Origin: CAVQYV01 sp963718295 [NCBI: uncultured Methylomirabilota bacterium]
Lineage (GTDB): Bacteria; Methylomirabilota; Methylomirabilia; CAVQYV01
Assembly: GCA_963718295.1 (NCBI GenBank)
Contig: CAVQYV010000011.1
Location: forward strand, 62,001 to 126,000
DNA: 64,000 nucleotides
Direction: 5' to 3'
Of the stretch, positions 1 through 64,000 are shown one piece after another (within the stretch, counting starts at the first letter, position 1; every line of letters begins with the position of its first letter). The notes under the pieces were generated by a model, which saw only the letters and a list, made by a program, of their open reading frames with translations, did not search any database and had not been told where the DNA came from. The translations under genes were made by a program, and so were the position numbers.

Positions 1-153
1 CAGTCCGGGGCCTTTGCCCGCGACTGGATCCTGGAGAATCAGGCTGGTCGTCCTCTGTTTAATGCCCTCAAGAAACGGGATGCGGAGCTTCCTATCGAGA
101 TCGTGGGAAAAGAGCTGCGCAAGATGATGAATTGGATCAAGCCCAAGGATTGA
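1..153 (+). CDS. ilvC: Ketol-acid reductoisomerase, C-terminal end (partial)
   Basis: The window opens inside a reading frame of 50 codons ending in TGA at 151-153. The peptide contains [14 protein letters not shown] and ends [15 protein letters not shown], which matches the conserved C-terminal helices of IlvC. This enzyme isomerises and reduces acetolactate with NADPH in valine, leucine and isoleucine synthesis. The N-terminal Rossmann domain and most of the knotted domain lie outside the window. Placement upstream of psd, pssA and leuA is a common arrangement, so the gene probably leads this operon. Identification rests on a short but highly conserved tail. Confidence 0.85.
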
Positions 154-175
154 GCAGGTCAAGAGGCTGGCCCCT

Positions 176-799
176 ATGATCCCGGTAGTCAAAGAATCAT
201 GGATCTGGATCCTTCCCATGACGGCCATCGCGGCCCTGCTCTTCCTGGCTCATTTCGTACCGGCCGGATTGGCGGCGCTGCTGATTGTACTCCTGTTGAT
301 TTTTTTCTTCCGCGATCCGGAGCGGAGGGTTCCCCCGGGGGATGGTTTGATCCTCGCCCCCGCGGACGGAAGGGTGGTTCGCATTGCTTTTCCGGATGAA
401 GAGAGGGGAGGGGACGGCATTTCGATCAGCATCTTCCTCTCCCTCCTCGATGTCCATGTGAATCGTTCACCGGTCAAAGGCAGAATCACCGAGGTTCTGT
501 ACCGAAAAGGCAACTTTCATCTGGCCTTTCGGGATGAGGCCTCAGGAGAGAACGAACAGAACATCGTCACCCTCGCCCATGGCCAGGATCGGATCCGCGT
601 CAAGCAGATTGCCGGACTGATCGCCCGCCGAATCGTCTGCTGGGTAAAGCCCGGTGAGGAAGTGGAGGCAGGTCAGCGCATTGGCTTGATCAAGTTTGGC
701 TCCCGGGTGGATATGATCCTCCCCCAGGAGGCGGAGATTAGGATTCGGGAAGGGGACAAAGTGAAGGGTGGGATTTCCATCATAGGGTATCTCCCATGA
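176..799 (+). CDS. psd: Phosphatidylserine decarboxylase proenzyme, short form
   Basis: Makes phosphatidylethanolamine from phosphatidylserine at the inner membrane. The 207-residue protein has a hydrophobic N-terminal anchor (about residues 10-45) followed by FFRDPERxVP and the conserved DVHVNR segment. The self-cleavage site is the Gly-Ser of KFGSRVD (Gly175-Ser176); Ser176 should become the pyruvoyl group of a roughly 32-residue alpha chain. The length fits the short PSD-A type rather than the roughly 300-residue E. coli form. Its last codons overlap the start of pssA (ATGA), so the two consecutive steps of the pathway are translationally coupled. Confidence 0.92.
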   Translation: MIPVVKESWIWILPMTAIAALLFLAHFVPAGLAALLIVLLLIFFFRDPERRVPPGDGLILAPADGRVVRIAFPDEERGGDGISISIFLSLLDVHVNRSPVKGRITEVLYRKGNFHLAFRDEASGENEQNIVTLAHGQDRIRVKQIAGLIARRIVCWVKPGEEVEAGQRIGLIKFGSRVDMILPQEAEIRIREGDKVKGGISIIGYLP

Positions 800-1560
800 G
801 GGGAGGCGTTTTCCTCCTGCCCAGCCTCCTGACTTTGGGAAACCTGCTGGGTGGCTTCTATGCCATTGTCTCGGTATTCAATGGGGACCATCTGCGGGCA
901 GCGGTGGCCATCCTGATCGCCGCGGTCTTTGACGCCTTGGATGGAGCCGTGGCTCGAATGACCGGCAGCGTTTCCGAATTCGGTGTTCAATTTGACTCCC
1001 TGGCGGACTTGGTTTCCTTTGGGGTGGCCCCGGGGTTGTTGGCCTATTCCTGGGCGCTGTTCCCCTTCAATCGTGTGGGTTGGCTAGCCTGTTTTCTATT
1101 TGTCAGCTGCGGCGCACTCCGCCTGGCTCGCTTCAATGTACAGGCTCGCGCTGTAGATAAACGATTTTTCGTGGGGCTTCCCATTCCTGCCGCTGCCGGG
1201 TTCATCGCATCCTTCGTCTTATTCATGAAGGATTCCTCCTCGGTGGTTCTCTTCGATAAAGAGGTATTCTCGAGCTCCCTCACTTCGGGGCTGGCAGTGG
1301 TTGCCATCTATTCCCTTTCTTTCCTGATGGTGAGTCGGGTTCGATACCGGAGTCTCAAAGGGGTTGATTTCAAAAAGCGGAGGCCCTTTACCCTGCTGGT
1401 GGTGTTGATCCTGTGTTTCCTTTTGATCGCCTCCCAACCCTCTCTTTTGATTTTCGGCTTTTTCTTTTGCTATGTCCTCTCCGGAGTGCTGCGCTATATC
1501 CCCCTCCTCAAAAAAAGCCTCTTTCCCGAGAGAAAGGAAAAGATCAGTCATGGCCTCTGA
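796..1560 (+). CDS. pssA: CDP-diacylglycerol-serine O-phosphatidyltransferase
   Basis: Integral membrane enzyme that joins serine to CDP-diacylglycerol, giving the substrate of the upstream Psd. The 254-residue protein carries the CDP-alcohol phosphotransferase signature: Asp49-Gly50, AR, then a Gly, Asp67 and Asp71 (DGAVAR...GVQFDSLAD). Several hydrophobic segments follow, consistent with a multi-pass protein. The ATG at 796 overlaps the psd stop by four bases, which supports this start and coupled translation. The C-terminus is lysine- and arginine-rich ([11 protein letters not shown]), as expected for a cytosolic tail. Confidence 0.92.
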
Positions 1561-1604
1561 AGCCAGAGGTGGGTCTCGGAGGGGAAATGGACAAGGAGAC
1601 AAAA

Positions 1605-3113
1605 ATGGGTAGGAAGATTATGATCTTTGACACGACCCTGCGCGATGGAGAACAATCGCCTGGTTGCAGCATGAATACCAAAGAGAAGATAGAGCTTGCC
1701 AGGCAATTGGAGAAGCTGCGCGTGGACGTGATTGAGGCGGGTTTTCCCATCGCCTCCGAGGATGATTTTGAGGCGGTCAAGTTGGTATCCCAGAAGGTCA
1801 GGACCCCGGTCATCGCCGGCCTTGCCCGGGCGAGGGACATCGACATCGACCGGGCGTGGGAGGCGCTGAAGGAAGCCGCTCGACCCCGTATCCACATCTT
1901 TATCGCCACCTCCGATATTCATTTGGAGCACAAGCTGAAGTTGACTCGAAAACAGGTGCTGGAAGTCATCAGCGATGCAGTGGGTCGGGCAAAACGCTAT
2001 ACCGATGACGTGGAGTTCTCTCCCGAGGATGCAGGCAGGACCGATCAGGATTTTCTGTGCAAAGTCGTGGAAGTTGCCATAGTGGCTGGAGCCACCACCG
2101 TGAACATCCCCGACACAGTCGGATATGCCCTTCCCTGGGAGTTCGAGGCTCGAATCAGCGACCTCCTCCACCGGGTGCCGAATATCGATAAGGCGGTGAT
2201 TTCAGTGCATTGCCACAACGATCTCGGCCTGGCGGTGGCGAACTCCCTGGGGGCGGTCAAAGCGGGGGCCGGCCAGGTGGAATGCACGATCAATGGGATC
2301 GGGGAGCGGGCGGGCAACGCCTCCCTGGAAGAGATCGTGATGGCCATCCGCACCCGCAAGGATCTATTCGATGAAGAGACGAACATCAAGAGCGAGGAGA
2401 TCTACAAAACGAGCCGCCTCCTCTCCAGCATCACTGGAATTCCGGTCCAGCCGAATAAAGCGGTTGTGGGGGCCAATGCCTTCGCCCATGAAGCGGGCAT
2501 TCACCAGGATGGGGTCCTGAAGGAAAAATTGACCTATGAGATCATGACCCCCGAATCGGTGGGTTTGACTCAAAAGTTGGTTCTGGGTAAGCATTCCGGA
2601 CGTCACGCGATCCGCAAGCGCCTCTTTGAGCTGGGATATGAATTGTCCGAAGAGGACCTCAATAAGGCCTTCATCCGCTTCAAGGCCCTGGCTGACAAGA
2701 AAAAAGAGGTCTTTGACGATGACCTGATAGCCTTGGTAGAGGACGAGTTCTCCTCGGCCCCTGAGACCTTCACGCTGGACTACCTGCAGTTCACCAGTGG
2801 AACGGGGATCGTGCCCACCGCGACGATCCGTCTTCGCAAGGAAGATAAGGTCTATCAGGAATCGGGCTGGGGAGATGGCCCGGTGGAGGCAGCCTATCGG
2901 GCGATCGATTCCATCACCGGGATCCCGGGGCGCCTCAAGGAATATTCCATCCGGGCCGTCACCGGGGGGAAGGATGCCTTGGGGGAGGTGATCGTGACCA
3001 TTGAGGCAAATAGCCGCACCGTGGCCGGCAGAGGTGCCAGCACCGATGTGATCGAAGCGAGCGTAAGGGCTTACATCAATGCAATCAACAAGGTGATTCA
3101 CGGGCGCAAGTGA
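1605..3113 (+). CDS. leuA: 2-isopropylmalate synthase
   Basis: First committed enzyme of leucine synthesis, condensing acetyl-CoA with 2-oxoisovalerate. [12 protein letters not shown] lies just after the N-terminus, [14 protein letters not shown] supplies metal-binding histidines, and LGKHSGRHA marks the linker before the C-terminal LeuA regulatory domain that binds leucine. An open frame extends upstream into pssA, but the ATG at 1605 has AAGGAGA five bases before it and puts DTTLRDGE at the usual position, giving 502 residues. The ATG at 1587 is a weaker alternative. The full regulatory domain suggests feedback control by leucine. Confidence 0.93.
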
Positions 3114-3144
3114 AGCGAACCGGGAGCCGAATCAGGGGAAGAAT

Positions 3145-4410
3145 ATGGGAATGACGATCACCGAAAAGATCATGGCCGCCCACGCCGGATTGGATGGGGT
3201 CAGCCCGGGCCAGCTCATCAATGCCAGACTGGATCTCATCCTGGGCAATGACATCACGGCCCCGATTGCGATCCTGGAGCTGGAGAAATTGGGGGTGAAA
3301 AAGCTATTCGATCCCGATCGGATCGTCTTGATCCCCGATCACTTCACTCCCAACAAAGACATCAAGTCTGCACAGCAATGCCAACTGCTTCGAGATTTCG
3401 CCCGGACCCATGGACTTCGCCATTACTACGAGGTGGGCCGAAGCGGCATCGAGCATGCCTTCCTTCCCGAGCAAGGTATGGTTTTGCCTGGTGATGCCAT
3501 CATCGGTGCGGATTCCCACACTTGCACCTACGGGGCTTTGGGAGCCTTTGCCACCGGGGTGGGGAGCACGGATCTGGCCGCGGCCATGATAACAGGAGAG
3601 GGATGGTTCAAGATCCCGGAGAGCATGAAGTTCATGTTCTCGGGGAAGCTTCAGCCCTGGGTCGGGGGAAAGGATCTGATTCTGTATCTCATAGGAAAGA
3701 TCGGGGTGGATGGCGCGCTGTACCACGCCATGGAGTTTGGGGGGGAGATCATCGCCCAGCTTCCCATGGAGGACCGTCTCACCATGGCCAATATGGCAGT
3801 GGAGGCAGGGGCAAAATCCGGGATCTTTCCCCCGGATGAGATCACCGAAAGGTATGTAGAAGGGAAGGCCAAGAGGCCCTATCGAGTCTATCGAAGCGAC
3901 TCGGATGCTCGCTACGTAGAGGTCCACGAATTCAGGGGGGAAGATATTGAGCCCCAGGTGGCGCTCCCTCATCTGCCAGAAAATGCGAAGCCGGTCAAAG
4001 AGGTGGGAAACATCCCCCTCGACCAGGTCGTCATCGGCTCTTGCACCAATGGCCGGATCTCGGATCTTAGAATCGCGGCGCAGATCTTGAAGGGCCGTAA
4101 GGCCGCCCCCTATCTGCGTCTTCTGATCATCCCTGCCACGCAGGCAGTCTATCGGCAGGCCTTGAAAGAGGGCCTGCTCGACGTGTTCCTTGAGGCCGAC
4201 GGCATCGTCAGTGCCCCCACTTGTGGTCCTTGTATGGGCGGCCATATGGGGATCCTGGCGGAAGGAGAAAGGGCGGTCTCCACTACCAATCGCAATTTTG
4301 TGGGGAGGATGGGTCACCCGAAGAGCGAAGTCTACCTGGCAGGCCCAGCGGTGGCCGCCGCCTCCGCGATTTTGGGGAGGATCGGGAGCCCGGAAGAGGT
4401 TTGCCCATAG
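3145..4410 (+). CDS. leuC: 3-isopropylmalate dehydratase large subunit
   Basis: Aconitase-family large subunit that, with LeuD, interconverts 2- and 3-isopropylmalate. Three cysteines that would hold the [4Fe-4S] cluster are visible: Cys300 in GSCTNGR and Cys360 and Cys363 in TCGPCMGG. At 421 residues it is the shorter homoaconitase-like type found in archaea and many anaerobes rather than the roughly 466-residue E. coli type. GGGAAG precedes the ATG at 3145. It sits 31 bases after leuA and just before leuD, as expected for the two subunits. Confidence 0.93.
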
Positions 4411-4420
4411 GAGGAGCAAG

Positions 4421-4915
4421 ATGCTGCTGAAGGGAAAGGCTCATGTATATGGCGACGACGTGAATACGGATGTGATCATCCCCGCCCGGTATCTAAATAC
4501 CTCGGATCCGGCGGAGCTGGCCGCCCATTGCATGGAGGATTTGGACAAGGGATTCATCCAGAGAGCAGAAAGGGGGGATGTGGTGGTGGCGGGGAAGAAC
4601 TTCGGTTGCGGTTCTTCTCGTGAACACGCCCCCATCGCCCTGAAGGCAGCGGGCATCTCCTGCATCATCGCCCGCAGTTTCGCCCGCATCTTTTTCCGTA
4701 ATTGCCTCAATATAGGCCTTCCCATCCTCGAATGCCCTGAGGCGGCCGCCGCCATCCGGGGGGGTGATTCGATTGAAATCGAACTGGGCAAGGGTTTGAT
4801 CAGGGATCTCTCCCTGGGGAAGGATTTTCACGCCCACCCTTTCCCCCCCTTCATGCAGGAACTCATTGCCGCGGGAGGGCTCCTGGCTTATGCCCTCAGG
4901 AAGGGGAACCCATGA
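4421..4915 (+). CDS. leuD: 3-isopropylmalate dehydratase small subunit
   Basis: Swivel-domain partner of LeuC. NTDVIIPARYL near the N-terminus and NFGCGSSREHAP (substrate loop) identify the family. The open frame runs further upstream within leuC, but the ATG at 4421 follows AGGAGGAGC (4408-4416) and gives 164 residues, the usual length for the archaeal-type small subunit matching the short LeuC. The spacing from the leuC stop is ten bases. Confidence 0.93.
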   Translation: MLLKGKAHVYGDDVNTDVIIPARYLNTSDPAELAAHCMEDLDKGFIQRAERGDVVVAGKNFGCGSSREHAPIALKAAGISCIIARSFARIFFRNCLNIGLPILECPEAAAAIRGGDSIEIELGKGLIRDLSLGKDFHAHPFPPFMQELIAAGGLLAYALRKGNP

Positions 4916-4999
4916 GAGCGGGCGCTTGCCTCTTGCCGTCTCATGATTGCCTTGGAAGAGATTTCGGGAAGAGATCCCGCTCGGGGAAGGAGGTGGCTG

Positions 5000-6064
5000 A
5001 TGCATAGGATCGCTGTCTTGCCTGGAGACGGTATTGGCCAGGAAGTTGCGAAAGAGGCCATAAAAGTTCTGGATGTATTATCAGATAAACTGGGTCGCCG
5101 GTTTGAGCACCGAGAAAGTCTGGTGGGAGGTGCCGCCGTCGATGCCGTGGGCGAGCCCCTTCCGCAGGAAACGATCAGGCTTTGCCTGGAGAGCGATGCC
5201 GTCCTGTTCGGCGCAGTAGGAGGGGGGAAATGGGACTCCCTGGAGTACTCTCGTCGTCCGGAGCGGGCCATCCTGGGCCTGAGGCAGCACCTCGGCCTTT
5301 ACGCCAATCTTCGCCCTGCGAAGCTTTTCTCCCCCTTGATCGATGCCTCCCCCCTCAAGGCGGAGGTGATCCGGGACCTGGACCTGGTGGTGCTGCGGGA
5401 ACTCCTGGGAGACGTCTATTACGGGAAGCCCAGGGGCCTGGAGGCCACCTCCCAAGGAAGGCGCGGCTTCAATACCATGGCTTATACGGCGGAAGAGATC
5501 GAACGCATTGCCATCGTCGCATTCGACATTGCCCGCAAGCGACGCAAGAGGGTCACCTCCGTAGATAAGGCCAACGTGCTGGAGACCAGCGAGCTCTGGC
5601 GGGAAGTGGTCAGTGAGGTGGGAAGGGGCTATCCCGATGTGAAGCTGGACCACCTCTATGTCGATAACTGTGCCATGCAGCTGATTCGAAATCCCCGACA
5701 ATTCGATGTGATCGTGACCGGCAATATGTTTGGCGATATCCTCAGCGACGAGGCAGCCATGCTCACCGGTTCCATCGGCATGCTTCCCTCCGCCAGCCTG
5801 GGCGGAAAGGTGGCCCTGTACGAGCCGATTCATGGCAGTGCCCCGGACATCGCGGGCCAGAACAAGGCAAACCCCATCGCCATGGTCCTCTCCCTGGCCA
5901 TGATGCTTCAGTATTCCTTCGATCTGCCCGAGGCCGCGCAGAGGATTGAGAGGGCCATTGTCCTTGTTTTGGCCGAAGGATACCGCACGGAGGATATCAG
6001 GCAGGAGGGGACCCGGGTGGTGGGGACTCAAGAAATGGGTGATCAAATCGTCCTTCATCTATGA
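5000..6064 (+). CDS. leuB: 3-isopropylmalate dehydrogenase
   Basis: NAD-dependent oxidative decarboxylation of 3-isopropylmalate, the third leucine-specific step. AVLPGDGIG at the N-terminus, the [15 protein letters not shown] substrate arginines, VDKANVL, and the [14 protein letters not shown] and [11 protein letters not shown] segments are all present. The ATG at 5000 was chosen because AAGGAGGT (4987-4994) precedes it by five bases, one of the strongest ribosome-binding sites in the window; this gives 354 residues. The 84 bases between leuD and this start hold no evident gene. Confidence 0.94.
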
Positions 6065-6103
6065 TGATGGCCTTGAGATTCGCGAGAAAGGAAGAAAGAG
6101 AAT

Positions 6104-7120
6104 ATGGGCAGTGATGGCTGGAACGTGGCGGTGGCAGGAGCGACGGGCGCGGTGGGTGAGGTGATGATTCGTATCCTCCAGGAGAGGAATTTCCCGTTGA
6201 GGAGCCTTCGTCTCCTGGCATCGGAGCGATCCGCGGGGAAGGAATTGGAGTTCAGGGGGGAGAAGATCAAGGTGGAGAAGATGACCCCTGATTCCTTCAA
6301 GGGGGTCGAGATCGCCCTATTCTCTGCGGGGGCCAGCCGCAGCAAGGAGTTCTGCCCGGAGGCGGTGAAGGCAGGGGCAGTCGTCATAGACAATAGCTCT
6401 GCCTTCCGCATGGAACCCAATGTTCCACTGGTGGTGCCGGAGGTCAATCCGGAAGAGATTGGAAAGCACCAGGGTATCATCGCCAACCCCAATTGCACCA
6501 CCATCGTAACCGTGGTTCCCCTGAAGCCCCTCCACGACTTCGCGAAAATCAAGAGGATGGTGGTCTCCAGCTATCAAGCAGTCTCGGGAGCGGGAGCCAA
6601 GGCCATCGATGAGCTGAGACGGCAGGTCCAGGCCTTTGCTCAGGGGGGAAAGTTAGAGGTCTCCGCCTTTCCCTATCAGATTGCCTTCAATGTCCTTCCC
6701 CATATCGATTCCTTTTTGGAAAATGGCTACACCAAAGAGGAGATGAAGATGGTGAACGAGACCCGGAAGATCATGAACGACCAGAGCATCCGGGTTACGG
6801 CCACAACGGTACGGGTTCCGGTTTTCTACGCCCACTCGGTATCAGTGAATATCGAGACCGAGAAGAAACTCACGGCACCGATGGCGAGGGAATTGCTTTC
6901 CAAGGCTCCGGGGGTGCGCGTCCATGATGATCCAGCCAACAAGATATACCCCATGCCGATCTTCGTGGCCGGGGAGGATGATTGCTTCGTGGGGAGGATC
7001 CGCGAAGACGAATCGATCGATAATGGCCTCAATTTCTGGGTGGTGGGGGATCAGCTCCGGAAAGGCGCGGCGCTCAATGCGATCCAGATCGCAGAGCTCG
7101 TAGCCGACCGGTTCATGTAA
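6104..7120 (+). CDS. asd: Aspartate-semialdehyde dehydrogenase
   Basis: Reduces aspartyl phosphate to the semialdehyde, the branch point to lysine, diaminopimelate, threonine and methionine. The 338-residue protein has the nucleotide-binding GATGAVG near residue 12, the IDNSSAFRM segment and the catalytic Cys131 in NPNCTT. GRIREDESIDNGLNFWVVGD near the end is typical of the bacterial long form. It follows leuB by 39 bases and is probably in the same transcript. Confidence 0.94.
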   Translation: MGSDGWNVAVAGATGAVGEVMIRILQERNFPLRSLRLLASERSAGKELEFRGEKIKVEKMTPDSFKGVEIALFSAGASRSKEFCPEAVKAGAVVIDNSSAFRMEPNVPLVVPEVNPEEIGKHQGIIANPNCTTIVTVVPLKPLHDFAKIKRMVVSSYQAVSGAGAKAIDELRRQVQAFAQGGKLEVSAFPYQIAFNVLPHIDSFLENGYTKEEMKMVNETRKIMNDQSIRVTATTVRVPVFYAHSVSVNIETEKKLTAPMARELLSKAPGVRVHDDPANKIYPMPIFVAGEDDCFVGRIREDESIDNGLNFWVVGDQLRKGAALNAIQIAELVADRFM

Positions 7121-7136
7121 GTCCGATTTCCCATTG

Positions 7137-7874
7137 ATGCGGAACCTTCGCCTGCTCATTGAATATGATGGGACCTGCTATCACGGATGGCAGACCCAGA
7201 TGCACGAAGTCACGATCCAGAGGACCATCGAGAGCGCGATAGAAAGGATTTTGAAAGAAAGAGTCCACTTGAGCGGCTCCGGGAGGACCGATGCCGGAGT
7301 CCATGCCAGCGGACAGGTGGCCAATTTCCGAAGCGGTCATCTCATTGAGGCCCCCATCCTGAAGAGGGCCCTGAACGGAACGCTCCCGCCGGACATCGCG
7401 ATCAAGAGGGTGGAGGAGGTCCCTTTAGGATTCGATTCCTGCTTGGACGCCACCTCCAAGATCTACCGCTACTCGATCCTGAATCGTCTTGAACGGTGTG
7501 CGATTGGGAGGCAATACTGCTTGCACGTTCCCATTCCGTTGGATGTGGAGAGCATGCAGGTCGCTTCAGCCCATCTGGTGGGCGAGCATGATTTTTCATC
7601 GTTTCGTTCCTCTTCCTGTTCTGCGCGGAATCCTGTCCGTCGAGTCCAGATGGCACAATTCAGGCAGGAGGGGGACCTCCTCCATTTTTGGATCGAGAGC
7701 GACGGGTTCCTGCATCACATGGTGAGGGCGATCGCAGGGACCCTCATTCAAGTGGGAAGAGGAAAGCTTCTCCCGGGGGATTTTGGGGCCATTCTGGAGG
7801 CGAGAGACAGGAGGCGGGCAGGCAGGACGGCTCAGCCGCATGGTTTAAGCCTTCTTGAAGTGAAATATTATTGA
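7137..7874 (+). CDS. truA: tRNA pseudouridine(38-40) synthase
   Basis: Isomerises uridines 38-40 in the anticodon arm of many tRNAs. The N-terminus reads RLLIEYDGTCYHGWQ and the catalytic aspartate is Asp52 in SGSGRTDAGVHA. DGFLHHMVRAIAGTL near the C-terminus is also typical. The ATG at 7137 is preferred; a TTG directly before it (7134) is possible, and neither has a strong ribosome-binding site. The 245-residue length is normal. It sits 16 bases after asd. Confidence 0.93.
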   Translation: MRNLRLLIEYDGTCYHGWQTQMHEVTIQRTIESAIERILKERVHLSGSGRTDAGVHASGQVANFRSGHLIEAPILKRALNGTLPPDIAIKRVEEVPLGFDSCLDATSKIYRYSILNRLERCAIGRQYCLHVPIPLDVESMQVASAHLVGEHDFSSFRSSSCSARNPVRRVQMAQFRQEGDLLHFWIESDGFLHHMVRAIAGTLIQVGRGKLLPGDFGAILEARDRRRAGRTAQPHGLSLLEVKYY

Positions 7875-7880
7875 GGGGGG

Positions 7881-9725
7881 TTGAGTCACTTGAGGCAAGA
7901 CAAGAAGAAGGTGGGTAAGTTGGGAATCGATAAGACAATCCTGGTAGTGGACGACGACGACCTCTTTGTGGAGCTCCTCTCCGACACCCTGGCCGCCCAG
8001 GGCTATGAGGTCTTGACCGCCTCGGATGGCATGGAGGCTTTGGATAAGGTGCGCCAGCACTTGCCCTCCTACGTCTTCTTGGATCTGATCCTGCCCAAGA
8101 TCGATGGCCTCCGGGTCTGCCGCTATTTGAAGGAGGATCCCCGCTACGCCTCCATCCCGGTGGTGATCTTGACCGGCATCGCCGCCGAGGCGACCTCCCG
8201 CCTCAAGGAGCTCAAGGCCGATGCCTACATCGCCAAGGGCAAGGTGGAGGAGATCATGGTCCATGTCCTGGCCACCCTGAAGGCCTTGGAGGAGCGGAAG
8301 CCCCTGGCCTCCAGCACCATCCTGGGCTTAGAGAAGATCTATCCCCGTAGGCTGGTTAGGGCGCTCCTCTTCACCCGGGGCCATCAGGAGCTCTTGCTGG
8401 GGACTATGACCGAGGGGGTGATCGAGGCCGACGCCGAGGGCAAGGTGATTTATGTCAACCCGGCCGCCCTCCAGATCCTGGAGCAGGGAGAGTTCGACCT
8501 GATTGGCTCCCCCATCGCCTCCCTCTGGGATACCTCCCATCAGGAGGCCCTCTCCTCCCTTCTCTCCCATTTGCGTTCCTCCTCCCCCCAGCAGGAGACC
8601 CTGACCCTGGGCCACGGGGAGAAGACCCTGAATCTGCACTTCACCAATCTCTTGGAGAAGGGCGCCTATGCGGGCGTCCTCCTCCTCCTCCAGGACATCT
8701 CCTCCCTCACCAAGAAGATCGAGGAGCTCTCCACCCTCAATGAGGTGGGCAAGGTCCTCAATTCCACCCTGGAGCTGCAGGCCATCCTCAATCTGGTCAT
8801 GGAGCGGGTCAAGGAGATGATGAAAGTGGAGGCCGGCTCCCTGCTTCTGTATGACGAGAACACCCGGGAGCTGGTCTTCGAGGTGGCCTTAGGTCCCTCC
8901 GCCGCCCAGCTCAAGGGGATGCGCCTCCCTGCCCAGCAGGGCATCGCCGGTTGGGCCTTCCAACATGGGGAATCGGTGCTCATCCCCGAGGTCGCCTCCG
9001 ATCCCCGCTTCGATCCCAAGGTGGACGACTTCCCCGGCTCCTTCACCAAATCCCTCCTTTGCGTCCCCCTGAAGGTCAAGGAGAAGAGCATGGGGGTGAT
9101 TCAGGTGAGCAATCGGGCGAACGAGAGGTCTTTTGGCCAGACCGATATCGATCTGCTGGACGCAATTGGCGCCCAGGCTGCGATGGCGATCGAGAAGGGA
9201 AGGCTTTTTGAGAGGGTTAAGGCGCAAGGAAGAGAACTGCAAGAGCTTTCCATTCGCGATGATCTGACCCGGCTCTACAATAAGAGGTATTTCAATCAGA
9301 GGATGAAAGCCGAGTTCATCCGGGCCCGTCGGCAGAACAGGCCTCTGTGTGTCTTGCTCTTTGATCTGGACAACTTCAAGGCCTTCAATGACGCGGAAGG
9401 CCACTTGGAGGGAGATAAGGTCCTGAGACAGACCAGTGAGATCGTCCTGCGCAGCATCCGCGATCATGTGGATTCGGCTTTCCGCTACGGGGGTGATGAA
9501 TTCACGGTCATCCTTCCCGAGATCAAGGAGGACGAGGCCCTGGCGGTGGGGGAGCGGATCCGGTCTCATGTGGAGAAGGCCAACCAGGGACGGGTTACCG
9601 TGAGCATGGGGTTAGTGGAATACAAGGAGGAGTACGATATTATCAGCATGATCCGGTACGCGGATCGGGCTATGTATATCGCCAAGAACAAGGGTGGAAA
9701 TCGGATCCATGTGCATCAGGATTGA
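7881..9725 (+). CDS. Receiver-PAS-GAF diguanylate cyclase
   Basis: Probable response-regulator enzyme making cyclic di-GMP from GTP. Order: receiver domain (about 18-140) with the acidic patch VVDDDD and phospho-acceptor Asp68 in [11 protein letters not shown]; a PAS-like segment (about 170-270, [19 protein letters not shown]); a GAF domain (about 285-445); and a GGDEF domain from about 455 with an intact GGDEF at 537-541. The autoinhibitory site that usually reads RxxD is DHVD here, so product inhibition may be weak. The start is uncertain: TTG 7881, TTG 7890 and GTG 7911 are all in frame after a G-rich stretch. Codon use changes sharply near 9100. No cognate kinase is adjacent. Confidence 0.85.
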
Positions 9726-9754
9726 GGGGAGTGAAAGGAAGCCGGCGGGCAGGA

Positions 9755-12250
9755 ATGGCTAAAGGATACGATTTTGCGAAAATCGAGAGCTCCTGGCAGC
9801 GATATTGGGAGGAGGGGAAGAAGTCTAAAGTCACAGAGGATCTGAGCAGGCCGAAGTATTACCTGCTGGAGATGTATCCCTATCCCTCCGGCAAGATCCA
9901 TATGGGCCATGTAAGGAACTACTCCATTGGAGATGTGATTGCCCGGTACAAAAGGATGCGGGGCTACAATGTCCTTCATCCCATGGGCTGGGATGCATTT
10001 GGCCTCCCCGCGGAAAATGCCGCCCTCGAGAACAAGATCCATCCGGCCATTTGGACGGAGGAGAATATCCGCTATATGCGCAGGCAATTGAAGCGGATGG
10101 GGTTCTCCTACGATTGGGACCGGGAGGTGGCTTCTTTCTATCCCGACTACTACAGGTGGAATCAATGGTTTTTCCTCAGGATGTACGAGAAAGGCCTCGC
10201 CTACAAGAAGGCCTCCTTGGTGAATTGGTGCGACTCGTGCCAGACGGTATTGGCCAACGAGCAGGTGGAAGGGGGCCTCTGCTGGCGATGTGAGACGGCG
10301 GTCCGTCAAAAGGAACTCGATCAATGGTTCCTGAGGATTACCGAGTATTCCGAGGAGCTGTTGGCTGCCCTGGATTCCCTTCCCGGCTGGCCGGATCGAG
10401 TCAAGGTGATGCAGCGCAACTGGATTGGCAAGAGTCAAGGGGCAGAGATCCGTTTCCCCCTCGCCTCTCACGATGGGTCGATCTCTGTCTTCACCACTCG
10501 AGCCGACACTCTGTTGGGGGCGACCTTTTTGCTCCTGGCTCCAGAACACCCGCTGACTCGACAGCTGAGCGAGGGCACGCCGCAGTATCCCCTGGTTTCC
10601 AAGTTCCTGGAGCGCATGAGCCGGGCAGACAGGATATCGCGCACCGCTCTGGAGACGGAGAAGGAAGGCTGTTTCACCGGCTCTTATGTCCTTCACCCGA
10701 TTACCCAAGAGAAGCTTCCCATCTGGGTTGCCAATTATGTCCTGTTGGAGTATGGGACGGGCGCCATTATGGCGGTGCCCGCCCATGACCAGAGGGATCT
10801 CGAATTCGCCAGAAAATATGCCCTTCCCGTTCGGGTGGTAATCCAGAGCCCAGATGAAAGCCCTGAAGAGGACAGCGCGCAGGAGGCCCTGGTGGAGGAT
10901 GGCATCCTATTGAATTCCGGTCCTTTCGACGGTCTTTCCAGCGAGAGGGCGCGCGATGCCATATCGGATTATCTGGAGAAGGAGGGCAGAGGAGGAAAGA
11001 GGACCGCCTTTCGATTACGGGATTGGGGCATCTCGCGGCAGCGCTATTGGGGGACACCGATACCCATCATCTACTGCGACCGCTGCGGGATCGTCCCGGT
11101 TCCCTATGAAGACCTGCCGGTCCTTCTTCCTCGAGATGTCCGAATCGAGGGAAAAGGGGAGTCTCCCTTGCGCAAAGTGGAGAGCTTCTTGAGCGTCGGT
11201 TGCCCGAGCTGTTCCGGTCCAGCGACCAGGGAGACGGATACCATGGATACCTTCGTGGACTCCTCCTGGTATTTTCTGCGGTTCCTGTCGCCTCATGATG
11301 ACCAGGTTCCAGTGCAAGAGGCTGCAGCGCGCTACTGGATGCCCGTTGATCAATATGTGGGAGGAATTGAGCATGCCGTGATGCATCTGCTCTACTCGCG
11401 GTTCTTCACCAAGTTCCTCCGGGATCTGGGGATCGTCAAGGTCGGCGAGCCCTTCACCAATCTCCTGACCCAGGGGATGGTCATCAAGGACGGGGCCAAG
11501 ATGTCGAAATCCAAGGGAAATGTCGTGGATCCCGACCAGCTTCTGGATCAGTATGGGGCCGATACGGCCCGCCTTTTCTCCCTCTTCGCCTCCCCTCCCG
11601 AGAAGGACCTGGATTGGTCGGATCAGGGAGTGGAGGGCTCATACCGCTTCCTCAATCGGGTGTGGAGGTTGGTGGAAAATCACCTTCCGATGATCGCCGG
11701 CCTGGATGAGGGGGAATGGCCCCATATCGGAGATCTTCGGGCCGGAAGGGACCTCTTTCGTCAGGTGCATCGCACCATCAAGAAGGTTACGGACGACATT
11801 GAGGATGAATTTCACTTCAACACGGCCATCAGCGCCATGATGGAACTGGTCAATGAGGTGAGCCCCTTCGAGCTGAATGGGGATGATGCGGAGAGGACTG
11901 ACAAGAGACGGATTCTGAAAGCGGCCCTGGAGACGATCCTGCTACTCCTTGCCCCCTTTGCACCTCATATCTCGGAAGAGCTTTGGAGAAAGATGGGACA
12001 TCGGGAGAGCGTATTCGAGAATCCATGGCCGAGACATGATGAGCAGGCGATCGCCGAGGAGTCGGTCCTGGTGGTGGTGCAGATTGATGGCCGGGTCCGC
12101 CATCGGATCCATGTACCTGCCTCCTCGGGGGAAGAGGAAGTCAAGGCTGCGGCCCTGTCCAACGATAGGATCACGGGTCTGCTCCGGGATAGGGCCGTGA
12201 GAAGAATTGTATATGTCCCCCAGAAACTGGTGAATATTGTGCTCCAGTAG
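9755..12250 (+). CDS. leuS: Leucyl-tRNA synthetase
   Basis: Charges tRNA-Leu. Class I signatures are the HIGH-type HMGH at 49-52 and KMSKS at 582-586. A cysteine pair set (WCDSC...CWRC) forms a likely zinc site, and the large CP1 editing insert is present. The 831-residue length is normal for the bacterial enzyme. TTG 9722 and GTG 9731 are also in frame, but ATG 9755 gives the usual MAKxYDFxxIE-type N-terminus. It follows the diguanylate cyclase almost directly. The 161 bases downstream (12251-12411) hold no gene I can support. Confidence 0.94.
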
Positions 12251-12411
12251 AAGTTGCCACTCCTCAAGGCATTGCCAACCCGAGCGAAAACAATTATAAA
12301 GCTCGCATGAACTTAGGGATTGGATGAAGATTCCCGAGCTTTTCCCGATCTCCCTTTTCCTTCCCTTCGCATCTTCACCAAGAGGGACCCATTCATCTGA
12401 AAAGAGATTCA

Positions 12412-12927
12412 GTGGCTCTTTCTGATTTGAAAACCTCCTTTAGGAGTATGCTACTCTTGCTGTTCGCTTTCCTGGCAGGGTGCGGCTATGTGGTGGGCTT
12501 CAGATCCGAAGAGACGAAGACGCTCAGCGTCTCGGTTTTCTCCAATGATACCTTCAAGCCAGGATTGGAGGTCTTGGCCAGAGATATCCTTCTGCAGAAG
12601 CTCACCGAGATCAAGGCCCCTCTGGTCCGGGATCCCCAGGGCGCCGATCGAGTCCTGAAGGGCACGGTGATTCGTTACTCGAAGGATGCGGTGGCATTCG
12701 ATGCGGAGGAGGTCAGCCGCCAGTATCGGCTTTCCATCTCCGTCACATTCGTTCTGGCGGAAAGGGGAACCCAAAAAGTCTCATGGGAGGAGACTGCGAA
12801 CGCCGCCTCTTACTACTATACAGGGCCGAATGTGGCAACCACCGAAATCTCCGAGTATGGGGCAGGCGTTCGGGCTTTGGAGGAGATATCTCAATTCATG
12901 GCGAATCGTCTATTGGAGGGCTTTTAG
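12412..12927 (+). CDS. lptE: LptE-like LPS-assembly lipoprotein
   Basis: Probable outer-membrane lipoprotein that partners LptD in inserting lipopolysaccharide. The N-terminus is a lipoprotein signal peptide: basic start, hydrophobic LLLLFAF and lipobox LAGC with acceptor Cys24, then GYVVGF, typical of LptE/RlpB. The remainder has the family pattern: SVSVFSNDTFKPGLE, then a repeated strand region and a final helix. The start is GTG 12412; ATG 12448 would shorten the basic leader. leuS-lptE-holA is a conserved order in many Gram-negative bacteria, which supports the call beyond the weak sequence identity usual for this family. Confidence 0.78.
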   Translation: MALSDLKTSFRSMLLLLFAFLAGCGYVVGFRSEETKTLSVSVFSNDTFKPGLEVLARDILLQKLTEIKAPLVRDPQGADRVLKGTVIRYSKDAVAFDAEEVSRQYRLSISVTFVLAERGTQKVSWEETANAASYYYTGPNVATTEISEYGAGVRALEEISQFMANRLLEGF

Positions 12928-13908
12928 ATGCCTGGTCCACGACGCATTCCTCCTCTCTATCTGCTGGATGGAGAAGAGGGCCCCCTGAAGGATGAAGCCT
13001 TAGCTGGCTTGCTCAGCACGCTTCTCTCCCCCGAGGCAAAAGATCTGGATCTGGAGATGGTGGAAGGAGCGGAGGCCGGGGCTGACCAGATCCTCTCGCG
13101 GGTGGAAACGGCCCCCTTCCTTTCTCCTTGTCGAGTGGTTGTGGTGAGAGGGGCGGATCGCCTATCCGCGCCCGACAAGGAAAGGATTGTAGATCACCTC
13201 AAGAGCCGTCCCGCGCCTCATGCCTGCCTAATCCTGCTGACTCAGCGAATCGACCGAAGGGGCTCGTTCTTCCGCAGCCTGCAAAGCATAGGAAAGGTGA
13301 TCTCTCATGGAATGGAAGAGGCGGGGATGGAGGATTGGCTCAAGCAGAAGGCGAGGGAGAGGGGAAAGACTCTCGCTCCCGAGGCCCTGAAGGCGATCCT
13401 GGAATCGATGGGAAAAGAGCCCAACCTCCTGGCGGGGGAACTGGAAAAGCTGATTCTATCGATCGGAGAGAGGAACAGGATCGAGATCGGGGACGTGCTG
13501 GCACAGGGAAGGGAGAGGATGCATCACATCTTCGAGGTGGTGGAAGCCCTCGGCTACGGGAAAGTGGAGAAGGCCCTCGCCGGAATTCGGTCCCTCTTGG
13601 ACCATGGAGAGGAGCCTCTCCACATCTTGGGAATGGTGGCTCGCCACCTCCGCCTGGTGGCGAAGGCTATGGAAATGAAAGCGATGGGAATCTCCCAGGC
13701 AGAGATCGGCAAGAGCCTGAAGATCCCCCCATCGTATCTGGGCTCCGTTCTCTCTCATGGCTCATCGCTCTCCATCGGGTCTTTGGAGCAGGGTTTCCGG
13801 GATCTTCTCCAGGCTGACTTCATTCTGAAGTCAGGAGGATCCTGGAGTCACATCGCCCTCGAGCTGCCCATCTTCAAGCTGAGCCACAGTCCACCCCCGA
13901 TGCCTTAA
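12928..13908 (+). CDS. holA: DNA polymerase III delta subunit
   Basis: Clamp-loader subunit that opens the beta clamp. The 326-residue protein begins PLYLLDGEEGPLKDEAL and shows the family pattern of a degenerate AAA+ fold: RVVVVRGADRL (about 69-79), HACLILLTQRIDRR and then a C-terminal helical collar domain (HILGMVARHLRLVAKA). The ATG follows the lptE stop directly, so the two are translationally linked. It ends in a short convergent space before rpsT, in which no clear terminator is visible. Confidence 0.88.
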   Translation: MPGPRRIPPLYLLDGEEGPLKDEALAGLLSTLLSPEAKDLDLEMVEGAEAGADQILSRVETAPFLSPCRVVVVRGADRLSAPDKERIVDHLKSRPAPHACLILLTQRIDRRGSFFRSLQSIGKVISHGMEEAGMEDWLKQKARERGKTLAPEALKAILESMGKEPNLLAGELEKLILSIGERNRIEIGDVLAQGRERMHHIFEVVEALGYGKVEKALAGIRSLLDHGEEPLHILGMVARHLRLVAKAMEMKAMGISQAEIGKSLKIPPSYLGSVLSHGSSLSIGSLEQGFRDLLQADFILKSGGSWSHIALELPIFKLSHSPPPMP

Positions 13909-14038
13909 ATCCTCAGGCGGCCGGGAGGGAAGCAATGCCAGAATCCCTCGGATGATCGGTAAAGGAAATGCAATCCGACCGGTTCCCTGCGGCTCGTCGG
14001 GCCTCAAAGTGTGCCCTAAGGGGGAGGAGATCGAAGTC

Positions 14039-14308
14039 CTAAGAGGTTGGTAGCGCGTTTGTTTGTCGGGAGAGGCGGGATTTATAGCGAGAGGCGGTAT
14101 TCTTGTGGATCAGGCCTTTGCCCACTGACCTATCGATCACCGAGATGGCGCCGGCAAGGGTGGTTTGGGCCCCAGCCTTATCCTTCGCGGCAATGGCAGC
14201 TCGAACCCTCTTGATGGTGGACCGGAGGTTGCTCTTCTCCGCCTTATTTTGAAGGTTTCGGGACCGATTCTGTCGCAGTCTTTTGATAGCAGATTTAATG
14301 ATTGGCAT
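14039..14308 (-). CDS. rpsT: 30S ribosomal protein S20
   Basis: Small basic protein of the 30S subunit that binds 16S rRNA. The sequence begins MPIIKSAIKRLRQNRSRN and is rich in Lys, Arg and Ala throughout, ending in the expected helical tail (SRYKSRLSRQTNAL). An open frame extends 32 codons upstream, but this ATG follows AAGGAGA on the minus strand with good spacing and gives 89 residues, the normal length. It faces away from murJ, with its own near-consensus promoter at 14461-14489. Confidence 0.93.
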   Translation of the reverse strand: MPIIKSAIKRLRQNRSRNLQNKAEKSNLRSTIKRVRAAIAAKDKAGAQTTLAGAISVIDRSVGKGLIHKNTASRYKSRLSRQTNALPTS

Positions 14309-14460
14309 CCATCTCTCCTTCATGGATCCCCTGTTCGAAAGGGGATTCGGTTTTTCTGATGGGATTTCGGGGCCGCCCCATCGGATCAATGGGATTCTTG
14401 TCATTCCCGCAAACGCATCGCTTAGGATGGCTGATCCACGGTGCCCCTCGAAGTGGATCT

Positions 14461-14489
14461 TATATAGCCAAATCGGCCCCTTTTGTCAA
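14461..14489 (-). promoter_or_regulatory. Sigma-70-type promoter for rpsT
   Basis: Reading the minus strand, TTGACA (14484-14489) and TATATA (14461-14466) are separated by exactly 17 bases, a near-consensus housekeeping promoter about 150 bases upstream of the rpsT start codon. It is the only strong candidate in the divergent rpsT-murJ space. The long leader would leave room for control by S20 itself, which is inference. Confidence 0.75.
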
Positions 14490-14527
14490 TAGAATAAATT
14501 CAGTTTCTCCCATGAGAGCATCGCCTT

Positions 14528-16159
14528 ATGTCAAAGGAAGAATCAGGCTCTTATAAGATCACTCGAGCGGCAGGGGCCGTCAGTTGTGGAGTCTTGGCCT
14601 CCCGGATCCTGGGCTTTGTACGCGACATGCTGATAGCGAAGCTTTTCGGGGCCGGCATGTTTGCAGACTCCTTTTTCGTGGCCTTCCGTATCCCCAACAT
14701 GTTGCGAGAACTCTTCGGGGAGGGAGCCTTAAGCGCCTCCTTCATTCCCGTCTTCACGGAGACCTTGAATCGAGAGGGAAGGGAGCAGGCCTGGCATATC
14801 GCCCGCATTTCCGGCACCCTCCTCGCTTCGCTGCTCTTGGTCGTTTCCATTGTCGGCATCGCTCTCGCCCCCGCCATCGTATGGGTCATGGCCCCAGGCT
14901 TTCGGCTCCATCCGGAGAAATTGCAACTCACCATCTTTTTGACCCGGATTACTTTTCCCTATATCCTTTTTGTGGGGATCGCGGCCCTGTTCATGGGAAT
15001 CCTGAACTCGCTGCGCCGCTTCGCGGCGCCCGCTTTCTCTCCCGTCATGCTCAATTTGGCTATGATCTTCTCCGCATTGTTTCTTTCCTCCCATCTGAAT
15101 CCTCCCGTGCTGGCGTTAGCCGTTGGGGTCTTGGTCGGAGGGATCGGTCAGATGGCCATCCAAGTCCCGGGGGTGAGACGGGAAGGGGCCACCTTCTATC
15201 CCCATTTCGAGTTGCGTAATCCAGCCGTCCAAAGGATAGGGAGATTGATGCTTCCCGGGATCGCAGGGCTGGCCATCAGCCAGGCCAACTTCTTCGTAAG
15301 CACCTTCCTGGCCTCTTTTCTCAAGGAGGGCAGCGTCTCTTTCCTCTATTACAGTTTTCGCCTGATCCAGGTCCCCATTGGCCTGGTGGGAGTAGCCCTG
15401 GGGACTGCGATCCTCCCCTACCTTTCTTCCTATTCGGCTTCCGGCTCTTACCAGGAGTTGAAGAGAATCACCTCCCTCGCGGTACGGCTCGGATTTTTTA
15501 TCACGATCCCTTTTACCGTCGCACTCATCCTTTTTCGGGAGCCGATCGTAACCCTTCTGTTCCAAAGGGGGGCGTTCACCCGATTCATGACCGGGGAGGT
15601 GGCCGGCACACTTCTGTTTCTGTCTCTGGGGATCTGTTTCTATGTGGGTGACCGGATCGTGGTGTCCGCTTTCTATTCCCTTCAGGACACCAAGACTCCA
15701 GTGCTCATATCGGCCGCCGCGGTGCTCAGCGAGATCTTCTTCAGCCTGCTTTTGATGGGGCCCCTGAAAGTCCGAGGATTGGCCTTGGCCACCTCGATTG
15801 CCTCCTCCATTCACTTTCTTCTCCTCCTTTCTCTCCTGGGAAAGAAGATCGGCCCTTTAGGGAATGCGGAGCTTCTTCGATCGCTGATCAGAATCATAGT
15901 GTCCACAGCACCCCTGGCCTTTCTCTGCCAATATCTCCTGGTGAAGTACCCTCCCTTATTGCCAGGGGTAATGGTGGCGCGGGTTGGCCTCTTGGTGCTG
16001 GAGATCTCAGCTGGGGCAGCGGCGTACCTGGGAACGATGCTTCTGTTGCGATCCGAGGAGGCCCTCTTCCTCTTCACACTCATTCGGAAGAGGATGGGTG
16101 GGGGAAAGGGACGGCCCACGGATCAGGGGCAGGGCGAAGGGCGAGAAAATATCTCTTGA
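14528..16159 (+). CDS. murJ: Lipid II flippase MurJ
   Basis: Multi-pass membrane protein that moves lipid-linked peptidoglycan precursor across the inner membrane. The 543-residue protein has the MviN/MurJ N-terminus (GVLASRILGFVRDMLIAKLFG), the conserved ADSFFVAFRIPNMLRELFGEG segment, and many hydrophobic segments consistent with about 14 helices. The basic cavity arginines (RLFGEG and RDM regions) are retained. The ATG at 14528 has no strong ribosome-binding site. Its stop codon lies inside the trxA promoter. Confidence 0.92.
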   Translation: MSKEESGSYKITRAAGAVSCGVLASRILGFVRDMLIAKLFGAGMFADSFFVAFRIPNMLRELFGEGALSASFIPVFTETLNREGREQAWHIARISGTLLASLLLVVSIVGIALAPAIVWVMAPGFRLHPEKLQLTIFLTRITFPYILFVGIAALFMGILNSLRRFAAPAFSPVMLNLAMIFSALFLSSHLNPPVLALAVGVLVGGIGQMAIQVPGVRREGATFYPHFELRNPAVQRIGRLMLPGIAGLAISQANFFVSTFLASFLKEGSVSFLYYSFRLIQVPIGLVGVALGTAILPYLSSYSASGSYQELKRITSLAVRLGFFITIPFTVALILFREPIVTLLFQRGAFTRFMTGEVAGTLLFLSLGICFYVGDRIVVSAFYSLQDTKTPVLISAAAVLSEIFFSLLLMGPLKVRGLALATSIASSIHFLLLLSLLGKKIGPLGNAELLRSLIRIIVSTAPLAFLCQYLLVKYPPLLPGVMVARVGLLVLEISAGAAAYLGTMLLLRSEEALFLFTLIRKRMGGGKGRPTDQGQGEGRENIS

Positions 16160-16184
16160 CATCTCCTTTTTCGGGGGTTATATT
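16156..16184 (+). promoter_or_regulatory. Sigma-70-type promoter for trxA
   Basis: TTGACA (16156-16161) and TATATT (16179-16184) are separated by 17 bases, about 30 bases upstream of the trxA start. The -35 box contains the murJ stop codon TGA (16157-16159), so murJ ends inside the promoter. This gives trxA independent expression despite the short spacing. Confidence 0.78.
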
Positions 16185-16213
16185 TCGCCAAATTTTTACC
16201 GGGGAGGTCACTT

Positions 16214-16543
16214 TTGTCCACCAACGAAGTCCAAAAAGTCACGCAGGCGAATTTCGATGAAGAGGTCTTGATGTCGCAAGATCCGGTGCTGGTAGATTTC
16301 TGGGCGGAATGGTGCGGTCCCTGTAAGATGATTGCGCCCATCGTTGAGGAAATGGCTAAGGACTATCAAGGCAGGCTGAAGGTCTGCAAATTGAATGTGG
16401 ATGAGGAACGGGATATATCGCTCAAATATGGGATTCGGAGCATTCCTACCTTGATCGTCTTCAAGGGAGGAAATCCCGTGGAGAAGATCATCGGGGCCCT
16501 CCCCAAGCCTGCCCTCAAGTCCAAGATAGAAGGGCTGCTATGA
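16214..16543 (+). CDS. trxA: Thioredoxin
   Basis: Cytosolic dithiol oxidoreductase. The redox motif WCGPC has Cys34 and Cys37; the cis-proline segment SIPTLIVFKGG is present, and the 109-residue length is standard. Translation probably starts at TTG 16214, which follows GGGGAGG with suitable spacing; there is no ATG before the conserved region. It has its own promoter and is followed by 279 bases without a convincing gene. Confidence 0.93.
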   Translation: MSTNEVQKVTQANFDEEVLMSQDPVLVDFWAEWCGPCKMIAPIVEEMAKDYQGRLKVCKLNVDEERDISLKYGIRSIPTLIVFKGGNPVEKIIGALPKPALKSKIEGLL

Positions 16544-16822
16544 ACCCCTTTGCCGGGTCCCATCCATTGCCTGCGCGCCCCACTGGAAGATCGAGGCAGC
16601 ATTCCCATCGATATATCCTGCCCTCCGGCCCTTCCCATCTCGGTCCCCTCTGGCGACCGTAAACCATCCCCTCTGATCCCCGTTCTTCTTTTTCGCAATC
16701 TCCCGGATCTGGTTCTCTATCGATTCATTAGCCTCATGACGGCGGCCTTGCTTTTTGACTTGCTGTGGGAAAAGGGGTCGCTTTGACGATTCAACCGTAA
16801 GGGAAATACAAAGGATAATCCC
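16544..16822 (+). other. Non-coding stretch upstream of trpE
   Basis: This 279-base region separates trxA from the trp operon. It holds a possible 16-codon leader ORF (16736-16786) with one Trp codon and a TTGACG box (16783-16788), but no convincing attenuator hairpin pair, no T-tract and no clear -10 element. AAGGAT just before 16823 is the trpE ribosome-binding site. I see no known riboswitch or TRAP-type repeat series. Confidence 0.4.
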
Positions 16823-18313
16823 ATGTACCATCCTAATTTTGCCGACTTCCAAAAGACATCGGAGGAGGCAAATCTGATTCCTGTTTACCGCGAGGTCTTG
16901 GCGGATATGGAGACACCCCTATCCGCCTTTCGGAAGGTCGACGCCGGCAATTACTCCTTCCTCCTGGAAAGTGTTGAGGGAGGAGAGAAGTGGGCAAGGT
17001 ACAGCTTTCTGGGCTCCAATCCCTCCCTGGTCTTCAAGAGCAAGGGTCGATCCGCGGAGATCATAGAACAGGGAGGGGTAAAGCGACTGGAGGTGGAGTC
17101 CGACCCTTTGGAGCTGATGAGATCCTTCTTGCAAAAGTACAGTCCGGCACGAGTCGAAGGGCTGCCTCGCTTTTCTGGAGGGTTAGTGGGCTATATGGGA
17201 TATGACCTGGTGCACTTCATGGAGACCCTGCCTCACCTTGTCGACGACGATCTTCAGCTTCCGGATTGCCTATTTATGATGACGGATACCCTCCTGATCT
17301 TCGACAATCTGACCCATAAGATCAAGATCGTCTCTAATGCCTATTTAAAGGACCGGGATCCGTCTACTCTCCAATTGGCTTACGAGGAGGCCCTGCACAA
17401 AATCGATGCCCTGGTTTCCTCCCTTCGTCGCCCTCTGGGGGCTTCCATTTCTCCCCATGCATGGAGCGAGGAGAAGGAGATGACGTCCAACTACTCCCAG
17501 CAGGAGTTCGAGCAAGCGGTGGAGGCGGCGAAAGGATATATTCAGGCTGGCGATTGCATCCAGGTAGTGTTGTCCCAGCGATTTCGGACCCGCCTGACCG
17601 CTGACCCCTTGGACGTCTATCGGGCCCTTCGGGTTGTCAATCCATCCCCATACATGTATTATCTTCGAATGGGAGAGCTGAAGATCGTGGGCAGCTCCCC
17701 AGAGGTGATGGTGAGACTGGAGGAGGGGCAAATCGATGTTCGACCCATAGCAGGCACCCGACCCCGAGGAAAGAACGAGAGGGAGGAGATCAAGATGGCG
17801 GGGGAGCTCCTCGCAGATCCCAAGGAGCGAGCCGAGCATATCATGTTAGTCGATCTGGCCCGAAATGATGTGGGGCGGGTGGCAGAGATCGGGAGCGTGC
17901 AGGTGACCGAACTCATGGCAATCGAGAGATATTCCCACGTGATGCACATTGTGTCGAATGTCCAGGGCCAAATCCAGGCGGGAAAGGACGCCTTCGATCT
18001 GTTCCGAGCTTGTTTCCCAGCTGGAACCGTTTCGGGAGCCCCGAAGATCAGAGCCATGGAGATCATCGAGGAGTTGGAGCCGGTGCAAAGAGGCATCTAT
18101 GCGGGCGCCATCGGCTATTTCAGCTTTTCGGGAAACCTGGATACCTGCATCACCATTCGGACGGTCGTCATCTCCAATGGGTATGCCTACATTCAGGCAG
18201 GCGCAGGGATCGTGGCAGATTCGGAGCCAGAAAAGGAGTATCAGGAGACGGTCAGCAAGGCGAAGGCTATGATCTTGGCCTTGAGGATGGCGGAGGAGGG
18301 CCTGGAAGCATGA
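16823..18313 (+). CDS. trpE: Anthranilate synthase component I
   Basis: Converts chorismate to anthranilate using ammonia from TrpG. The 496-residue protein has the N-terminal regulatory region, including LLESVEGGEKWARYSFLG where tryptophan normally binds, and the chorismate-binding domain with GSSPEVMVRLE, RPIAGTRPRG, ERAEHIMLVDLARND, and the C-terminal FPAGTVSGAPKIRAMEIIEELE. It is the first gene of an eight-gene trp cluster. Feedback inhibition by tryptophan is likely from the intact N-terminal motif. Confidence 0.95.
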   Translation: MYHPNFADFQKTSEEANLIPVYREVLADMETPLSAFRKVDAGNYSFLLESVEGGEKWARYSFLGSNPSLVFKSKGRSAEIIEQGGVKRLEVESDPLELMRSFLQKYSPARVEGLPRFSGGLVGYMGYDLVHFMETLPHLVDDDLQLPDCLFMMTDTLLIFDNLTHKIKIVSNAYLKDRDPSTLQLAYEEALHKIDALVSSLRRPLGASISPHAWSEEKEMTSNYSQQEFEQAVEAAKGYIQAGDCIQVVLSQRFRTRLTADPLDVYRALRVVNPSPYMYYLRMGELKIVGSSPEVMVRLEEGQIDVRPIAGTRPRGKNEREEIKMAGELLADPKERAEHIMLVDLARNDVGRVAEIGSVQVTELMAIERYSHVMHIVSNVQGQIQAGKDAFDLFRACFPAGTVSGAPKIRAMEIIEELEPVQRGIYAGAIGYFSFSGNLDTCITIRTVVISNGYAYIQAGAGIVADSEPEKEYQETVSKAKAMILALRMAEEGLEA

Positions 18314-18329
18314 AGGAAAGGGCGATGAA

Positions 18330-18917
18330 ATGATCCTTCTGATCGACAATTATGACTCTTTCACTTATAATTTGGTTCAGTATTTGGGGGAGATGGGAGA
18401 AGAGGTGAAAGCCATCCGCAATGACAGAATCCGGGTTGAGGAGGTCACAGAGATGAACCCATCCCATGTCGTGATCTCTCCTGGCCCCAAGACTCCCAAA
18501 GAGGCGGGGATATGCTGCGACCTCATCCTATCCTTTTCGGGCAAATTCCCCATCCTGGGGGTCTGTTTGGGGCATCAGTGCATTGGGGCCGCTTATGGCG
18601 CCGAGATCGTGCGGGCTGAGCGTCTCATGCACGGCAAGACGTCCCGGATCCATCACGACGGGCAGACCATTTTCTCCCAACTCCCGGATCCCTTCGAGGC
18701 GGCCCGATACCATTCCCTCATCGTTCGAAGAGAGGGATTTCCTTCCTGCCTTCAGATCTCGGCCTGGACTGCGGAGGGGGAGATCATGGGAATCCGCCAT
18801 CGGGAGTATCCGACGGAAGGGGTCCAATTCCATCCGGAATCGATCCTCACCCAAGAAGGAAAGGACTTGCTCCGGAACTTCGTAGCCCGGGAAAGGGATA
18901 GGGAGGCCCTTCGATGA
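18330..18917 (+). CDS. trpG: Anthranilate synthase glutamine amidotransferase
   Basis: Class I glutamine amidotransferase that feeds ammonia to TrpE. MILLIDNYDSFTYNL, the oxyanion segment SPGPKTPKEAG, nucleophile Cys79 in GVCLGHQC, and the His-Glu pair in VQFHPES are all present, so the triad is complete. The 195-residue length is that of a free-standing subunit, not fused to TrpD. It overlaps trpD by four bases. The same protein could also serve as PabA for folate synthesis, as no separate copy is visible here. Confidence 0.94.
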   Translation: MILLIDNYDSFTYNLVQYLGEMGEEVKAIRNDRIRVEEVTEMNPSHVVISPGPKTPKEAGICCDLILSFSGKFPILGVCLGHQCIGAAYGAEIVRAERLMHGKTSRIHHDGQTIFSQLPDPFEAARYHSLIVRREGFPSCLQISAWTAEGEIMGIRHREYPTEGVQFHPESILTQEGKDLLRNFVARERDREALR

Positions 18918-19924
18918 TTGTGAGGGCCATAAGCCAAATCGTAGAGGGCACAGATCTCTCCGAGGAGGAGGCGTCCTGCGTCATGGAGGAGATCATGGAG
19001 GGGGAGGCCACCCCGGCTCAGATTGCGGCTTTCATGGTTGCCCTCCGGATGAAGGGAGAGACGATAGCGGAGATCACCGGATGTGCGAAGGCAATGCGGA
19101 TGCACGCGAATTGCATTGCCACCTTCACCCCCTTCACGGTTGACACCTGTGGCACCGGAGGAGACGGGGGGAAGACCTTCAACGTCTCCACGACCGCCGC
19201 CTTCGTGGTGGCCGGGGCGGGGGTAGCAGTGGCCAAGCATGGAAACCGATCGGTTTCGAGTCGCTGTGGGAGCGCGGATCTCCTCCGGGCTTTGGGCATC
19301 GAGGTGGAGCTTGAGAGAGAGAGGGCGGAGGAATGCCTGCGGGAAGTGGGAATCTGCTTCCTCTTTGCCCCCTTGTTTCATCCGGCCATGAAGCACGCCT
19401 TGGGCCCCCGGCGCGAGATCGGGATCCGCACCCTCTTCAACATCCTGGGGCCCCTTGCCAATCCCGCCCGGGTCAAGGCACAGCTCTTGGGGGTCTTCCA
19501 TCCGGATCTGACCGAGAAGCTTGCATTTGTCCTGGGGAAGATGGGATCGGATCATGCCCTGGTGGTGCACGGAACGGATGGCCTGGATGAGTTGAGCACG
19601 GTCGCACCTACCCGGATATCGGAGTGGAAGGGGGGACAGGTCCGGACATTCGTGTTGGATCCAACGGGGTTGGGAATTCCCAGGGCTAACATGGAGGACC
19701 TTGCGGGCGGCGGACCGGAGGAGAACGCCGGATTCACGCTCAAGGTCCTTGCAGGGGAGAAGGGCCCCCGAAGGGATATCGTCCTCCTCAATGCGTCAGC
19801 AGCTCTATTCGTGGCAGGAAGAGCAAAGGATTTTAAGGATGGGATCGAGCTCGCTGCCGATTCGATCGATTCGGGCGCGGCACGGGAAAAACTGGAAGGG
19901 CTGCGAGATGCCAGCCGAAAGTAG
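18914..19924 (+). CDS. trpD: Anthranilate phosphoribosyltransferase
   Basis: Transfers phosphoribose from PRPP to anthranilate. The PRPP-binding CGTGGDGGKTFNVST, the KHGNRSVSSRCGSADLL loop and the HHP-region equivalent FLFAPLFHPAMKH are visible. The 336-residue length is standard. ATG 18914 overlaps trpG (ATGA), and the C-terminus overlaps the likely trpC start, so translation of this part of the operon is tightly coupled. Confidence 0.94.
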   Translation: MIVRAISQIVEGTDLSEEEASCVMEEIMEGEATPAQIAAFMVALRMKGETIAEITGCAKAMRMHANCIATFTPFTVDTCGTGGDGGKTFNVSTTAAFVVAGAGVAVAKHGNRSVSSRCGSADLLRALGIEVELERERAEECLREVGICFLFAPLFHPAMKHALGPRREIGIRTLFNILGPLANPARVKAQLLGVFHPDLTEKLAFVLGKMGSDHALVVHGTDGLDELSTVAPTRISEWKGGQVRTFVLDPTGLGIPRANMEDLAGGGPEENAGFTLKVLAGEKGPRRDIVLLNASAALFVAGRAKDFKDGIELAADSIDSGAAREKLEGLRDASRK

Positions 19925-20754
19925 ATCACTAGGTTCAATCCTGCAGGAGATCTTGAGAACGAAGAGGGAGGAGGTCCTGGCCCGCAAGGCCAAAACTCCT
20001 CCAAAGGAGCTGAAAGGCCGGATCCGAGATCTTGCACCGGCCAGGGACTTCCTGAAGGCGATTTCCCGAAAAGGGAGGGAAAAGATGTCCGTTCCCGATT
20101 CCAGTCCTTCCATACGTCTGATCGCTGAAATCAAGAAGGCCTCTCCCAGCAAGGGGCTCCTGAGAAGCAATTTCGATCCCGAAGCGATTGCCAAGGGGTA
20201 CGAGGAAGCAGGGGCCTCCGCCTTGTCCGTACTCACAGACGTCACCTTCTTTCAGGGATCGCCGGAGAACCTGAATAGGGCGAAGGGTTGGGTGGGTTTG
20301 CCTCTGCTGCAGAAGGATTTCATCCTGGAGGAGTATCAGATCAGGGAGTCCAGGGTTTGGGGTGCCGATGCCGTGCTCCTGATCTCTACCCTTCTGGATC
20401 GAGAGCGATTGAAAGACCTTTCCGATCTGGCCTTGGAAATCGGTTTGATTCCTCTGATTGAGATCCACGATCGGGCCGATCTGGAAAGGGCCTTGGAGAC
20501 TCATCCCAAGTTGATCGGGATTAACAATAGGAATCTGACCACCTTTCAGGTGGATATGAAGACCACCCTGGACTTGATCGGAGACATACCCCCTGAATCG
20601 GTGGTAATTAGCGAAAGTGGCATATCCAAGAGGGAGGAGGTGGTGTGGTTGGAGGAAGCCGGGCCTGGACGCGGTCTTGATCGGAGAGGCCCTCGTGAAG
20701 AGCGAGGATCCGGGTATGAAGGTCAGGGAACTCCTGGGAAAACTGGAACATTGA
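19908..20754 (+). CDS. trpC: Indole-3-glycerol phosphate synthase (frameshifted near 20664)
   Basis: Closes the indole ring in tryptophan synthesis. From ATG 19908 ([16 protein letters not shown]) the frame shows [46 protein letters not shown] and VISESGIS. After EEAG the frame becomes nonsense and runs to 20783, but one base later the DNA encodes [16 protein letters not shown] and ends KLEH with TGA at 20752-20754, the expected last strand and helix. One extra base at about 20664 (GGGCC instead of GGGC) explains this. Either the gene is disabled in its phosphate-binding C-terminus or the sequence has an error. The intact surrounding operon favours error or a recent mutation. Confidence 0.88.
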
Positions 20755-20809
20755 ACCGGGGAATGCCTATTGGATTCAGTTAAATGTCTTCAAAAAGAGG
20801 AGGACTGTG

Positions 20810-22177
20810 ATGGATTACACCAAGATCCTGTTGGAAGAAAAAGAGATGCCCACGCAATGGTATAACATTCAGGCCGATTTCCCGTCTCCAATGCCTCCGG
20901 TGCTTCATCCGGGAACGGGGAAGCCCATCGGACCGCAGGATTTGGCCCCCCTGTTCCCGATGGAATTGATCAAACAGGAGGTGAGCCAAGAGCGCTATAT
21001 CGAAATCCCGGAGGAGATTCAGGAAATCTATCGGCTGTGGAGGCCGTCTCCCATCTACCGGGCGAGGAGATTGGAGAGGATGCTGGATACGCCGGCCAAG
21101 ATCTACTATAAATGGGAGGGGGTTAGCCCGGCAGGCTCCCATAAGCCCAATACCGCTGTGCCCCAGGCCTATTACAACAAGAAGGAAGGGGTGAAGATGA
21201 TCGCCACCGAGACCGGGGCCGGTCAATGGGGAAGTGCCTTGGCCATGGGCTGCATGTTCTTTGGCATCGAGTGCAAGGTCTATATGGTAAAGGTAAGCTA
21301 CTATCAAAAACCCTATCGTAAGATCATGATGGAAACCTGGGGGGCCAAGGTGACACCCAGCCCCAGCTCGGAGACCCAGGCAGGCCGAGACGTCCTGGCC
21401 AAGGATCCGGACTCGCCGGGAAGCCTGGGTTTGGCCATCAGCGAAGCCGTCGAGGTGGCAGCCTCCAGGGATGATGCCAAATACTCTCTGGGGAGTGTGC
21501 TCAACCATGTCCTCCTTCACCAGACCGTGATAGGGGAAGAGGCGAAGAAGCAATTTGAAAAGATCGGTGAGTATCCGGACATCCTGATCGGCTGCGTTGG
21601 CGGCGGATCCAGTTTTGGGGGTTTCACCTTCCCCTTCATCAAGGACAAATTGGCGGGAGAGCGGCCCAACCTGCGGGTCATCGCCGTGGAGCCATTCGCC
21701 TGTCCCAGCCTGACCAAGGGCCTCTATGTCTATGACTATGGGGACATGGCTGGAATGACGCCCCTGATCAAGATGTACACCCTCGGCCACAGCTTCATGC
21801 CGGCTCCCATCCATGCCGGTGGACTGCGGTATCACGGAATGGCTCCCCTGGTCTGCTATCTCTATGACCAGAAGATCATCGAGTGCCAGGCCGTCCATCA
21901 GCTGCCCATCTTCCAGGCGGCAGTTCAATTCGCCAAAGCCGAGGGGATCATTGCCGCCCCCGAGGCAGCCCATGGCATACTGGTAGCCATCGATGAGGCG
22001 CTCAAATGCAAAGTATCCGGGGAAAAGAAGGTGATTGCCTTGAACCTGACTGGGCATGGCAACTTCGATCTGAAGTCCTATGAGGATTTCTTTGCCGGCA
22101 AGCTTCAAGATTACGAATATCCCCAAGAGAAGATCGCCGAGGCCCTGAAGGATCTGCCCAAAGTGGCTGGAGTCTGA
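20810..22177 (+). CDS. trpB2: Tryptophan synthase beta chain, TrpB2 type
   Basis: PLP enzyme joining indole and serine. The 455-residue protein belongs to the longer TrpB2 branch common in archaea and thermophiles, which differs from TrpB1 in the region contacting TrpA: see [26 protein letters not shown] with PLP lysine Lys112, [14 protein letters not shown] and the glycine loop [14 protein letters not shown] 20810 follows AGAGGAGG with six bases of spacing; GTG 20807 is adjacent. TrpB2 proteins often act without TrpA, salvaging free indole. A second, classical TrpB lies two genes downstream. Confidence 0.92.
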
Positions 22178-22795
22178 GGGGATCACCCCCTCCTCGCAGT
22201 ATGGTCAGGGTCAAGATCTGTGGCATTACCAATGTGACGGATGCCTTGATGGTGGCGGATGCGGGGGCAGATGCCCTGGGTTTTGTCTTTGTGGAAGGAT
22301 CATCACGGTATGTGGATCCGATGCGGGTAACCCAGATTCGCAGACATCTGCCCCCCTCCCTTTGCCTGGTGGGCGTGTTCGCCGATTCTCCTCTGGAGAA
22401 GGTCAGGAGGATAAAGGAGGAGTGTCAGTTGACGGCGATCCAGCTCCATGGGTCCGAATCCCCAGCTTATTGCGCCAGCATGGAGAAACCCGTCATCAAG
22501 GCCTTTCGCATCAAAGATCAGGAAAGCCTTGCCGTTTTGATTCCGTATCAAGATCAGGTGGAGGCTCTGTTGTTGGACTCCTTCGATCCGGGGTCGCTGG
22601 GCGGCACGGGGAAGACCTTCGATTGGTCTCTGGCGCAGGGGGCGAAAAGATATGGGAGATTGATCCTCTCCGGTGGCCTGACCCCCTGGAACGTCGCCCA
22701 AGCGATTGAGTGGGTGAGGCCTTACGCGGTGGATGTGAGCAGTGGCGTGGAAGACAGACCGGGCCAGAAGGATGAAGGGAAAGTGAGGAAATTCC

Positions 22796-24021
<1,226 letters not shown>

Positions 24022-24025
<4 letters not shown>

Positions 24026-24876
24026 GCGCCATCGACTCCGTATTCACTTCCCTCAGGAGAGACGGAAGGAAGGCCCTCATTCCATTTCTAACCGGAGGTT
24101 TTCCCAGCCTTCAGTTGAGCCTTGATCTCTCTTTGGATCTGGCCAGGAGGGGGGCAGACATCTTGGAGATTGGGGTTCCCTTCTCCGATCCCATAGCGGA
24201 TGGGCCCACCATTCAGGCCGCTTCCCAAAGCGCCCTCGCGGCGGGAATGAATCTGGAGCGAATTCTTCGTTTGGTCGAGGGAATCAAGGATCAAAGCCAG
24301 ATCCCGGTGGTAATCATGAGCTACTATAATCCAATCCTTCGCTGGGGGGTTTCGGACTTCGTGGCAGCGGCCAAGATGACAGGGGTAGATGGGCTCCTTG
24401 TCCCCGACCTTCCCCCGGAGGAGGCAGGGGAGATGTTAGAGGCCAGCGATCGCTTCGATCTGGATCCCATCTTTCTCCTGGCCCCCAACTCGGCCGGGAA
24501 CAGAATTCGCTTGATTTCCAGGATTAGCAAGGGATATATATACTACACGTCTGTCACCGGGGTTACCGGAATCAGAAGAGAATTGCCCTCCGATCTCAAA
24601 TCCGCCCTTCTTTGTATTCGAGGATTTACTAAGAAGCCCGTTGCGGTGGGATTTGGCATCTCGACCCCGGCCCAGGCAAGCAGGGTGGCGGGGCTGGCCG
24701 ATGGGGTGATTATAGGGTCAGCCCTCATCGCTCAGATCCAGAAGAATGTGGGGCGAGCCGATCTGGTTGCCAAAGTTGGCGCTTTCTTTGATCGGTTCAG
24801 GGGACTCCACTTCTTGCGGCCCAACGAGCCGGTCTCTGATGGCAGAAGGCAAGACAGATCCAACGACCTTTCCTGA
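24022..24876 (+). CDS. trpA: Tryptophan synthase alpha chain
   Basis: Cleaves indole-3-glycerol phosphate to indole, which passes to Trp[12 protein letters not shown], catalytic Glu49 in [10 protein letters not shown], and Asp60 in IADGPTIQ are present, as is the phosphate-binding GFGIS near the end. The ATG at 24022 overlaps the trpB stop and follows GGGGGAG; an upstream open frame is ignored. At 284 residues it is slightly longer than E. coli TrpA, with a polar C-terminal tail. It is the last gene of the cluster; its stop codon sits in a hairpin at 24867-24885. Confidence 0.94.
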
Positions 24877-24885
24877 TAGGAAAGG
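24867..24885 (+). terminator. Stem-loop at the end of the trp operon
   Basis: CCTTTCCT-GAT-AGGAAAGG is a perfect 8-bp inverted repeat with a three-base loop that contains the trpA stop codon (24874-24876). No T-tract follows, so it may be a Rho-dependent end, an RNA-stabilising hairpin or chance. The rest of the 251 bases before the next gene (to 25127) holds no recognisable gene or known RNA. Confidence 0.4.
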
Positions 24886-25127
24886 CGGAACACGTAACGG
24901 TCCTTGCCAAAGCAGACCCTGGGGCCACCTGGGCAGCACCTCGCGAAATCCGAAAGCACCTCGCTTCACCTCCTACAGTCGCTGGCAGAGGCAATCGAGG
25001 CATGACCCATTGTGGGTTACGGCTGACGAATGGGCGGTCCTGACCTTCTGGCAAGCTCATTGCATCAGGAGGGACCAGGGGCGGGTGGGTTTTTCCGCCC
25101 ATGCAGGATGAGCGAGGAAGTGAGGGT

Positions 25128-25781
25128 ATGGAAACACAAGAGCGCCTGTTTGCCCGAATCGGCAGGGAGGTACCCAAAGGAGAAGTCCTGTTCCGGGAAG
25201 ATGAGCCCGGGCGGGAGATGTATATCATTCAATCGGGAAAGATCCGGATCAGCAAGAAGATGAGAGGTCTGGAGAAGACCCTGGCGATTTTAGGAACGGG
25301 AGATTTCTTCGGGGAGATGTCGATCCTGAACAACAAGCCTCGTTCAGCCACTGCCGAGGTCGTTGAGGATGTTCGATTGTTGGTCATTGACCCGCAAACC
25401 TTCGAGACCATGGTGCGAAGCAATGCGGAGATCGCCGTTCGTATCATCAAGAACCTTTCGGCACGGTTGCAGGAGGCAGACCAGCAGATCGTGAATCTTC
25501 TTCTCCGCGACAACACCAGCAGGCTGGCGAATACGCTTGCAAGGCTGGCATCCCAACAGGGAGAGAAAACTCCCCAAGGAATTCGAATGGATATGAACAT
25601 GCATGAGCTAGCCAGTGCCGCAGGAGTTCCTCCCGCCCAGGTGGAAGAGATCCTGCAGAAACTGATCGGCGCCCGACTCGTGCAGGTGGAGGGCAGCCAA
25701 ATCCTGATCGGCAGCCTGGAGCTCTTGGACAAGTTTCTCCATTATCTGGAATTGAAGGAGGAGTTTGAGATCACCCCCTAA
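25128..25781 (+). CDS. Crp/Fnr-family transcription regulator
   Basis: Predicted DNA-binding regulator. The N-terminal half is a cyclic-nucleotide-binding fold; the phosphate-binding cassette reads FGEMSILNNKPRSATA (about 61-76), keeping the Glu (63) and Arg-Ser pair (72-73) that contact cyclic nucleotide in true Crp proteins. A C-terminal winged-helix region (MNMHELASAAGVPPAQVEEI) follows the dimer helix. There are no N-terminal cysteines of the Fnr type. ATG 25128 follows GAGGAAG and GAGGG and gives 217 residues; ATG 25101 is an in-frame alternative. The next gene resembles a cyclic nucleotide phosphodiesterase. Target genes are unknown. Confidence 0.85.
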   Translation: METQERLFARIGREVPKGEVLFREDEPGREMYIIQSGKIRISKKMRGLEKTLAILGTGDFFGEMSILNNKPRSATAEVVEDVRLLVIDPQTFETMVRSNAEIAVRIIKNLSARLQEADQQIVNLLLRDNTSRLANTLARLASQQGEKTPQGIRMDMNMHELASAAGVPPAQVEEILQKLIGARLVQVEGSQILIGSLELLDKFLHYLELKEEFEITP

Positions 25782-26123
25782 CTCTCCCTGATCCAAGAAT
25801 CTTGGTTTGCCCTGAGATTGAGATTGGAGAACCCGGGTTGTGGATTGGATCGATCACCCTCATCGGAATCACCTTCCTATATATCCTGATATATCCTGAG
25901 AGTCGTATTCCTCCAAGGGATCGAATTGAGGATTCTCGTTTCCCATTTCCGGTCTCCGCGGGCAAAGCGCGGGCCAGGCAGCTGGGTTTCTTCATAATGA
26001 AATGAAAGGGGATGTCCAACCGGCAATGTTCCATGAATCGTCAGGGATGAATGATTCGGGCGGAGCCGGACAGAGATCCTCAGGGGGCTTTCTCCGAAGT
26101 TAAGGCCAAGGGAGGGCAGGGGG
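25782..26123 (+). other. Intergenic region between the Crp-like gene and the phosphodiesterase-like gene
   Basis: This 342-base stretch has no convincing gene. It holds a dyad CCAAGA-A-TCTTGG (25793-25805) directly after the regulator's stop codon, and two adjacent copies of a ten-base unit ATATCCTGAT/G (25881-25900). No Crp-type TGTGA-N6-TCACA site, strong promoter or known riboswitch is visible. Confidence 0.45.
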
Positions 26124-26885
26124 ATGAAGGTCAAGGTTTTAGGACCCTTCGGGGGTCAAGCTCTGGGTTTTCACCTGTCCAGTTTTCTCATCGATGACCA
26201 CTATCTCTTGGATGCGGGGGCCGCTTGCTCTTTGACCTTGGAGGAACAGGCCCAGATCGATCACGTTTTCTTGACTCATGCCCACCTGGATCACATCTGC
26301 GGGATCTTTTTCATCGCAGATAATATCTTCGGGCAACGAAAGAGGCCGATTGCCATCTATGGCATTGCTTCCGTGATTCAGAGCATCAAGCGCCATATGC
26401 TCAATGACGACATATGGCCTGATTTCACGGCTCTCCCCAGTCCCGAATTCCCCACCTTGACTCTGAAGGAGATAACGGAAGGGGCCTCCCATTCCGCGGG
26501 GCACCTGGTATTCATGCCGATTGCGGTGGACCATACGGTGCCCGCGGTGGGCTATTTGGTCAAGGGGAAGACAGGGGCCTTCCTCTATACCGGTGACACG
26601 GGAACTACGGAGAAGATCTGGAGTGCGGCTGCCTCGACAGAGGGCTTGAGGGCCATCATTGCCGAGGTCTCCTTTCCCAATCGCCTCCAGAAAGTGGCCG
26701 ACCTGAGCGGGCACCTTACACCCCAGCGGTTGGGCGAGGAGCTGAAAAAGGCCCAAAACCCATCCCTGCCCATCTTTGTGACCCACATGAAGCCGCAATT
26801 CCTGGAGGAGATCCAGCGGGAGATTCGCTCTTTGGGAGCGAAGGATATCCAGCTCCTGGAACAAGGGAGGACTTATCATTTATAG
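26124..26885 (+). CDS. Metallo-beta-lactamase-fold protein, class II cyclic nucleotide phosphodiesterase-like
   Basis: The 253-residue protein has the metal-binding motif THAHLDHICG (His52, His54, Asp56, His57), preceded by LIDDHYLLDAGAA. Later HLVFMPIAVDHTVPAVGYL and YTGDTGTT supply further ligands, and FVTHMKPQF the last histidine. The HxHLDH form with these spacings fits class II 3',5'-cyclic nucleotide phosphodiesterases (PDEase_II) better than glyoxalase II or RNase Z, but substrate cannot be read from sequence. Its position after a Crp-type regulator suggests it could degrade the ligand of that regulator. Start ATG 26124 follows GGGAGGGCAGGGGG. Confidence 0.78.
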   Translation: MKVKVLGPFGGQALGFHLSSFLIDDHYLLDAGAACSLTLEEQAQIDHVFLTHAHLDHICGIFFIADNIFGQRKRPIAIYGIASVIQSIKRHMLNDDIWPDFTALPSPEFPTLTLKEITEGASHSAGHLVFMPIAVDHTVPAVGYLVKGKTGAFLYTGDTGTTEKIWSAAASTEGLRAIIAEVSFPNRLQKVADLSGHLTPQRLGEELKKAQNPSLPIFVTHMKPQFLEEIQREIRSLGAKDIQLLEQGRTYHL

Positions 26886-26938
26886 TCTCGGACGTGGAAT
26901 GTGGAGATCCTTGCTCAACCTATTACTTGCCTGTAACA

Positions 26939-26961
26939 GCCTGGGAGGCAAACACCCAGGC
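26939..26961 (+). other. Perfect 7-bp stem-loop in the leader of the prepilin cluster
   Basis: GCCTGGG (26939-26945) and CCCAGGC (26955-26961) can pair around a nine-base loop, in the 195-base space before the first prepilin gene. No T-tract follows. It does not match the cyclic di-GMP riboswitch consensus I know. It could be a leader structure, or chance. Confidence 0.35.
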
Positions 26962-27080
26962 GGCCATTGCCACACGTATGATGCGGCTTGCCGGAAGACT
27001 CGCGCACTGGGAGCAGCGGGGAGCCGGGAATCCTGTGACTGGCATATATCTTGCTTCGAAGGAGGGGAGGAGGAGCAGAC

Positions 27081-27587
27081 ATGTCCTTTCTGAAGAAGAA
27101 GAATAGAGAGAAGGGATTCACTGCCCCGGAGCTCTTGATTGCAGTGATGATCCTGGTGATCGCGGTGGCGGTGGCTACTCCCTTTTTCCTGGGGACGGTT
27201 CAGAGTTATCGCCTCCGGGCCACGGCCTGGAGGGTGGGCGGAGACCTTCGCCTGGCGCGGCAGAAATCGGTGTCCTGGGGTAAGTCGTATCGAATACATT
27301 TCCATGACGAAGATTACGGCTCTAACCCAAACAGCTACACCATCGAGAGGAATGAGGGAGGAGGTACCTGGACCCAGGATCCCAATAACCGCATCTACCT
27401 GCAGGAGCCGGGCAGCGCCACCCAGGTGAGGATCGACCGCACCAGCACCCCCTCTGGGGGGTACATCTATTTCTCAGCCAACGGAACAGTTTCCACAGCA
27501 GGGACCATGCGCCTGGTGGATAGGCGGGGGAAAAGATATGATGTGGCGATCAACTCCGTGGGCAGGGTGAACGTAACCAAACTATGA
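27081..27587 (+). CDS. Minor prepilin, GspH/FimT type
   Basis: Type IV pilus minor subunit. MSFLKKKNREKG is a short basic leader, cut after Gly12 by prepilin peptidase; mature Phe13 is followed by TAPE with Glu17 at position +5 and a hydrophobic helix (LLIAVMILVIAVAVA). The globular part contains ARQKSVSWGKSYRIHF and a strand-rich C-terminus, as in FimT/GspH. ATG 27081 follows GGAGGAGGAG. It heads a minor-pilin set upstream of pilMNOPQ, and such proteins prime pilus assembly. It overlaps the next gene by four bases. Confidence 0.85.
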   Translation: MSFLKKKNREKGFTAPELLIAVMILVIAVAVATPFFLGTVQSYRLRATAWRVGGDLRLARQKSVSWGKSYRIHFHDEDYGSNPNSYTIERNEGGGTWTQDPNNRIYLQEPGSATQVRIDRTSTPSGGYIYFSANGTVSTAGTMRLVDRRGKRYDVAINSVGRVNVTKL

Positions 27588-28726
27588 AAAATGATTTCGA
27601 AATGATTACCTGTAATTCGTATACTTCGAATGATCGGGGAATGACCTTGTTGGAAATATTGGTGGCAGTAACGGTGCTCTGCGTGGGCCTACTGGCGGTG
27701 GTGGTAATGTTTCCCACCAGCAGTGGCAATATCGATCATGCGGGGAAGGTATCCAAGGCCTCGGCGCTGGCTCAGGAGAAGATGGAGGAGTTCCGCAACA
27801 CCACCTTCGATTCCATCACCGCCGGAAACGACACCCCGACCGGCTTTACCCGGAATTGGACCGTTGCCAATGCCGGCAGCGCTCCCTTCCGTCTCCGGAC
27901 CGTGACGGTCGCTGTCGGCTGGCCTTCCACCTTGGGCAGACCCAAGAGCGTAACCCTTCAGACCTTCATTCGCGGAGAACAAGTGAGGCAGAGGATGAGG
28001 CCATCCAGGCCATTTCGATTCCGAAGAGCGCCCCTCCGCTGCCAAAAGGGGTTTTCATTCGTGGAAATCCTGATCGCCTCCACCATCTTTGTCATGGTCC
28101 TGCTTGGAATCTATGTGGTTTACGAGACCAATCAGTCCACCTATGTGCGGGGGGAAGGGGATGCCAAGGTCCAGCAGAATGCCCGGGTGGCCCTCGATCA
28201 GATCACTCGGGAGCTTCTCATGGCCGGTGATGACCCCGGGGACTGCAAGAATTCCACGGATCGCACCTCTTTGACCCGGAGCCGCATCCTTTCCAATCCG
28301 GGCATATTCAGTACGGGCACCCGCAGCGTCTCCAATTATGCCATGCAGAACCTGGGTGCATCCAGCGTCAGATTCCTGGCCGATGTGAATGCCGATTCAA
28401 ATGTGGATGGATTATCTCCCCAGAACCTTCGTCACACCGAGGTGGTCGAATTTGCTTACGACGGCACCAACAAGCGAATCACCCGTCAGGTATGGGTCTG
28501 GAGTTCCTCTGCCGCGGATTGGACCACCGGCGGGGTCCAGGCGATCACCGAGAACAATACCATCGACTCCCTGACCTTTACCTATCGAGACGAGTCCAAC
28601 GCGATCACTGCCAATGACTACGCGGTGAAGCGGATCGAGGTCTCCCTCACCGCCAGCGTGAGGGCCGGCACCCAGGGGACTCAGAGTTATGCCCTCAATT
28701 CCGATATCCGCCCGCGCAATCTGTAG
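27584..28726 (+). CDS. Two minor prepilins (PilV-like and PilW-like) in one reading frame
   Basis: The 380-residue frame holds two complete type III signal sequences. The first is NDRG/MTLLEILVAV (cleavage after Gly19, Glu24 at +5), with a PilV-like body to about residue 135. The second is CQKG/FSFVEILIAS (cleavage after Gly156, Glu161 at +5), with a PilW-like body to the end. In between, ATG 27995 (Met138) has an upstream AGGCAGAGG. In the +1 frame the DNA reads a stop TGA at 27984, so removing one base near 27974 would end the first gene there and leave two ordinary adjacent genes. A true tandem prepilin would be unusual. Confidence 0.82.
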   Translation: MKNDFEMITCNSYTSNDRGMTLLEILVAVTVLCVGLLAVVVMFPTSSGNIDHAGKVSKASALAQEKMEEFRNTTFDSITAGNDTPTGFTRNWTVANAGSAPFRLRTVTVAVGWPSTLGRPKSVTLQTFIRGEQVRQRMRPSRPFRFRRAPLRCQKGFSFVEILIASTIFVMVLLGIYVVYETNQSTYVRGEGDAKVQQNARVALDQITRELLMAGDDPGDCKNSTDRTSLTRSRILSNPGIFSTGTRSVSNYAMQNLGASSVRFLADVNADSNVDGLSPQNLRHTEVVEFAYDGTNKRITRQVWVWSSSAADWTTGGVQAITENNTIDSLTFTYRDESNAITANDYAVKRIEVSLTASVRAGTQGTQSYALNSDIRPRNL

Positions 28727-28751
28727 CGGGGGGAAGACAGGAGAACCCGTG

Positions 28752-29624
28752 ATGAACCACTTTCAAAGAGGACGATCCCTTCCCCCGATAAGGCAACCGA
28801 TGCGCAATGAGAGGGGGGCCATCCTGGTGATTGCCCTGCTGGCCCTGGTGGTCCTCTCCGTCCTGGGGCTGACCTTCATCTCCATCTCCAAGACCGAATC
28901 CGATATCTCTTATAACGATCGCGATTCGGGGAGGGCCCTCTATGTCGCCGACTCCGGGTTGGAGAGGTTCAAGCGGGACCTCCGCTACGACTGTACCTAT
29001 CCCGGGACCAACACCAGTGACCGGTACCTGGCCTCCCCGGCCCCGGTCGGGGATGGGACCTTGAGCGATGGGACCAACACCTATGTGAAATCCTCCGCCC
29101 CGGTGACCCGTTACTATGACCTGGGCGCGGCGCTGACCACCACCTTCGCCAACCTCACCGCCTACCAGCAGCAGACCCTCAATGGGGGAGGCTATGCCCT
29201 GAAGCTCAAGACGGACAGCGACGGAATCATCGTCCAGTCCACGGGCAGCATCGGATCCCGGGTGGCGCGGACCATCGAGGCCAAGTTCGAGGCCAAGAGC
29301 CTCAGCGTCTGGGACAATGCCATCTTTGGGGGCGTCGGTGCCAGCGGGGCGATGATCAATGGCAATGTCACCATTGCCGGATCGGTCCACATCCTGGGGA
29401 CCGGGCTGACCAGCACCGACATCGCCATGGACCTGGGGGGCGGAGCGACCATCTTGAATCAATATACGGGCATCTCCGTCCACCCTGAACGGAAAATTGG
29501 TCCAGAATTCGGCGGCCATCGCGGCCCTGCCCGGCAGGCTGAGGGCCGAATATCGGGTGAAGAGGGGATTAAACGACGATCAACAGTGGCAGCTCCGGGG
29601 TGGGGGAATCGACCTACAACGTGA
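28752..29624 (+). CDS. PilX-like pilus assembly protein, N-terminal part (frameshifted)
   Basis: Begins MNHFQRGRSLPPIR after AGGAGA, then RNERGAILVIALLAL, the hydrophobic N-terminal helix of PilX-type minor pilins, which lacks the +5 Glu of major pilins. GRALYVADSGLERFKRDL is typical of the family. The frame is coherent to about 29477, ending ILNQYTGIS; beyond this it is nonsense. One base later the DNA continues sensibly (TLNGKLVQNSAAIAALPG), and near 29602-29606 a further one-base step leads into the frame of 29600-30331. The intact gene would run 28752-30331, about 525 residues. Confidence 0.75.
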   Translation: MNHFQRGRSLPPIRQPMRNERGAILVIALLALVVLSVLGLTFISISKTESDISYNDRDSGRALYVADSGLERFKRDLRYDCTYPGTNTSDRYLASPAPVGDGTLSDGTNTYVKSSAPVTRYYDLGAALTTTFANLTAYQQQTLNGGGYALKLKTDSDGIIVQSTGSIGSRVARTIEAKFEAKSLSVWDNAIFGGVGASGAMINGNVTIAGSVHILGTGLTSTDIAMDLGGGATILNQYTGISVHPERKIGPEFGGHRGPARQAEGRISGEEGIKRRSTVAAPGWGNRPTT

Positions 29625-30331
29625 GGGGGGTCTACACCAATGACGGTTTTGCCGGGAGCCACCCGAACCAAGTCTACTCCGATAACGGCAAGAACCAGAA
29701 ATATGATCTGCCCGCCGACCTCAGCATCCCCTTTCCCATGCCCGATACGGCCTGGCTGAATGCCAACTCCCTGGATATCAGCGGAAGTCTCCCCGCCTCC
29801 GGGGGGAATTACACCCTCGACTCCGACACGGCCAGCTTCTCCCTGGGGCCGGATGCCCATGGGAACACCATCAGCTGGAACAAGACGACCGGGACCCTCA
29901 CCCTCACCGGCGTCTTCAAGGTCCCCGGCAAACTGACCCTGGCCAAGAAGAATAACATCATACTATACAGCGGCAAAGGCACCCTCTATGCAACCGGCGA
30001 CGTGGACATCAAGGATTGTATCCTGCCGGCCACCGCCTCCTCCTATCCCACCACCCATTGCATCGGGATCATCTCCGGCGGTATCATGGACATGGACTGC
30101 AATACCTCTCAGGTTCGACACTGCGGCGCCTTCTACGCCCAGACCAAGATCGTGTGTGCCAAGCAGGACCAGATCGCGGGGACCATTGTGACCAACTACT
30201 TCGATCTGGGAGGCCAGGTCCCCAGCATCTACCAGGTTCCCCTGTTGAGCAGGAACCTCCCTCCGGGGATGCCGGGGGGTGACCCGTATTACTTCATCAA
30301 GACCGTCTATTGGCGGGAGGTGACCAGTTAG
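29600..30331 (+). CDS. PilX-like pilus assembly protein, C-terminal part (frameshifted)
   Basis: Continuation of the gene starting at 28752. It encodes GESTYNVRGVYTNDGFAG, then a strand-rich region with TGVFKVPGKLTLAKKNN and GTLYATGDVDIKD, ending LPPGMPGGDPYYFIKTVYWREV, a plausible C-terminus of large PilX-like proteins. The nominal GTG at 29600 lies in a G-rich run (GGGGTGGGGGA) and has no reason to be a real start. Removing one G from the five-G run joins it to the middle segment. I treat it as one broken gene, not a separate protein. Confidence 0.7.
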   Translation: MGESTYNVRGVYTNDGFAGSHPNQVYSDNGKNQKYDLPADLSIPFPMPDTAWLNANSLDISGSLPASGGNYTLDSDTASFSLGPDAHGNTISWNKTTGTLTLTGVFKVPGKLTLAKKNNIILYSGKGTLYATGDVDIKDCILPATASSYPTTHCIGIISGGIMDMDCNTSQVRHCGAFYAQTKIVCAKQDQIAGTIVTNYFDLGGQVPSIYQVPLLSRNLPPGMPGGDPYYFIKTVYWREVTS

Positions 30332-30429
30332 GGCCGGTCTTGGGGTCCGGGACCCTATATGTGACGGGAAGTTATCTCATATGGGCTGCATAACCACCCA
30401 TTTTTTCAGCAGGTTTTCACATTTTTTCC

Positions 30430-30458
30430 TTGACAAGGGCTATTTGGTTTTAGTATCA
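30430..30458 (+). promoter_or_regulatory. Possible promoter for pilMNOPQ
   Basis: A consensus -35 box TTGACA (30430-30435) is followed after 17 bases by GTATCA (30453-30458), a weak -10, in an unusually T-rich stretch about 70-95 bases upstream of pilM. It would separate expression of the assembly genes from the minor-prepilin cluster. The -35 is strong, the -10 poor. Confidence 0.45.
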
Positions 30459-30524
30459 GCGGGGCGTGAGGGGCTGCGTGCCCCCGTCAATGAAGAAGAT
30501 AACAGGGTTCAAAGGGGAAAAGAA

Positions 30525-31586
30525 GTGGCTTCCTTATTCAAGAAGAGCGACCTCGTAGGGCTCGACATCGGAACCAGCTCGATCAAAGCCATCCAGCTCA
30601 AGCGGGCAGGCAAGGGCTTCGATCTGGTCCATCTGGGCATGGCCCCCCTTCCGCCGGAGACCATCGTGGATGGGGTGATCATGGATGGAAATGCGGTGGT
30701 CTCCGCGGTGAATCAGATCTATGCCGAAAGCGGGATCAAGACCAAAGAGGTGGCAGTGGCCGTCTCCGGTCACTCGGTGATCGTGAAGAAGATCCGCATG
30801 GCCCAGATGAAGGAAGAGGAACTGCGGGAATCGATTCGGTGGGAGGCGGAGCAATACATTCCCTTCGCGATCGAGGATGTCAATATCGATTTCCAGATCA
30901 TCGGACCGCCCACCACCCAGTCTCCGGAAATGGAGGTATTGCTGGTAGCGGTGAAGAAGGACGTGGTGAATGCCTATCAGGCTGTGATTTCCAGCGCCGG
31001 CCTGAACACGATCGTGGTAGATGTGGATGCCTTCGCCCTGGAGAACTCCTATACCATCTCCTATGAGATCCGGCCCAATGAATTGATCGCCTTGGTGAAT
31101 CTGGGGGCGGCGGTCATGACCATCAACATCCTCAGAGACGGGGTTTCCACCTTCACCCGAGATTCTGCCTTCGGTGGCAGCCGCTACACCGAAGCCATTC
31201 AAAAGGGATTGGCCCTGAGCTACGATCAGGCAGAGAGCCTGAAGATGGGAGGGGAGGTAGAAGGCCACAGCTTTGCCGAGGCCGAAGCGATTATCAAAGA
31301 GGTCAATAACGAACTGGCCGGAGAGATCAGGCGGTCCTTTGACTTCTTCCGGTCCGCCAGCCAGGATGATCAGATCCACCAGCTGGTGCTCAGTGGGGGG
31401 TCCGCCCGGCTTCCGGGACTCCTCGAATTTCTCTCTCAGCGTCTGGAGATCCCCGGGGAGATCGCGGATCCCTTGAGAAACATCAAGGCTGATCCCAAAC
31501 GGTTCGATCCGGAATATCTCCATTTCATCGCACCTCAGACCGCCATAGCGGTCGGACTGGCTCTAAGACAGGTAGGGGACAAATGA
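30525..31586 (+). CDS. pilM: Type IV pilus assembly protein PilM
   Basis: Cytosolic actin-like ATP-binding protein that links PilN to the pilus motor. LVGLDIGTSSIKAIQL is the phosphate-1 motif; VSGHSVIVKKIRMAQM, LRESIRWEAEQYIPF and the later LSGGSARLPGL complete the actin-type fold. GTG 30525 after AAAGGGGAA gives 353 residues, the usual PilM length; the frame extends upstream without homology. It overlaps pilN by four bases. Confidence 0.92.
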   Translation: MASLFKKSDLVGLDIGTSSIKAIQLKRAGKGFDLVHLGMAPLPPETIVDGVIMDGNAVVSAVNQIYAESGIKTKEVAVAVSGHSVIVKKIRMAQMKEEELRESIRWEAEQYIPFAIEDVNIDFQIIGPPTTQSPEMEVLLVAVKKDVVNAYQAVISSAGLNTIVVDVDAFALENSYTISYEIRPNELIALVNLGAAVMTINILRDGVSTFTRDSAFGGSRYTEAIQKGLALSYDQAESLKMGGEVEGHSFAEAEAIIKEVNNELAGEIRRSFDFFRSASQDDQIHQLVLSGGSARLPGLLEFLSQRLEIPGEIADPLRNIKADPKRFDPEYLHFIAPQTAIAVGLALRQVGDK

Positions 31587-32128
31587 TCCGTATCAACCTC
31601 CTTCCACATGCCGAAAGGCCAAAGCCACCCACCAGGGTACGAGGAGGATTTTTCATCATTCTGGCTGGTCTGTGCCTCCTGGTTATTTTGGGACTGCGGT
31701 GGTTCAGCGTGAAGACGCAGATCGCAGATCTGAACAAGGAAAACGTGCAGCTCCAGGCAGAACTCATCAAGTATCAGGCCATTGCCAAAGAGGTGGAGAA
31801 ATTTAAAGCCGACAAGGGGAGCCTGGAGGCCAAATTGGAGTCCATCGATCGTCTGAAAGCCGGCCAGGTTGGCCCGGTCCGTATCCTGGATCAGGTAAGC
31901 CAGCTCCTCCCCGATGGGGTATGGCTGACCTCATTGAATCACACGGCCGCCCGACTGGTTCTTCAGGGGTATGCATTTACCAACTTCTCGATCGCAGAAT
32001 TCATGACCCAGTTGGCAAAATCCCCTGACGGACGATTCACCAACGTGGATCTCAGCTACTCGGAGCATGCCGTCATCGGAAAGGTTCCGGTGGAGAAGTT
32101 TGAGATTACCTGCACTGTCAAGCTTTAG
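31583..32128 (+). CDS. pilN: Type IV pilus assembly protein PilN
   Basis: Inner-membrane protein with a short cytosolic N-terminus, MIRINLLPHAERP, the conserved INLLP motif that binds in the PilM groove. One membrane helix (about residues 23-41) is followed by a coiled coil (about 48-95) and a ferredoxin-like periplasmic domain. The 181-residue length is normal. It pairs with PilO, encoded 12 bases downstream. Confidence 0.92.
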   Translation: MIRINLLPHAERPKPPTRVRGGFFIILAGLCLLVILGLRWFSVKTQIADLNKENVQLQAELIKYQAIAKEVEKFKADKGSLEAKLESIDRLKAGQVGPVRILDQVSQLLPDGVWLTSLNHTAARLVLQGYAFTNFSIAEFMTQLAKSPDGRFTNVDLSYSEHAVIGKVPVEKFEITCTVKL

Positions 32129-32140
32129 GGGGAGCCACTA

Positions 32141-32761
32141 ATGGCCTTAAAAGACTCCTTTGCCAATATTCCCAAGAACCAGAAGATCTTGCTGATTGTG
32201 CTGGTTTTCGTGGCAGTCGTTGCCGCCTACTATTTCGTGGTCGATAAGGGCATGACGGCCGAAAGGAAATCGCTGGAACAGAAAAGGGATGTCCTACGGG
32301 GCGAACTGAACGAAAAGAAGATCTTGGCGGCTAATCTCGACCGCCTGAAATCGGAGATTGCCTTGCTGGAATCTCAACTTGCTCAAGCGCTCCTCGTCCT
32401 TCCCGAGGAGAAGGAGATCCCGAAGTTATTGGTCAACATCAACTCCCTGGGCCTGAAGGCGGGCGTGGACTTCCTGCTCTTTCGGCCGGGCACCTTGGTG
32501 AACCGCGATTTCTATGGGGAGTTTCCCGTTCAGATGAAAGTCCAGGGGACCTACCACGCATTGGGGCTCTTTTTTGATATGCTTTCCAAGATGCCCAGAA
32601 TCGTCAATGCCTCCGATATAAAGATCTTTCCCTTACCCGAATCGAAGGGCAAGGAAGTACAGAAGGGCAGAGATACCATCGTGTCCGAGTTCACTGCTAC
32701 AACTTTTACCTTTGCCGGCGCAAAAGGAGGAAAGGCGAGTGGGTCCGGAAAAGCCAGCTGA
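32141..32761 (+). CDS. pilO: Type IV pilus assembly protein PilO
   Basis: Inner-membrane partner of PilN. It has one membrane helix (about residues 17-34, ILLIVLVFVAVVAAYYFVV), a coiled coil with heptad leucines (about 45-85), and a periplasmic domain (PEEKEIPKLLVNINSLGLKAG). The 206-residue length is typical. Its C-terminus overlaps the likely pilP start by 23 bases. Confidence 0.91.
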   Translation: MALKDSFANIPKNQKILLIVLVFVAVVAAYYFVVDKGMTAERKSLEQKRDVLRGELNEKKILAANLDRLKSEIALLESQLAQALLVLPEEKEIPKLLVNINSLGLKAGVDFLLFRPGTLVNRDFYGEFPVQMKVQGTYHALGLFFDMLSKMPRIVNASDIKIFPLPESKGKEVQKGRDTIVSEFTATTFTFAGAKGGKASGSGKAS

Positions 32762-33302
32762 TCCTCGAATGCTTCAAGTCCTTCGATTTGTTTACATCTT
32801 TCTCATTGCGGCCACACTCCTCTTCTCTCTATCGCTATCGGCATGCAAGAAAGAGAGCCCTGCCCCTCAACCCTCCCGTCCGATTCCCCGAGCTGCGGGT
32901 CCCGCTGGTGCACCACCTTCGCCTTCCCCAGTGGCGCAGCCGGCGGAGCAGGCAACTCCTGTCCACACCGCAGCTTATGCCTATGACCCAGGGGGCCGGC
33001 GCGATCCCTTCACTCCCTTGGCAACTCTTCAGGAGCGGGAGGAGAAGAAAAAGGGCCTCAAGAGCTTGCAAGTCTCCGACTTGCGGCTTTCGGGCATCGT
33101 GTGGGACAAGAAGGAGTATGTGGCCTTGGTGGAGGCCCCTGATCGCTTGGGGTATGTGTTGAAGGTGAATGATCTGATTGGCAACACCGCTCGTGTTGCC
33201 AGGATATCCCCGGAGTCCGTCCTCTTTGAAGTGAAAGAAAGCCCGTACCTGCCCAAGTCCAAGATCAAAGAGGTGGAACTTAAATTCAAGAAGGAGGAAT
33301 AG
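32739..33302 (+). CDS. pilP: Type IV pilus lipoprotein PilP
   Basis: Lipoprotein bridging PilNO and the secretin PilQ. A hydrophobic signal is followed by LSAC (lipidated Cys36), then a proline- and alanine-rich flexible linker and a compact C-terminal domain (GRRDPFTPL, LRLSGIVWDKKEYVALVEAP) that binds PilQ. GTG 32739 is chosen because AAAGGAGGAAAGG precedes it; ATG 32769 is a reasonable alternative with a shorter leader. Length 187 residues. Confidence 0.88.
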   Translation: MGPEKPADPRMLQVLRFVYIFLIAATLLFSLSLSACKKESPAPQPSRPIPRAAGPAGAPPSPSPVAQPAEQATPVHTAAYAYDPGGRRDPFTPLATLQEREEKKKGLKSLQVSDLRLSGIVWDKKEYVALVEAPDRLGYVLKVNDLIGNTARVARISPESVLFEVKESPYLPKSKIKEVELKFKKEE

Positions 33303-33305
33303 ACC

Positions 33306-35591
33306 ATGAGAGGGAGGCCATTCCAGAGGATGGGCATCCAATCTCTTGCTCTGCTGTCCGGATTGCTGATATGGGGCCTCCTGGCTGGGTCTGTCTCGGC
33401 GGAAATGGCCTCATACACCCAGTTGGCAAAGATCTCGGCCGATTCTCGGGTTCGGATTGCCAGGGGTGAGGAGGCAACTGGAGAGAACCAGGGGAAACCC
33501 GACCTGGCGAATATCTCGGAGGTTGTCCTGGAGCAGATGAGCCAGACTCGGGCTTCAATCCGCATTCAGGCTGATCGATCTATTCCGAGCTATGAGTCCT
33601 TTGCCCTGCCGGATCCACCCCGGCTGGTGGTTGACATCCCAAATGCAAATCATGCAATCCAGGCATATCCAAGCCCTGCGGCAGATAGCCTGGTCAAAAA
33701 GATCCGCTCTTCTCAGTACAAGGATGCCCCTACCAAGGTGGTTCGCCTGGTGTTTGACCTCATCTCCCCCTCCTCCTATCTGGTGGAAGCGAAGGGGGAT
33801 CAATTGAGGATTGCCCTGGGAGAAGGGGAGAGGCCGGCGGTGGCGGGGGAACCCCCATCCCAGAAATCCCCTGATTTAGGGACCGGGGCGGAGCCAGGCA
33901 AGGTGACGAAGATCGACTATCAATCAAAAAAGAAGAATAGGGCGCGGATCCTGATTTCCACCGAGGGGAAAGTCCGCTACGACATCTCGAAGATCTCCCA
34001 GCCTCCCTCATTGGTATTGGACATCCATCCGGCAGCGATCATGGACGCGGCTGCCCAACCCCTGGATGTCCACCTCCTGTCCGGTCAGGTGGAGAAGGTG
34101 AGGGCGGTCCAATCACAAGTGGATCCAGAGAAGGTGGTTCGGGTTGTGGCCGACCTCAGGGGGTCCATCAAGTACGAGGTCAGCCAGGATCAGGCGGGGA
34201 TCTATCTGGATATCTCGCCGGCCCCTTCCGAGTCCCAGGCCGCTGAGGCCGCCCTATCACCAATGGCAGCAGAGCCTCCTCCAGCAGAGGCCAAGAAGAT
34301 CTCCATGGATTTCAAGGATGCCGACATCAACAATCTGTTGCGCATCCTGGCCGAGGTGAGCGGAGCAAACATCGTGGCCGGATCGGACGTCAAAGGAAAT
34401 GTGACGGTGCGCCTGATCAATATCCCCTGGGATCAGGCCCTGGATGCCATCCTGAAGATCAATGGCTACGGCTATATGCGGGAGGGCAATATCATTCGCG
34501 TGGCCTCCTTGGCTGCCATCGCGAAGGAAACGGAAGAGCAAAAGAAGAGAGAGGCCGAGGAACGTAAGTCCAGAGAGCTGGAGAGAAGAGAGAAGGTCGC
34601 CCTCGCGCCACTGGAGCAATACATCCTTCCCGTCAATTATGTGAGCGCGGAGAAGCTGATGGAGAACCTCCTGCCCATGGCCTCGAAGGATCCGGAGACG
34701 GAGAAGCTTCGTGGTAAGATCACCATTCACTCGGAGACCAAGTCGATCATCATCAATGATACGGCGGAGGCGATTGAGAAGATGAAGCAGATGGCCTCCC
34801 GTCTGGATGTCCGGACCCCCCAGGTGATGATCGAGGCAAGGATCGTTACGGTCAGGGAGGGGTTTGCTCAATCCCTGGGTATCCAGTGGGGAGGAAGTTA
34901 TACGGCCGATGTGAGTGGCGAAAACGATGTGACGGTGGCCGGGACGAATCCGCCCCTTACGGCGCCTTTCGGCGCACCCCTGGCGAACTGGCTCGTCAAC
35001 CTGCCCATGGTCACAGCCGGAGGCATACCGACGGCGGGTGCCTTTACCATAGGGTATATCGGAAGTCGGCTCATCTTGGAGGCTCGCCTCTCGCTGGGAG
35101 AAGCAGAAGACTATGTGAAGAACCTTTCCAGCCCCAAGGTAACCACCATGGACAACAAAGAGGCAGAGATCAAATCGGGCACCCAAATTCCCTTCACCAC
35201 GGTGGATCCATCCTCAGGCCGGTTGGCCATCTCTTTCCAGGAGGCCTATCTCAGGCTGAAGGTGAAACCTCATGTGACGTCGGACAAAAAGATCAATATG
35301 GAAATCGAGGCGGAGAACAATACGCCAGGAAGAAACTATCCGACCGGTGTGGGGGACGTGGTGTCCATAGACAAGAGAATGGCCAAGACCGAGATGCTGG
35401 CAGAGAATGGCTCTACGGTGGTGCTGGGGGGACTTTATGTCAATGAGGAAAGGACGCTCGAGGAAGGGATTCCCTGGCTCCGCAAGCTCCCGGTCATCGG
35501 ATGGCTCTTCAAACGAAGGACTGTAAATCCAGTAAGGCAGGAGCTTTTGATCTTCATCAGTCCAACGATCCTGGAGGAACAGAAGATATAG
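33306..35591 (+). CDS. pilQ: Type IV pilus secretin PilQ
   Basis: Outer-membrane channel through which the pilus passes. The 761-residue protein has a signal peptide (to about residue 33), two AMIN domains (about 60-165 and 200-310) for peptidoglycan contact, a secretin N0/STN domain (ISMDFKDADINNLLRILAEVSG, about 335-400), an N1 domain, and the secretin core with VMIEARIVTVREGFAQSLGIQWG and NGSTVVLGGLYVNEE. ATG 33306 follows AAGGAGGAATAGACC. It ends the pilMNOPQ run and is followed by a terminator. Confidence 0.93.
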   Translation: MRGRPFQRMGIQSLALLSGLLIWGLLAGSVSAEMASYTQLAKISADSRVRIARGEEATGENQGKPDLANISEVVLEQMSQTRASIRIQADRSIPSYESFALPDPPRLVVDIPNANHAIQAYPSPAADSLVKKIRSSQYKDAPTKVVRLVFDLISPSSYLVEAKGDQLRIALGEGERPAVAGEPPSQKSPDLGTGAEPGKVTKIDYQSKKKNRARILISTEGKVRYDISKISQPPSLVLDIHPAAIMDAAAQPLDVHLLSGQVEKVRAVQSQVDPEKVVRVVADLRGSIKYEVSQDQAGIYLDISPAPSESQAAEAALSPMAAEPPPAEAKKISMDFKDADINNLLRILAEVSGANIVAGSDVKGNVTVRLINIPWDQALDAILKINGYGYMREGNIIRVASLAAIAKETEEQKKREAEERKSRELERREKVALAPLEQYILPVNYVSAEKLMENLLPMASKDPETEKLRGKITIHSETKSIIINDTAEAIEKMKQMASRLDVRTPQVMIEARIVTVREGFAQSLGIQWGGSYTADVSGENDVTVAGTNPPLTAPFGAPLANWLVNLPMVTAGGIPTAGAFTIGYIGSRLILEARLSLGEAEDYVKNLSSPKVTTMDNKEAEIKSGTQIPFTTVDPSSGRLAISFQEAYLRLKVKPHVTSDKKINMEIEAENNTPGRNYPTGVGDVVSIDKRMAKTEMLAENGSTVVLGGLYVNEERTLEEGIPWLRKLPVIGWLFKRRTVNPVRQELLIFISPTILEEQKI

Positions 35592-35629
35592 CAGACCTTG
35601 ACCAGGATTTCCCTTGGGCAGTAAGTGTG

Positions 35630-35656
35630 AAAAGGCGCACAAAGGGTGCGTCTTTT
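35630..35656 (+). terminator. Hairpin after pilQ
   Basis: AAAAGGCGCAC (35630-35640) and GTGCGTCTTTT (35646-35656) form an 11-bp stem with one G-T pair and a five-base loop. The A run on one side and T run on the other fit an intrinsic terminator, possibly two-way. A GTG inside the hairpin also opens the next frame but is an unlikely start. Confidence 0.75.
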
Positions 35657-35675
35657 CCATCTCTGGAGGGAGAAA

Positions 35676-36404
35676 TTGAAGAAATATCTAAAGAGACAAA
35701 ACCGAAGCAGCATGATCGCCATGGGGTGGGCCCTTTCTCTGCTGCTATTCTGCTTGTCTTGGGGGGGGCCCCAGCCGGCTTGCTCCGAGGCCTCCACGAT
35801 CCTCTCCTTAGGAGAGGATTCGTATATCCCCAAGGGGACCATCGAAGGAGCAACGGGGGTCAAGTTCATAGAGGAACTGGGAAAGAATCGGCTTGAAGAG
35901 GTAAGCGTGGTGATCCTTTCCAATATCGACCATTCGAGCATACCAGGTCCGGTCCGCAGTGAGTTAGCAGGTTACGTGAGAAAAGGAGGGTCCCTGCTCA
36001 TCACCGGAGGAGATAGGTCATTTGGCAGCGGAGGGTACGACGGGACCGATTTGGGTCCCATCCTCCCCTTTAGGATCCTCTACCAGAAGGATTGGCAGTC
36101 CAGCCGAAGGGGACAGATCGAGTCCGTGGCATCGGGCCATCCGGTCTTTTCCGGTATCGATCTCATGAGGATTCCATTGGTGGACTTTTTCAATAACATG
36201 GCCAACGCGGAGGGAGTGAATCTGATCGCCCAGTTCTCCAAATTCAATCGCCAGCCCATGATCGCGGAAAGAGAAGTCGGGAATGGTCTGGTCTTCGGAA
36301 TCGCCTTCAGCATGACCCAGGCATCCTCCCAATGGCCCGAAGGGAATGAGTTTTGTCTCAATCTGGTGAAATATCTTCTGCAGCGATCCAGCATCAGACC
36401 GTAA
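35676..36404 (+). CDS. Exported glutamine-amidotransferase-like (GATase1-like) protein
   Basis: Function unknown. TTG 35676 follows GGAGGGAG and begins MKKYLKRQNRSS, a clear secretion signal ending near CSEAS, giving 242 residues. The body (VVILSNIDHSSIPGP, YVRKGGSLLITGGDRSFGSGGYDGT, PILPF) resembles the GATase1-like domain found in large exported or membrane-linked proteins with von Willebrand domains. I see no catalytic Cys-His-Glu triad, so it is probably not an amidotransferase. It lies between pilQ and aroB but has a terminator upstream, so a pilus role is only a suggestion. Confidence 0.6.
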   Translation: MKKYLKRQNRSSMIAMGWALSLLLFCLSWGGPQPACSEASTILSLGEDSYIPKGTIEGATGVKFIEELGKNRLEEVSVVILSNIDHSSIPGPVRSELAGYVRKGGSLLITGGDRSFGSGGYDGTDLGPILPFRILYQKDWQSSRRGQIESVASGHPVFSGIDLMRIPLVDFFNNMANAEGVNLIAQFSKFNRQPMIAEREVGNGLVFGIAFSMTQASSQWPEGNEFCLNLVKYLLQRSSIRP

Positions 36405-36432
36405 CCACCCTGGGGTAAGGCGGCCCGATTTC

Positions 36433-37524
36433 GTGGAGACCGTCCCTGTTCAGCTCACATCCCGAAACTATTCCATCCACATTGGCGCGCACATCCTTCC
36501 TCACTTGGGAAAACTGCTGGGCGAGCTTAACCTCTCAAAAAGGGTCCTTCTGGTTAGCGATCCGCAGGTGAACGAGATTTACGGCAAGGCCGTCCTGGAT
36601 ATACTCAGAGAGGCGGGGTTTTCCCCTCTTCTCTTATTGGTTCCGGCAGGGGAAGAGAACAAGTCCTTGGTGTGGGCGCGGCGTCTTTATGATTCACTCA
36701 TCCGGGAGAAATTCGATAGAGGTTCTCCCATCATTGCCTTGGGGGGCGGCGTAATCGGGGATCTCGCCGGATTTGTAGCCGCCACCTATATGCGCGGCGT
36801 TCCCTTCATCCAACTGCCCACCTCGCTGCTGGCGCAGATTGACAGCAGCGTGGGTGGAAAGGTCGCCGTCAATCATCCTCGGGCCAAGAACATGATAGGA
36901 GCGTTTTACCAGCCCCTGTTGGTCTTGATCGATGTCAGCTTCCTAAGTACCTTGCCGCAGAGGGAATTTGGGGCCGGGATGGCCGAAGTCATCAAGTATG
37001 GAATCATATGCGACGCCAATTTTGTCTCTTTCCTGGAAGAGAATCTGCAAGAGGTCTTTTCCCTCAACCCCGAGGTCGTTTCTTTCATGATCAAGAGGTG
37101 CTGTCAGATCAAGGCCTCAATCGTGGCCCAAGATGAGAGGGAGGAAGGGCTGCGCGCAGTGCTGAACTACGGGCATACCATCGGCCATTGCGTGGAGGCT
37201 GCCACCCACTTTCGAGGCTTTCGCCACGGTGAGGCAGTAGCCATCGGCATGGTGGTGGCCGGGAGGATCTCAGAGCTATTGGGACTTTGGAGCCCAGGCG
37301 ATGCAGCCCGGCAGAAGGAGATCCTGAGGGCGGCGGGGCTTCCCCTCAGTCATCATATGAGGCCGGAGAAGGTGCTAAGGTGGCTTCATTACGACAAAAA
37401 GGTCAGAGACGGGAGAGCCCATTTTGTGTTGACAAGGAGCATCGGCGATGCTATCATCCGCCAGTTTGTGGAGGAAGAAGTGATACTGAAAGCCCTGAAC
37501 GAGACCTCTGAGGAAGATGCCTGA
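36433..37524 (+). CDS. aroB: 3-dehydroquinate synthase
   Basis: Second shikimate-pathway enzyme, NAD- and metal-dependent. GGGVIGDLAGFVAATYMRG, PTSLLAQIDSSVGGKVAVNH and the metal-binding NYGHTIGHCVE and HGEAVAIGM segments are all present. GTG 36433 is the start; the 363-residue length is normal. It overlaps the next gene by eight bases. aroB after pilMNOPQ is a common order in Desulfobacterota and other Gram-negative groups. Confidence 0.93.
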   Translation: METVPVQLTSRNYSIHIGAHILPHLGKLLGELNLSKRVLLVSDPQVNEIYGKAVLDILREAGFSPLLLLVPAGEENKSLVWARRLYDSLIREKFDRGSPIIALGGGVIGDLAGFVAATYMRGVPFIQLPTSLLAQIDSSVGGKVAVNHPRAKNMIGAFYQPLLVLIDVSFLSTLPQREFGAGMAEVIKYGIICDANFVSFLEENLQEVFSLNPEVVSFMIKRCCQIKASIVAQDEREEGLRAVLNYGHTIGHCVEAATHFRGFRHGEAVAIGMVVAGRISELLGLWSPGDAARQKEILRAAGLPLSHHMRPEKVLRWLHYDKKVRDGRAHFVLTRSIGDAIIRQFVEEEVILKALNETSEEDA

Positions 37525-38728
37525 GAAAGTCCATCTCCCGCCGGAAATCGAGAAGTATTATGATAAGTGGAAAAAGGATCCCCAATCGCGGGTCTTCGCC
37601 CAGTTGGCTGATGCCTATCGCAAGAATGGCATGCTGGATGAGGCGATCGAGGTATGTCTGGAGGGCCTGAAGGTCCATCCCTCCTACAGCAGTGCCAGGA
37701 TGGTCCTTGTGAGGGCCTATCAGGAGAAGGGCCTGGATGGCGAGGCAGGGAATGAGCTCACGGAGATCATCAGGAATGATCCGGATAATATGCTGGCGCA
37801 TCGAATGTTGGCGGACCTATCCTACAAGGAGGGGCGGCTCGAAGAGGCCATTGAGCAATACCACAAGGTATTGAGTCTGACTCCCTTGGATCGCGAAATC
37901 AGGACAATCTTGGAGAAGGCAGAGGCGAATCTGGCGGAAGCACCCACTCCATCCGAGAGTGCCGAGACTGAATCGGATCAAGGTCAAGAAGAGGGATCCA
38001 GATGGGAAATCCCGGGTTCCTCCTTTGAAATGGAGGGAGTTGAGTTAGGGGCCGAAGAGGGGAAAGAACCTGGAACCGTACCGTTGGGCCCGACGGAAAA
38101 ACAGGAACGAGAAGATGCGTTCTTGACCGAAACAATAGCCGATCTATATCTCAAGCAAGGCCTCCGGGAAAAGGCGGTGGAGATCTTCTCCAAGATGCTA
38201 GATGCTGACCCTGGCAATTCTCATATTCAAGAGAGGCTGCGGGAGGCGGCTCTGCCTCGGGAAGAAGGATTGACACCGGAAGGCCAGATGGACTTGGAAG
38301 TGAGGACCGAAGGGCCAGCAGCGGTCGAGACGGTGGTCCCAGAGAGTCCGGGGATGGAGCAAAGCCCCTCATTGGACCTGCTCAAGCCCGAGGCGGTTTT
38401 GACCCGACCTGACGGGGGGGTGAAGGAAGGAGTTGCTCAAGAGCCTCCTGGGCCGGCCGTGGATCTGGGCATGCTGGACGAAGGCCCTGCAGTGGGCTCG
38501 CCTCCGGCCGAAGTAGTTTCGATCCGGCCTGAGGAAGGCACGAGAGAGGGCGTCACCGAGGAGTCTCCTGGGCCGGCCGTGGATCTGGGCATGCTGGAGC
38601 TCATGGATGAGGGATCCCCGTCTGTTCCTGGGGGTAAGGAGCCGGCGCAGATCCTCTCTCGATGGCTGGAAGCGATTCAAAAGGGGCGGGGGTCGGTGGA
38701 TAGACCATGGAATTCCGGGAGCGATTGA
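37517..38728 (+). CDS. Tetratricopeptide repeat protein with tandem 40-residue repeats
   Basis: The 403-residue protein has N-terminal TPR units (about residues 20-140: AQLADAYRKNGMLDEAIEVC, ARMVLVRAYQEKGLDGEA, AHRMLADLSYKEGRLEEAIEQY), one more TPR near 200-235, and long acidic, proline-rich linkers. Near the C-terminus GPAVDLGMLDEG and GPAVDLGMLELMDEG lie 40 residues apart; at DNA level 34 bases are identical with a period of 120 (38445-38478 and 38565-38598). It overlaps the Roadblock protein by 22 bases, so the two are probably partners. No signal peptide is present. Function unknown. Confidence 0.75.
   Translation: MPEKVHLPPEIEKYYDKWKKDPQSRVFAQLADAYRKNGMLDEAIEVCLEGLKVHPSYSSARMVLVRAYQEKGLDGEAGNELTEIIRNDPDNMLAHRMLADLSYKEGRLEEAIEQYHKVLSLTPLDREIRTILEKAEANLAEAPTPSESAETESDQGQEEGSRWEIPGSSFEMEGVELGAEEGKEPGTVPLGPTEKQEREDAFLTETIADLYLKQGLREKAVEIFSKMLDADPGNSHIQERLREAALPREEGLTPEGQMDLEVRTEGPAAVETVVPESPGMEQSPSLDLLKPEAVLTRPDGGVKEGVAQEPPGPAVDLGMLDEGPAVGSPPAEVVSIRPEEGTREGVTEESPGPAVDLGMLELMDEGSPSVPGGKEPAQILSRWLEAIQKGRGSVDRPWNSGSD
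38445..38598 (+). repeat. Tandem 120-bp coding repeat
   Basis: Two copies of a 34-base identical block (38445-38478 and 38565-38598) lie exactly 120 bases apart inside the TPR protein gene. The bases before each block are also related (GVKEGVAQE versus GTREGVTEE), so the unit is a diverged 40-codon duplication with one very conserved motif, PGPAVDLGML. Confidence 0.85.
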
Positions 38729-39057
38729 CCTCGCTGCTTGCTGATGTGGAAGGCTCCATGGGAACAGCCTTGGTGGGGCTCGACGGTATCCCGGTAGAGC
38801 ATCTTTCCCGGGAATTGGACATGGTCAATCTCGGGGCCGAATATGCAGCCATCATTGGAGATGCCAAGAAGGCCTCCCAGGATCTCAATCTGGGCGACCT
38901 AAAAACGCTCTCGATTCTGACCCAGCAGATGAGCCTTTTGTTTTCCCTGCTTCAGCATGGCTACTTCATCGCACTCACAGTCCAGAACCGAGGAAATTGG
39001 GGAAAGACGAGATTTAGATTGCAGCATCACAGCGAAAGACTTGAAGGAGAAATCTGA
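38707..39057 (+). CDS. Roadblock/LC7 domain protein
   Basis: The 116-residue protein fits the Roadblock/LC7 fold: N-terminal helix (FRERLTSLLADVEGSMG), strand (ALVGLDGIPVEHLS), a central helix, then QQMSLLFSLLQHGYFIALTVQ. Bacterial members include MglB, which acts on the small GTPase MglA, but no MglA-type GTPase is in the window. Its translation is coupled to the TPR protein by overlap. It could be a polarity or signalling scaffold; this is inference. Confidence 0.75.
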   Translation: MEFRERLTSLLADVEGSMGTALVGLDGIPVEHLSRELDMVNLGAEYAAIIGDAKKASQDLNLGDLKTLSILTQQMSLLFSLLQHGYFIALTVQNRGNWGKTRFRLQHHSERLEGEI

Positions 39058-39092
39058 GGAGGAGAGAAGGTTGGATTTTCCTTCTGTTTTCG

Positions 39093-39125
39093 AAGAATGC
39101 CACGGGTGCATTCTTTTTGTTTTAG
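39093..39125 (+). terminator. Intrinsic terminator upstream of aroQ
   Basis: AAGAATGC (39093-39100) and GCATTCTT (39108-39115) form an 8-bp stem with a seven-base loop, followed by TTTGTTTT. This is a classical intrinsic terminator ending only about seven bases before the aroQ start codon, so aroQ must have a promoter within the terminator region, depend on read-through, or be regulated by attenuation. Confidence 0.8.
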
Positions 39126-39131
39126 GGAAGT

Positions 39132-39587
39132 ATGACTAAGCGTATATTGATTCTTCATGGGCCCAATTTGAACCTCTTGGGGAAAAGGGAACCCCATATC
39201 TACGGCTCGGATTCGTTAGAGACGATTAACGAAGCCATCAGGATTGCCGCCGAAGAGGAAGGAATGGAAGCAGAGATACTTCAATCGAATCATGAAGGAG
39301 AGCTGATCGATACGCTTCACAGGTTCTCCGGTTGGGCGGATGTTTTGTTGATCAACCCAGGGGGATACAGCCATACCAGCATTGCCTTACGGGATGCCAT
39401 TGTCGCTGTTGGAATTCCGACCATTGAAATTCACCTTTCCAATATCCATAAGAGGGAAGAGTTCAGGCGGCACTCATTCATCGCTGAGGTAGCATCAGGT
39501 CAGATCTCGGGGTTTGGTAAGCAGAGCTACATCCTGGGGATCAAGGCGGCCTCCTGGCTGCTCAAAGAAAGAGGAGCTTCGGGATAG
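39132..39587 (+). CDS. aroQ: Type II 3-dehydroquinate dehydratase
   Basis: Third shikimate-pathway enzyme. LHGPNLNLLGKREPHIYG contains the catalytic Tyr24, and NPGGYSHTSIALRDA and IEIHLSNIHKREEFR supply the substrate-binding and histidine residues of the type II dodecameric family. The 151-residue length is standard. It heads the conserved aroQ-pepQ-efp-accB-accC order. Confidence 0.94.
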   Translation: MTKRILILHGPNLNLLGKREPHIYGSDSLETINEAIRIAAEEEGMEAEILQSNHEGELIDTLHRFSGWADVLLINPGGYSHTSIALRDAIVAVGIPTIEIHLSNIHKREEFRRHSFIAEVASGQISGFGKQSYILGIKAASWLLKERGASG

Positions 39588-39600
39588 CTCCTGTCCAAGG

Positions 39601-40671
39601 ATGAACTATTCCTCCCGACTGAGAAAGGTACGAGATTCACTGGATGAGCTGCACCTCGATGCCCAACTTCTCGTGAACCGGGAGGATATCCGCTACCTCT
39701 CGGGGTTCTCCGGGGATGCGGGCCTCGGCTTGGTGGGCCCTAATTCGGCCTACCTATTCCTTGATTTTCGCTTCCTTACCCAAGCGGACCAAGAGGTTAT
39801 GGGCTTCGAAGTCAAGCCAGTGGACCGATCCCTTTGGGATTCCTTGGCAGCGGAAGTCAAAAGGGATAAGATATCTCGCCTGGGGTTTTCTCCGGCAGAA
39901 CTTTCCTATGAGCGGCATCGAATGCTGGAAGAGAAGGCGGAAGGGATCCAGCTCGTCGCCACAAGATCCCTTGTAACCCAACTTCGAATGATCAAAGACC
40001 CGGAGGAGGCCGAGGCAATCCGCAGATCAGGACGAGTGCTGTCGCAGAACCTGGATGAGATCCTGCCTCTGATCAAGCCGGGCATGAAGGAAGGCGAAAT
40101 TGCAGCCCTTTTCGAATACGGCCTGAGAATGAAGGGAGCGGACAAGCCGGGCTTTGAGACCATTGTGGCTTCGGGAGAGCGTTCCGCTATGCCCCACGCC
40201 CACGCTTCCCCTCGCGAAATCAGATCGGGAGAGTTCTTGAAGATTGATGGCGGCGCCCAATGGAATGGATACCATTCCGATATCACCCGGACGGTGGTCC
40301 TTAGTGCAGCTACCTCGTCACAGGAAGCGATCCATCGGATTGTCCTCGAAGCCCATGATCAGGCCATTGCGGCTATCAGGCCCGGAATGACTGGGGAGGC
40401 ACTGGATCAAGTGGCAAGGAAGGTCATCGAGGAGGCGGGTTATGGCCGATATTTTGGACACGGAACCGGCCATGGGGTTGGGCTGTCTGTCCATGAGGAG
40501 CCTCGAATCGGACGGGAATCGCACACCATACTGGAGGAGGGGATGGCTTTTACCATCGAGCCCGGGATCTACCTCCCTGGGGTCGGGGGAGTCAGGATTG
40601 AGGATACCATCCTGCTGACTGAGAAAGGCCCAGAGGTCGCTACAACCACCACGCGGAGGATGACGCTTTGA
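39601..40671 (+). CDS. pepQ: M24-family Xaa-Pro aminopeptidase
   Basis: Metallopeptidase of the pita-bread fold. Creatinase-type N-domain (LRKVRDSLDELHLDAQLLVN) and the catalytic domain with the metal ligands: aspartates in KIDGGAQWNGYHSDITRTVV, histidine in GHGTGHGVGLSVHE, and glutamates in FTIEPGIY and RIEDTIL. ATG 39601 gives 356 residues; the open frame begins earlier inside aroQ. Whether it is an aminopeptidase P or a proline dipeptidase cannot be decided from sequence alone. Confidence 0.9.
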   Translation: MNYSSRLRKVRDSLDELHLDAQLLVNREDIRYLSGFSGDAGLGLVGPNSAYLFLDFRFLTQADQEVMGFEVKPVDRSLWDSLAAEVKRDKISRLGFSPAELSYERHRMLEEKAEGIQLVATRSLVTQLRMIKDPEEAEAIRRSGRVLSQNLDEILPLIKPGMKEGEIAALFEYGLRMKGADKPGFETIVASGERSAMPHAHASPREIRSGEFLKIDGGAQWNGYHSDITRTVVLSAATSSQEAIHRIVLEAHDQAIAAIRPGMTGEALDQVARKVIEEAGYGRYFGHGTGHGVGLSVHEEPRIGRESHTILEEGMAFTIEPGIYLPGVGGVRIEDTILLTEKGPEVATTTTRRMTL

Positions 40672-41225
40672 TCTCAAGCAATGACCTACGCCCGGGCACG
40701 AAGATCGTGCTCGATGGGGCTGTCTTTCAGGTAATAGAATATCAGCACCACAAGCCAGGAAAAGGAGGCGCCATGGTGCGCACCAGGCTGAAGAACCTGA
40801 GGACGGGGGCCATTGTGGATAAGACGTTTCGGCCCGAGGAGAAGTTGCCCTTAGCGGAGATGGAAGAGAGAAAGATGCAGTTCCTTTATCGGCAGGATGA
40901 TCTCTTCCATTTTATGGATACTTCGAGTTACGAACAGCTATCGTTGAGATCTTCCCATTTGGCGGGGGCGACGAATTACCTGAAGGAAGGAATGATCATC
41001 ACCATTCAGTTCCATGATGAGGAGCCGGTGGAAGTGGTGTTGCCAATCTTCGTGGTCCTTGAGGTGGCGAAGACGGACCCGGGAATTCGGGGGGACACGG
41101 CCTCTGGGGGATCCAAGCCAGCAACCCTGGAGACGGGGATGGTCGTTCAGGTCCCGCTCTTCATCAATGAAAAAGATTCGATCAAAGTGGATACCCGTAC
41201 CGGAACTTACGTGGAGAGGGGATAA
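40668..41225 (+). CDS. efp: Elongation factor P
   Basis: Rescues ribosomes stalled at proline runs. The 185-residue protein has the KOW-like first domain with the tip lysine Lys32 in HHKPGKGGAM, and the EF-P C-terminal domain (TGTYVERG). Start TTG 40668 follows GGAGGA and overlaps the pepQ stop. The tip residue is lysine, so modification by an EpmA-type or other enzyme is possible; no modification gene is in this window. Confidence 0.94.
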   Translation: MISSNDLRPGTKIVLDGAVFQVIEYQHHKPGKGGAMVRTRLKNLRTGAIVDKTFRPEEKLPLAEMEERKMQFLYRQDDLFHFMDTSSYEQLSLRSSHLAGATNYLKEGMIITIQFHDEEPVEVVLPIFVVLEVAKTDPGIRGDTASGGSKPATLETGMVVQVPLFINEKDSIKVDTRTGTYVERG

Positions 41226-41257
41226 AGGGAAGCTGAAATGGAGAGCCGAAGCAAAAG

Positions 41258-41749
41258 ATGACCGCTCCCAAAGAGAGATCCACCATTTTGAAGGTAAAGG
41301 AAATCCAGGAGCTTTTAGATCTGCTGAAGGATTCGGATATTGAGGAAATCGAGATAGCAAGAGATGACCTGAGGATTCGAATCAGGAGGAGAGGGATGCT
41401 GTCCGCCGGGACTTTCTACGCCCCTTTGCCTCCCATCCCCGCGGGTCAGATTGAAGCGCCTCCTGCCGGCCCTTCAGCCTCCCCTGAAAAGAAGGAATCC
41501 AATGTAAGTCTGCTTTCGATTCACTCTCCCATGGTGGGGACCTTCTATCGGGCACCCCTTCCTGGCGCAGAGCCTTTCGTCAAAGAAGGGGATCTGATCA
41601 AGAAAGGGCAGACCCTCTGTATCATCGAAGCGATGAAGCTGATGAATGAGATCGAGGCAGAGAGAGCCGGGAGAATCGATTCCATCCTGGTGGATGATGC
41701 TCAGCCGGTGGAATACGGACAATCGCTCTTCCTCATAGAGCCACTCTGA
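41258..41749 (+). CDS. accB: Acetyl-CoA carboxylase biotin carboxyl carrier protein
   Basis: Carries biotin between AccC and the carboxyltransferase in fatty-acid synthesis. A short N-terminal region (IQELLDLLKDSDIEEIEIAR) and proline-rich linker precede the biotinyl domain with SPMVGTFYRAP and EAMKLMNE, in which Lys127 is the biotin site. The 163-residue length is normal. accC follows. Confidence 0.94.
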   Translation: MTAPKERSTILKVKEIQELLDLLKDSDIEEIEIARDDLRIRIRRRGMLSAGTFYAPLPPIPAGQIEAPPAGPSASPEKKESNVSLLSIHSPMVGTFYRAPLPGAEPFVKEGDLIKKGQTLCIIEAMKLMNEIEAERAGRIDSILVDDAQPVEYGQSLFLIEPL

Positions 41750-41800
41750 TATCGCCTTTCGAGCCCCTTTCATAATAGCACCACAGTTATCTTGCGCAAA

Positions 41801-43150
41801 ATGTTCTCAAAAGTCCTCATCGCAAATCGGGGAGAAATCGCCCTGCGCATTATCCGGGCCTGCCGCGAGCTCCAGGTGAAGACGGTGGCGGTCTATTCGA
41901 CCGTCGACCGCGATTCCCTCCATGTCCAGTTTGCCGATGAGGCGATATGTATTGGTCCCCCTGAACTCTCTTTGAGCTATCTAAATATCTCGCGCATCAT
42001 CAGCGCGGCCGAGGTCACCAACGCAGATGCGATTCACCCGGGATACGGACTCCTGGCGGAGAATTCCCATTTCGCAGAGATCTGTGAGGCATCCGAGCTG
42101 CATTTCATTGGGCCCTCGGCGGAAAACATCCGACTTATGGGAGATAAGGCGAGGGCGAGAAAGCTCGCCCAAGCGACAGGTGTGCCGGTGGTCGAGGGGA
42201 GTGACGCCATTATCTCGAGTCCCGAAGAAGCTACGGAAGTGGCCTCCCGGATCGGCTATCCGGTCATGATCAAAGCCACAGCCGGAGGCGGGGGCAGGGG
42301 GATGCGAATCGTCCGCTTGCCGGAGGATCTCCTTCAGTCTCTTACCACAGCCAGCTCCGAAGCAGAGGCGGCCTTTGGAGACGCTGGATTATACCTGGAG
42401 CGTTATATGGAGGACCCGAGGCATGTGGAATTTCAGTTATTGGCCGATAGGTTTGGCAATCTGGTTCATCTGGGAGAGCGAGACTGCTCGGTCCAGCGAC
42501 GTCACCAGAAACTGATTGAAGAAGCGCCTTCTCCGGCTCTCCGCCAGAAGCTGCGGGAGAAGATGGGGAAAGCGGCTGTCGCCGTGGCCCAGGCCGCAAA
42601 TTATACCAACGTGGGGACGGTGGAATTCCTGTTGGATGAGCGGGGAAATTTCTCATTCCTGGAAATGAATACCCGAATTCAAGTGGAACACCCGGTCACC
42701 GAAATGGTCACCGGGATCGACTTGGTAAAGGAACAGATCCGATTGGCCGCAGGGGAGCCACTCCGCTTCAAGCAGGAAGATATCGAACTCAAGGGGCACA
42801 GCATCGAATGTCGTATCAACGCTGAGGATCCGGAAAGATTCCTTCCCTGTCCCGGAGTCATATCGAAATTTCTCCTTCCTGGAGGCCCAGGGGTGAGAGT
42901 GGACACTCACTGTTACCCGGGCTACACCATCAGTCCTCATTATGACTCCCTGATTGCAAAGGTCATCGTCCACGGGGAGAATAGGAGAGAGGCCATAGCA
43001 AGGGCCCGGAGGGCAATGGAGGAGTTCGTCGTCGAAGGCATCAAGACCACAATTCCTTTTCATCAGAGGGTCTTCAAGGACCCGGACTTCATCAAGGCGA
43101 GGGTCACAACCGGTTTTTTGGATCGGCTGACCGCTTCCACCAGTCGCTAA
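41801..43150 (+). CDS. accC: Acetyl-CoA carboxylase, biotin carboxylase subunit
   Basis: ATP-dependent carboxylation of biotin. It begins [32 protein letters not shown] is the ATP-grasp glycine loop; [18 protein letters not shown] and [16 protein letters not shown] are the conserved metal and catalytic segments. ATG 41801 is preferred over TTG 41792 since it gives the standard N-terminus and 449 residues. Confidence 0.95.
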
Positions 43151-43225
43151 GGGATCGGATCGAGAGCCAAAGAGGCCAAAGAGGCTCCATACCGTTCATA
43201 ACTCAAAGAGGAGGGAGGAGATAAG

Positions 43226-44362
43226 ATGAAGACAGTAGCGTTCTGTTGTGGCCTGTTTCTGCTGGTAATGGGGATGGCCGGAGGGGTAGGGGCTCAGCCG
43301 ATCAAGGTCGGGCTGATCACTCCCCTGACGGGAGATGTGAAGACTTTTGGGGAATCGATCAAGAACGGATTCGAACTGGCAGTATCCGAGGTAAATGCCA
43401 AGGGCGGGATCATGGGAAGGAAGATCGAGATGGTGATCACCGACGACAAGAATGATCCAACCGAGGCCTCCAATGCGGCCATTAAGCTCATCAGTCAGGA
43501 TCGGGTGAAACTGATTGTGGGTTCCGTCACGTCCAAGTGCTCGATTCCAGTATCGGATATCTGTCAGAGCCAAAAGGCAGTGATGATTACCCCATCAGCC
43601 ACCAATCCAAAGGTTACCGTTGCCGACGGCAAGCGAAAGGACTTCGCCTTCCGCGCCTGCTTCATCGACCCGTTCCAGGGGTCGGTAATGGCGAAGTTTG
43701 CGGCCAGAACCTTGAAAAAGAAGACGGCTGCAGTCCTTTATGATGTGGGAAATGACTATACGAAAGGACTCGCGGAGTTCTTCCGAGATTCCTTCAAGAA
43801 AGAGGGGGGGAAGATCACAAGTTTTGAATCTTACGGCAAGGATGATGTGGATTTCTCCGCGCTCCTGACCAAAATAGCCGCCGAGAAGCCGGAGGTCCTG
43901 TTTCTCCCCGACTACTACAACAAGGTGGGCTTGATCGCCAAGCAGGCAAGGGAAAGAGGAATCAAGGCCATTTTCTTGGGTGGCGATGGCTGGGATTCTC
44001 CCGATCTCTTCAAGATCGCTGGCGCTGCAGTAGAGGGGAGTTTCTTCAGCAACCACTACTCCCCCGAGGATCCAAGCGCTGAGGTACAGAGCTTTATCAA
44101 GAAGTATCGTGCCCGCTTTGGCGCGACCCCAGACGCCTTGGCAACCCTGGGCTATGACGCCACCAAGATCTTGCTTAACGGTATAGAGAAGGCCAAGAGC
44201 GATGATCCGGAAAAGGTGAAGAGGGCGTTGGCTCAGATCAAAAACCTCCAGGTGGTATCCGGGAAGATCAGCTACGATAAGGATGGCAACCCCATCAAGA
44301 GCGCAGCGGTCATCGGCATCGTCAACGGGCAGCAGAAATACAAGACCACAGTGAACCCCTGA
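43226..44362 (+). CDS. livJ: Branched-chain amino acid ABC transporter, substrate-binding protein
   Basis: Periplasmic binding protein. A cleavable signal peptide (MKTVAFCCGLFLLVMGMAGG ending near VGAQ) and no lipobox cysteine at the cleavage site suggest a soluble periplasmic form. The mature part starts PIKVGLITPLTGDVKTFGES, typical of LivJ/LivK; SVTSKCSIPVSDI and GGDGWDSPDL are ligand-binding loops. GAGGAGGGAGGAGATAAG precedes the ATG. It heads livJ-H-M-G-F. Specificity might include other amino acids or amides. Confidence 0.9.
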   Translation: MKTVAFCCGLFLLVMGMAGGVGAQPIKVGLITPLTGDVKTFGESIKNGFELAVSEVNAKGGIMGRKIEMVITDDKNDPTEASNAAIKLISQDRVKLIVGSVTSKCSIPVSDICQSQKAVMITPSATNPKVTVADGKRKDFAFRACFIDPFQGSVMAKFAARTLKKKTAAVLYDVGNDYTKGLAEFFRDSFKKEGGKITSFESYGKDDVDFSALLTKIAAEKPEVLFLPDYYNKVGLIAKQARERGIKAIFLGGDGWDSPDLFKIAGAAVEGSFFSNHYSPEDPSAEVQSFIKKYRARFGATPDALATLGYDATKILLNGIEKAKSDDPEKVKRALAQIKNLQVVSGKISYDKDGNPIKSAAVIGIVNGQQKYKTTVNP

Positions 44363-44368
44363 CCGGAG

Positions 44369-44418
44369 GAGGAGAGAGGGGGGGGAGTTTCTCTTTCCCC
44401 TTCCCTTCTCTCCCTTTC
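44369..44418 (+). repeat. Purine-pyrimidine inverted repeat between livJ and livH
   Basis: GGAGGAGAGAGGGGGGGG (from 44367) is followed by CTCTTTCCCCTTCCCTTCTCTCC, which can fold back into an imperfect stem. Such a hairpin between the binding-protein gene and the permease gene could reduce read-through or protect the livJ message, giving more binding protein than permease. No long T-tract is present. Confidence 0.4.
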
Positions 44419-44449
44419 CTGACCCCCTCTGGTCCTTGTCACCTTCATC

Positions 44450-45334
44450 ATGATCTATCTACTCCAGCAGATCTTAAACGGCTTGCAACTGGGTTTTGTT
44501 TATGCCTTGATCGCCCTTGGCTACACCATGGTGTACGGCATCATCCGCCTGATCAATTTCGCCCACGGCGATGTCTTCATGGTCGGTGTTTATCTGGCCT
44601 ACTACGGAATTTCCTATTTCCATCTCCCCCTCCCGCTTGCCATGATGATTTCCATGGGTGGCTGCGCCCTCCTGGGTATTACGATCGAGAAACTTGCCTA
44701 CCGCCCTCTGCGTAGCGCCCCCCGAATAGCCGCCCTGATCACCGCGATCGGGGTGTCCCTTTTCTTGGAATATTTCTGCAGCCTCAAGTTCGTTTTCGGC
44801 CCCAACTATCTCTCTTTTCCTCGCCCCTTCGAAGTCGTGACCTGGGAATGGGCGGGGATCATTTTTTCCAATATTCAAGTAATCATATTTGGGGTTACCA
44901 TATCCCTTTTGATCCTACTCCAGTACGTCGTGCACCATACCAAAATGGGCAAGGCGATGCGGGCCGTATCCTTCGATCATGACACGGCGAGACTCATGGG
45001 GATCAATGTGGACTCCACCATCTCCTTCACCTTTGGATTAGGATCAGCCATGGCTGCTGCCGGAGGCGTCTTATATGGAATTGCCTACCCTCAAATCAAT
45101 CCATTCATGGGGATCATGCCCGGCTTAAAGGCCTTTGTGGCGGCCGTGTTAGGAGGAATTGGCATTATCCCGGGGGCTATGATCGGCGCACTCATCATGG
45201 GAATCGCCGAGGTGTTGACCTCTGCTTTTATCTCCTCGACCCTTCGCGATGGGGTGGCCTTTGGCATCCTCATTCTGGTCCTCATGGTGAAACCTACAGG
45301 CATCTTGGGAAGATCCAGCCGGGAGAAGGTCTAA
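44450..45334 (+). CDS. livH: Branched-chain amino acid ABC transporter permease LivH
   Basis: Multi-pass inner-membrane permease. ILNGLQLGFVYALIALGYTMVYGIIRLINFAHGD is the conserved N-terminus; GMDP-region equivalent HDTARLMGINVDSTISFTFG and the EAA-like segment (PGLKAFVAAVLGGIGIIPGA) are present. The 294-residue length is normal. Confidence 0.93.
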   Translation: MIYLLQQILNGLQLGFVYALIALGYTMVYGIIRLINFAHGDVFMVGVYLAYYGISYFHLPLPLAMMISMGGCALLGITIEKLAYRPLRSAPRIAALITAIGVSLFLEYFCSLKFVFGPNYLSFPRPFEVVTWEWAGIIFSNIQVIIFGVTISLLILLQYVVHHTKMGKAMRAVSFDHDTARLMGINVDSTISFTFGLGSAMAAAGGVLYGIAYPQINPFMGIMPGLKAFVAAVLGGIGIIPGAMIGALIMGIAEVLTSAFISSTLRDGVAFGILILVLMVKPTGILGRSSREKV

Positions 45335-45338
45335 ATCG

Positions 45339-46307
45339 ATGAAGAGGCATCATTGGATTCTACATATTTCAGTCGTGGTCCTGCTCTATCTGGCCATCTC
45401 AGCCCTCATGCGAGGTGGCATGATCAACCCCTATTGGGAACAAATCATCCAGTACTCCCTCGTTGTCTGTATCTCATCCCTGGGTCTCAACATGATCTAC
45501 GGCTACACCGGGCAATTCTCTTTGGGGCATGCGGCCTTTTTCGGGATTGGGGCCTATGCATCCGCGCTCATCACCAAAGCCACAGAGACGGAGAGCCTCA
45601 CGATATTCATTGTGGCCCTTTTGGGTGGGGCTATCTTGTCTGGCGTCGTGGCCCTTGTCATAGGTCTTCCCATACTTCGGCTGCGCTCCGACTATTTGGG
45701 GATCGCCACCTTGGGTTTTGGGATCATGGTAAAAGTCGCCTTTGACAACCTGGATCGGATCATCCCCATGATGGGTGGCTCTCGTGGGATGAGCGGAATT
45801 CCTAAGTTGACCGACTTCACCATCACTTACGTTTTCGCGTGTCTATCGGTCCTTGTGTTGCGCAATTTCGTCTACTCCGGTCATGGACGGGCATGCATCT
45901 CCGTTCGGGAAGACGAGATCGCCGCCGGTGCCATGGGAGTGAACACCACCAAATACAAGACCATAGCCTTTGTAATAGGCTGCTTCTATGCCGGACTGGC
46001 CGGCGGCCTATATGCCCACCTGTATATATTCTTGCATCCCTCGAATTTTGATTTCCTGAAATCCTTTGATCCGCTGCTGATCGTGGTGCTGGGTGGATTG
46101 GGGAGCATCAGTGGGACCATACTCGCCGCATTGGGCTGGACTTTTTTCCTGGAAGGGCTGCGGGTGATTCTTCCTCTTCAGATCCTCGACTGGCGCATGG
46201 TCATCTACCCAATCTTGCTGATCGTCGTAATGCTATTGAGGCCGCAGGGCCTGTTTGGCGGGAGGGAATTCAGATTCATCGAGCCGCAGAGGATAGGTGG
46301 TGAATAG
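45339..46307 (+). CDS. livM: Branched-chain amino acid ABC transporter permease LivM
   Basis: Second permease of the system. SLGLNMIYGYTGQFSLGHAAFFGIGAYA is the LivM signature, and VREDEIAAGAMGVNTTKYK with VLGGLGSISGTILAA is the coupling region that meets the ATPases. The 322-residue length fits the core of LivM. The stop overlaps the livG start region. Confidence 0.93.
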   Translation: MKRHHWILHISVVVLLYLAISALMRGGMINPYWEQIIQYSLVVCISSLGLNMIYGYTGQFSLGHAAFFGIGAYASALITKATETESLTIFIVALLGGAILSGVVALVIGLPILRLRSDYLGIATLGFGIMVKVAFDNLDRIIPMMGGSRGMSGIPKLTDFTITYVFACLSVLVLRNFVYSGHGRACISVREDEIAAGAMGVNTTKYKTIAFVIGCFYAGLAGGLYAHLYIFLHPSNFDFLKSFDPLLIVVLGGLGSISGTILAALGWTFFLEGLRVILPLQILDWRMVIYPILLIVVMLLRPQGLFGGREFRFIEPQRIGGE

Positions 46308-47082
46308 ACCGATGAATCCCCTTCTGGAGATTCGAGGTCTTTCCAAGAATTTCGACGGCTTGAAGGCCGTCTCCGATTTCGATATCACCCTTGCCAAGGG
46401 CGAACTGACGGGCCTGATAGGCCCCAATGGGGCGGGCAAGACGACGATTTTCAACCTAATTACTGGCCTCCATGAACCGAGCCGGGGAGGGATAAGCTTC
46501 AATGGTCGAGATATTCTGCGCCTGAAATCCTATCAGATCACTCAGCTCGGGATTGCCCGTACCTTTCAGAACATCCGCCTATTCAATAGCCTCAGCGTCT
46601 TGGATAATGTACGTATTGCCTATCATGGCTATTTCGAATATGGGGTCTTTTCCGCGGTCCTCCGTACCCCTGGCTTCTTTGAAAAGGAAGAAAAGCTGAC
46701 CAAGAGGTCGCAAGATCTCCTGGGGATATTCAACCTCTTGCCCCGTCAGCACGAAATGGCGAAAGGTCTGCCCTATGGAGAGCAAAGGAGACTGGAGATC
46801 GCCCGGGCCCTGGCATCCAACCCCAAGCTTCTCCTCTTGGACGAACCTGCGGCCGGAATGAATCCATCTGAGGCCCGCCAGCTAATGGAACTGATCTGTT
46901 GGATCAAGGGCCAATTCGACCTTACAATCCTCCTGATCGAGCATCAGATGCCTGTGGTCATGGGGTGTTGTGAGCGAATCGTGGTCATGGATTTCGGAGA
47001 GGTGATCGCCGAGGGGACCCCCCAGGAGATCCAGAACGACCCGAGGGTAATCGAGGCCTATTTGGGAAAGGAGATTGCCTAG
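46297..47082 (+). CDS. livG: Branched-chain amino acid ABC transporter ATPase LivG
   Basis: Cytosolic ABC subunit. Walker A GPNGAGKTT, the Q-loop in ARTFQNIRLF, a signature region reading LPYGEQRRLEIARAL in place of LSGGQ, and Walker B LLLLDEPAAGMNP are all present. GTG 46297 overlaps livM; ATG 46312 is a possible alternative. Length 261 residues. Confidence 0.93.
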   Translation: MVNRPMNPLLEIRGLSKNFDGLKAVSDFDITLAKGELTGLIGPNGAGKTTIFNLITGLHEPSRGGISFNGRDILRLKSYQITQLGIARTFQNIRLFNSLSVLDNVRIAYHGYFEYGVFSAVLRTPGFFEKEEKLTKRSQDLLGIFNLLPRQHEMAKGLPYGEQRRLEIARALASNPKLLLLDEPAAGMNPSEARQLMELICWIKGQFDLTILLIEHQMPVVMGCCERIVVMDFGEVIAEGTPQEIQNDPRVIEAYLGKEIA

Positions 47083-47843
47083 TGCTTCTTGAGGTACGCG
47101 ATCTCCACATCTATTATGGCGGAATTCACGCCCTGAAGGGAATCTCCTTTCACGTAGATGAGGGAGAGGTGGTTACCTTGATCGGAGGGAATGGAGCAGG
47201 CAAGAGCACTACCCTCAGAAGTATCTCTGGGCTCCTGCGCCCCCAAGCCGGGGAGATCTTCTTTCGAGATACGCTAATCAATGCGATGGCTCCCCATAAG
47301 ATCGTATCCATGGGCATCTCCCATGTGCCCGAAGGAAGGAAGCCTTTTTCCAACCTCACGGTCATTGAGAATATCGATATGGGAGGATTTACGATCAGGA
47401 ATCGCAGCGAGCTGGCGCGGTCCAGGGAGAGGGTATTTCAGCGGTTTCCTCGCCTCAGGGAGAGAGCCAGGCAATTCGCCGGAACCCTTTCCGGTGGAGA
47501 GCAGCAGATGCTGGCCATGGGAAGGGGACTCATGCCCCGGCCCAAGCTCCTGCTCTTGGATGAGCCCTCCATGGGCTTGTCTCCGATTCTGGTGAGGGAG
47601 ATATTCGACATCATTCGAGAAATCAATGGGTTGGGAACGAGCATCCTTTTGGTGGAGCAAAATGCGTATATGGGGCTTTCGATCGCCCACCGGGCCTATG
47701 TGTTGGAGACCGGATCTATCATTTTAGAAGGCAAGCCTCAGGATTTGCAAAGGAATCCCAAGATAAGATCGGCCTACCTGGGAGAAGAAGTCGAAGAAGA
47801 GCCACCTCTCTCCTCGAGCTGTTCCTCCGAACGCCCAACCTGA
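47082..47843 (+). CDS. livF: Branched-chain amino acid ABC transporter ATPase LivF
   Basis: Second ABC subunit. Walker A GGNGAGKST, signature LSGGEQQMLAMGRGL, Walker B LLLLDEPSMGLSP and the switch region VEQNAYMGL are intact. GTG 47082 overlaps the livG stop, with AAAGGAG upstream. It ends with an acidic and serine-rich tail. It closes the liv operon; 94 bases separate it from the next gene. Confidence 0.93.
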   Translation: MLLEVRDLHIYYGGIHALKGISFHVDEGEVVTLIGGNGAGKSTTLRSISGLLRPQAGEIFFRDTLINAMAPHKIVSMGISHVPEGRKPFSNLTVIENIDMGGFTIRNRSELARSRERVFQRFPRLRERARQFAGTLSGGEQQMLAMGRGLMPRPKLLLLDEPSMGLSPILVREIFDIIREINGLGTSILLVEQNAYMGLSIAHRAYVLETGSIILEGKPQDLQRNPKIRSAYLGEEVEEEPPLSSSCSSERPT

Positions 47844-47937
47844 AGGTGGAGTGGAAAGACCGACCCAAGCAACCCTCGCCCCCGCGCTCCGCAGTCCCTC
47901 TCCTATTGTTGCGAAAGGATATCAATAAGCTGAAGCC

Positions 47938-48882
47938 ATGATCATTGAAACCCGAAGAAAAGTTACCGCAGCGCGTATCTCCATTTTTTCAAATCTCTTT
48001 TTGGTCTTTGCCAAGCTCATCGTCGGATTTGTCACCTCTTCCGTGAGCGTCCTCTCGGAAGCCGTCCATTCTGGGATCGATCTTGTGGCCTCGGGAATCG
48101 CCTTCTTTTCGGTGAAACGGTCGGACGTCCCTCCCGACCAAAGACATGCCTTTGGCCACGGGAAGATTGAAAATATCTCCGGGTTTTTGGAGGCTCTCCT
48201 GATTTTCCTCGCGGCCCTTCTGATCGTGTATGAAGCTGTGGCGAAGCTCTCGGTCAAAGAGCCAATCCGATCGTTGAACCTGGGAATCATAGTCATGGGC
48301 CTGTCGGCAGTGATCAATCTCGCCGTATCCCTTTACCTTTTGAAGACAGCCAGGGAGACGGACTCCATAGCCCTGGAAGCGGACGCCCACCATCTTTTGA
48401 CGGATGTCTATACCTCAGTTGGGGTTATGATGGGTTTGCTTCTGATTCGTCTGACCGGAATCGTTCTTTTCGATCCGCTTATGGCATTGGGGGTCGCCAT
48501 CCTGATCACCAAGACCGCCTACACCCTGACCCGGAAATCCCTGGAGCCCTTGCTGGATGCAAAACTTCCGGATGAGGAAGAGGAACTGGTTGCCTCCATA
48601 ATCCGAGATCACTCTCCCCGGGCTCTGGAATTCCATAGCCTTCGAACGCGCAAGGCAGGCTCTCAAAGACATATTGACCTCCATCTGGTGGTCCAAAAGG
48701 ACACCCATGTGGAGGAGGCCCATCAGCTGTGTGACGACCTGGAGTCCCACATCCAAGCCGAACTGCCGAACTCCGCGGTTAGCATCCATATTGAACCAAA
48801 TGAGTCCTCACAGGTGCGGGCCAGCAGGGCTTTGATCCCTCCAGGGAGGCCGGATGAAGAAGACGAGAATTCTCCAAGTTGA
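47938..48882 (+). CDS. Cation diffusion facilitator family transporter
   Basis: Inner-membrane proton-driven exporter of divalent metal ions. The 314-residue protein has about six membrane segments, VLSEAVHSGIDLVASG with the helix-2 metal ligands, RHAFGHGKIENISGF at the cytosolic loop, HHLLTDVYTSVGV with the helix-5 ligands (ADAHHLLTD), and a C-terminal cytosolic ferredoxin-like domain. The first ligand pair reads H-D and the second H-D, the pattern usual in zinc transporters; the metal cannot be fixed. Overlaps the next gene by 29 bases. Confidence 0.88.
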   Translation: MIIETRRKVTAARISIFSNLFLVFAKLIVGFVTSSVSVLSEAVHSGIDLVASGIAFFSVKRSDVPPDQRHAFGHGKIENISGFLEALLIFLAALLIVYEAVAKLSVKEPIRSLNLGIIVMGLSAVINLAVSLYLLKTARETDSIALEADAHHLLTDVYTSVGVMMGLLLIRLTGIVLFDPLMALGVAILITKTAYTLTRKSLEPLLDAKLPDEEEELVASIIRDHSPRALEFHSLRTRKAGSQRHIDLHLVVQKDTHVEEAHQLCDDLESHIQAELPNSAVSIHIEPNESSQVRASRALIPPGRPDEEDENSPS

Positions 48883-49495
48883 TCCTCATTCTCCCCAAGC
48901 GGAAGCGATCCGGGAGGCGGCTCAGGTTCTCAGGGAGGGAGGGCTCGTGGCTTTTCCCACCGAGACGCTCTATGGATTGGGAGCGAACGCCACGGATCCA
49001 GGGGCGATAGAGGCCGTCTTCTCCGCCAAGAGGCGACCGAAGGAGAAACCCCTCATCATCCTGGCCAGCGATTTGGATATGGTGAAGGGGTTGGTGGTTG
49101 CAGTGGATGATCTGGCGTGGGAGTTGATGAATCGCTTCTGGCCAGGACCCCTCACCCTCATTCTTGAAGCCTCTCCCCATCTTCCTTCCGCCCTCACCGG
49201 TTATAGCGGGAAGTTAGGTTTGCGAATTCCAGACAGCACCATCGCCCTCTCCCTGGTAAGGGAGTGCTCTTTCCCGGTTACAGCCTCCAGCGCCAATCGT
49301 TCGGGGGGCAAAGATCCAGTGGACGGTCAGACGGTGTGGCAGGAATTGGAGGGAACCATCGACCTCTTGCTGGATGGAGGCTGCACGGCAGGGATCCCTT
49401 CCACCCTATTGGATCTCACGACTCGCCCCCCCCAGGTCATCCGCCAGGGCGCAGTCTCCCACGACCTGTTATGGAAGATCATCGACCCTCAATAA
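48854..49495 (+). CDS. L-threonylcarbamoyladenylate synthase (TsaC/Sua5/YciO family)
   Basis: Probably makes the threonylcarbamoyl-AMP needed for the t6A modification of tRNAs that read ANN codons. The 213-residue protein has GLVAFPTETLYGLGANA, SAKRRPKEKPLIILA and SSANRSGGKDP, the YrdC core; no extra Sua5 C-terminal domain is present. The ATG lies inside the CDF gene. YciO-type paralogues share these motifs, so the role is likely but not certain. Confidence 0.85.
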   Translation: MKKTRILQVDPHSPQAEAIREAAQVLREGGLVAFPTETLYGLGANATDPGAIEAVFSAKRRPKEKPLIILASDLDMVKGLVVAVDDLAWELMNRFWPGPLTLILEASPHLPSALTGYSGKLGLRIPDSTIALSLVRECSFPVTASSANRSGGKDPVDGQTVWQELEGTIDLLLDGGCTAGIPSTLLDLTTRPPQVIRQGAVSHDLLWKIIDPQ

Positions 49496-49562
49496 GGCCT
49501 GCAAAATCGGGATTGTCATGCAGAGCGCTTGTATGGTATACGTAAGAAGGGAATTGGAAGAG

Positions 49563-51752
49563 ATGCCGCTCGATTTGGACACTTCAGCTCGAATAGAGGA
49601 CATCGAAGAGGAGGTCCGGAAATACAATCCGGAGGCGGACTTGGACCTTTTGCGTAAGGGGTTTGAGTTTGCTGCAAAAGTCCATCAAGGCCAAGAGAGA
49701 AGGTCGGGGGAGTCCTACCTTTCCCATCCTCTGGAGGTGGCAAAGATACTGGCGCAGCTAAGGATGGATGCACAAACCATTACTGCAGGGCTCCTTCACG
49801 ACGCGGTGGAAGATACCTTTGCCACCATCGAAGAGATCAGAGAAGTATTCGGGGGAGAGATTGCTGACCTGGTGGATGGGGTGACCAAGATCAGCAGGAT
49901 CTCATTCCGTACCCGCGAAGACCGACAGGCGGAAAGCCTCCGCAAGATGGTTTTGGCCATGTCCAAGGATATACGGGTTATCCTTTTAAAGCTGGCAGAC
50001 CGGCTCCACAATATGCGTACCCTGGATCCCTTGGATCCAGACAAGAAGAAGGCCATCGCCAAAGAGACCCTTGATATCTACGCCCCATTGGCCCACAGGC
50101 TGGGAATTGCTTGGATCAAAATGGAACTGGAGGACTTGGCCCTCCGCTATCTTGAGCCGGAGGTATATCAAGAGCTCGTCTCCCGGGTGGCCAAGAAGAG
50201 GAAGGAAAGGGAAGGCGAAATCAACGAGGTGATCGGCATCTTGCAGGGAAAGCTGAGGGAAATGGAGATCAAGGCCAGGATTACCGGCCGACCCAAGCAC
50301 TTCTATAGCATTTTCAAAAAGATGAGGGATCAGGGTCGCGTCTTTGATGAGATCTATGATCTTACCGCAGTTCGGGTCATCACTCGATCTATAAGGGACT
50401 GCTATGGGGCGCTTGGGATTGTTCATACCCTGTGGAAGCCAATCCCCGGGCGATTCAAAGACTTTATCGCCATGGCCAAGTCCAACATGTATCAGTCTCT
50501 TCATACCACTGTGATTGGACCCAGAGGGGAGCCGATTGAGATCCAGATCCGCACGGAAGAGATGCATCGCACCGCGGAGGAAGGTATCGCTGCTCATTGG
50601 CGCTATAAGGAGGGGAAAACCAAAATTGATCCCTCCGATAAGAGCTTCGTCTGGCTGAGGCAGCTCCTGGAGTGGCAGCAAGACCTCAAGGATCCCAAGG
50701 AGTTCATGGATACGGTGAAGGTCGACCTGTTTTCCGAGGCGGTTTATGTATTCACTCCCAAAGGAGATGTGCGGGAACTCCCTCGGGGAGCGACCCCCGT
50801 CGATTTCGCCTTCAGCATCCATACTGATGTAGGAGTTCATTGCATGGGGGCGAAGGTGAACGGAAAAATGGTTCCTCTTCGCTACGAACTCCGAAACGGG
50901 GATATCGTGGAGGTCATCACTTCTACCAGCCATTCCCCGAGCAAGGATTGGCTTCGCCTGGTCAAGACCACCCGGGCCAGGAACAAGATTCGACAATGGA
51001 TCAAGATCGAGCAGCGGAGTCGAGCGATTACTCTGGGTCGGGATATCTGTGAAAAGGAAGTTCGCAAGTACGGAAAGAGCCCAGCCCAGGTCTTGAAGTC
51101 AGAGAATTTGCTCAAGGTGGCGGAGAGGCTCGGATTCCAGAGCGAAGAGGATCTCTATGCGGCAGTCGGCTACGGGAAAGCCTCCCCCGTCCAGGTGGTC
51201 TCCAAGATCCTTCCCACGGAAGAAGTGCCTCAAATGCAAATGCTCCAGCAAGAGGAAGCCAAGAGGAAGGAATCCGAGAGGGCCTCCAAACGTCAAATCG
51301 AAGAGGGAATCAAAATCCACGGAATAGGGGACGTGTTGGTGAAGTTCTCCAAGTGCTGCAATCCCTTGCCCGGCGATGAAATCATCGGCTTCATAACCAG
51401 AGGAAGAGGGGTCTCCATCCATACCGCTGACTGTCCCAATGTGCAGCAGCTGATGTATGATTCCGAGCGCAAGATCAACGTGGAGTGGGATTCCCGAAAA
51501 AAGGGGTTCTATCGGGCGAAGATCAAAGTGCTGATCGGAAGGGATCGCCCGGGGGTGCTGGCCGAGATCAGCTCCGCCATCTCCTCCACCAACGCCAACA
51601 TCGCTCAGGCGGAGATTAAAGTTACGGAGGAAAGGATGGGGCGGAATACCTTTGTATTGGAAGTATCCGACAAAAAGCAGCTTGAGGCCGCCATTACGGC
51701 AATCCAAAAAGTGAACGGTGTGATCGGCGTGGAAAGAGTGAGGGCCGCCTGA
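49563..51752 (+). CDS. RelA/SpoT-family (p)ppGpp synthetase/hydrolase
   Basis: Stringent-response enzyme. The HD hydrolase domain keeps the metal site (LLHDAVEDT with His79-Asp80, and KLADRLHNMRTL), the synthetase domain has GRPKHFYSIFKKM, YDLTAVRVI and MYQSLHTTVIGP, then TGS (VFTPKGDVRELPRGATP), a helical and zinc-finger-like region (SKCCNPLPGDEI, HTADC) and an ACT domain. Both catalytic halves appear intact, so it is a bifunctional Rel/SpoT type. ATG 49563 (729 residues) gives the usual N-terminus; the frame opens earlier. Confidence 0.92.
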   Translation: MPLDLDTSARIEDIEEEVRKYNPEADLDLLRKGFEFAAKVHQGQERRSGESYLSHPLEVAKILAQLRMDAQTITAGLLHDAVEDTFATIEEIREVFGGEIADLVDGVTKISRISFRTREDRQAESLRKMVLAMSKDIRVILLKLADRLHNMRTLDPLDPDKKKAIAKETLDIYAPLAHRLGIAWIKMELEDLALRYLEPEVYQELVSRVAKKRKEREGEINEVIGILQGKLREMEIKARITGRPKHFYSIFKKMRDQGRVFDEIYDLTAVRVITRSIRDCYGALGIVHTLWKPIPGRFKDFIAMAKSNMYQSLHTTVIGPRGEPIEIQIRTEEMHRTAEEGIAAHWRYKEGKTKIDPSDKSFVWLRQLLEWQQDLKDPKEFMDTVKVDLFSEAVYVFTPKGDVRELPRGATPVDFAFSIHTDVGVHCMGAKVNGKMVPLRYELRNGDIVEVITSTSHSPSKDWLRLVKTTRARNKIRQWIKIEQRSRAITLGRDICEKEVRKYGKSPAQVLKSENLLKVAERLGFQSEEDLYAAVGYGKASPVQVVSKILPTEEVPQMQMLQQEEAKRKESERASKRQIEEGIKIHGIGDVLVKFSKCCNPLPGDEIIGFITRGRGVSIHTADCPNVQQLMYDSERKINVEWDSRKKGFYRAKIKVLIGRDRPGVLAEISSAISSTNANIAQAEIKVTEERMGRNTFVLEVSDKKQLEAAITAIQKVNGVIGVERVRAA

Positions 51753-51765
51753 CGGCCCAGTTGCC

Positions 51766-51960
51766 CTATCTGGCCTTTTCGACCTTTCCTGAGCGAAGGC
51801 AGCGCGTACACACTCTTACGGATTGGACGGCTCCCTTGATTTTGATTCGGGTGCGGTGGACGTTGGGATACTGCTTGTGTTTGGAAAGATTATGAGCGTG
51901 GCTCACGAGATTACCGAATTGCGGCCCTTTCCCGCAGATCTCACAATGGCTGGCCTTCAT
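51766..51960 (-). CDS. rpmB: 50S ribosomal protein L28
   Basis: The 64-residue basic protein begins MKASHCEICGKGPQFGN, with SHAHNLSKHKQYPN and a C-terminal TRCLRSGKVEKAR. Four cysteines (Cys6, Cys9, Cys51, Cys54) mark the zinc-binding form. A GGAGG ribosome-binding site precedes the ATG on the minus strand. It converges with the RelA/SpoT gene, leaving 13 bases between stops, and has its own promoter. Confidence 0.93.
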   Translation of the reverse strand: MKASHCEICGKGPQFGNLVSHAHNLSKHKQYPNVHRTRIKIKGAVQSVRVCTRCLRSGKVEKAR

Positions 51961-52001
51961 TGAGTTAACCTCCGACTGATCAGGTTACTTGAAACCCGCC
52001 T

Positions 52002-52030
52002 AATATAGTTGATCCTTCCTTTTTTTGCAA
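52002..52030 (-). promoter_or_regulatory. Sigma-70-type promoter for rpmB
   Basis: On the minus strand TTGCAA (52025-52030) and TATATT (52002-52007) are 17 bases apart, about 40 bases upstream of the rpmB start codon. It lies in the divergent space with rsmD, which starts at 52071. Confidence 0.72.
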
Positions 52031-52070
52031 CCCTTTTGTGAGCACACGGGGGAGGAGACTGTAAACTGCA

Positions 52071-52655
52071 ATGAGAGTCATTGGGGGCATAGCCAAAGGC
52101 CGCCGCTTGAAGACGGCAAGGGGATGGGATATCAGGCCCACCTCTGATTACCTGAAGGGGGTATTCTTCGATATCCTGCAACGTAGGGTTCAGGATGCGA
52201 GTTTTCTGGATCTATTTGCCGGTTCGGGAAATGTGGGCATTGAAGCCATGTCCCGGGGCGCGAGAGGCGCAACCTTCGTCGATTGCTCGTCCCAAAGCAT
52301 GGCTGTCATCAGGATGAATGTGGCGGCCATCGGCCTCCAGGACCGGGCGGAATTGATGAGAAGTGATGTCTTGAAGGCCATCGAGACCATGAAAAACCGA
52401 GGACAGAAATTTTCTTTCATTTTCATCGATCCCCCCTATCGCAGCGGGCTGCTCCATTCCACGCTGCTTTCCCTCTCTTGCCACGATTTGCTTTCTGAGG
52501 AGGGAATGATTGTGGTGGAGCACTTCCATAAAGAACAGTTGTCGCATCATCTCCCAGGGCTGATCTGGGATCGGGAGATTCGCCACGGAGAGTCCAAGCT
52601 GTCCTTCTACCTCAAGGAAAGATCCAGTGGCGAAAAGGACATAGACCCAAGATGA
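52071..52655 (+). CDS. rsmD: 16S rRNA (guanine(966)-N2)-methyltransferase
   Basis: MRVIGGIAKGRRLKTARGWDIRPTSD is the RsmD N-terminus, DLFAGSGNVGIEAMSRGA binds S-adenosylmethionine, and IDPPYR carries the N-methyltransferase DPPY motif. The 194-residue length is normal. It overlaps coaD by four bases, the usual rsmD-coaD pairing. Confidence 0.93.
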   Translation: MRVIGGIAKGRRLKTARGWDIRPTSDYLKGVFFDILQRRVQDASFLDLFAGSGNVGIEAMSRGARGATFVDCSSQSMAVIRMNVAAIGLQDRAELMRSDVLKAIETMKNRGQKFSFIFIDPPYRSGLLHSTLLSLSCHDLLSEEGMIVVEHFHKEQLSHHLPGLIWDREIRHGESKLSFYLKERSSGEKDIDPR

Positions 52656-53161
52656 AGTCCACTGCCATCTATCCCGGAACGTTTGATCCCATCACCAACG
52701 GGCATCTTGACATCATCGAGAGAGCCCTGCGGATCTTTGACCAGTTGATCGTGGCGATAGCCATCAATTCGGACAAGGTTCCTCTATTTTCCGGACCCGA
52801 GCGAAGGGAGATGGTGCAAGAGGCAACTCGACATCTCAGGGCGGTTCACGTGGATCTGTTTGATTGTCTTTTGGTGGACTACGTCCGCGGCCAGAAGACC
52901 AATATCGTCTTGAGGGGGCTCAGGGCGATTTCCGATTTCGAATACGAATTCCAGATGGCGTTAATGAATAGAAGCCTGGACGATAGCATAGAGACGATTT
53001 TCATGATGCCCAATCAGAGCTACTCTTACTTGAGTTCTCGCCTGGTAAAAGATATCGCAGTCCATGGGGGGGCCATAGGCGCATTTGTCCCCCAGACAGT
53101 GGAACAGAGACTTAGGGACAAATTTAGGGACCTGGATTCGCTCGGGCAAGGGAAGATCTGA
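52652..53161 (+). CDS. coaD: Phosphopantetheine adenylyltransferase
   Basis: Fourth step of coenzyme A synthesis. IYPGTFDPITNGHLDII contains the nucleotide-binding TxGH-type motif, LRGLRAISDFEYEFQMALMNR is the conserved substrate segment, and SSRLVKDIAVHGG the C-terminal motif. The 169-residue length is standard. It is followed by 90 AT-rich bases. Confidence 0.94.
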   Translation: MKSTAIYPGTFDPITNGHLDIIERALRIFDQLIVAIAINSDKVPLFSGPERREMVQEATRHLRAVHVDLFDCLLVDYVRGQKTNIVLRGLRAISDFEYEFQMALMNRSLDDSIETIFMMPNQSYSYLSSRLVKDIAVHGGAIGAFVPQTVEQRLRDKFRDLDSLGQGKI

Positions 53162-53251
53162 GGGTCGACCTATTTCCTAATAAACCACCTAAGATATATA
53201 TAAATAAGTAATTGAAAAAACTATCTTTTTTAAGAAAGGTAGGAACTCCAT

Positions 53252-54445
53252 ATGTCTATCTCTGAAAGAGCGAAGAAGATCAGTCCCTCGCCCACTCTTG
53301 CGATTACAGCCAAAGCTAAACAGATGAAGGCCCAAGGCATTGACGTGGTCAGCTTTGGAGCGGGCGAACCCGACTCCGATACCCCTGATCACATCAAGGA
53401 GGCAGGCATCAAGGCCATCCGCGAAGGTTTCACCAAATATACCCCTGCGGGAGGCATCGATGAGCTGAAAGAGGCGGTAGTCCAGAAGCTGAGGCGGGAT
53501 AACCAGCTCGACTATGAAAAGCGAAACGTGATCATCTCCTGTGGCGCTAAGCACTGTCTGTATAATCTCGCCCAGGTGGTGTTGAACCCGGGGGATGAGG
53601 TGATCGTTCCCGCCCCCTATTGGGTGACCTACCCGGAGCAGATCAAACTGGCGGAGGCCACGCCGGTGATCGTTAGAACCGAGGAGTCCGACCATTTTGC
53701 CCTTTCTCGATCCCTCCTGGAGACGGCCATTACCGGGCGAACCAAGGCGATCATCCTGAACAGCCCCTGCAATCCCACAGGAGCCCTCTATTCACGCCAG
53801 GTCCTCCGAGAGATCGCGGATCTGGCAGTTAGCTCCCACGTCTTTGTGATCTCCGATGAATGTTATGAGGCCTTGACCTATGATGGAGAACAGCATGTGA
53901 GCATCGCCTCTTTGGGCAAAGAGATCAAAGATCTTACCATAGTGGTCAATGCCTGCTCGAAGCCCTATTCGATGACGGGCTGGAGAATCGGATATGCGGC
54001 CGGCCCTGAAGACATCATTAAGGCGATGGACGATCTGCAAAGCCAGTCCACCTCCAATCCGACCTCTATGGCCCAGAAGGCAGCCGTAGAGGCCCTGACG
54101 GGTTCCCAAGAGGCGATCGGAAAGATGCTGGCGGAATTCGATGAGAGACGGAAATATATGGTGAAAAGGCTCAATTCCATGCCGGATGTCTCCTGTACCA
54201 CCCCCAAAGGGGCCTTCTACGCCTTTCCCAACTTCTCCCGTTACTATGCGAAGAAGTGGAAGAGCGGAGAGATCAAGGGCTCGTCCGGTCTGGCGGCCTA
54301 TTTGCTGGAAGAGGCAAAAGTGGCTGTGGTGCCGGGCTTGGATTTCGGAAGCGACAGTCACATACGCCTTTCTTATGCCACCTCCATGGGGAATATCGAA
54401 AAAGGCCTTGATCGTATCGCCGCATCGTTAGAGAAATTGAGCTGA
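53252..54445 (+). CDS. aspC: Class I aspartate aminotransferase
   Basis: PLP enzyme. VSFGAGEPDSDTPDHIKEA, NSPCNPTGALY, SDECYEALTY, PLP lysine Lys237 in NACSKPYSMTGWRIGY, and the C-terminal RLSYATS arginine are present. The 397-residue length and sequence fit the bacterial subgroup-Ib aspartate transaminases, some of which also act on prephenate. AAAGGTAGGA precedes the ATG in an AT-rich leader. Confidence 0.9.
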   Translation: MSISERAKKISPSPTLAITAKAKQMKAQGIDVVSFGAGEPDSDTPDHIKEAGIKAIREGFTKYTPAGGIDELKEAVVQKLRRDNQLDYEKRNVIISCGAKHCLYNLAQVVLNPGDEVIVPAPYWVTYPEQIKLAEATPVIVRTEESDHFALSRSLLETAITGRTKAIILNSPCNPTGALYSRQVLREIADLAVSSHVFVISDECYEALTYDGEQHVSIASLGKEIKDLTIVVNACSKPYSMTGWRIGYAAGPEDIIKAMDDLQSQSTSNPTSMAQKAAVEALTGSQEAIGKMLAEFDERRKYMVKRLNSMPDVSCTTPKGAFYAFPNFSRYYAKKWKSGEIKGSSGLAAYLLEEAKVAVVPGLDFGSDSHIRLSYATSMGNIEKGLDRIAASLEKLS

Positions 54446-54522
54446 GTCTGGATGGGAGGGACTTGCACGATGGCAGAAGTGAGGGGAAACTGCTTTTCCT
54501 TTGCTCCTGCCCGTGTTTTTCC

Positions 54523-55491
54523 ATGTTGCTTGAGGTAGCCGATCTTCATACCTCTTTCTTGGTGGAATCCGGGGCCGTGAGGGCCGTGGACGGGATCAGT
54601 TTTTCCCTATCCACCGGGGAGATATTGGGACTGGTGGGGGAATCGGGGTGCGGCAAGACAGTGACCGCCCTCTCCATCATGAGGTTGCTCCCTGACGCCA
54701 AAGGGGTCCTCTTGGAAGGGAAGGTTCTTCTGGATGGTCAGGACCTCCTGGCACTGGATCCTGAAGAGATGCGGCGCATCAGGGGCAAACAGATCTCCAT
54801 GATCTTCCAAGAACCCACGACCAGTCTCAATCCGGTTTTCACCGTGGAAAACCAACTCGGAGAGGTGATGAGGATTCACGAGGGTTTGGACCACCAGGAA
54901 GCCCGCATGAAATCTCTGGAGATGCTCAAGCTGGTTCGCCTCTCCGACCCGGAGAGGATCATGGCCGAATATCCTCATCGCTTGAGCGGAGGAATGAGCC
55001 AGAGGGTGATGATCGCTATGGCCCTGGCCTGCAACCCTCGAATCCTCATCGCCGATGAGCCAACCACTGCCTTGGATGTGACGATTCAGGCCCAGATTTT
55101 GGATTTGCTGCAGCGACTGAGGGATGAACTGAATATGGCCATCATCCTGATTACCCATGATCTGGGAGTCATCGCCCAACTGGCCCAGAGGGTATTGGTC
55201 ATCTACGCGGGCAGGGTGGTGGAAGAGGCCTCGGTGGAGGATCTCTTTCGCTTGCCCTCCCATCCCTATACCCAGGGACTTCTTCAGTCCATCCCCCCCA
55301 TGAGGGATGAAGGAGCCAGGCCGTCCCGCCTCTTCACCATTCCGGGGGCGGTCCCCAATCTACTTGCGCTGCCAGAGGGCTGCAAGTTCCACCCCCGCTG
55401 CCAGAGGAAGCAGGAAATCTGCAGCGGCAAGGAGCCTGCCCTGGACCCAATTGATAGCGGACATCGGGCGCGCTGCTATTTCCCAGGATAA
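54523..55491 (+). CDS. Peptide/nickel ABC transporter ATPase, DppD/OppD type
   Basis: Walker [10 protein letters not shown]-loop [11 protein letters not shown], signature [16 protein letters not shown] and Walker [13 protein letters not shown] are intact, and the C-terminal cysteine-rich oligopeptide domain ([14 protein letters not shown]) marks the OppD/DppD subfamily and may hold a [4Fe-4S] cluster. ATG 54523 gives 322 residues with the standard N-terminus ([12 protein letters not shown]). Paired with the next gene, but no permease or binding protein for this system is in the window. Confidence 0.88.
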
Positions 55492-55494
55492 GAG

Positions 55495-56499
55495 ATGGCA
55501 GAGCCTCTCCTGAAGATCCAAGGCCTCAGAAAGCATTTCCCCTTGAAGGAAGGACCCTTCTCGCGGGTTCGAGGGACCCTCATCGCTGTGGACGGGGTGG
55601 ATTTGGAGGTTCAGGACGGAGAGATATTGGGATTGGCGGGGGAATCGGGGTGCGGGAAATCCACGGCGGCAAAGCTGATCCTCAGACTCCTGGAGCCGAC
55701 TGGGGGGGAAGTGGTCTTTGGGGGCAGGCCGATCTTCGAGCTCAACAAGCAAGAACTTCGGGCACTGAGACCCCAAATGCAGATCATCTTCCAGGATCCA
55801 TACTCCTCCCTCAACCCGAGGATGCGAGTGGCCGACATTGTGGGCGAGGGCATCCTGATCCATGGAGGGTACCAGAAGGGACAGAGACGGGATATCGTGG
55901 CGAAGATGTTGGAGAAGGTGGGGATCTCCCCCCAACTGATGAATCGGTATCCCCACGAGTTCAGCGGCGGGCAGCGCCAACGAATCGGAATCGCCCGGGC
56001 CTTGATCACCCGTCCAAGATTGGTGGTCGCCGATGAGCCCGTTTCCGCATTGGATGTTTCCATCCAGGCTCAAGTCCTCAATCTGATCATGGATCTGAAG
56101 GAAGAGTACCAGTTGACTTGCCTTTTCATCGCCCATGATCTGCGGGTGGTGGAATACATCAGCGACCGGGTGGCAATCATGTATCTCGGGAAAATCGTGG
56201 AGGTTGCTCCCAGTCGGGAGATCTATCTTCATCCCCTTCATCCTTACACGGAGGGGCTCATATCGGCGATCCCCCTGCCAGTGGTGAAGGATTCGAGGAG
56301 AGGAGTCCTGCTGGAGGGAGATCCCCCCAGCCGCATCGGTCGCCAGCCGGGGTGCCGATTCTATGGTCGCTGCCGATCACGGCTTCCCAGATGCTCCGGG
56401 GAGGATCCGCCTCTCCAGGAGGTCGCGCCCGGCCATCTGGTTGCGTGCAATCTCCATGGTCCAGCGTCACCGATCACCCAAGGGGATCGAGAAGGATAG
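55495..56499 (+). CDS. Peptide ABC transporter ATPase, DppF/OppF type
   Basis: Partner of the preceding ATPase, three bases away. LKIQGLRKHFPLKEG, Walker A GESGCGKST, IFQDPYSSLNPRM, FSGGQRQRIGIARAL, Walker B LVVADEPVSALDVS and the C-terminal CRFYGRCRSRLPRC are typical. The 334-residue length is normal. The substrate is unknown; these ATPases are often shared by several peptide importers. Confidence 0.89.
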   Translation: MAEPLLKIQGLRKHFPLKEGPFSRVRGTLIAVDGVDLEVQDGEILGLAGESGCGKSTAAKLILRLLEPTGGEVVFGGRPIFELNKQELRALRPQMQIIFQDPYSSLNPRMRVADIVGEGILIHGGYQKGQRRDIVAKMLEKVGISPQLMNRYPHEFSGGQRQRIGIARALITRPRLVVADEPVSALDVSIQAQVLNLIMDLKEEYQLTCLFIAHDLRVVEYISDRVAIMYLGKIVEVAPSREIYLHPLHPYTEGLISAIPLPVVKDSRRGVLLEGDPPSRIGRQPGCRFYGRCRSRLPRCSGEDPPLQEVAPGHLVACNLHGPASPITQGDREG

Positions 56500-56521
56500 A
56501 CAAGAGACAAGAAGGATAGAG

Positions 56522-57118
56522 ATGAAGCCCACCTTTATCAGCAAGAGAGAGCGCCCTGGAGGCGAGAGTCAAGGGGGATTTCATAGGATCTCCCATTACG
56601 ATTTCCATAAGGAAGTCTCCGCCTTGCCTCCGGGAAGAGACATACTGAAATGCATACAGTGTGGGACGTGCAGTGCCAGCTGCCCCGTATTCAAGCGCCA
56701 TCCCCAGATGAATCCGAGGAAGATCATCGCCCAAGCGATTCTGGGATTGAAGGAGGAAGTGATTCATTCCGACATCATCTGGATCTGCGCGAAATGCCAG
56801 ACCTGTATCGTTCGGTGTCATAAAGACGTCCAGCCAGGTGAGATCATCGGCGCGATCCGTACCATAGCCATCAGGAGCGGGGTGAAGGGGCCGGGGGCCC
56901 GCCACACTCAGGCCTTTGCGAGAGATATCTATCGCTTCGGCAAGCTCAACGAGGCCACATTGCCCTTGGTCACGCTCCGTCATAGAATTCTGGGGATGCT
57001 TCCATTGGCCATCAAGATGTTCTTCCGGGGAAAGCTCCCATTCCCCATACCGAAGAGGACCAAGAACATCCGGCAGGTGAGAGCCCTCTTCGATCGATTT
57101 GGCAAGGGGTCAAAATAA
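56522..57118 (+). CDS. hdrC: Heterodisulfide reductase subunit C-like iron-sulfur protein
   Basis: Electron carrier with two [4Fe-4S] clusters: Cys44, 47, 50, 54 (CIQCGTCSASCP) and Cys89, 92, 95, 99 (CAKCQTCIVRC). ATG 56522 gives 198 residues; an upstream open frame is ignored because this start is in the gap after oppF with AAGGA before it. The C-terminus continues past the usual HdrC length with a basic segment. Its stop overlaps the HdrB start (TAATG), and it should shuttle electrons between HdrA and HdrB. Confidence 0.9.
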   Translation: MKPTFISKRERPGGESQGGFHRISHYDFHKEVSALPPGRDILKCIQCGTCSASCPVFKRHPQMNPRKIIAQAILGLKEEVIHSDIIWICAKCQTCIVRCHKDVQPGEIIGAIRTIAIRSGVKGPGARHTQAFARDIYRFGKLNEATLPLVTLRHRILGMLPLAIKMFFRGKLPFPIPKRTKNIRQVRALFDRFGKGSK

Positions 57119-57996
57119 TGAAGAGCTATGCGTACTATCCCGGATGCGCAGCCGAGGCCTCAACCCGCGAGGCCGACAGGGCGACCCGGGAGGTATTGCA
57201 TCACATGGGCGTTCCGATTCACCTGGTGGAGGATTTCGCCTGCTGCGGGGCAGGGTGCCTGTCGGAGGAATTTCCCAGGTTCAATGCGGCCCTCAATGCG
57301 AGAAATATGGCGATCGCCGAGAGAGAGGAAAGCGACATCCTGACCCTGTGCGACACCTGCCTTCTGAGTTTCCGCAAGAGCCAGATGGACCTCAAGGAGC
57401 CGGACCTCCGGGGCGAGGTCAACGAAGAACTGAAGAAATTCGGGCTCGAGTACAAGGGAGAAGCACGGGTCATTCATTTTCTCCACCTCCTCTCCGAGCT
57501 GGGTCCGGAAAAGATCAGATCCATGGTGACAAGACCCCTGAAAGGGGTGAGGATCGCCCCTTTCTATGGCTGCCAGATCGTACGGCCCCATCATGTCCTG
57601 GGTGCAGATTCGGCGGAAGAACCGAGGATCCTGGAGGAATTGATCGAGGCGTTGGGGGGAACCCCCCTCCCCTACAGGGAGAGATTGGATTGCTGCGGCT
57701 TTCATATTCTCCTGGTGGATGAAAAGGCCTCGCTTTCCATGGCCTCTCAATGCCTGGAGGGGGCAAAGAAGATCCAGGCAGATGTGATGGTCACCCCCTG
57801 CACCCTCTGCCATATCAGCCTGGATATGTATCAGGGGAAGGCGGGCAGATTGGCGGGCAAGAACTATGGCATCCCGATTCTCCATCTGGCCCAATTGGTA
57901 GGCCTTGCCCTGGGGATCGACCCGCGGAAGCTGCAGCTTCACAGGCATTTTGTCCCTGCCAAGCGGCTCCTCTCCAGGATCGGGGGAAGTCGATGA
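57118..57996 (+). CDS. hdrB: Heterodisulfide reductase subunit B-like protein
   Basis: Catalytic-type subunit with two CCG domains: Cys10...Cys42-Cys43...Cys78...Cys81 (FACCGAGC, LCDTC) and a second set with Cys192-Cys193, Cys228 and Cys231 (LDCCGFH, PCTLC). These ligate the paired noncubane [4Fe-4S] clusters that reduce disulfides in methanogen HdrB. The 292-residue length is normal. In bacteria the substrate is unknown; ferredoxin, a thiol or a protein disulfide are candidates. Confidence 0.9.
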   Translation: MKSYAYYPGCAAEASTREADRATREVLHHMGVPIHLVEDFACCGAGCLSEEFPRFNAALNARNMAIAEREESDILTLCDTCLLSFRKSQMDLKEPDLRGEVNEELKKFGLEYKGEARVIHFLHLLSELGPEKIRSMVTRPLKGVRIAPFYGCQIVRPHHVLGADSAEEPRILEELIEALGGTPLPYRERLDCCGFHILLVDEKASLSMASQCLEGAKKIQADVMVTPCTLCHISLDMYQGKAGRLAGKNYGIPILHLAQLVGLALGIDPRKLQLHRHFVPAKRLLSRIGGSR

Positions 57997-58068
57997 TGGC
58001 AGATGAGGATCTCCTTTTCCGGGAGACGAATGTCCCGATACTGAATCTATCTATTTCTGGGAAGACCT

Positions 58069-61000
58069 ATGAAAATCGATGAGATGAAGATGATGTCAGA
58101 CCCCGGCAAGATCCCCCATGACCGAAGGGTGGGCGTGTTTCTCTGCAAGTGTGGAGATAACATCTCGAGGACGGTGGATTTGGGTGAGTTGCGGGAGTTC
58201 GCCCTGAGCCTCCCGAATGTCTCCTTTTCCGCCTTTCAGCAATTCACCTGCTCGTCCGAGGGGCAAGGGATCATACAGAAGGCAATCCAGGAATACGGCC
58301 TCAATGCGGTGGTGATCGGCTGTTGTACCCCAAAACAATACGAGGAGATGTATCGCGAATGCATTGCTGCCGCAGGCCTTAACCCTTACCTTCTGGAAAT
58401 CGTGAATCTCCGAGAGCAGGTTTCCTACCCTCATCACGATGACCCCCGGGGAGCCACCCAAAAAGCGAAGCTCCTGGTGAGGGCGGCCGTCCAGAAGGCA
58501 AAGCTGCTCGAGCCGCTGACCGTCAAGAAGGCCAAGATATCCCGGGAGGTGGCCGTGATCGGCGGGGGGATCGCCGGGATCAACGCCTCGCTTTATCTTG
58601 CCAAGATAGGGCACAAAGTGCATCTCATCGAGAAGGAGCCTACGATCGGGGGCAATATGGCGAGCCTGGTGAAAACCTTCCCCACCGATGACTGCGCCAT
58701 GTGCACCCTCTCCCCCAAGATGGATGAGGTGAGCAAGAACAAGAATATAACCTTGTATACCTATTCGGAGGTGGACAAGGTCGAGAAAACGCGAGAGGGG
58801 TTATCGCTCCACATCAGGAAGAAACCGAGATACGTGGACGAGGATCTATGCACCGGTTGTAATAAATGTACGGAGGTCTGCCCGGTGAAGATCCCCAATA
58901 CCTACGACAGGGGACTGAGATCGACGAAATCGGCTATCTATAAGCAATTCCCGGCGGCTGTCCCCAACAAATACACCATCGAGCGACTGGGCATTCCCCC
59001 CTGCCGTCAAGCCTGTCCCATCCAGCAGTCGGCGCAGGGGTATGTGGCCCTGGTGGCACAAGGAAAATTCCCCGAGGCGTTGGCGACCATCCGTCGCGAT
59101 AATCCCTTGCCCACGGTCTGTGGCCGGGTCTGTAACCATCTCTGTGAGGATCAATGCTCGAGAGGGAAGATGGACGACAGCATATCCATTGCGGGGATCA
59201 AACGCTTCGTGACTGAGTTCGGTTTCCAGAACCGGGACAATCTCCTCTTCTCGCGGCCGGATCACCCGGGAGAGCCTCTCAATATGATGAATCTGCTGGC
59301 TCCGCCGCCTTCCTCTACCGATCTTGACCCATCCGGGCTGGAAGGACTATCAAGTCCGGCAGTGACAGATGGTCCAGAACCAGGGGCAAGTGGACCCGGC
59401 CTTGCGAAAGAGAGACCTCATCGTCCATGGCCTGAAGATCCCAAGAAGGTGGCGATCATCGGCGGGGGTCCTGCCGGTCTTGCCTGCGCCCATGAGATCG
59501 TCTTGAATGGCCACCAGGCGACCATTTTCGAGGCCTCCCCAGAGGCGGGTGGGATACTGCGCTGGGGGATCCCGGCCTTCCGGCTTCCGCCCGAATACCT
59601 GCGGCACGACATCGATTTCATCCAGGACCTGGGAGTCAAGATCCAGACTGGATGCCGAATTGGGAAAGATATGTCCTTCCAAGATCTGCTCGATGGCTAT
59701 GATGCCGTTTTCCTGTCCATGGGGCTGGGAGAAAACGTGAAGCTGCGGATGCCGGGAGCAGACCTGGAAGGGATATCCTATGGGTGCGACATCTTGCGGG
59801 ACTGCAAATGGGATGAGTTGCCGAAATTGGGGAGGCAGGTCCTGGTCGTCGGTGGAGGCAATGCCGCCATCGATACCGCAAGGACCTTGATCCGGCTGGG
59901 ATGTCAGGTGACGATGATCTGTCTGGAGACCAGGGAGACCATGCCAGCCATCAAAGAAGAGATCTTGGAAGCCGAGGCGGAGGGCATCCAGATCAAGCCC
60001 GCCATTTCCCCCAAGCGGTTCCTGGGAGACCCTGAGGGAAGGGTGAGTCAGGTGGAGTGCGTCCAGGTGGAAAGGATCGAGAAGGACCCTGATGGTCGCC
60101 TCAAGCCCGTCTGTCGAGAGGGTACCGAGTTCATCATGGATGTGGACAACGTCATCTTGGCCGTAGGCAATCGATCCGACTGCGCTTTCCTGCCTCCGGA
60201 GATCGAGGTCGATCCCAGGGGGCTGATCCGCGTGGATCCATCTTCCTATCGCACGAGCCTCAGAAAGGTCTATGGCGGAGGGGATCTGATCACCGGGCCC
60301 ACTTCGGTGGTGGAAGCCATCAGCTCGGGAAAGGCGGTAGCCCGTCAGATGATCTGTGACTTCGAACAGGTTAGCTACCCGGAGAGATTTACGGACTTGC
60401 CGGGTCCTTCCATCGATGCGCAAGATGCGATCGAGCGAAACGGGGGGTACTTTGAACCCCAAGGGCGGACAAGAATGCCCAGGATCGCCCTGGAGGGCAG
60501 GAACAGCTTCCAGGAGGTGGAGCTGGGCTTTTCGGAAGAAGCGGTGATTGCAGAGGCCAAGAGGTGCCTCAACTGCGGTGGGTGCAGTGATTGCCGTGAG
60601 TGCGAGAAGGTGTGTGAAGCCAAAGCGATCGACTACTTTCAGACGGAAAAGGTCGTTCCCGTCACGGTGGGGGCCCTCATCCTTGCCACCGGCTTCCAGG
60701 ATTTCGATCCGACTCATCTGCACTATAGATATGGCAGGTACAAGAACGTCATCACTCAGTTTCAGTTGGCCCGGATGATGGACCCTCTGGGGCCGACTGC
60801 AGGAAAGATCATCAGACCCAGCGATGGCCAGGAAGCCAAGCGCTTCCTCATGGTCCAGTGTGTCGGATCGCGCACCGGCGAGCAGAATACCCAGGAGGGA
60901 CACCCGTACTGTTCGCGGGTCTGCTGCATGGTGGCACTGAAACACGCAAGTCTCATCAAGAAATACTTCGTGGATGACGCCCAGATCTTCATCTGCAATA

Positions 61001-61713
61001 TCGACATTCGGGCCTTCGGCAAAGGATATGAGGAGTACTATGAAAAGGTGAAGACGATGGGGGTGAAGTTCATCAAGGGCCTTCCGGGAGAGATCCTGGA
61101 GGATCAGCAGAGCCAGGATCTCATGGTGCAGGTGGAGGACATGTCGACCTCGACCCTCTTGGAGATTCCCGTTGATCTGGTGGTATTGTCCACTGCTACT
61201 GAGCCCGCCGGGGTCAATGAACTCCTCAAGCAACTGGGGGTCTCCCGGGATGAGTCGGGTTTTGTGAAGGAGTTCCACCCCAAGATCAAGCCCGCCGATA
61301 CAAGCGTCAAGAATATCTTCGTCTGTGGCGCTGCCCAGGGACCCAAGGATATCTCCGATGCCATTGCTCAATCCGGATTGGCAGCCATGGCGGCCGCTTC
61401 TTATGTGGGCGATGGATATGTCGTGCTGAACCCCCTGATTGCTGAGGTCGACCCGGAGCTATGTCGAGCCTGCGGGCGCTGCGAGAAGGAGTGCGAATTC
61501 CAGGCCGTCCGAGTCGACGAGAAGAAGCTCTCGGCAGAGGTGGAAGAGATCATGTGCGAGGGTTGCGGGAAATGTGCGGTTGTCTGTCCCACGGGGGCCC
61601 TTTCGGTCAAGTCCTTCAAGGAAAAACAGCTCCTGGCAGCAATCGATGGGTTGATGGAAGGTGCGGATGGCAAAGAAGCAGTGGAGATGGCGGAAACCTC
61701 CTCCAAATCCTGA
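58069..61713 (+). CDS. hdrA: HdrA-like flavoprotein with inserted GltD-type NAD(P)H domain
   Basis: Likely bifurcating core, 1214 residues against about 650 for methanogen HdrA. Order: HdrA N-domain (about 18-155); first half of the FAD domain (GGGIAGINAS, 165) with the HdrA cysteine segment FPTDDCAMCTLSP; ferredoxin site from Cys261 (CTGCNKCTEVCP). Then an inserted glutamate-synthase-small-subunit module (about 305-800) with its cysteine-rich N-domain (from Cys312: CRQACP, CGRVCNHLCEDQC), a flavin fold GGGPAGLA (465) and an NAD(P)H fold GGGNAAIDTA (595). A CLNCGGCSDCREC cluster follows (833), then the rest of the HdrA FAD domain and two C-terminal ferredoxin sites (1132 and 1163). Confidence 0.9.
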   Translation: MKIDEMKMMSDPGKIPHDRRVGVFLCKCGDNISRTVDLGELREFALSLPNVSFSAFQQFTCSSEGQGIIQKAIQEYGLNAVVIGCCTPKQYEEMYRECIAAAGLNPYLLEIVNLREQVSYPHHDDPRGATQKAKLLVRAAVQKAKLLEPLTVKKAKISREVAVIGGGIAGINASLYLAKIGHKVHLIEKEPTIGGNMASLVKTFPTDDCAMCTLSPKMDEVSKNKNITLYTYSEVDKVEKTREGLSLHIRKKPRYVDEDLCTGCNKCTEVCPVKIPNTYDRGLRSTKSAIYKQFPAAVPNKYTIERLGIPPCRQACPIQQSAQGYVALVAQGKFPEALATIRRDNPLPTVCGRVCNHLCEDQCSRGKMDDSISIAGIKRFVTEFGFQNRDNLLFSRPDHPGEPLNMMNLLAPPPSSTDLDPSGLEGLSSPAVTDGPEPGASGPGLAKERPHRPWPEDPKKVAIIGGGPAGLACAHEIVLNGHQATIFEASPEAGGILRWGIPAFRLPPEYLRHDIDFIQDLGVKIQTGCRIGKDMSFQDLLDGYDAVFLSMGLGENVKLRMPGADLEGISYGCDILRDCKWDELPKLGRQVLVVGGGNAAIDTARTLIRLGCQVTMICLETRETMPAIKEEILEAEAEGIQIKPAISPKRFLGDPEGRVSQVECVQVERIEKDPDGRLKPVCREGTEFIMDVDNVILAVGNRSDCAFLPPEIEVDPRGLIRVDPSSYRTSLRKVYGGGDLITGPTSVVEAISSGKAVARQMICDFEQVSYPERFTDLPGPSIDAQDAIERNGGYFEPQGRTRMPRIALEGRNSFQEVELGFSEEAVIAEAKRCLNCGGCSDCRECEKVCEAKAIDYFQTEKVVPVTVGALILATGFQDFDPTHLHYRYGRYKNVITQFQLARMMDPLGPTAGKIIRPSDGQEAKRFLMVQCVGSRTGEQNTQEGHPYCSRVCCMVALKHASLIKKYFVDDAQIFICNIDIRAFGKGYEEYYEKVKTMGVKFIKGLPGEILEDQQSQDLMVQVEDMSTSTLLEIPVDLVVLSTATEPAGVNELLKQLGVSRDESGFVKEFHPKIKPADTSVKNIFVCGAAQGPKDISDAIAQSGLAAMAAASYVGDGYVVLNPLIAEVDPELCRACGRCEKECEFQAVRVDEKKLSAEVEEIMCEGCGKCAVVCPTGALSVKSFKEKQLLAAIDGLMEGADGKEAVEMAETSSKS

Positions 61714-61752
61714 ATGGGTTACCCTTCATAAACCAGCAGAGCGAAGACGCTG

Positions 61753-62280
61753 ATGAGAGAAAAGATAAGGAATTCGGAAAGCCAGAGCCAAGGATACGAA
61801 CCGCTCATCCTGGGATTTGCCTGTAACTGGTGCGGCTATGCTGCAGCCGACCAAGCAGGGATGAGCAAGATTCAGTACCCGACCAATATCAAGCTCCTCC
61901 GGGTCATGTGCCTGGGCAGGGTGGATCCATATCTGGTAACCAGGGCTTTTCTGAAAGGGTTTGATGGGGTGATGCTGATTGGATGTCATATCGGTGAGTG
62001 TCACTACGTGAGTGGGAACAAGAACGCAGTGCTCGTCGTGGAGCGGATCAAAGAGGTCCTGGATACGATCGGATTGGGGAAAGAGAGGCTGCGGCTGGAT
62101 GAGGCCAGCGCGGGAGAGGCTCCCAAGTTCGCGGCGGTGGTAAGGGAATTCATCCAAGAATTGAGGCCTTTGGGTCCGAATCCTCTGCGGGCCTTTGCTC
62201 CGGAGATAGGGGCCGCTGCCAATCCAGGGGGGGCGGGCCAAGGGATTGAAGATACTCCAGTGATACCCTCGAATCGGTGA
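61753..62280 (+). CDS. mvhD: MvhD-like [2Fe-2S] protein
   Basis: Delta-subunit family that passes electrons between HdrA and a partner enzyme. Five cysteines typical of the family are present: Cys24 and Cys27 (CNWC), Cys53 (VMCLGRVDP), Cys78 and Cys83 (GCHIGECHYVSGN). The 175-residue protein has a C-terminal extension beyond the usual core. No hydrogenase large or small subunit (MvhA, MvhG) is in the window, so the partner may be the GltD part of HdrA or the downstream proteins. Confidence 0.9.
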   Translation: MREKIRNSESQSQGYEPLILGFACNWCGYAAADQAGMSKIQYPTNIKLLRVMCLGRVDPYLVTRAFLKGFDGVMLIGCHIGECHYVSGNKNAVLVVERIKEVLDTIGLGKERLRLDEASAGEAPKFAAVVREFIQELRPLGPNPLRAFAPEIGAAANPGGAGQGIEDTPVIPSNR

Positions 62281-62331
62281 TGCTTTCATAATGGGGTCCC
62301 CCGGCAAGAGGGGCATAGGAAAAGCGGGGAA

Positions 62332-63462
62332 ATGAGCCAAGAATCGAGACTGAAGCCAAGCGATCTGGAGTGCATCCAGTGCAATAAGTGTTCTATGTCC
62401 TGCCCGGTCCACCGGGTGGACCCGGAGTACTCGCCGCGGGGAATGATCCTCCGCTTGTTGATGGGAGAAGAAGAATCCCTGATCCATGACCGAAATATCT
62501 TTCGTTGTTTGAGCTGCGATCTCTGTCGGGAGATCTGTCCGTCCCACACCAAGTTCGTCGATTTCATGCGCCAATCCAGAGGCCAGGCCCGTGAGTCAGG
62601 CCTTACCAATGATTGCAAGCACGGGGTCCTGTTATCTTCGATCCAGAAACTGATGGCCAACCTGGATTTGCCCCAAAGGCGCCTCCGATGGTCCGAGGGG
62701 CTTCAAATCGACCGCGACTCTGCGATCTGCTATTTTGTGGGCTGTCTCCCCATCTTCGACCAGGTTTTCCCCCATACCGCGAGCACGAAGATTGCCCGGA
62801 ATACCCTTGAGATCTTGAACCGGGTAGGGGTCAGGCCGGCGGTGTTTGAAGAGGAGAAATGCTGTGGCTACGATCAATATTTTAGCGGAGATCAAGAGAC
62901 ATTTGAGAAGCTTGCCCGGCATAACATGGCTCTTCTGAAAGAGAGAGGGATTACCCGGGTGGTCACCTCATGTCCGGAGTGCTTGAATTCCTTGAAGTTC
63001 ATCTATCCGACTCTCGACCGATCCTTCACTCCGGAGGTGCTCCATATCACCCAGTTTCTCGCCCAGCGATTGGAGGAAGGCAGCCTGAAATTCAAGGAGG
63101 TCAACCGGAAGGTGACCTATCACGATTCGTGTCGCCTGGGTCGGGTTGCCAAGGAGTACGAGTCCGCCCGGAAAATCCTGAGGGCGATTCCGGGATTGGA
63201 ATTGGTGGAGATGCCACGGAATCGGGAGACCGCACCTTGCTGCGGAGTGGGCAATTTCTCCAGCTGCGATGCCCATACCAAGTTCCTCCAGAATGAACGC
63301 CTTAAGGAAGCCGCTTCGGTGGGAGCTGAACTTCTGAGTACGGCATGCCCCAAATGCCGAATCCATTTCAATTGCTATTTGGATGGTCAGCCGATCGAAG
63401 AGCTCTTGGGCCCTCAAATCGAGGACGTCACTGCGATCATCTCACAGGCATTGGAGGGATGA
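62332..63462 (+). CDS. HdrD-like iron-sulfur/CCG-domain protein
   Basis: Fuses HdrC-like and HdrB-like parts in 376 residues: two [4Fe-4S] sites (Cys14-17-20-24 and Cys59-62-65-69), then two CCG domains (KCCGYDQ with CPEC, and APCCGVG with CPKC). Proteins of this type partner FAD-linked oxidases (as in GlcF and lactate-utilisation systems) or act as HdrD. The next gene encodes such an oxidase, five bases downstream, which favours that pairing. Confidence 0.87.
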   Translation: MSQESRLKPSDLECIQCNKCSMSCPVHRVDPEYSPRGMILRLLMGEEESLIHDRNIFRCLSCDLCREICPSHTKFVDFMRQSRGQARESGLTNDCKHGVLLSSIQKLMANLDLPQRRLRWSEGLQIDRDSAICYFVGCLPIFDQVFPHTASTKIARNTLEILNRVGVRPAVFEEEKCCGYDQYFSGDQETFEKLARHNMALLKERGITRVVTSCPECLNSLKFIYPTLDRSFTPEVLHITQFLAQRLEEGSLKFKEVNRKVTYHDSCRLGRVAKEYESARKILRAIPGLELVEMPRNRETAPCCGVGNFSSCDAHTKFLQNERLKEAASVGAELLSTACPKCRIHFNCYLDGQPIEELLGPQIEDVTAIISQALEG

Positions 63463-63466
63463 GCAA

Positions 63467-64000
63467 TTGCAAGAATCGATCATCCAGGGGATTCGTCAGT
63501 TCCTGGCGGATCATGAGATTATGTTCCAAACGGAGCGCCTGCAAGAATACATGACCGATGCCTCCTTCCTGACCAGAGGTGAGCCATCCATCGTAATTTT
63601 CCTCCATACGGAGGATCAAGCTTTCAAAGTGGTCGATTACATGGCCAAAGGATCGATTCCGATCGCGATCCGGGCCATGGGCTCCTCCACTGCCGGAGCA
63701 GCCCTGGCTGACCAAGAAACGCCGCTCCTTCTGGTCGAAAACCTGGGGATGTGCGATCCCTGGGGCAACAGGACGATATTTCTCCAGCCTCGACTTTTCA
63801 CATCGGATGGCGAGGCGCTCACCGACTCGGAGATGGATAAGCTACGATCTCAACCAGAGCTACTGCGCGAGGTCGAGCTGTTTGCCAGGGTCCCCGCCGG
63901 CATGTCCACGGATGAACTGGACCGAAGTCTCATTCCTTACCATCTTCATAGTGCAATTGTGCCTTCCAGCGGGTGGACCTCCATTGCGGCCAATTTCTCC
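63467..64000 (+). CDS. FAD-linked oxidase, N-terminal part (partial, GlcD-like)
   Basis: The frame from TTG 63467 (after GGAGGG) stays open to the window end, 178 codons. EYMTDASFLTRGEPSIVIFL, TEDQAFKVVDYMA and IPIAIRAMGSSTAGAAL match the N-terminal FAD-binding pattern of the vanillyl-alcohol-oxidase/GlcD fold (Y-x-x-D-A-S, then R-x-x-G-S-S-x-x-G). Members oxidise 2-hydroxyacids such as lactate or glycolate. The substrate domain lies outside the window, so the substrate is unknown. Presumed partner of the HdrD-like protein. Confidence 0.72.
   Translation, partial: MQESIIQGIRQFLADHEIMFQTERLQEYMTDASFLTRGEPSIVIFLHTEDQAFKVVDYMAKGSIPIAIRAMGSSTAGAALADQETPLLLVENLGMCDPWGNRTIFLQPRLFTSDGEALTDSEMDKLRSQPELLREVELFARVPAGMSTDELDRSLIPYHLHSAIVPSSGWTSIAANFS

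What the first reader, a model, noticed from the sequence alone, without database searches (positions are those of the whole stretch)
58069..61713. HdrA with a GltD-type NAD(P)H:flavin module inserted inside it
The insert (about residues 305-800) interrupts the FAD domain of HdrA next to its internal ferredoxin site, and it carries its own cysteine-rich domain, a second flavin fold and a pyridine-nucleotide fold. The protein thus appears to hold two flavins, an NAD(P)H site and at least four iron-sulfur sites in one chain. In known Hdr complexes the NAD(P)H or hydrogen input is supplied by separate proteins (Flox, Mvh). A built-in input would make a self-contained bifurcating or confurcating enzyme.
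Basis: partly seen in the sequence, partly recalled or inferred. Interest (0 to 1): 0.72.

Follow-up and report, generated by a model that had tools for sequence, protein, structure and literature searches.

The report
HdrA with built-in NAD(P)H module
This is a real, large electron-handling enzyme subunit with a built-in NADH/NADPH-binding module; that kind of design has been in print since 2009, but this version lacks a residue thought to be needed for energy-saving electron splitting and sits beside an unusual dehydrogenase-like gene.

Summary
ORF 58069-61713 (+, 1214 aa) is an HdrA whose internal ferredoxin domain is split, between its two 4Fe-4S motifs, by a ~530-residue GltD/NfnB-type module. 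It lies in a run HdrC-HdrB-HdrA(GltD)-MvhD-HdrD-like-GlcD-like. The kind is known: HdrL of Desulfobacterium (2009), Moorella HdrA, ANME-1 HdrA9/10/11 (2022), 'type III HdrA' (2025). I found it in 23 of 474 genomes of two sampled groups, and in one MAG titled Pseudomonadales (L001) that has the same six-gene order. Unusual here: the window and L001 have Ala where HdrA has the Glu (E356) proposed to mark a bifurcating flavin (Glu in the 25 other HdrA-GltD rows), while the partner Lys is kept; and an Arg pair of Nfn-type relatives is Leu-Glu. The 'self-contained bifurcating enzyme' reading is therefore only partly supported. I favour a soluble complex wiring a GlcD-like flavoprotein and disulfide-type Hdr sites to NAD(H), with weakened or no bifurcation at the HdrA flavin. 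Substrate, direction and complex formation are inferred; the structure prediction failed (pLDDT 52). New variant of a known kind.

The parts
56522..57118 (+). HdrC-like, two 4Fe-4S motifs (the ORF opens at 56363; 56522 chosen by me as the likelier start)
   Evidence: (TIGR03290 81 bits, cut-off 160); 47% identical to L001 HdrC
57118..57996 (+). HdrB-like, two intact CCG motifs of the kind that hold non-cubane clusters
   Evidence: (NF042965 219 bits, cut-off 500; TIGR03288 207 bits, cut-off 345); 48% identical to L001 HdrB
58069..61713 (+). HdrA with inserted GltD-type module, 1214 aa
   Evidence: 51% identical to L001
58069..58986 (+). HdrA N-terminal part, residues 1-306: N-terminal domain, FAD Rossmann, first motif of the internal ferredoxin domain (261-271), Cys equivalent to Cys197 (C212)
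58987..60579 (+). inserted module, residues 307-837: Fer4_20 Cys domain (310-387), FAD motif (from 461), NAD(P) motif GGGNAA (595-600), LE in place of RR (619-620)
60580..61713 (+). HdrA C-terminal part, residues 838-1214: second internal Fd motif (839-849), rest of the flavin domain with A901 (E356 equivalent) and K958 (K409 equivalent), C-terminal two-cluster ferredoxin domain
60769..60771 (+). codon of Ala901, the position of the Glu (E356) proposed as marker of bifurcating HdrA
   Evidence: PMC12054007 and PMC9430772
61753..62280 (+). MvhD/FlpD-like (electron adapter)
   Evidence: PF02662 E 1.6e-47; 54% identical to L001 MvhD
62332..63462 (+). HdrD-like (HdrC+HdrB type) with two 4Fe-4S motifs and two CCG motifs, no membrane-like stretch
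   Evidence: 44% identical to L001
63383..64000 (+). GlcD-like FAD_binding_4 flavoprotein, cut by the window end; ORF opens at 63383, true start not fixed
   Evidence: PF01565 E 1e-4, 22.4 bits, cut-off 26.4; 40% identical over 165 aa to L001 GlcD-like, which matches PF01565 at 5.5e-21

Best explanation
It is the HdrA subunit of a soluble Hdr complex, of the HdrL / type III kind, with its own NAD(P)H port. The GltD-type module exchanges a hydride between NAD(H) and its FAD, and passes electrons through its own and HdrA's internal clusters to the HdrA flavin and on to the HdrCB, MvhD and HdrD-like subunits. The GlcD-like flavoprotein next to it is the likely donor or acceptor at the far end, through the HdrD-like protein. 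In this lineage the HdrA flavin has most likely lost or weakened bifurcation, so the complex works mainly as a linear wire between NAD(H), a 2-hydroxyacid-type flavoprotein substrate and a disulfide-type site. SHOWN: architecture, motifs, gene order shared with L001, residue changes. INFERRED: complex formation, electron path and direction, NAD preference, loss of bifurcation. UNKNOWN: the substrate.
For: Domain matches to solved HdrA and GltD/Nfn chains. Same order of six genes in L001 at 40-54% identity. E356 equivalent is Ala in the window and L001, and Glu in 25 of 25 other HdrA-GltD rows and in 55 of 55 other rows of the tree alignment. Papers hold that K409 contacts N5 of FAD, that E356 positions K409, and that their presence was proposed to separate bifurcating from non-bifurcating HdrA (PMC12054007, PMC9430772; passages); PMC12054007 found both in all its type III sequences. 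The RR that follows the second Rossmann motif in 5 of 5 solved chains whose alignments were shown, NADP-linked Nfn among them, is LE in window and L001 and RR in 24 of 27 HdrA-GltD rows; that RR binds the 2'-phosphate of NADPH is recalled. HdrB and HdrD-like keep both CCG motifs; no window subunit has a membrane-like stretch (highest 19-residue Kyte-Doolittle mean 1.54). An HdrA with built-in GltD and reported NADH-dye activity is known from Moorella (PMC9430772).
Against: K409 equivalent (K958) is kept. E356 as a marker is proposed, not proven by mutation in anything I read; it is absent in 87 of 401 archaeal HdrA. Eight of 63 strongly conserved columns differ in both window and L001, so general drift explains part of the change. 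The NAD(P) motif is GxGxxA, which PMC12054007 associates with NADP. NADH-dye activity is also reported, though low (0.5 U/mg), for Sporomusa HdrA, for which no GltD domain is described, so such activity does not by itself prove the module's role. NAD+ reduction from a hydroxyacid is uphill without a second, stronger donor, which favours confurcation (established knowledge). The GlcD-like link rests on two operons and a weak family match (TIGR00387 56 bits, cut-off 568).
Confidence: 0.5

Rival explanations
1. It bifurcates or confurcates at the HdrA flavin as other Hdr complexes do, with NAD(H) in place of, or besides, ferredoxin; for example hydroxyacid plus reduced ferredoxin to NADH, like the lactate dehydrogenase/Etf system (recalled).
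For: K958 and the Cys197 equivalent are kept; all cluster motifs looked for are intact; PMC12054007 proposes NADH-linked bifurcation for type III HdrA; confurcation would make hydroxyacid-to-NAD transfer downhill (recalled).
Against: Glu to Ala at the marker position in both members of this lineage; the module sits in the ferredoxin docking domain, and PMC12054007 argues that it could block ferredoxin.
Confidence: 0.25
2. An NADH-driven disulfide reductase (HdrB or HdrD-like site; DsrC-like or other thiol substrate), to which the GlcD-like gene is an unrelated neighbour.
For: Both CCG proteins keep two full motifs; HdrL of D. autotrophicum is proposed to carry electrons from NADH towards sulfite reduction (PMC2702500).
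Against: HdrD-like and GlcD-like genes follow in the same order in L001, at 44% and 40% identity.
Confidence: 0.15
3. The bifurcating site has moved from the HdrA flavin to the inserted Nfn-like flavin.
For: The module is homologous to the large Nfn chain (5jca_L E 1e-77); PMC9012536 says that NfnB binds the FAD thought to bifurcate and suggests two bifurcation sites in such HdrA; the HdrA site is the one that lost its marker.
Against: The module is also homologous to glutamate synthase small chain and dihydropyrimidine dehydrogenase, which do not bifurcate (recalled); the RR pair of Nfn is not kept.
Confidence: 0.08

Closest known systems
HdrL of Desulfobacterium autotrophicum HRM2 (PMC2702500, 2009; passages read)
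   Different: dsrABC follow HdrL1 and MvhD; the passages do not say where in HdrA the module lies; no GlcD-like partner mentioned there; sequence not compared here
Type III HdrA (PMC12054007, 2025) and ANME-1 HdrA9/10/11 (PMC9012536, 2022); passages read
   Same: GltD/NfnB module (about 500 residues in ANME-1) inserted in the internal ferredoxin domain of HdrA
   Different: archaeal; E356 and K409 both kept in all nine type III of PMC12054007; neighbours given are other hdrA or mvhADG, not HdrD-like plus GlcD-like
HdrA of Moorella thermoacetica in HdrABC-MvhD-MetVF (PMC9430772, 2022; passages read)
   Same: TrxR-like flavin domain interrupted by a GltD domain; NADH-dye activity 190 U/mg quoted
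   Different: 162.8 kDa, with a second TrxR-like half, E and K kept in both; partner is MetVF
Nfn chain 5jca_L and GltD-bearing chains 9n5u_A, 8oh5_C, 9bov_A
   Same: the inserted module itself; in 9bov_A, 9n5u_A and 8oh5_C also the RC[LM]xCG tail after it
   Different: not HdrA; carry RR where the window has LE
Archaeal HdrD/GlcD pairs (PMC10667645, PMC6783470; passages read)
   Same: HdrD with a GlcD-like flavoprotein; lactate oxidation suggested in PMC10667645
   Different: no HdrA-GltD in the same operon is mentioned in those passages

Membership tests
HdrL / type III HdrA (HdrA with inserted GltD) | both halves of HdrA present | tested here: met
HdrL / type III HdrA (HdrA with inserted GltD) | GltD module inside the internal ferredoxin domain | tested here: met
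HdrL / type III HdrA (HdrA with inserted GltD) | E356 and K409 equivalents (both kept in all type III of PMC12054007) | tested here: not met
   A901, K958. This is a property reported for that archaeal set; the type is defined by the inserted GltD
HdrL / type III HdrA (HdrA with inserted GltD) | GxGxxG motif said to mean NAD preference (PMC12054007) | tested here: inconclusive
   the module has GGGPAG at the FAD fold and GGGNAA at the NAD(P) fold; it is unclear which one the paper means
HdrA (curated NCBIfam models) | score over the curated cut-off | tested here: not met
   NF040770 740 of 1100, NF041778 647 of 1400, NF041891 616 of 1300 bits
Electron-bifurcating HdrABC | E/K pair at the HdrA flavin | tested here: not met
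   E replaced by A, K kept
Electron-bifurcating HdrABC | coupled reduction of ferredoxin and a second acceptor | not testable with these tools
   needs purified complex
NfnL/NfnB (bifurcating GltD paralogue) | sequence homology over FAD and NAD(P) folds | tested here: met
   5jca_L E 1e-77
NfnL/NfnB (bifurcating GltD paralogue) | RR pair after the NAD(P) motif (role in NADPH binding recalled) | tested here: not met
   LE instead
Glycolate/2-hydroxyacid dehydrogenase GlcD | curated family score | tested here: not met
   L001 homologue TIGR00387 56 bits, cut-off 568; window copy is cut, PF01565 22.4 bits, cut-off 26.4

The most novel reading that the evidence does not exclude
In this lineage the HdrA flavin has become a plain electron relay, and the energy-coupling (bifurcating) flavin is the inserted Nfn-like one, so a single chain records the hand-over of the bifurcation site from one flavin to another, serving an NADH-linked hydroxyacid dehydrogenase complex.
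Probability: 0.08. Interest if true: 0.72.

Novelty: new variant of a known kind. Interest (0 to 1): 0.36.

Why it matters
Naturally occurring HdrA proteins that keep the cluster motifs and the Lys at the flavin but lose the Glu are a direct test of what makes an HdrA flavin bifurcate. The window and L001 give two such proteins at about 51% identity, with a built-in NAD(H) site that makes assay simple. The operon would also join HdrD/GlcD pairs, described in archaea, to an NAD(H)-linked HdrABC in bacteria.

Tried and rejected
Whole genome of the window: not held, so the end of the GlcD-like gene and what follows is unknown. Structure prediction of residues 15-1214 with L001 and nine plain HdrA rows: mean pLDDT 51.7, pTM 0.36; I drew nothing from it and ran no fold search. 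D-2-hydroxyglutarate idea: in L001 a phosphoglycerate dehydrogenase (SerA) follows the operon, but the flanks (rpiA-like before, serA and fba/pgk/tkt-like after; all but SerA read by eye, gene order recalled from E. coli) look like the native gammaproteobacterial locus, so I dropped SerA as evidence. One origin of all HdrA-GltD: rejected on the HdrA core tree (quick tree, 15 fusion rows against 42 plain: p-AU 2.9e-4; 1e-42 when the long row L128_32 was dropped and 3e-79 when L085 was dropped too); the trees need 6, 5 and 4 changes and cannot tell gains from losses. Search of plasmid records for the fusion: 2 records, neither covering 80% of the query.

Slips and dropped rows. The single-letter E column printed was one residue off; the contexts there and searches give the right one. 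The GlcD query was in a wrong frame; one search repeats the comparison with the L001 protein. The 27 HdrA-GltD rows are the window, L001 and 25 rows from 23 loci (L125 and L128 give two each); pieces of broken frames in L122 and L131 were put among the 17 plain-like rows. One of those 17, a double HdrA (L086, 1673-4846), has Lys, not Glu, at the E356 column in that alignment; it was left out of the tree set because plain rows over 900 aa were dropped (69 of 70 kept), as were gappy rows and rows 88% or more alike. K409 is Gln in the second paralogues of L125 and L128.

Limits of the counts. The sampled groups are those reachable from loci I had. Desulfobacterota and Bacillota, where HdrL and Moorella HdrA are published, could not be sampled; so 'only the window and L001 have the GlcD-like partner' holds for the 23 loci alone, several of them cut by contig ends. 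E-value limits differed between searches (1e-90; 1e-100; 1e-120; 1e-125, where nothing rang and the tool says an empty answer shows nothing).
Full report
WHAT IS THERE. ORF 58069-61713 on the plus strand codes for 1214 residues from an ATG. Residues 18-306 and 838-1196 match solved HdrA chains (5odc_A, E 8e-182 for the whole sequence in two stretches). The part between them matches GltD/Nfn-type chains: 9bov_A E 8e-96, 9n5u_A 4e-94, 8oh5_C 2e-83, 5jca_L 1e-77. Pfam gives Fer4_20 at 310-387 and Pyr_redox_2 at 459-754; NCBIfam's best hit for the module is NF009410 (PRK12771), 471 bits against a cut-off of 516, and its HdrA models also score below their cut-offs. The insertion point is clear: HdrA's internal ferredoxin domain has two CxxCxxCxxxC motifs, here at 261-271 and 839-849, and the module lies between them. 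The FAD motif, the second Rossmann motif and the Cys motifs of the module are all present.

SURROUNDINGS. The gene lies in a run of plus-strand genes with small gaps or overlaps: HdrC-like (56522-57118, start chosen by me), HdrB-like (57118-57996), HdrA-GltD, MvhD (61753-62280), an HdrD-like protein (62332-63462) and a GlcD-like FAD protein that the window end cuts (63383 onward). HdrB and the HdrD-like protein each have two CCG motifs; HdrC and HdrD-like each two ferredoxin motifs; the highest 19-residue Kyte-Doolittle mean in the window proteins is 1.54, in a Rossmann motif of HdrA, so nothing looks like a membrane helix. Upstream are two OppD/OppF-type ABC ATPases and an aminotransferase; upstream of the L001 operon I see other genes (read by eye).

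RELATIVES. A scan of one genome per species gave 69 loci. One, L001 (titled Pseudomonadales bacterium ETNP8_MAG_37), has the whole fusion in one frame; I did not examine every other locus by eye, but the scan lists no other fusion of comparable match. L001 has the same six genes in the same order; identities to the window are HdrC 47%, HdrB 48%, HdrA-GltD 51%, MvhD 54%, HdrD-like 44%, GlcD-like 40% (the last over 165 residues). Its flanks and operon have similar G+C (5' flank 53%, operon 56%, 3' flank 55%). It is rare around L001: 1 of 200 genomes of its phylum, 1 of 244 of its order, 1 of 150 of its family, each time L001's own genome. In the phylum of the KSB1 genome (L063) 4 of 82 genomes have a match at E <= 1e-90, and in the archaeal phylum reached from L027, 19 of 392 at E <= 1e-120; 0 of 5 in a third, small group at E <= 1e-125. 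I scanned the surroundings of all 4 + 19 loci by BLAST against the operon proteins. Of the 19 archaeal loci, 9 show a further HdrA-type frame without the module and 4 an MvhD; several contigs end nearby. L085 (KSB1 group) has HdrC-HdrB-HdrA(GltD)-MvhD and then MvhG- and MvhA-type hydrogenase subunits. L088 and L115 have an HdrD-like gene near it. None of the 23 has a GlcD-like best hit.

TWO RESIDUE CHANGES. In HdrA of Methanothermococcus thermolithotrophicus, K409 contacts N5 of the flavin and E356 positions K409; their presence has been proposed to separate bifurcating from non-bifurcating HdrA (PMC12054007, passages; PMC9430772, passages). The alignment, gapless around E356, puts E356 on window A901 and K409 on K958. 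L001 also has Ala. In 27 HdrA-GltD rows, the 25 others all have Glu; in the 57-row tree alignment all 55 others do. One plain-like double HdrA outside that set (L086, 1673-4846) has Lys at this column. PMC12054007 reports both residues in all its type III sequences, and E356 missing in 87 of 401 archaeal HdrA overall. The change is not alone: of 63 columns conserved at 95% or more in the others, eight differ in both window and L001, so general divergence explains part of it. The second change concerns the nucleotide: all five solved relatives whose alignments were shown read YRR after the second Rossmann motif, as do 24 of 27 HdrA-GltD rows; the window, L001 and L115 read CLET. An acidic residue at that place usually goes with NADH (established knowledge of Rossmann folds). 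Against it, the motif is GxGxxA in all 27 rows.

EVOLUTION. On the HdrA core without the insert, window and L001 form a fully supported pair next to two plain archaeal HdrA (support 88), apart from the other fusions; one clade of all fusions is rejected (p-AU 2.9e-4 with 15 fusion rows against 42; stronger without long rows). This was a quick tree with one kind of support value. It agrees with PMC12054007, which inferred two insertions in archaea, but repeated loss, or movement of the module alone, is not excluded.

WHAT IS KNOWN. PMC2702500 (2009; [quoted passage not shown] PMC12142623 (2025; passages) compares another HdrA with it. PMC9430772 (passages) describes Moorella HdrA with a TrxR-like domain interrupted by a GltD domain, and quotes an NADH-dye activity of 190 U/mg; it also reports 0.5 U/mg for Sporomusa HdrA, for which it describes no GltD domain. 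[quoted passage not shown] PMC12054007 (passages) calls it type III HdrA. In the listings of nine paper searches and the passages I opened, I did not see an HdrA-GltD without E356, or one with HdrD-like and GlcD-like partners; the Appel 2021 review was seen only as a citation.

MECHANISM. I think the most likely role is a soluble complex in which the inserted module serves as an NAD(H) port in place of ferredoxin and the HdrA flavin passes electrons on to HdrCB, MvhD and the HdrD-like/GlcD-like pair, with bifurcation at the HdrA flavin lost or weakened (0.5). Conventional bi- or confurcation despite the Glu loss is the main rival (0.25). Thermodynamics speaks for the rival if the physiological reaction is hydroxyacid oxidation with NAD+. 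The attempted structure model was too poor to use.

VERDICT. Observation confirmed; interpretation partly supported; architecture already known; this lineage is a new variant, mainly of value as a natural test of the E356 marker.

Noticed in passing
L085-L088, L115-L133 (alignment): In the sampled HdrA-GltD rows the GxGxxG motif belongs to the FAD fold (mostly GSGPAG) while the NAD(P) fold reads GxGxxA in 27 of 27, and 24 of 27 have the RR pair. PMC12054007 infers NAD from a GxGxxG motif; most rows here look NADPH-type, closer to the NADPH idea in PMC9012536.
   Followed up: partly
L085:4877-14242: KSB1-group genome with HdrC-HdrB-HdrA(GltD)-MvhD-MvhG-MvhA in one run: a hydrogenase and an NAD(P)H module on one Hdr complex; mvhADG beside type III hdrA is reported for Bathyarchaeota.
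   Followed up: partly
L115:7966-16613: Archaeal locus with HdrA-GltD of the CLET type, an HdrD-like frame of 608 aa overlapping its end, then a 1031-aa frame with two HdrA-like parts.
   Followed up: no
G002:C30:116487-118535 (L075): An 843-aa open frame is reported for both a GltD-type match and an FlpD/MvhD match just after it: apparently a GltD-MvhD fusion.
   Followed up: no
L002:1330-3339, L003:9986-11995: Plain archaeal HdrA genes with in-frame TGA codons (1 and 2), possibly selenocysteine; they are the nearest plain HdrA to the window on the tree.
   Followed up: no
L001:8512-16514: An anaerobe-type Hdr operon sits between an rpiA-like and a serA gene of a MAG titled Pseudomonadales (ETNP8), and no match at E <= 1e-100 was found in the other 149 sampled genomes of its family: it may be a recent transfer.
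   Followed up: partly
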